Assembly: GCA_018971905.1 (NCBI GenBank)
Contig: JAGWZS010000038.1
Span: 1-11,005, forward strand
Direction of reading: 5' to 3'
Length of the DNA: 11,005 nucleotides
Origin: Rhodospirillales bacterium
GTDB taxonomy: Bacteria; Pseudomonadota; Alphaproteobacteria; Acetobacterales; Acetobacteraceae
Shown here: positions 1 to 11,005 of the stretch, piece by piece
How positions within the stretch are numbered: the first letter of the stretch is position 1
Layout: each line of letters opens with the position of its first letter
The notes under the pieces: generated by a model
What the model was told of the DNA's origin: nothing
Database searches by the model: none
The model's input: the letters and a program-made list of their open reading frames with translations, nothing else
Translations under genes and position numbers: made by a program

Positions 1-15
1 GGGTGAAGCCCGCGA

Positions 16-291
16 TTAACTACACGTGTCGTTAGGGCCAGCCTGCCAGAACTTGCACCATCCATGCGGGCTGATGACACCCCCGATCATGGTACAATGC
101 CCAGGATCGCCGGGGATGAACATACAACAAGCGGCACATTGCTCTCCACTGTGTGGGGTGTCCTGGTAAGCGGCCTGTTTCTTGGACATCATGGCCATCG
201 CCGCGGCCGGGCGCAGGACCACGAAATTGAACACCGCGGCCGAAAAAGCGGCAAGAGCCCCACGCTTAAGCAGAATACGACGGGTAGACAT
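16..291 (-). CDS. High-potential iron-sulfur protein (HiPIP), Tat-exported
   Basis: This 91-residue protein is a small periplasmic electron carrier of the HiPIP family, which binds one 4Fe-4S cluster cycling between +2 and +3. The N-terminus has a twin-arginine signal (TRRILLK at residues 3-9, then a hydrophobic stretch to about residue 32 ending in Ala-rich sequence), as expected for a cofactor protein exported folded. The mature part of about 60 residues has the HiPIP cysteine order C52-x2-C55, C66, C79, followed by K-F-W, with the usual Tyr42 and Pro/Gly-rich loops. Cys56 beside Cys55 and Cys90 near the end are extra. A GAGG ribosome-binding site lies about 8 bases before the ATG. Family members carry electrons from cytochrome bc1 complexes to reaction centres or oxidases, or act in thiosulfate or iron oxidation. 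Which applies here is not visible. It stands alone, about 440 bp from the end of the amine operon. Confidence 0.9.
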   Translation of the reverse strand: MSTRRILLKRGALAAFSAAVFNFVVLRPAAAMAMMSKKQAAYQDTPHSGEQCAACCMFIPGDPGHCTMIGGVISPHGWCKFWQAGPNDTCS

Positions 292-351
292 AATGCGACC
301 TCAGGTAAACAACGACCAGGAGCTTCATAACCTTACCACGTTAGAACGTAG

Positions 352-657
352 ATGTCTTCCTGCGTCAACATACCTTCTCTTCTGTTACCATTGAGAAACC
401 GAAGGAAACCTAGGGCAACCCATCCACTGAGGGGGTTGCCGGCGCACAAACAAGAGCTTTTACGCGATTGGCACGGGCATTTAACCGCAGCATCTCGGAA
501 ATTCTTCCCGGAAGCTTTTGTCACCGGTTACGGTCAGGCCGCAAAGCTGCAAAAGGAGGGAGACTATTTGGAAGCCTGCTTGCAATCTCTCCGTGCGGTC
601 ATCGCCTTCCTGGAGGAAGACACCGTCAACGCCTATTTTCAACTCTTAAACTTTTAA
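352..657 (+). CDS. Hypothetical small protein, doubtful
   Basis: I do not recognise this 101-codon frame. The first 30 or so residues are Arg/Pro-rich and use rare-looking codons, so the real start may lie further in, for example at the TTG near 436. From about residue 32 the frame looks more protein-like: charged and amphipathic, with a predicted helical stretch around KLQKEGDYLEACLQSLRAV and an acidic-hydrophobic tail ending QLLNF. It is divergent from the HiPIP gene and convergent with the acetylpolyamine amidohydrolase gene, ending 75 bp before that gene's stop. No clear ribosome-binding site precedes the first ATG. It could be a small conserved helical protein, the C-terminal remnant of a larger gene, or a chance frame. 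Confidence 0.3.
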   Translation: MSSCVNIPSLLLPLRNRRKPRATHPLRGLPAHKQELLRDWHGHLTAASRKFFPEAFVTGYGQAAKLQKEGDYLEACLQSLRAVIAFLEEDTVNAYFQLLNF

Positions 658-731
658 CCCAGCAGGTGAGGCAAACCCTCCGTTAGTTCAGGCAGCCAAA
701 TCTCTCAAATCATCTGACGACGACAGGGTGG

Positions 732-1769
732 TTACATGCGGCCCTCCTCGAACCCGGTTAGGACATTGACCGCATTGATACCGATTTCCGCCACGGCGTA
801 GCCGCCTTCCATGATGAACAAGGTAGGCTTGTCCAGACTGGCAATGCGTTGGCCGGCCCGCGTGAAGTCGTCGCTGCCGAGTTGGAAATGCGAAATAGGA
901 TCTTCCTTATAGGCGTCAACGCCCAGTGATACCACGACGGCATCGGGGTTGTAGGCAACGATGCGCCGTAACCCCACCTCCAGCGCGGCGGACCATTCCG
1001 GCCAACTAGTGCCCCAGCGCATGGGGAGGTTGAGGTTAAACCCCTCTCCCGGTCCGGCACCCAGTTCATCCTCGAAGCCAAGCAGGTAAGGATATTCCTC
1101 GTCCGGATGACCATGCAGGGAGACGAAGAGGACGTCATCACGCTGATAGAAGATTTGCTGCGTACCATTGCCATGATGATAATCGATATCGAGGATAGCG
1201 ATGCGTTTGGCTCCGTCATCCAGCAGTTTTTGCGTGGCGATGGCAGCATTGTTAAGGAAGCAATAGCCTCCAAAATAGTCGGCACCGGCATGATGGCCAG
1301 GCGGACGGCAGAGCGAAAATGCCGCGCTGGCGCCGCTGGTGATAAGGGCTGCACCGGTAAGGGCAACGTCTACCGAAGATTTGATCGCCTGCCACGATGT
1401 TTTGGTGATGGGGGTGCCGCAATCGAAGCTGTAATAGGCAAGCCGCCCATCCAGGCTGGTGGGAACACGGTTTGCGCGCATGCTGCCTGACCTCCAGGTA
1501 TAGGGATAGGCGGCGCCGCTGCGTCCCATCCTCTCCCATTCGACCGAGGCGGTTTGCAACAGGGACACCATGCCATCGTCGTGAATCCGCGTGATGGCGC
1601 CTAATGGAAATTGATCTGGCGGAGAAACATCGCCAAGGCCAATCTGCCTAATGCGAGAGAGAACAAGTTCAGCACGTTCGGGTTTCTCAAAGGCGGGGAC
1701 AAATTCGCCGAAGAGCAATTCACCGGGGCTGTGATGCAGGAGATGATCCTGACTGTAAATGGTTTTCAT
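732..1769 (-). CDS. Acetylpolyamine amidohydrolase (class II HDAC-like fold)
   Basis: This 345-residue zinc enzyme of the arginase/histone deacetylase superfamily hydrolyses N-acetyl groups from acetylated polyamines such as N-acetylputrescine, giving free amine plus acetate in the cytoplasm. Length and motifs match the Mycoplana ramosa enzyme (about 341 residues). The paired histidines are H159-H160 in RPPGHHA. The zinc ligands are D196 and H198 in DIDYHHGNG and D285 in SLGVDAY. The transition-state tyrosine is Y324 in MEGGYA. Each is one residue later than in M. ramosa as I recall it. Glu17, near the active-site entrance in that enzyme, is also in the same position. It is the last gene of the amine operon, 20 bp after the cupin stop, with a GGAG ribosome-binding site before the ATG. 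No terminator is obvious downstream. Other superfamily members act on acetylated histone-like or acetoin-pathway substrates, but the fit here is to the polyamine subgroup. Confidence 0.92.
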   Translation of the reverse strand: MKTIYSQDHLLHHSPGELLFGEFVPAFEKPERAELVLSRIRQIGLGDVSPPDQFPLGAITRIHDDGMVSLLQTASVEWERMGRSGAAYPYTWRSGSMRANRVPTSLDGRLAYYSFDCGTPITKTSWQAIKSSVDVALTGAALITSGASAAFSLCRPPGHHAGADYFGGYCFLNNAAIATQKLLDDGAKRIAILDIDYHHGNGTQQIFYQRDDVLFVSLHGHPDEEYPYLLGFEDELGAGPGEGFNLNLPMRWGTSWPEWSAALEVGLRRIVAYNPDAVVVSLGVDAYKEDPISHFQLGSDDFTRAGQRIASLDKPTLFIMEGGYAVAEIGINAVNVLTGFEEGRM

Positions 1770-1789
1770 AGCTGCGGCTCCGCTTGGGC

Positions 1790-2158
1790 TTAGAGATCCG
1801 TGGTGGCACAGATGTAACTTTTAAGAATTCTTGGGGAGAGAACATGCCAGATGATTGTGGTACCTTTGGCGATGATCCAGGAATCACCAGCGCCGTAAGT
1901 TTCGCTTTGGCCGGTCGACACATCGGTGAGACGAAGTTCGCCTTCGAGCAAGGTGGCGTGCTCGTGAAACGGATACGTGACACGGTAGCGGCCATGGCTG
2001 GCTGCATAGAAGCCGCCGGAGACAGGAGTTTCCAGCGTGCCGAAGAGCAGTTTGCCGGACACCTGCATTGGACCGTCCAGTGTTTCCGCACCAATATCTT
2101 CCGGTCGCCCCCAAACGTCGAGCGTGGGAACGGCGGAGCCAAGTTTAAAGGCGAGCAT
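1790..2158 (-). CDS. Cupin_3 (DUF861 / EutQ-like) domain protein
   Basis: This 122-residue single-domain cupin begins 15 bp after the amine dehydrogenase stop, with an AAAGGA ribosome-binding site. Cupin motif 1 is at residues 62-74 (Y-P-F-H65-E66-H67-A-T-L-L-E72-G-E), giving likely metal ligands His65, His67 and Glu72. Motif 2 is at 91-106 (GDSWIIAKGTTIIW, then H-V), with the W-x-V ending typical of the Cupin_3 family that also contains EutQ-like proteins and (S)-ureidoglycine aminohydrolase-like enzymes. There is no signal peptide or membrane segment. Its reaction is unknown. Its place in an amine operon suggests a role with the dehydrogenase or aldehyde dehydrogenase products, either enzymatic (for example on an imine or aldehyde-ammonia adduct) or accessory. 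That role is inference only. Confidence 0.8.
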   Translation of the reverse strand: MLAFKLGSAVPTLDVWGRPEDIGAETLDGPMQVSGKLLFGTLETPVSGGFYAASHGRYRVTYPFHEHATLLEGELRLTDVSTGQSETYGAGDSWIIAKGTTIIWHVLSPRILKSYICATTDL

Positions 2159-2173
2159 GGTGTGATCCTTTGG

Positions 2174-4252
2174 TCAGGCGTTGAGTAGTTGGGCAATTTC
2201 ACGGCGGAACGGCAAGGTGCCGTCCGGCAGGGGGGGAGCATCCAGCTCTTCAGCATAGCGATGGCCGGCATAGACCGCATGGGCGATGGTGGCAGGGGCA
2301 AGGGCGTCGCCGATCGTTGTCACCGATTCGATTCCAGAATCAGCGAACTCTTCGCTTCTGGCTTCGAGAGCGAGACGCAGCGAATCATTGGGCAGACGCG
2401 CCGTAATCAGGATGACGGCATCCACCTCGACACGCTCCTCACGCCCCGTAAAGGCGCATGACAAGGTGACATGATCTCGAGAAATATGAGATATAACCTT
2501 GAAAGATTTTATGGACACGCCCTTTTCCAGCATGCGCCTCTGGATGAAATGCTGCTCCATGGTGTTGCGCGTCCAGGTCGAGGCTTCAGAGGCAGGGGTG
2601 GCATAGATGGTGTCGTAGCCACGTTCCGCCAGAAGTTCCGCCATTACGCCGCCCATGTAATAATGGTCGTCGTCCCAGACCAGTACTCGTTTTCCGGCTG
2701 GCAGGCACCCTTGCATGATGTCGCTTGGAGAGAGCACCTCCATGCCTTCGGCAATGGCAATGGGCCTTGTATGGTGATGGCCCACGCCGTCGCGCCGCCA
2801 GGTGGCACCGGTGGCAAGCAGGATACGGGGAAAGCCGAACTCCAGCGCATTCCCGGCCGTTAGCCGACTGTCGAAATAAATCTGCACATTGGGAAGCTGG
2901 CGAAGCTGCATGTCGCGATAGTCGCGCACGCGAATCCAGGCGGCGAGGCCAGGGAGTTTCGCTTCCTGCGCAACGCGGCCGCCAAGCTCGGTCGTGGCCT
3001 CAGCCAGGGCGACATCATAGCCGCGCTTGCCCAAAGCATGCGCCGCTTCCAACCCTGCAGGGCCGGCGCCGATAATGAGAATGGATTTGTCACTAGCCTT
3101 GGCTTTGATGCGCTCCGGATGCCAGCCTTTACGCCACTCCTCGCCCATGGTGGGATTCTGGGTACAGCGCAACGGCGATTGCGTGAAATCGCCCGAGACG
3201 CAGATATTGCAACCGATACATTCGCGGATATCGTCGAGCCGGCCTTCGGAGAGCTTGTTGGGCAGAAAAGGATCGGCAATGGAAGGACGCGCCGCGCCGA
3301 TAAGGTCTAGCACGCCTTTGCGCACCAGGCTCGCCATGCGGTCCACCGAGGTATAACGCCCGACCCCAACCACAGGCTTGCTGGTGAGCCGCCTGATATT
3401 GCTGATGAAAGGCTCCTGCACACCTTCCTCGGCAAAGCGGGAGGTCTGGCTGTCATTCTCCCAGCCCGCCAGCGTCACGTCCCACAAATCGGGCAAATCA
3501 GCCATCAGGCCGATCATGTCCTCAACTTCTTCCTTGTAGAGACCACCTTCGCCGATCAACTCATCAACCGAAATGCGTACCGGAATAGCGCAAGTGTCGC
3601 CGACCGCTTCTTTGCTATCCTCGGTGATTTCACGCAGAAGGCGGATGCGGTTCTCCAGGCTGCCACCATATTCATCAGTGCGGTCGTTATAGCGGCGCGA
3701 CAGAAAATGATGGAGAAAGCCGAGCGCGTGGGCAGCATACACATAAATGAGGTCGAACCCAGCACGCTTGGCGCGGTGCACGGCCTGCAGATGCCATTTA
3801 CGGATATTGACGATGTCGGTCTTGTCCATCCGGCGGGTCTGCACCGGGTCGTAGGTGAAGGTCGCGACGGGCAATGAGGCGGGGCCCATGGGTACTTCAC
3901 GCGAATAAAGGTTGGAACCGTTCATGCCGTTATAGGCAAGCTCGATGCCAGCCAGGCTGCCCTGGGCATGGATTTTATCTGCCATTTTGGCGAGCGCGGG
4001 AATATCGCGATCATCCCACAACCGGAGCTCGATGAACGGGGTGATATCGGACGAGTAATGCATCTCAACCTGCTCGGTGCAGACCACTGCCCACCCGCCC
4101 TCGGCCTTGATGCCACGCATTTCGGCCAGGGCGGAGGGATCTCGATAGCCCATGCCGTTGCAATGCGGCACTTGGTAGAAGCGATTGCGGGCCGTGACGG
4201 GGCCGATTTTCACCGGCTCGAAAAGAATATCGTGCGAAGGATGGCGGGCCAT
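2174..4252 (-). CDS. Amine dehydrogenase, FMN/4Fe-4S flavoprotein (histamine/dimethylamine/trimethylamine dehydrogenase family)
   Basis: This 692-residue protein oxidatively deaminates an amine to an aldehyde (plus ammonia or a smaller amine), passing electrons through FMN and a 4Fe-4S cluster, usually to ETF. An old-yellow-enzyme barrel spans residues 1 to about 340. Cys31 in FYQVPHC matches the cysteine that covalently holds FMN in trimethylamine dehydrogenase (TMADH Cys30). Tyr172, His175 and Asp267 match its catalytic residues. The 4Fe-4S ligands are C345, C348, C351 and C363. A nucleotide-binding domain begins with GAGPAG at 395-400, and a second Rossmann-like segment (522-545) corresponds to the ADP-binding part. 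The TMADH aromatic box Tyr60/Trp264/Trp355 is Gln61/Trp264/Asp355 here, which I recall as the histamine dehydrogenase pattern. The substrate is therefore probably a primary amine or diamine (histamine, putrescine, agmatine), not trimethylamine. Start: AGGAG lies 7 bases before the ATG. It sits 13 bp after the aldehyde dehydrogenase gene. Confidence 0.88.
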   Translation of the reverse strand: MARHPSHDILFEPVKIGPVTARNRFYQVPHCNGMGYRDPSALAEMRGIKAEGGWAVVCTEQVEMHYSSDITPFIELRLWDDRDIPALAKMADKIHAQGSLAGIELAYNGMNGSNLYSREVPMGPASLPVATFTYDPVQTRRMDKTDIVNIRKWHLQAVHRAKRAGFDLIYVYAAHALGFLHHFLSRRYNDRTDEYGGSLENRIRLLREITEDSKEAVGDTCAIPVRISVDELIGEGGLYKEEVEDMIGLMADLPDLWDVTLAGWENDSQTSRFAEEGVQEPFISNIRRLTSKPVVGVGRYTSVDRMASLVRKGVLDLIGAARPSIADPFLPNKLSEGRLDDIRECIGCNICVSGDFTQSPLRCTQNPTMGEEWRKGWHPERIKAKASDKSILIIGAGPAGLEAAHALGKRGYDVALAEATTELGGRVAQEAKLPGLAAWIRVRDYRDMQLRQLPNVQIYFDSRLTAGNALEFGFPRILLATGATWRRDGVGHHHTRPIAIAEGMEVLSPSDIMQGCLPAGKRVLVWDDDHYYMGGVMAELLAERGYDTIYATPASEASTWTRNTMEQHFIQRRMLEKGVSIKSFKVISHISRDHVTLSCAFTGREERVEVDAVILITARLPNDSLRLALEARSEEFADSGIESVTTIGDALAPATIAHAVYAGHRYAEELDAPPLPDGTLPFRREIAQLLNA

Positions 4253-4265
4253 GCGACGGCTCCTG

Positions 4266-5762
4266 TTAGGTGGTATATTTGATCCAAACGGTCTTCAACG
4301 CCGTGAATTTATCCAGGGCATGCAACGAAAGATCTCGGCCAAACCCTGACTGGCCCATGCCGCCAAAGGGCGTCTGCGGGCTGAGTGCATCCACCGTGTT
4401 CACCGAGACCGTGCCCACGCGCAGGCTGTCCGAAACACGCAAGGCGCGATCCAGATCGGCCGTCCAGACCGAGGCAGCAAGCCCATAAACACTGTCATTG
4501 GCAAGGCGAATGGCGTCTTCCTCTGTATCAAAGGGAATGATCGACAGCACAGGACCGAAAATCTCGTCACGCGCCAGGCTGGAGCCAGGATCGACATTGT
4601 CAAAAATCGTTGGCTGCATGAAGGCGCCGCGAGGATGGAGCGGCACACGGGCGCCGCCGGTTACGAGCCGGGCAGAGGGCGGCGCGGCCTCGACAAAGCG
4701 CATGACATGATCGAGATGGGCATGGTCCACGAGCGCCCCCATGCGGCTCGTGGGGTCCAGCGGGTCGCCGGGCTGCATGGTCGCGGCGATGGCGGCGAGA
4801 CGCTCCACAAACTCGGCCTGGATACGGCGTTCAACGAGCAGGCGCGCATTGGCGGAACAAACCTGCCCGGCATTAAAGAAAATCCCAAAGGCGGCCATCC
4901 GCGCCGCTTCGTCGAGATCCTTGGCGTCAGCGAAAACGAGGTTGGGGCTCTTGCCTCCAAGCTCTAGCCAAACCTGCTTGAGATTGGACTGGCCGGAATA
5001 TTCCATCAGCGCGCGGCCGGTGCGGGTGGAGCCGGTAAAAGCGAGGCAGTCAACATCCTGGTGCAATGCAAGAGCCTTGCCCGCCTGGTGACCAAAGCCG
5101 GTGACGACGTTCAGTACACCGTCCGGCAGCCCGGCCTCGCGTGCCAGCTCGGCCAAGCGCAGAGCGGAAAAGGGCGAGCGTTCGGACGGCTTCAGCACCA
5201 CGCAATTGCCTGCAGCGAGAGCCGGGGCACATTTCCATGCCGCCATGTCGAACGGAAAGTTCCATGGCACGATGGCGCCGACAACGCCCAAGGGAACACG
5301 GCGGACAAGAGCGAGGTTGCCCGGACCGACGGGGGCGACCTCTTCGGCGATCTTGTCCAGCGCCTCGGCATAATAGCGCCAGACGGCCGCAGCGCCGGGG
5401 ATATCGATGGTCGCGGCTTCTTCAACCGGCTTGCCCATATCCAAACTTTCCATCGCCGCCAGCTCGGCGGTATGGCGCTCGATGAGTTCGGCCAGACGCA
5501 GCAGAATAATGCGGCGCTCAGCCATAGACTTGCCAGACCAGCGCCGGTCTTCGAAGGCCGCACGGGCAACGCAGACGGCGCGGTCTATGTCCGCCGCGTT
5601 GCCCATTGCAACGTGCCCCAGCACCTCGCCTGTGGCAGGATTGGCTTTGGCAAAGCTGGCGCCATCAGCAGCAGGTACAAACACACCGTCGATAAAAAGC
5701 TGATCGCGCATGGTGAGGGATGCGGCGAAACGCTGCCACTCGGAGCAAGATTTTAGAGGCAT
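4266..5762 (-). CDS. NAD(P)-dependent aldehyde dehydrogenase, PuuC-like
   Basis: This 498-residue cytosolic aldehyde dehydrogenase oxidises an aldehyde to the carboxylic acid. All superfamily landmarks are present: PWNFP with Asn168, Lys191 in LKPSE, Glu267 in LELGGKSP (general base), Cys302 in NAGQVCSAN (nucleophile), and Glu400 in EIFGP. The closest family I recognise is E. coli PuuC (gamma-glutamyl-gamma-aminobutyraldehyde dehydrogenase). The stretch around residues 211-248 (GLPDGVLNVVTGFGH and AFTGSTRTG) and the C-terminal SLHALDKFTALKT both resemble it closely. The N-terminal WQ...SL segment also matches PuuC, supporting the first ATG over Met18. An AAAGGA ribosome-binding site lies just before, overlapping the permease stop region 11 bp upstream. 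In this operon it should take the aldehyde made by the amine dehydrogenase, for example 4-aminobutanal to GABA, or imidazole acetaldehyde to imidazole acetate if histamine is the substrate. Confidence 0.93.
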   Translation of the reverse strand: MPLKSCSEWQRFAASLTMRDQLFIDGVFVPAADGASFAKANPATGEVLGHVAMGNAADIDRAVCVARAAFEDRRWSGKSMAERRIILLRLAELIERHTAELAAMESLDMGKPVEEAATIDIPGAAAVWRYYAEALDKIAEEVAPVGPGNLALVRRVPLGVVGAIVPWNFPFDMAAWKCAPALAAGNCVVLKPSERSPFSALRLAELAREAGLPDGVLNVVTGFGHQAGKALALHQDVDCLAFTGSTRTGRALMEYSGQSNLKQVWLELGGKSPNLVFADAKDLDEAARMAAFGIFFNAGQVCSANARLLVERRIQAEFVERLAAIAATMQPGDPLDPTSRMGALVDHAHLDHVMRFVEAAPPSARLVTGGARVPLHPRGAFMQPTIFDNVDPGSSLARDEIFGPVLSIIPFDTEEDAIRLANDSVYGLAASVWTADLDRALRVSDSLRVGTVSVNTVDALSPQTPFGGMGQSGFGRDLSLHALDKFTALKTVWIKYTT

Positions 5763-5773
5763 GGCGCAGTCCT

Positions 5774-7168
5774 TTATTCCGCCACGGCGGGAAGAATAAC
5801 ACCTTCCACGCAGTAGCGCCGGGGACGAAAAAACACGATACCTGCCAACAATGTACCAACACCGACAATGATGGTGGTGGTATTAAATGTGGTGATGGCA
5901 TAGATGCCTGTGCCAATGAGGGCAACGGCGCTCAGCCCTGGAAAGAGCGAGAAGGCAAACCAGCGCCTCCAGGATTCCCGATAAGCGTCGCGATAAATCC
6001 AGGCGGATACCAGTCCGGCCATGCCGAAATAGTAAGAAACCTGCAAGCCCGACGCGGTGACGCCATCACTCAATATGGCGCTGACTGAGGGCATGAAGCC
6101 CGTCAGCAGGATACCGGCCAGACCGGCGCCAATGAGCCAATAGGTGGCTTGCAGCGGGCTTTGAGTTTTAGCGCTGACCTTGCCGAGATAATGGGGCAGT
6201 GCGCCGTCGCGGCCCATGGCGAAAAGGGTGCGGGTAACTTGCAGCATGCCTGTCTGCACCGTCGCGGCACTGGAAAAAATGACCGCGATGGAGGCAATTA
6301 AACCACCGGTGCGACCCAGGCCCGACGCAATGGAGATTTGATAAAGAAGGTTGCTGCTGAAATTCTGAGTCTGCGCCATCGTAAAAAGAATGAGTGCGGC
6401 AGCGGCGTAGAGCGAATACAGAAAAATGGTTGCGATGACACCCGACAGACCGCCATTTCCTGCGGCGTGCTCACCGTTCCGGGTTTCCTCGCCGAGATTC
6501 GCCGTGACGTCCCATCCCCAATACAGAAAGACCACAACAAGGGCCGAGGCAGCAAAACTCTGACCAGAGAAATGATGGATGAGATAGCTTGGGCTGTAGA
6601 GATGAAACGAGAACGGGTTGGCAAAAGACGTGGCATGCCCATGGACGATTGCCGCGGCGCCGATGATCAGAAGAACAACGATCTCGAAGCTCAGCATAAC
6701 AACCTGCAGATAGCTGGTAAGCTTGATACCGAACATGATCACGCCGACGATAAGGAGGAACCAGACCGCAGAGAGTGCAGTGGTCAGGGCCACGTTGTTG
6801 ACCAGACTGGGGTTGATGAAATCCAAGATTGCCGTGGAAAGAGGAACGACACCCGAGATGATGAAGATCATCTGCGCTGTGATCAATGCCCAGCCAGACA
6901 TGAAGCCATTGAATTTACCAAACGCTTGGCCGACCCACTTGAACGCAGCGCCGGCATGGGCACCGCGCCTGTTCAACCCTTTATAGGCCATCGCAATCCC
7001 AAGCATGGGCACAGCGAAAACAAGAATGTAAAGCGGGCTGAGCAGACCGGCGATGCCAATGAGAGACCCCATGGCAAGGGCAATCGCGTTGGCTGGCCCT
7101 GAGCCGGCAACACCAAGCACCAGTGACTCAAAGAAAGACAAAGAGTTTTCACGAAGTTTATCGCTCAT
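5774..7168 (-). CDS. APC superfamily amino acid/polyamine permease
   Basis: This 464-residue inner-membrane secondary transporter of the amino acid-polyamine-organocation superfamily has about 12 hydrophobic segments, at roughly 17-36, 44-61, 88-112, 124-147, 153-175, 206-225, 243-264, 288-308, 340-358, 370-391, 403-422 and 432-447. The first segment has the small-residue break typical of APC substrate sites (GVAGSGPANA, 19-28). Segment six carries YWGWD followed by GEE (216-228), the second unwound region. The start has a strong AAGGAG site 8 bases before the ATG. It is the first gene of the operon, 11 bp before the aldehyde dehydrogenase, and is probably the importer of the amine substrate. 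Substrate cannot be read from sequence. The neighbours suggest a polyamine, acetylpolyamine or histamine, but an amino acid remains possible. Confidence 0.9.
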   Translation of the reverse strand: MSDKLRENSLSFFESLVLGVAGSGPANAIALAMGSLIGIAGLLSPLYILVFAVPMLGIAMAYKGLNRRGAHAGAAFKWVGQAFGKFNGFMSGWALITAQMIFIISGVVPLSTAILDFINPSLVNNVALTTALSAVWFLLIVGVIMFGIKLTSYLQVVMLSFEIVVLLIIGAAAIVHGHATSFANPFSFHLYSPSYLIHHFSGQSFAASALVVVFLYWGWDVTANLGEETRNGEHAAGNGGLSGVIATIFLYSLYAAAALILFTMAQTQNFSSNLLYQISIASGLGRTGGLIASIAVIFSSAATVQTGMLQVTRTLFAMGRDGALPHYLGKVSAKTQSPLQATYWLIGAGLAGILLTGFMPSVSAILSDGVTASGLQVSYYFGMAGLVSAWIYRDAYRESWRRWFAFSLFPGLSAVALIGTGIYAITTFNTTTIIVGVGTLLAGIVFFRPRRYCVEGVILPAVAE

Positions 7169-7194
7169 GCTGGTCTCCTTTTTGAGGGGCTGCT

Positions 7195-7206
7195 GTCAAA
7201 GTTGAC
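7195..7206. promoter_or_regulatory. Short dyad in the permease leader
   Basis: The sequence GTCAAAGTTGAC is a 5-bp palindrome (GTCAA/TTGAC) around a 2-base centre, 27-38 bp before the permease start codon. Its centre is 34 bp (about three helical turns) from the centre of the larger dyad at 7226-7243. It could be a second half of an operator or chance. Confidence 0.2.
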
Positions 7207-7225
7207 GCTGGGAGAAAGAACCGGC

Positions 7226-7243
7226 GGGATTGATACCAATCCC
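7226..7243. promoter_or_regulatory. Candidate operator: 18-bp inverted repeat upstream of the amine operon
   Basis: GGGATTG and CAATCCC form perfect 7-bp arms around ATAC, 58-75 bp upstream of the permease start codon. The size and position suit a dimeric repressor or activator. It is not followed by a T-run on either strand, so it is not a terminator. No convincing -35/-10 pair is visible beside it and no regulator gene lies in the window. Confidence 0.4.
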
Positions 7244-7470
7244 ACTCGACTTTCCTTATGTCTTGGACGCGTTATCAGGCCGGGGCATTTAAAACGGTCT
7301 TTCGCTGAATTTATATCTTGCGAACCATGAGATCGTGGGTTTCAACAAGCACCAGAAGCGGGACTTTCACTCGTGGGCGCCAAAGCTTTTCTCCGTTTTG
7401 TATGAATTATTGGAGCTTACACATTGCAGGGCAACAAAAGCCTGGAAACAGGGCTCGATGCGGCGGCGCC

Positions 7471-7500
7471 TGGTCGCACCGGGTGTCGGGAGCGCGACCA
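7471..7500 (-). other. Hairpin following the micro-ORF
   Basis: TGGTCGC and GCGACCA are perfect 7-bp arms with a 16-base loop. On the minus strand it starts 12 bases after the stop of the 21-codon micro-ORF at 7512-7577. No T-tract follows, so it is not a standard Rho-independent terminator. It could be part of a leader structure or coincidental. Confidence 0.25.
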
Positions 7501-7511
7501 TCACCTTCGCA

Positions 7512-7577
7512 CTACATACAGACATTTGCCTTCGGCAGATTGGGCCGACCGTCATAGCCAATAAACATGGGCTGCAT
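7512..7577 (-). CDS. Micro-ORF, possible leader peptide upstream of the amine operon
   Basis: This 21-codon frame begins MQPMFIG, contains GRPNLPK and ends NVCM before TAG. An AGGAG sequence lies 4 bases before the ATG, a slightly short but usable spacing. It is on the same strand as the amine operon, with its stop 343 bases before the permease start, and a hairpin follows within 12 bases. I do not recognise the peptide. It may be a regulatory leader, a small secreted or modified peptide precursor, or chance. The good ribosome-binding site is the only direct support. Confidence 0.25.
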   Translation of the reverse strand: MQPMFIGYDGRPNLPKANVCM

Positions 7578-7847
7578 TTCACTCCTGGTTATTTTTAGCG
7601 GCCTCCTATTTGAACTTTAGATAACACGAAGCAAATTGCACTCATCATCGAATTTACTGAAGCTCAAATGAGTTTTTCCCTCAAACGAGACCAAAAAAAT
7701 AACCCGCACCATTCAGCGCCGCCTTATTTTTAAGCATTTTGTCCAGCATCACGGGTTTTGACCCGGTAGATCGACCCATTTTTAGCGCAAATTTTTACGT
7801 ATATTCTCCAGGTTCAGGCCTCATTCTTTGAAATAGGCAGCGACTGA
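7578..7847. other. AT-rich intergenic stretch, no gene seen
   Basis: This stretch is visibly richer in A and T runs than its surroundings (for example around 7690-7700 and 7726-7740) and has frequent stops in all frames. The only structure I see is a short hairpin, CGGGT-TTTG-ACCCG, near 7751-7764, not followed by a T-run. It could carry the promoter for the minus-strand transcript covering the micro-ORF and amine operon, but no hexamer pair stands out. Confidence 0.4.
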
Positions 7848-8039
7848 AGCCGCGATGGTGATGGCAGCGCGAAAGGCGTCACCAGCAGCCCGCTCACCGG
7901 CCCCTGGCCCGAAAACCTGCCCCTGAAAGCCGGCGCCACCGCCCTGCGCCAAGCGGCCCGCGAGGCGAAGAACAAAGAGGAAAACGCTTCGGAACTCGAC
8001 CAAAAGCGACTAGCGCAACATATTGTTATTGCTAGTTAA
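7848..8039 (+). pseudogene. Start-less open frame, possible C-terminal gene remnant
   Basis: This frame stays open for 63 codons after a TGA and ends in TAA two bases before the encoded CCA end of the tRNA gene. It has no ATG or GTG in frame. From about 7884 it has protein-like character: GPWPENLPLKAGATALRQAA, then a charged Lys/Glu-rich helix, with GC-rich third positions unlike the AT-rich DNA before it. I do not recognise the family. It may be the decayed 3' end of a gene left beside the tRNA, or a chance frame in a GC-rich patch. The minus-strand frame over the same bases is less convincing. Confidence 0.25.
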
Positions 8040-8040
8040 T

Positions 8041-8116
8041 TGGTGGGTGCACAAGGATTCGAACCTTGGACCTACTGATTAAGAGTCAGCTGCTCTACCA
8101 ACTGAGCTATGCACCC
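8041..8116 (-). tRNA. tRNA-Lys (anticodon CUU)
   Basis: On the minus strand this 76-base sequence folds as a complete tRNA. The acceptor stem is GGGTGCA/TGCACCC with discriminator A and an encoded CCA. The D arm contains AGCTCAGTTGGTAGAGC. The anticodon loop is CTCTTAA, with anticodon CTT read as CUU for lysine AAG codons. The T arm contains GGTTCGAATCC. The identity is supported by resemblance to the bacterial tRNA-Lys body. The gene separates the minus-strand amine operon from the plus-strand liv genes. Confidence 0.97.
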
Positions 8117-8150
8117 AAGCCGTTATGCGTTTCCGCACAGCGATGGCGGC

Positions 8151-8179
8151 CCTATAAACGCCATGGAGCATATTGAAAA
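8151..8179 (-). promoter_or_regulatory. Likely promoter of tRNA-Lys
   Basis: On the minus strand TTTTCA (8179-8174) and TATAGG (8156-8151) are separated by exactly 17 bases, 35 bp before the tRNA 5' end. The -10 box is followed by a GC-rich discriminator (GCCGCC), as is usual for stable-RNA promoters under stringent control. Each hexamer matches the sigma-70 consensus at four of six positions. Confidence 0.45.
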
Positions 8180-8203
8180 GCCCTCCGGCGCAGTTTTTTG
8201 CCG

Positions 8204-8234
8204 CACCGGGTGCAGGCCGCCCCGGCACCCGGTG
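8204..8234 (+). promoter_or_regulatory. Hairpin 1 in the liv leader region
   Basis: CACCGGGTGC and GCACCCGGTG are perfect 10-bp arms with an 11-base GC-rich loop. On the plus strand the stem is followed by TTTT, giving a terminator-like but short U-run. Its 3' arm overlaps the 5' arm of the hairpin at 8231-8251, so the two cannot form together. It lies about 180 bp before livH. Confidence 0.45.
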
Positions 8235-8251
8235 TTTTGCCACAAAACACC
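8231..8251 (+). promoter_or_regulatory. Hairpin 2 in the liv leader region
   Basis: GGTGTTTTG and CAAAACACC are perfect 9-bp arms around a 3-base CCA loop. It shares GGTG (8231-8234) with the 3' arm of hairpin 1, so it could act as a competing structure. A smaller hairpin, TGCCGC/GCGGCA with a 5-base loop, follows at 8296-8312. Confidence 0.4.
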
Positions 8252-8352
8252 CAAACCCGCCCTCACGCCTAAATTTTTCCCTGATTTTTGAGGAATGCCG
8301 CCTTCTGCGGCAATCCATGCACAACCCCGGCATTTCGTCCACAATGGGGGCA

Positions 8353-8379
8353 TTGACCTTAACGCATCGGTCATATCCA
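8353..8379 (+). promoter_or_regulatory. Weak candidate promoter for livHMG
   Basis: TTGACC (8353-8358) and TATCCA (8374-8379) are separated by 15 bases, which is short. They would start a transcript about 25 bases before livH. If this is the true promoter, the hairpins at 8204-8251 lie upstream of the transcript. If transcription starts further left, they are in the leader. Confidence 0.2.
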
Positions 8380-8400
8380 ATGCCGACATAGGGCCGCGGC

Positions 8401-8406
8401 AAGGAG
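8401..8406 (+). promoter_or_regulatory. Ribosome-binding site fixing the livH start
   Basis: AAGGAG lies 5 bases before the ATG at 8412. The same frame is open back to an ATG at 8295, but that start has no such site and the added 39 residues do not resemble LivH proteins, which begin near the first membrane segment. Confidence 0.75.
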
Positions 8407-8411
8407 ATTCC

Positions 8412-9320
8412 ATGGCATACGCCTTACAACAACTCGTTAATGGCCTGACTCTGGGCATGATCTACGGCCTGATCGCCGTTGGCTACACCATGGTTTACGG
8501 CATCATCGGCATGATTAATTTTGCCCATGGCGACGTGTTCATGATCGGTGCTTTCGTTGGTATTTTCGTTATCACCGCGCTTACCGGCCTTACCTCCCTG
8601 CCGCTGGCGCTGCTGGCGGCTTTTGTGTTCTCGGCCTTCATCTGCGCGGTTTATGGCTTTGCCATAGAACGCGTGGCCTACCGGCCGCTGCGCGGCTCGT
8701 TTCGCCTGGCACCGCTGATCTCGGCCATCGGCATGTCCATTCTGCTGGAAAACTATGTGCAGGTAAGCCAGGGCGCGCTGGAGCGTGCAATTCCGAACCT
8801 GCTTCCCGGCGGGATCACCCTGATGGATGAGAACGGCTTCGTGGTGCAGCTCTCCTGGATGCAAATGGCCATCATGGCGGTAACACTGGGGTTGCTGGCG
8901 GCGTTCACTTACCTTGTTACCAAAACCCCGCTGGGCCGCGCCATGCGCGCCGTGGAGCAGGACGCCAAAATGGCCGCCCTACTGGGGATAGACACCAACC
9001 GCACCATCTCCATCACCTTCATCATCGGCTCGGCTCTGGCCGCCTTCGCGGGGGTGATGTTCCTGCTCTATTACGGGGTGATCGATTTTTATATCGGCTT
9101 CAACGCCGGCATTAAAGCCTTCACCGCGGCGGTGCTGGGGGGTATCGGCTCGCTGCCGGGTGCGGTGCTGGGCGGATTGCTGATCGGGCTTATCGAGGCG
9201 TTCTGGTCTGGTTATGCAACCGTCGCCTACAAGGATGCCGCGGTTTATTCCATCCTCGCCATTGTGCTGATGTTCATGCCAAGCGGGCTGCTGGGCCGCC
9301 ATGAGGTGGAAAAAGTATGA
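8412..9320 (+). CDS. livH: Branched-chain amino acid ABC transporter permease LivH
   Basis: This 302-residue integral membrane subunit is of the high-affinity branched-chain amino acid importer type. With LivM it forms the translocation path through the inner membrane. Family signatures include the N-terminal NGLTLGMIYGLIAVGYTMVY, then INFAHGDVFMIGAF (35-48), RPLRGSFRLAPLISAIGMSI (91-110), and the cytoplasmic ATPase-contacting loop TPLGRAMRAVEQDAKMAALLGID (split across 172-194). The C-terminus carries AVLGGIGSLPGAVLGG. About eight hydrophobic segments are seen. The start at 8412 is set by AAGGAG just upstream. The stop overlaps the livM start as ATGA, indicating translational coupling. Related systems import urea, amides or other amino acids, so the substrate is not certain. 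Confidence 0.95.
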   Translation: MAYALQQLVNGLTLGMIYGLIAVGYTMVYGIIGMINFAHGDVFMIGAFVGIFVITALTGLTSLPLALLAAFVFSAFICAVYGFAIERVAYRPLRGSFRLAPLISAIGMSILLENYVQVSQGALERAIPNLLPGGITLMDENGFVVQLSWMQMAIMAVTLGLLAAFTYLVTKTPLGRAMRAVEQDAKMAALLGIDTNRTISITFIIGSALAAFAGVMFLLYYGVIDFYIGFNAGIKAFTAAVLGGIGSLPGAVLGGLLIGLIEAFWSGYATVAYKDAAVYSILAIVLMFMPSGLLGRHEVEKV

Positions 9321-10597
9321 GCGCCCAGCTTGAGGATCTGAAGGATTCCGCTGCCGCCGCGTTTGTAGCCCTGCTCATATTCGGCCCCTTCATAGGGCTG
9401 CGGCTTACCGACAACGACGCTGGAAATCTGGGTCTTTCTACCCGCCCTGTGGCGCTGATCCTGGCGGTAATCGGGGTTTTCGCGGCCCGCCTGCTGATCC
9501 TCACCTGGGCCCGCCACCGCCCGGCGAAGCTTGCCCCTGGGCTTGGCGCGCGGGTGCAGAAAACCGGCAAATTCATAGCCCCAGCCTTGCTGGTTTTCGC
9601 CATTGTAATGCCGCTGCTGCCCGGCCTGCCCAACGCCTACATCGACCTTGGTGTGCTGATCATGACCTATGTGATGCTCGGCTGGGGGCTGAACATTGTG
9701 GTCGGCCTCGCCGGGCTGCTGGACCTTGGCTACGTGGCCTTCTACGCCGTGGGGGCATATTCCTTCGCACTCATCTCCATCAATTTCGGCCTGGGGTTTT
9801 GGGAATGCCTGCCCCTCGCGGGGATTCTCGCCGCCTTCTGGGGCATGTGCCTGGGGTTTCCGGTGCTGCGGCTGCGGGGCGATTATCTGGCGATCGTGAC
9901 CCTGGCATTTGGAGAGATCATCCGCCTGGTCATCACCAACTGGGTCTCGCTCACCGGCGGGCCGAACGGAATGCTTGGCATGCCGGAACCCACATTATTT
10001 GGGCTGAGATTTTCCATGGCGGGCGGGCCTGGCACCTTCGCCGGGTTTTTTGGGCTCACCCCTGCCCCCTGGCAGCGCGATGCATTTCTTTATTACGTGA
10101 TCCTGGGGCTGGCGCTGCTAACCAACTGGGTAACGCTGCGGCTTCGCCGCCAACCCCTGGGCCGCGCCTGGGAGGCACTGCGCGAGGATGAGATCGCCTG
10201 CCGGTCGCTAGGCATAAATGTTCGCAACACCAAACTCACCGCCTTTGCCATCGGCGCGTTTTTTGGCGGTTTCGCGGGCTGCTTCTTCTCCGCGCGGCAG
10301 GGCTTCATCAGCCCGGACAGTTTCACCTTCATCGAATCCGCCACCGTGCTGGCCATTGTGGTACTGGGTGGGGCGGGCAGCCAGCTTGGCGTGGTGCTGG
10401 CCGCCTGCGTCATGATCGGCGTGCCGCAGATGCTGCAAGGCTTGCAGATCTACCGCATGCTGATTTTTGGCATAGCACTGGTGCTGATTATGATTGTGCG
10501 CCCGCGCGGCTTCATCTCCACCCGCCGCCCCACCGTTTTGCTGGGGAAAGAGGCCGTGGCCATAGGCGGGGAATTGCGCGCCGAAGGAAGGGGCTGA
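9317..10597 (+). CDS. livM: Branched-chain amino acid ABC transporter permease LivM
   Basis: This 426-residue second membrane subunit of the importer pairs with LivH. It is of the long type, like E. coli LivM (about 425 residues), with an extra N-terminal hydrophobic region (about 13-100) before the core. Core signatures are LGWGLNIVVGLAGLLDLGYVAFYAVGAY (split across 121-148), FPVLRLRGDYLAIVTLAFGEI (181-201), TGGPNG (213-218), and the ATPase-contact loop GRAWEALREDEIACRSLGI (282-300), which is nearly identical to the enterobacterial one as I recall it. Then come RQGFISPDSFTF and IVVLGGAGSQ. It overlaps livH by four bases and ends three bases before livG. Confidence 0.95.
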   Translation: MSAQLEDLKDSAAAAFVALLIFGPFIGLRLTDNDAGNLGLSTRPVALILAVIGVFAARLLILTWARHRPAKLAPGLGARVQKTGKFIAPALLVFAIVMPLLPGLPNAYIDLGVLIMTYVMLGWGLNIVVGLAGLLDLGYVAFYAVGAYSFALISINFGLGFWECLPLAGILAAFWGMCLGFPVLRLRGDYLAIVTLAFGEIIRLVITNWVSLTGGPNGMLGMPEPTLFGLRFSMAGGPGTFAGFFGLTPAPWQRDAFLYYVILGLALLTNWVTLRLRRQPLGRAWEALREDEIACRSLGINVRNTKLTAFAIGAFFGGFAGCFFSARQGFISPDSFTFIESATVLAIVVLGGAGSQLGVVLAACVMIGVPQMLQGLQIYRMLIFGIALVLIMIVRPRGFISTRRPTVLLGKEAVAIGGELRAEGRG

Positions 10598-10600
10598 ACC

Positions 10601-11005
10601 ATGACGGTGCTGGCCGTAACCGACCTGACCATGCGCTTCGGCGGGCTTACCGCCGTTAACGACGTCTCGTTCTCCGCCGAGCGCGGCGAGATCACCGCCA
10701 TTATCGGCCCGAACGGTGCTGGCAAAACCACGCTGTTCAACTGCATCACCGGTTTTTATAAACCCACCGTGGGCAGCATCGTCGTCTCGCCCGAAGTGGG
10801 AAAGATCGTGCAGCTTGAAAAGCTGCCTGGCCATGCCATCGCCCGCAAGGGCAAGGTGGCGCGCACTTTCCAGAACATAAGGCTGTTCGGTGGCATGACG
10901 GTGCTGGAAAACCTGATGGTGGCGCAGCACAACGCGCTGCAAGCCGCCACCGGCTTTGGCGTGCTGGGCGTGCTGGGCATTGGCGGCTACCGCGCCGCCG
11001 AGCGC
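10601..11005 (+). CDS. livG: Branched-chain amino acid ABC transporter ATPase LivG, 5' part
   Basis: The first 135 codons of an ATP-binding subunit run off the end of the window. The start ATG follows a GGAAGGGG-type ribosome-binding site and lies three bases after the livM stop. Visible landmarks are MRFGGLTAV near the N-terminus, the Walker A motif GPNGAGKTT (36-44), NCITGFYKP, and the Q-loop ARTFQNIRLF (Gln91). MTVLENLMVAQHN and a Gly/Leu-rich stretch corresponding to the LivG helical region follow. The ABC signature and Walker B motifs lie beyond the window. LivG pairs with LivF, which is expected next, to power transport through LivHM. Full LivG proteins are about 255 or more residues, so roughly half is seen. 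Confidence 0.95.
   Translation, partial: MTVLAVTDLTMRFGGLTAVNDVSFSAERGEITAIIGPNGAGKTTLFNCITGFYKPTVGSIVVSPEVGKIVQLEKLPGHAIARKGKVARTFQNIRLFGGMTVLENLMVAQHNALQAATGFGVLGVLGIGGYRAAER

Follow-up and report, generated by a model that had tools for sequence, protein, structure and literature searches.

The five-gene operon

The window, by which we mean the whole 11,005-nucleotide stretch analysed here (contig JAGWZS010000038.1 of the Rhodospirillales bacterium assembly GCA_018971905.1, an Acidocella-like organism), carries five genes on its minus strand. All five start with ATG, none contains an internal stop and, in the order permease to amidohydrolase, they are separated by 11, 13, 15 and 20 bp:

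7169..8040, no strand: intergenic region upstream of the operon, with one promoter-like match (7434-7406, minus strand)
5774..7168, minus strand: APC-family permease, 464 aa (AA_permease_2), candidate histamine importer in a HinA-like role
4266..5762, minus strand: aldehyde dehydrogenase (ALDH), 498 aa (Aldedh), candidate imidazole-4-acetaldehyde dehydrogenase in a HinD-like role
2174..4252, minus strand: histamine dehydrogenase-type flavoprotein, 692 aa (Oxidored_FMN, Pyr_redox_2 and an OYE-like second domain)
1790..2158, minus strand: EutQ-like cupin, 122 aa (Cupin_3)
732..1769, minus strand: acetylpolyamine amidohydrolase (APAH, HDAC fold), 345 aa (Hist_deacetyl)

Shine-Dalgarno-like purine-rich stretches lie upstream of the gene starts, that of the APAH being the weakest. 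The junction of cupin and APAH is about 1.8 kb away from the end of the contig. By gene layout this is a real operon, and its genes are presumably co-transcribed. A preliminary description of the locus had given the same arrangement, with gaps of 11-20 bp and ribosome-binding sites, and the same enzyme families, now matched by AA_permease_2, Aldedh, Oxidored_FMN/Pyr_redox_2, Cupin_3 and Hist_deacetyl. A pattern scan returned one promoter-like and three terminator-like matches, against higher means of 4.2 and 9.1 in shuffled sequences; because the matches are fewer than in the shuffles, the one upstream of the operon is no evidence of function. When plasmids were searched for near-identical copies of the window, only short matches came up.

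The flavoprotein and its partners

The flavoprotein has the domain architecture of histamine dehydrogenase (Oxidored_FMN, Pyr_redox and an OYE-like second domain), and among solved proteins it is most similar to two histamine dehydrogenases, 3k30 (930.8 bits) and 6de6 (917.5 bits), ahead of 6l6j (687.8 bits) and trimethylamine dehydrogenase (TMADH, 1djn, 542.9 bits). Cysteines C31, C345, C348, C351 and C363 are each kept in 104/104 relatives; by homology, C31 is the predicted covalent FMN site and the other four are predicted 4Fe-4S ligands, roles that we take over from TMADH. The protein has a residue triad Y172/H175/D267 and a pocket Q61/W264/D355, and Q61, Y172, H175, W264 and D355 match Gln60, Tyr171, His174, Trp263 and Asp354 of the Rhizobium enzyme, for which the available part of one report describes the roles of the pocket residues (PMC10180351). 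The same text records that F176 was retained in all active clones of a library of the Rhizobium enzyme; the window has Leu177 where Rhizobium has F176 and N. simplex Y181, so the aromatic is absent. Leucine occupies this position in 35 of the 104 relatives, some of them in Hin-type loci, and since the position varies within the family the aromatic was not counted as defining. Histamine oxidation is a candidate activity of the flavoprotein. An amine-catabolic operon of import, oxidative deamination and aldehyde oxidation, built around a dehydrogenase of the covalent-FMN family, had been proposed before and is supported here; histamine was among the substrates then listed, and the flavoprotein most resembles histamine dehydrogenases.

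The permease has a single solved relative, a weak match, and orthologs at 69-80% identity in loci L021-L024, L044 and L191. The best NCBIfam model for the ALDH is PuuC, at 621 bits and under that model's cut-off of 850; its top solved relatives are 4lih, 5iuu and 6b4r/KauB, and relatives at 54-80% identity sit in loci with the dehydrogenase, with a transaminase or with the monooxygenase module. The genus has four other genomes in which permease, ALDH and dehydrogenase are grouped (L021-L024), with three extra genes between ALDH and dehydrogenase in L021. Relatives of the cupin (54-68%) are found in L002, L021, L022, L024, L043 and L044, placed after the dehydrogenase or the monooxygenase, and directly after the dehydrogenase in L002, L021, L043 and L044; Ideonella likewise has a cupin gene after the dehydrogenase. 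Of the five genes, four are thus conserved in other genomes and the APAH is not.

A predicted lower pathway on other contigs

In Pseudomonas putida, hin1 comprises hinABCD and hin2 hinFLHG, according to the available part of a review (PMC8231116). Gene order suggests that HinH is a DUF1028 protein and HinG an M20 amidase; the module discussed below is a predicted Hin lower pathway on the strength of protein families and gene order. Among 94 loci (window included), the dehydrogenase family lies near DUF1028 in 45, a flavin monooxygenase in 37, RidA in 37 and an M20 amidase in 33, the M20 genes of cluster c52 being left out; because the dehydrogenase rows of L027 and L058 are identical, these counts include at least one duplicate. 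DUF1028, monooxygenase and M20 are found together in 27/80 named loci, and in 41/104 dehydrogenase rows the available stretch shows no Hin context and no polyamine context. The 94-locus counts come from sequence clusters, and the 27/80, the 41/104 and, below, the 3/99, like the monooxygenase-locus counts, from home-made HMMs, with slight differences between the two. One copy, from Sinorhizobium, lacks all of the Hin neighbours. The Nocardioides albus dehydrogenase (L094) scores 1459 bits against 3k30 and is thereby nearly orthologous to the enzyme characterised from N. simplex; it shares its stretch with an ALDH, an NCS1 transporter, monooxygenase, DUF1028, M20 and AspA. Dehydrogenase with Hin-type context occurs in Alpha-, Beta- and Gammaproteobacteria and in Actinomycetota. 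In the cultivable Paracoccus seriniphilus (L186), a single plasmid carries the cluster.

Nineteen loci were fetched around the monooxygenase, hand-picked and mostly better matches, from 40/398 genomes with the monooxygenase. Monooxygenase, RidA, DUF1028 and M20 are contiguous in five of them (L198, L199, L203, L207, L215). Three (L198, L202, L204) have a class-III transaminase, spotted by motif and then checked with Pfam, and an ALDH, with no dehydrogenase in the stretch; a partial dehydrogenase match of 52 bits in L205 was not counted.

Within the genus, DUF1028 and monooxygenase are present in 12/12 genomes with the dehydrogenase versus 2/13 without it (Fisher p=2e-5, kinship not corrected for); the monooxygenase was counted at 60% identity or more, which leaves out matches at 38-40% (G004, G018, second copies). 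Across the class, the corresponding association (34/45 vs 63/340 genomes) has an odds ratio of 13.6, for which genome size or kinship may be responsible; DUF1028 is associated with APAH as well (odds ratio 10.4), and because all three pairs associate, class-wide presence or absence is weak evidence. The lower module occurs without the dehydrogenase in G006 and G014. In G006 and G024 inspection by eye shows it next to formamidase-like ORFs and ORFs of molybdenum-hydroxylase type, and it may therefore serve other heterocycles.

All four lower-module families are present in the window's own genome. Contig G000:C221 carries NCS1, M20, LysR, DUF1028, an aldolase-like ORF and RidA, and contig C202 carries the monooxygenase, only as a 178-aa fragment at the contig edge. 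The term self-contained, applied to the operon earlier, fails if the substrate is histamine, since other contigs carry the ring-opening genes. The class-III transaminase HinC is absent from the operon, which we therefore call a Hin variant rather than a member. An unlinked class-III aminotransferase (G000:C273) is 47% identical to that of L204, and a match at 46-49% is found in 22/25 genus genomes, this one included, with or without the dehydrogenase.

We propose that permease, ALDH and dehydrogenase very probably form an operon of the hin1 type in which the HinC transaminase has given way to a flavin dehydrogenase. This reading draws on the nearest solved relatives, the pocket and cofactor residues, the recurrent Hin neighbours, the loci with a transaminase in place of the dehydrogenase, the genus counts and the module in the same genome. 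Weighing against it are Leu177, the activity of both characterised enzymes on agmatine or diamines, the rows and the Sinorhizobium copy outside a Hin context, the lower module in G006 and G014 without the dehydrogenase, and the possible share of genome size or kinship in the class-wide association. The permease would import histamine, which the FMN/4Fe-4S flavoprotein would convert to imidazole-4-acetaldehyde and ammonia. The TMADH/HADH family passes electrons to an ETF-type acceptor, and the flavoprotein would do likewise. The ALDH would yield imidazole-4-acetate, and the monooxygenase, RidA, DUF1028 and M20 amidase encoded on the other contigs would carry this to aspartate, as HinFLHG. The operon would thus be the upper half of histamine catabolism, with the lower half elsewhere in the same genome.

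Food-testing kits make use of histamine dehydrogenase, and the titles of the 33 papers found to name it mostly concern food and assays. Genome context links the family to an apparently complete histamine pathway, in which it takes the place of the Pseudomonas transaminase, and gives DUF1028 a testable role as the predicted HinH. A literature search without most subscription papers found no paper naming DUF1028, none with 'Acidocella' and 'histamine' and none joining 'histamine dehydrogenase', 'aldehyde dehydrogenase' and 'operon', which is weak evidence of novelty. The review, in its available part, has hin genes absent from the Gram-positive bacteria sequenced by then (PMC8231116), and the available part of another paper reports Hin homologs in Brevibacterium (PMC6467879); the Actinomycetota clusters seen here extend Hin-type occurrence beyond that genus.

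The amidohydrolase and alternative substrates

The APAH scores 421, 377 and 363 bits against the solved enzymes 9gkz, 6phr and 3q9b, and its HDAC-fold motifs (GHH, DxHHGNGTQ, GVD, GGY) align with theirs. Deacetylation of acetylputrescine and acetylcadaverine has been demonstrated for PsApaH (PMC11532494) and for P. aeruginosa enzymes (PMC4784309), as the available parts of both papers describe. A specificity shift was considered against 144 relatives and rejected: the HGHP/YPY loop also occurs in other genus-type rows, and changes of its own are few. These are T286A (Thr in 143/144 relatives), which adjoins the zinc-ligand aspartate, and others at well-conserved places (95, 96, 100, 179, 250, 319); they give no argument for a new substrate. 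Most likely the protein keeps an ordinary N-acetylamine deacetylase role. That it deacetylates N-acetylhistamine, perhaps with other N-acetylamines, such that the operon would consume both free and acetylated histamine, we regard as improbable. HDAC genes of two subfamilies occur near histamine-type genes: L081, L114, L177, L208 and the window have full-length APAHs, and in L094 the monooxygenase adjoins a different HDAC-family gene; L094 was dropped as APAH-positive, its protein being only 35% identical over 209 residues.

The preliminary description had proposed that the operon is a separate route for putrescine or N-acetylated diamines, with import, deacetylation by the APAH and oxidation by flavoprotein and ALDH as a single pathway. 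The APAH is co-directional with the other genes across a 20-bp gap, and in L052 and L092 the gene immediately upstream of such a dehydrogenase encodes an APAH, and AguB and PotABCD are close by; L178 has the same genes with a transporter gene between, and L074 the APAH-dehydrogenase pair without other polyamine genes. The proposed coupling thus has polyamine-type counterparts in other bacteria; these APAHs belong to other branches (quick trees, SH-aLRT support only), and around the window the coupling is not conserved. An APAH is present in 0/15 dehydrogenase loci of relatives and is missing from L043-L045 too, several of these loci ending at contig edges. In G007, a 100% complete genome in 10 contigs, the cluster is present and a close APAH is absent. 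The window APAH is the genus ortholog, its genus relatives (63-78% identical) lie elsewhere, and of 10 other close copies the nine fetched (G011's left out) are not by the operon. The idea that the APAH is a conserved operon member is rejected on these placements; it is a lineage-specific addition, seen so far in the window's lineage only, where it would have joined the operon end. With the dehydrogenase closest to histamine dehydrogenases and its relatives often beside an imidazoleacetate lower pathway, the N-acetyldiamine route is unsupported and very unlikely.

A diamine or agmatine operon, in which the flavoprotein oxidises agmatine or putrescine and a KauB/PuuC-like ALDH forms 4-guanidinobutyrate or GABA, is likewise unlikely, if less so. 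Both characterised histamine dehydrogenases also oxidise agmatine, diaminopropane or putrescine at lower rates (PMC10180351, available part), among solved proteins the ALDH is most similar to gamma-glutamyl-aminobutyraldehyde dehydrogenase and KauB, and L022 has an Arginase-family gene close to the cluster. However, the recurrent neighbours are imidazoleacetate-module families, ALDHs 55-57% identical to the window's accompany transaminases in Hin-type loci, and a ureohydrolase cluster appears in only 3/99 loci. Several sources label relatives 'dimethylamine/trimethylamine dehydrogenase', yet a methylamine operon is extremely improbable at 543 bits to TMADH vs 931 to histamine dehydrogenase. 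The aromatic bowl of TMADH is formed by Tyr60/Trp264/Trp355; the flavoprotein has W264, with Q61 and D355 at the other two places.

Set beside known systems, the flavoprotein shares with histamine dehydrogenase (EC 1.4.9.1; Nocardioides simplex 3k30, Rhizobium sp. 6de6) full-length homology, the cofactor cysteines and the Tyr/His and Gln/Trp/Asp pocket. It differs in Leu177 (theirs Phe/Tyr) and in Asn266-Asp267, where N. simplex has Gly-Asp and Rhizobium Asp-Cys. TMADH is of the same family and cofactor set, with much lower similarity and a different pocket (window Q61, W264, D355). The window APAH has full-length homology and HDAC-fold motifs in common with PsApaH (9gkz) and the Marinobacter (6phr) and Mycoplana (3q9b) enzymes; its loop, as in seven genus-type rows compared, reads HGHP...YPY.LG against HGDP...FP.FLG in the three, and it differs from them in its place beside a histamine dehydrogenase-type gene. 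The transporter-amidase-APAH-dehydrogenase-AguB rows (L052, L092, L178) also bring APAH and this dehydrogenase family near each other, in a context of polyamine-type transporter and N-carbamoylputrescine amidase and with other branches of both proteins. The Hin pathway of P. putida U and P. aeruginosa PAO1 resembles the window's genome, as predicted there, in a separate monooxygenase/RidA/DUF1028/M20 module (H and G by gene order) and in placing permease and ALDH alongside the first deaminating enzyme. That enzyme is of another family, the HinC transaminase in Pseudomonas and a flavin dehydrogenase in the window, which has an added cupin and, in its own lineage, an added APAH.

The operon and its flavoprotein dehydrogenase

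The window is the entire contig C282; the draft genome to which it belongs measures 1.98 Mb and is 81% complete. The five genes of the operon are intact and all read from the minus strand; 11, 13, 15 and 20 bp separate them, and ribosome-binding-like sequences accompany them. Family searches of all five proteins bore out the families named in the preliminary description (permease, aldehyde dehydrogenase (ALDH), flavoprotein dehydrogenase, cupin and acetylpolyamine amidohydrolase (APAH)). The flanking features are:

16-291, minus strand, small HiPIP-family protein (Pfam 23.9 bits, cut-off 22)
8041-8116, minus strand, tRNA-Lys(CTT)
8295-11005, plus strand, LivH/LivM/LivG-like ORFs, divergent from the operon (read by eye)

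The HiPIP-family protein (minus strand) has weak similarity to the iron oxidase Iro (46.7 bits against a cut-off of 100).

The top solved matches of the flavoprotein are the histamine dehydrogenases 3k30 (930.8 bits) and 6de6 (917.5), with 6l6j (687.8) and trimethylamine dehydrogenase 1djn (542.9) scoring lower. Mapping of the residues described for the Rhizobium histamine dehydrogenase (PMC10180351) shows that Q61, I70, F73, E75, N111, Y172, H175, W264 and D355 match, while Rhizobium Phe176 is replaced by Leu177. All 104 aligned relatives share C31, C345, C348, C351, C363 and Y172, and 102 of them have D355.

Association with the histamine pathway

Histamine degradation in Pseudomonas putida U needs, among other genes, hinABCD and hinFLHG (PMC8231116; PMC6467879). 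According to these sources, HinA is a transporter, HinC (a transaminase) and HinD lead to imidazoleacetate and HinFLHG leads on to aspartate. The dehydrogenase context set comprised 94 loci (the window, 80 named loci and 13 others), with DUF1028 in 45, LysR in 40, RidA and a flavin monooxygenase in 37 each and an M20 amidase in 33; DUF1028, monooxygenase and M20 occur jointly in 27 of the 80 (home-made HMMs). Rarer neighbours are an HpaB-type monooxygenase (13), cupin (7), AspA (5) and the window-type permease (5).

Annotated plasmids carry the following sets: FAD-dependent oxidoreductase, RidA, DUF1028, ALDH, dehydrogenase and ArgE in Paracoccus seriniphilus, with an oppositely oriented LysR gene and an ABC transporter beyond ArgE; ALDH, dehydrogenase, ABC transporter, RidA, DUF1028 and ArgE in Shinella; and LysR-ALDH-dehydrogenase-cupin, lacking APAH, in Ideonella dechloratans. 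In Nocardioides albus (L094) the dehydrogenase is nearly orthologous to the enzyme characterised from N. simplex (1459 bits) and lies within a Hin-type cluster. In that cluster an HDAC-family deacetylase of another subfamily (L094:16129-17328) adjoins the monooxygenase. The link to the Hin module is common rather than universal: 41 of 104 dehydrogenase rows had neither Hin nor polyamine context within the stretch examined, where contigs often end. A copy from Sinorhizobium meliloti, at 56% identity, lacks all of these Hin-type neighbours, which counts against a uniform role. A quick tree placed the window in a 10-row clade (SH-aLRT 98) with Hin context in five rows. Separately, the triad His175 is Lys in eight of the 104 relatives (L025-L028 and four other loci), including a second dehydrogenase clade in the window's genus, part of which lies in Hin-type clusters.

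The monooxygenase was present in 40 of the 398 genomes of the phylum that were searched, and around it, in 19 fetched loci, DUF1028 (17), M20 (14) and RidA (10) recur. Five of the 19 have a contiguous monooxygenase-RidA-DUF1028-M20 array, the order F-L-H-G, among them:

L203:6524-10087, array in the order of hinFLHG
L207:8592-12405, array in the order of hinFLHG
L215:8436-11971, array in the order of hinFLHG

From this order HinG would be the M20 protein, and HinH is predicted to be DUF1028, a family of unknown function. Three of the 19 loci (L208-L210) hold a full dehydrogenase and three a class-III aminotransferase with ALDH and no dehydrogenase, as expected if the two are interchangeable first steps.

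Within the genus the dehydrogenase occurs in 12 of 25 genomes (E below 1e-250). All 12 have DUF1028 and a monooxygenase (at least 60% identity) or HpaB, the monooxygenase of the window's genome being a fragment at the edge of C202. Two of the 13 genomes that lack the dehydrogenase (G006, G014) also have DUF1028 and monooxygenase (Fisher p=2e-5, uncorrected for kinship). In the window's genome C221 carries DUF1028 together with RidA, M20, LysR, an NCS1 permease and an ORF resembling class-II aldolases. The upper- and lower-pathway genes make up a single cluster in G007 and G017. In L189 and L190 (G006, G024) the lower module, with HpaB, lies beside ORFs that by eye resemble a formamidase, a molybdenum hydroxylase of three subunits and a dihydroorotase-like amidohydrolase; there it may serve another N-heterocycle.

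The amidohydrolase and the reading of the operon

The window APAH falls in a genus clade. Ten of the 25 genus genomes carry close copies, two of these genomes (G011, G023) lacking the dehydrogenase, and none was found in the dehydrogenase-bearing G005, G007, G021 and G024. None of nine fetched copies (of 10 others in the genus) adjoins the operon; that of G012 sits with PotD/PotC/PotA. APAH was absent from all 15 relatives' dehydrogenase loci (13 from the genus), several of them cut by contig ends. More widely, 7 of the 94 context loci have an APAH-like neighbour, counting L094, whose protein is no APAH; a full-length APAH lies near the dehydrogenase in 5 of the 80 (L052, L074, L081, L092, L114). 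The dehydrogenase occurs in 45 of the 385 genomes sampled from the class; apart from the window, two (G200, G327) have APAH within 5 kb.

APAH occurs in two settings. In one (L081, L114, L177, L208) it is encoded on the opposite strand, close to histamine-type genes. In the other, transporter, amidase, APAH, dehydrogenase and AguB form a row, with Pot transporter genes and a histamine-dehydrogenase-family flavoprotein:

L052:6456-12973, Pot-amidase-APAH-flavoprotein-AguB row (AguB above the NCBIfam cut-off)
L092:8977-19188, row of the same genes
L178:6163-16578, row of the same genes

Acetylputrescine and acetylcadaverine are substrates of P. aeruginosa APAHs (PMC4784309). These rows are candidates for a polyamine/N-acetylamine route via a flavin dehydrogenase. 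Such a route had been proposed for the window; the idea fits these rows, which come closer to it than the window does.

Our best reading of the operon is a histamine operon of the hin1 type in which a flavin dehydrogenase replaces HinC and to which a lineage-specific APAH has been added, with enzyme steps that we infer.
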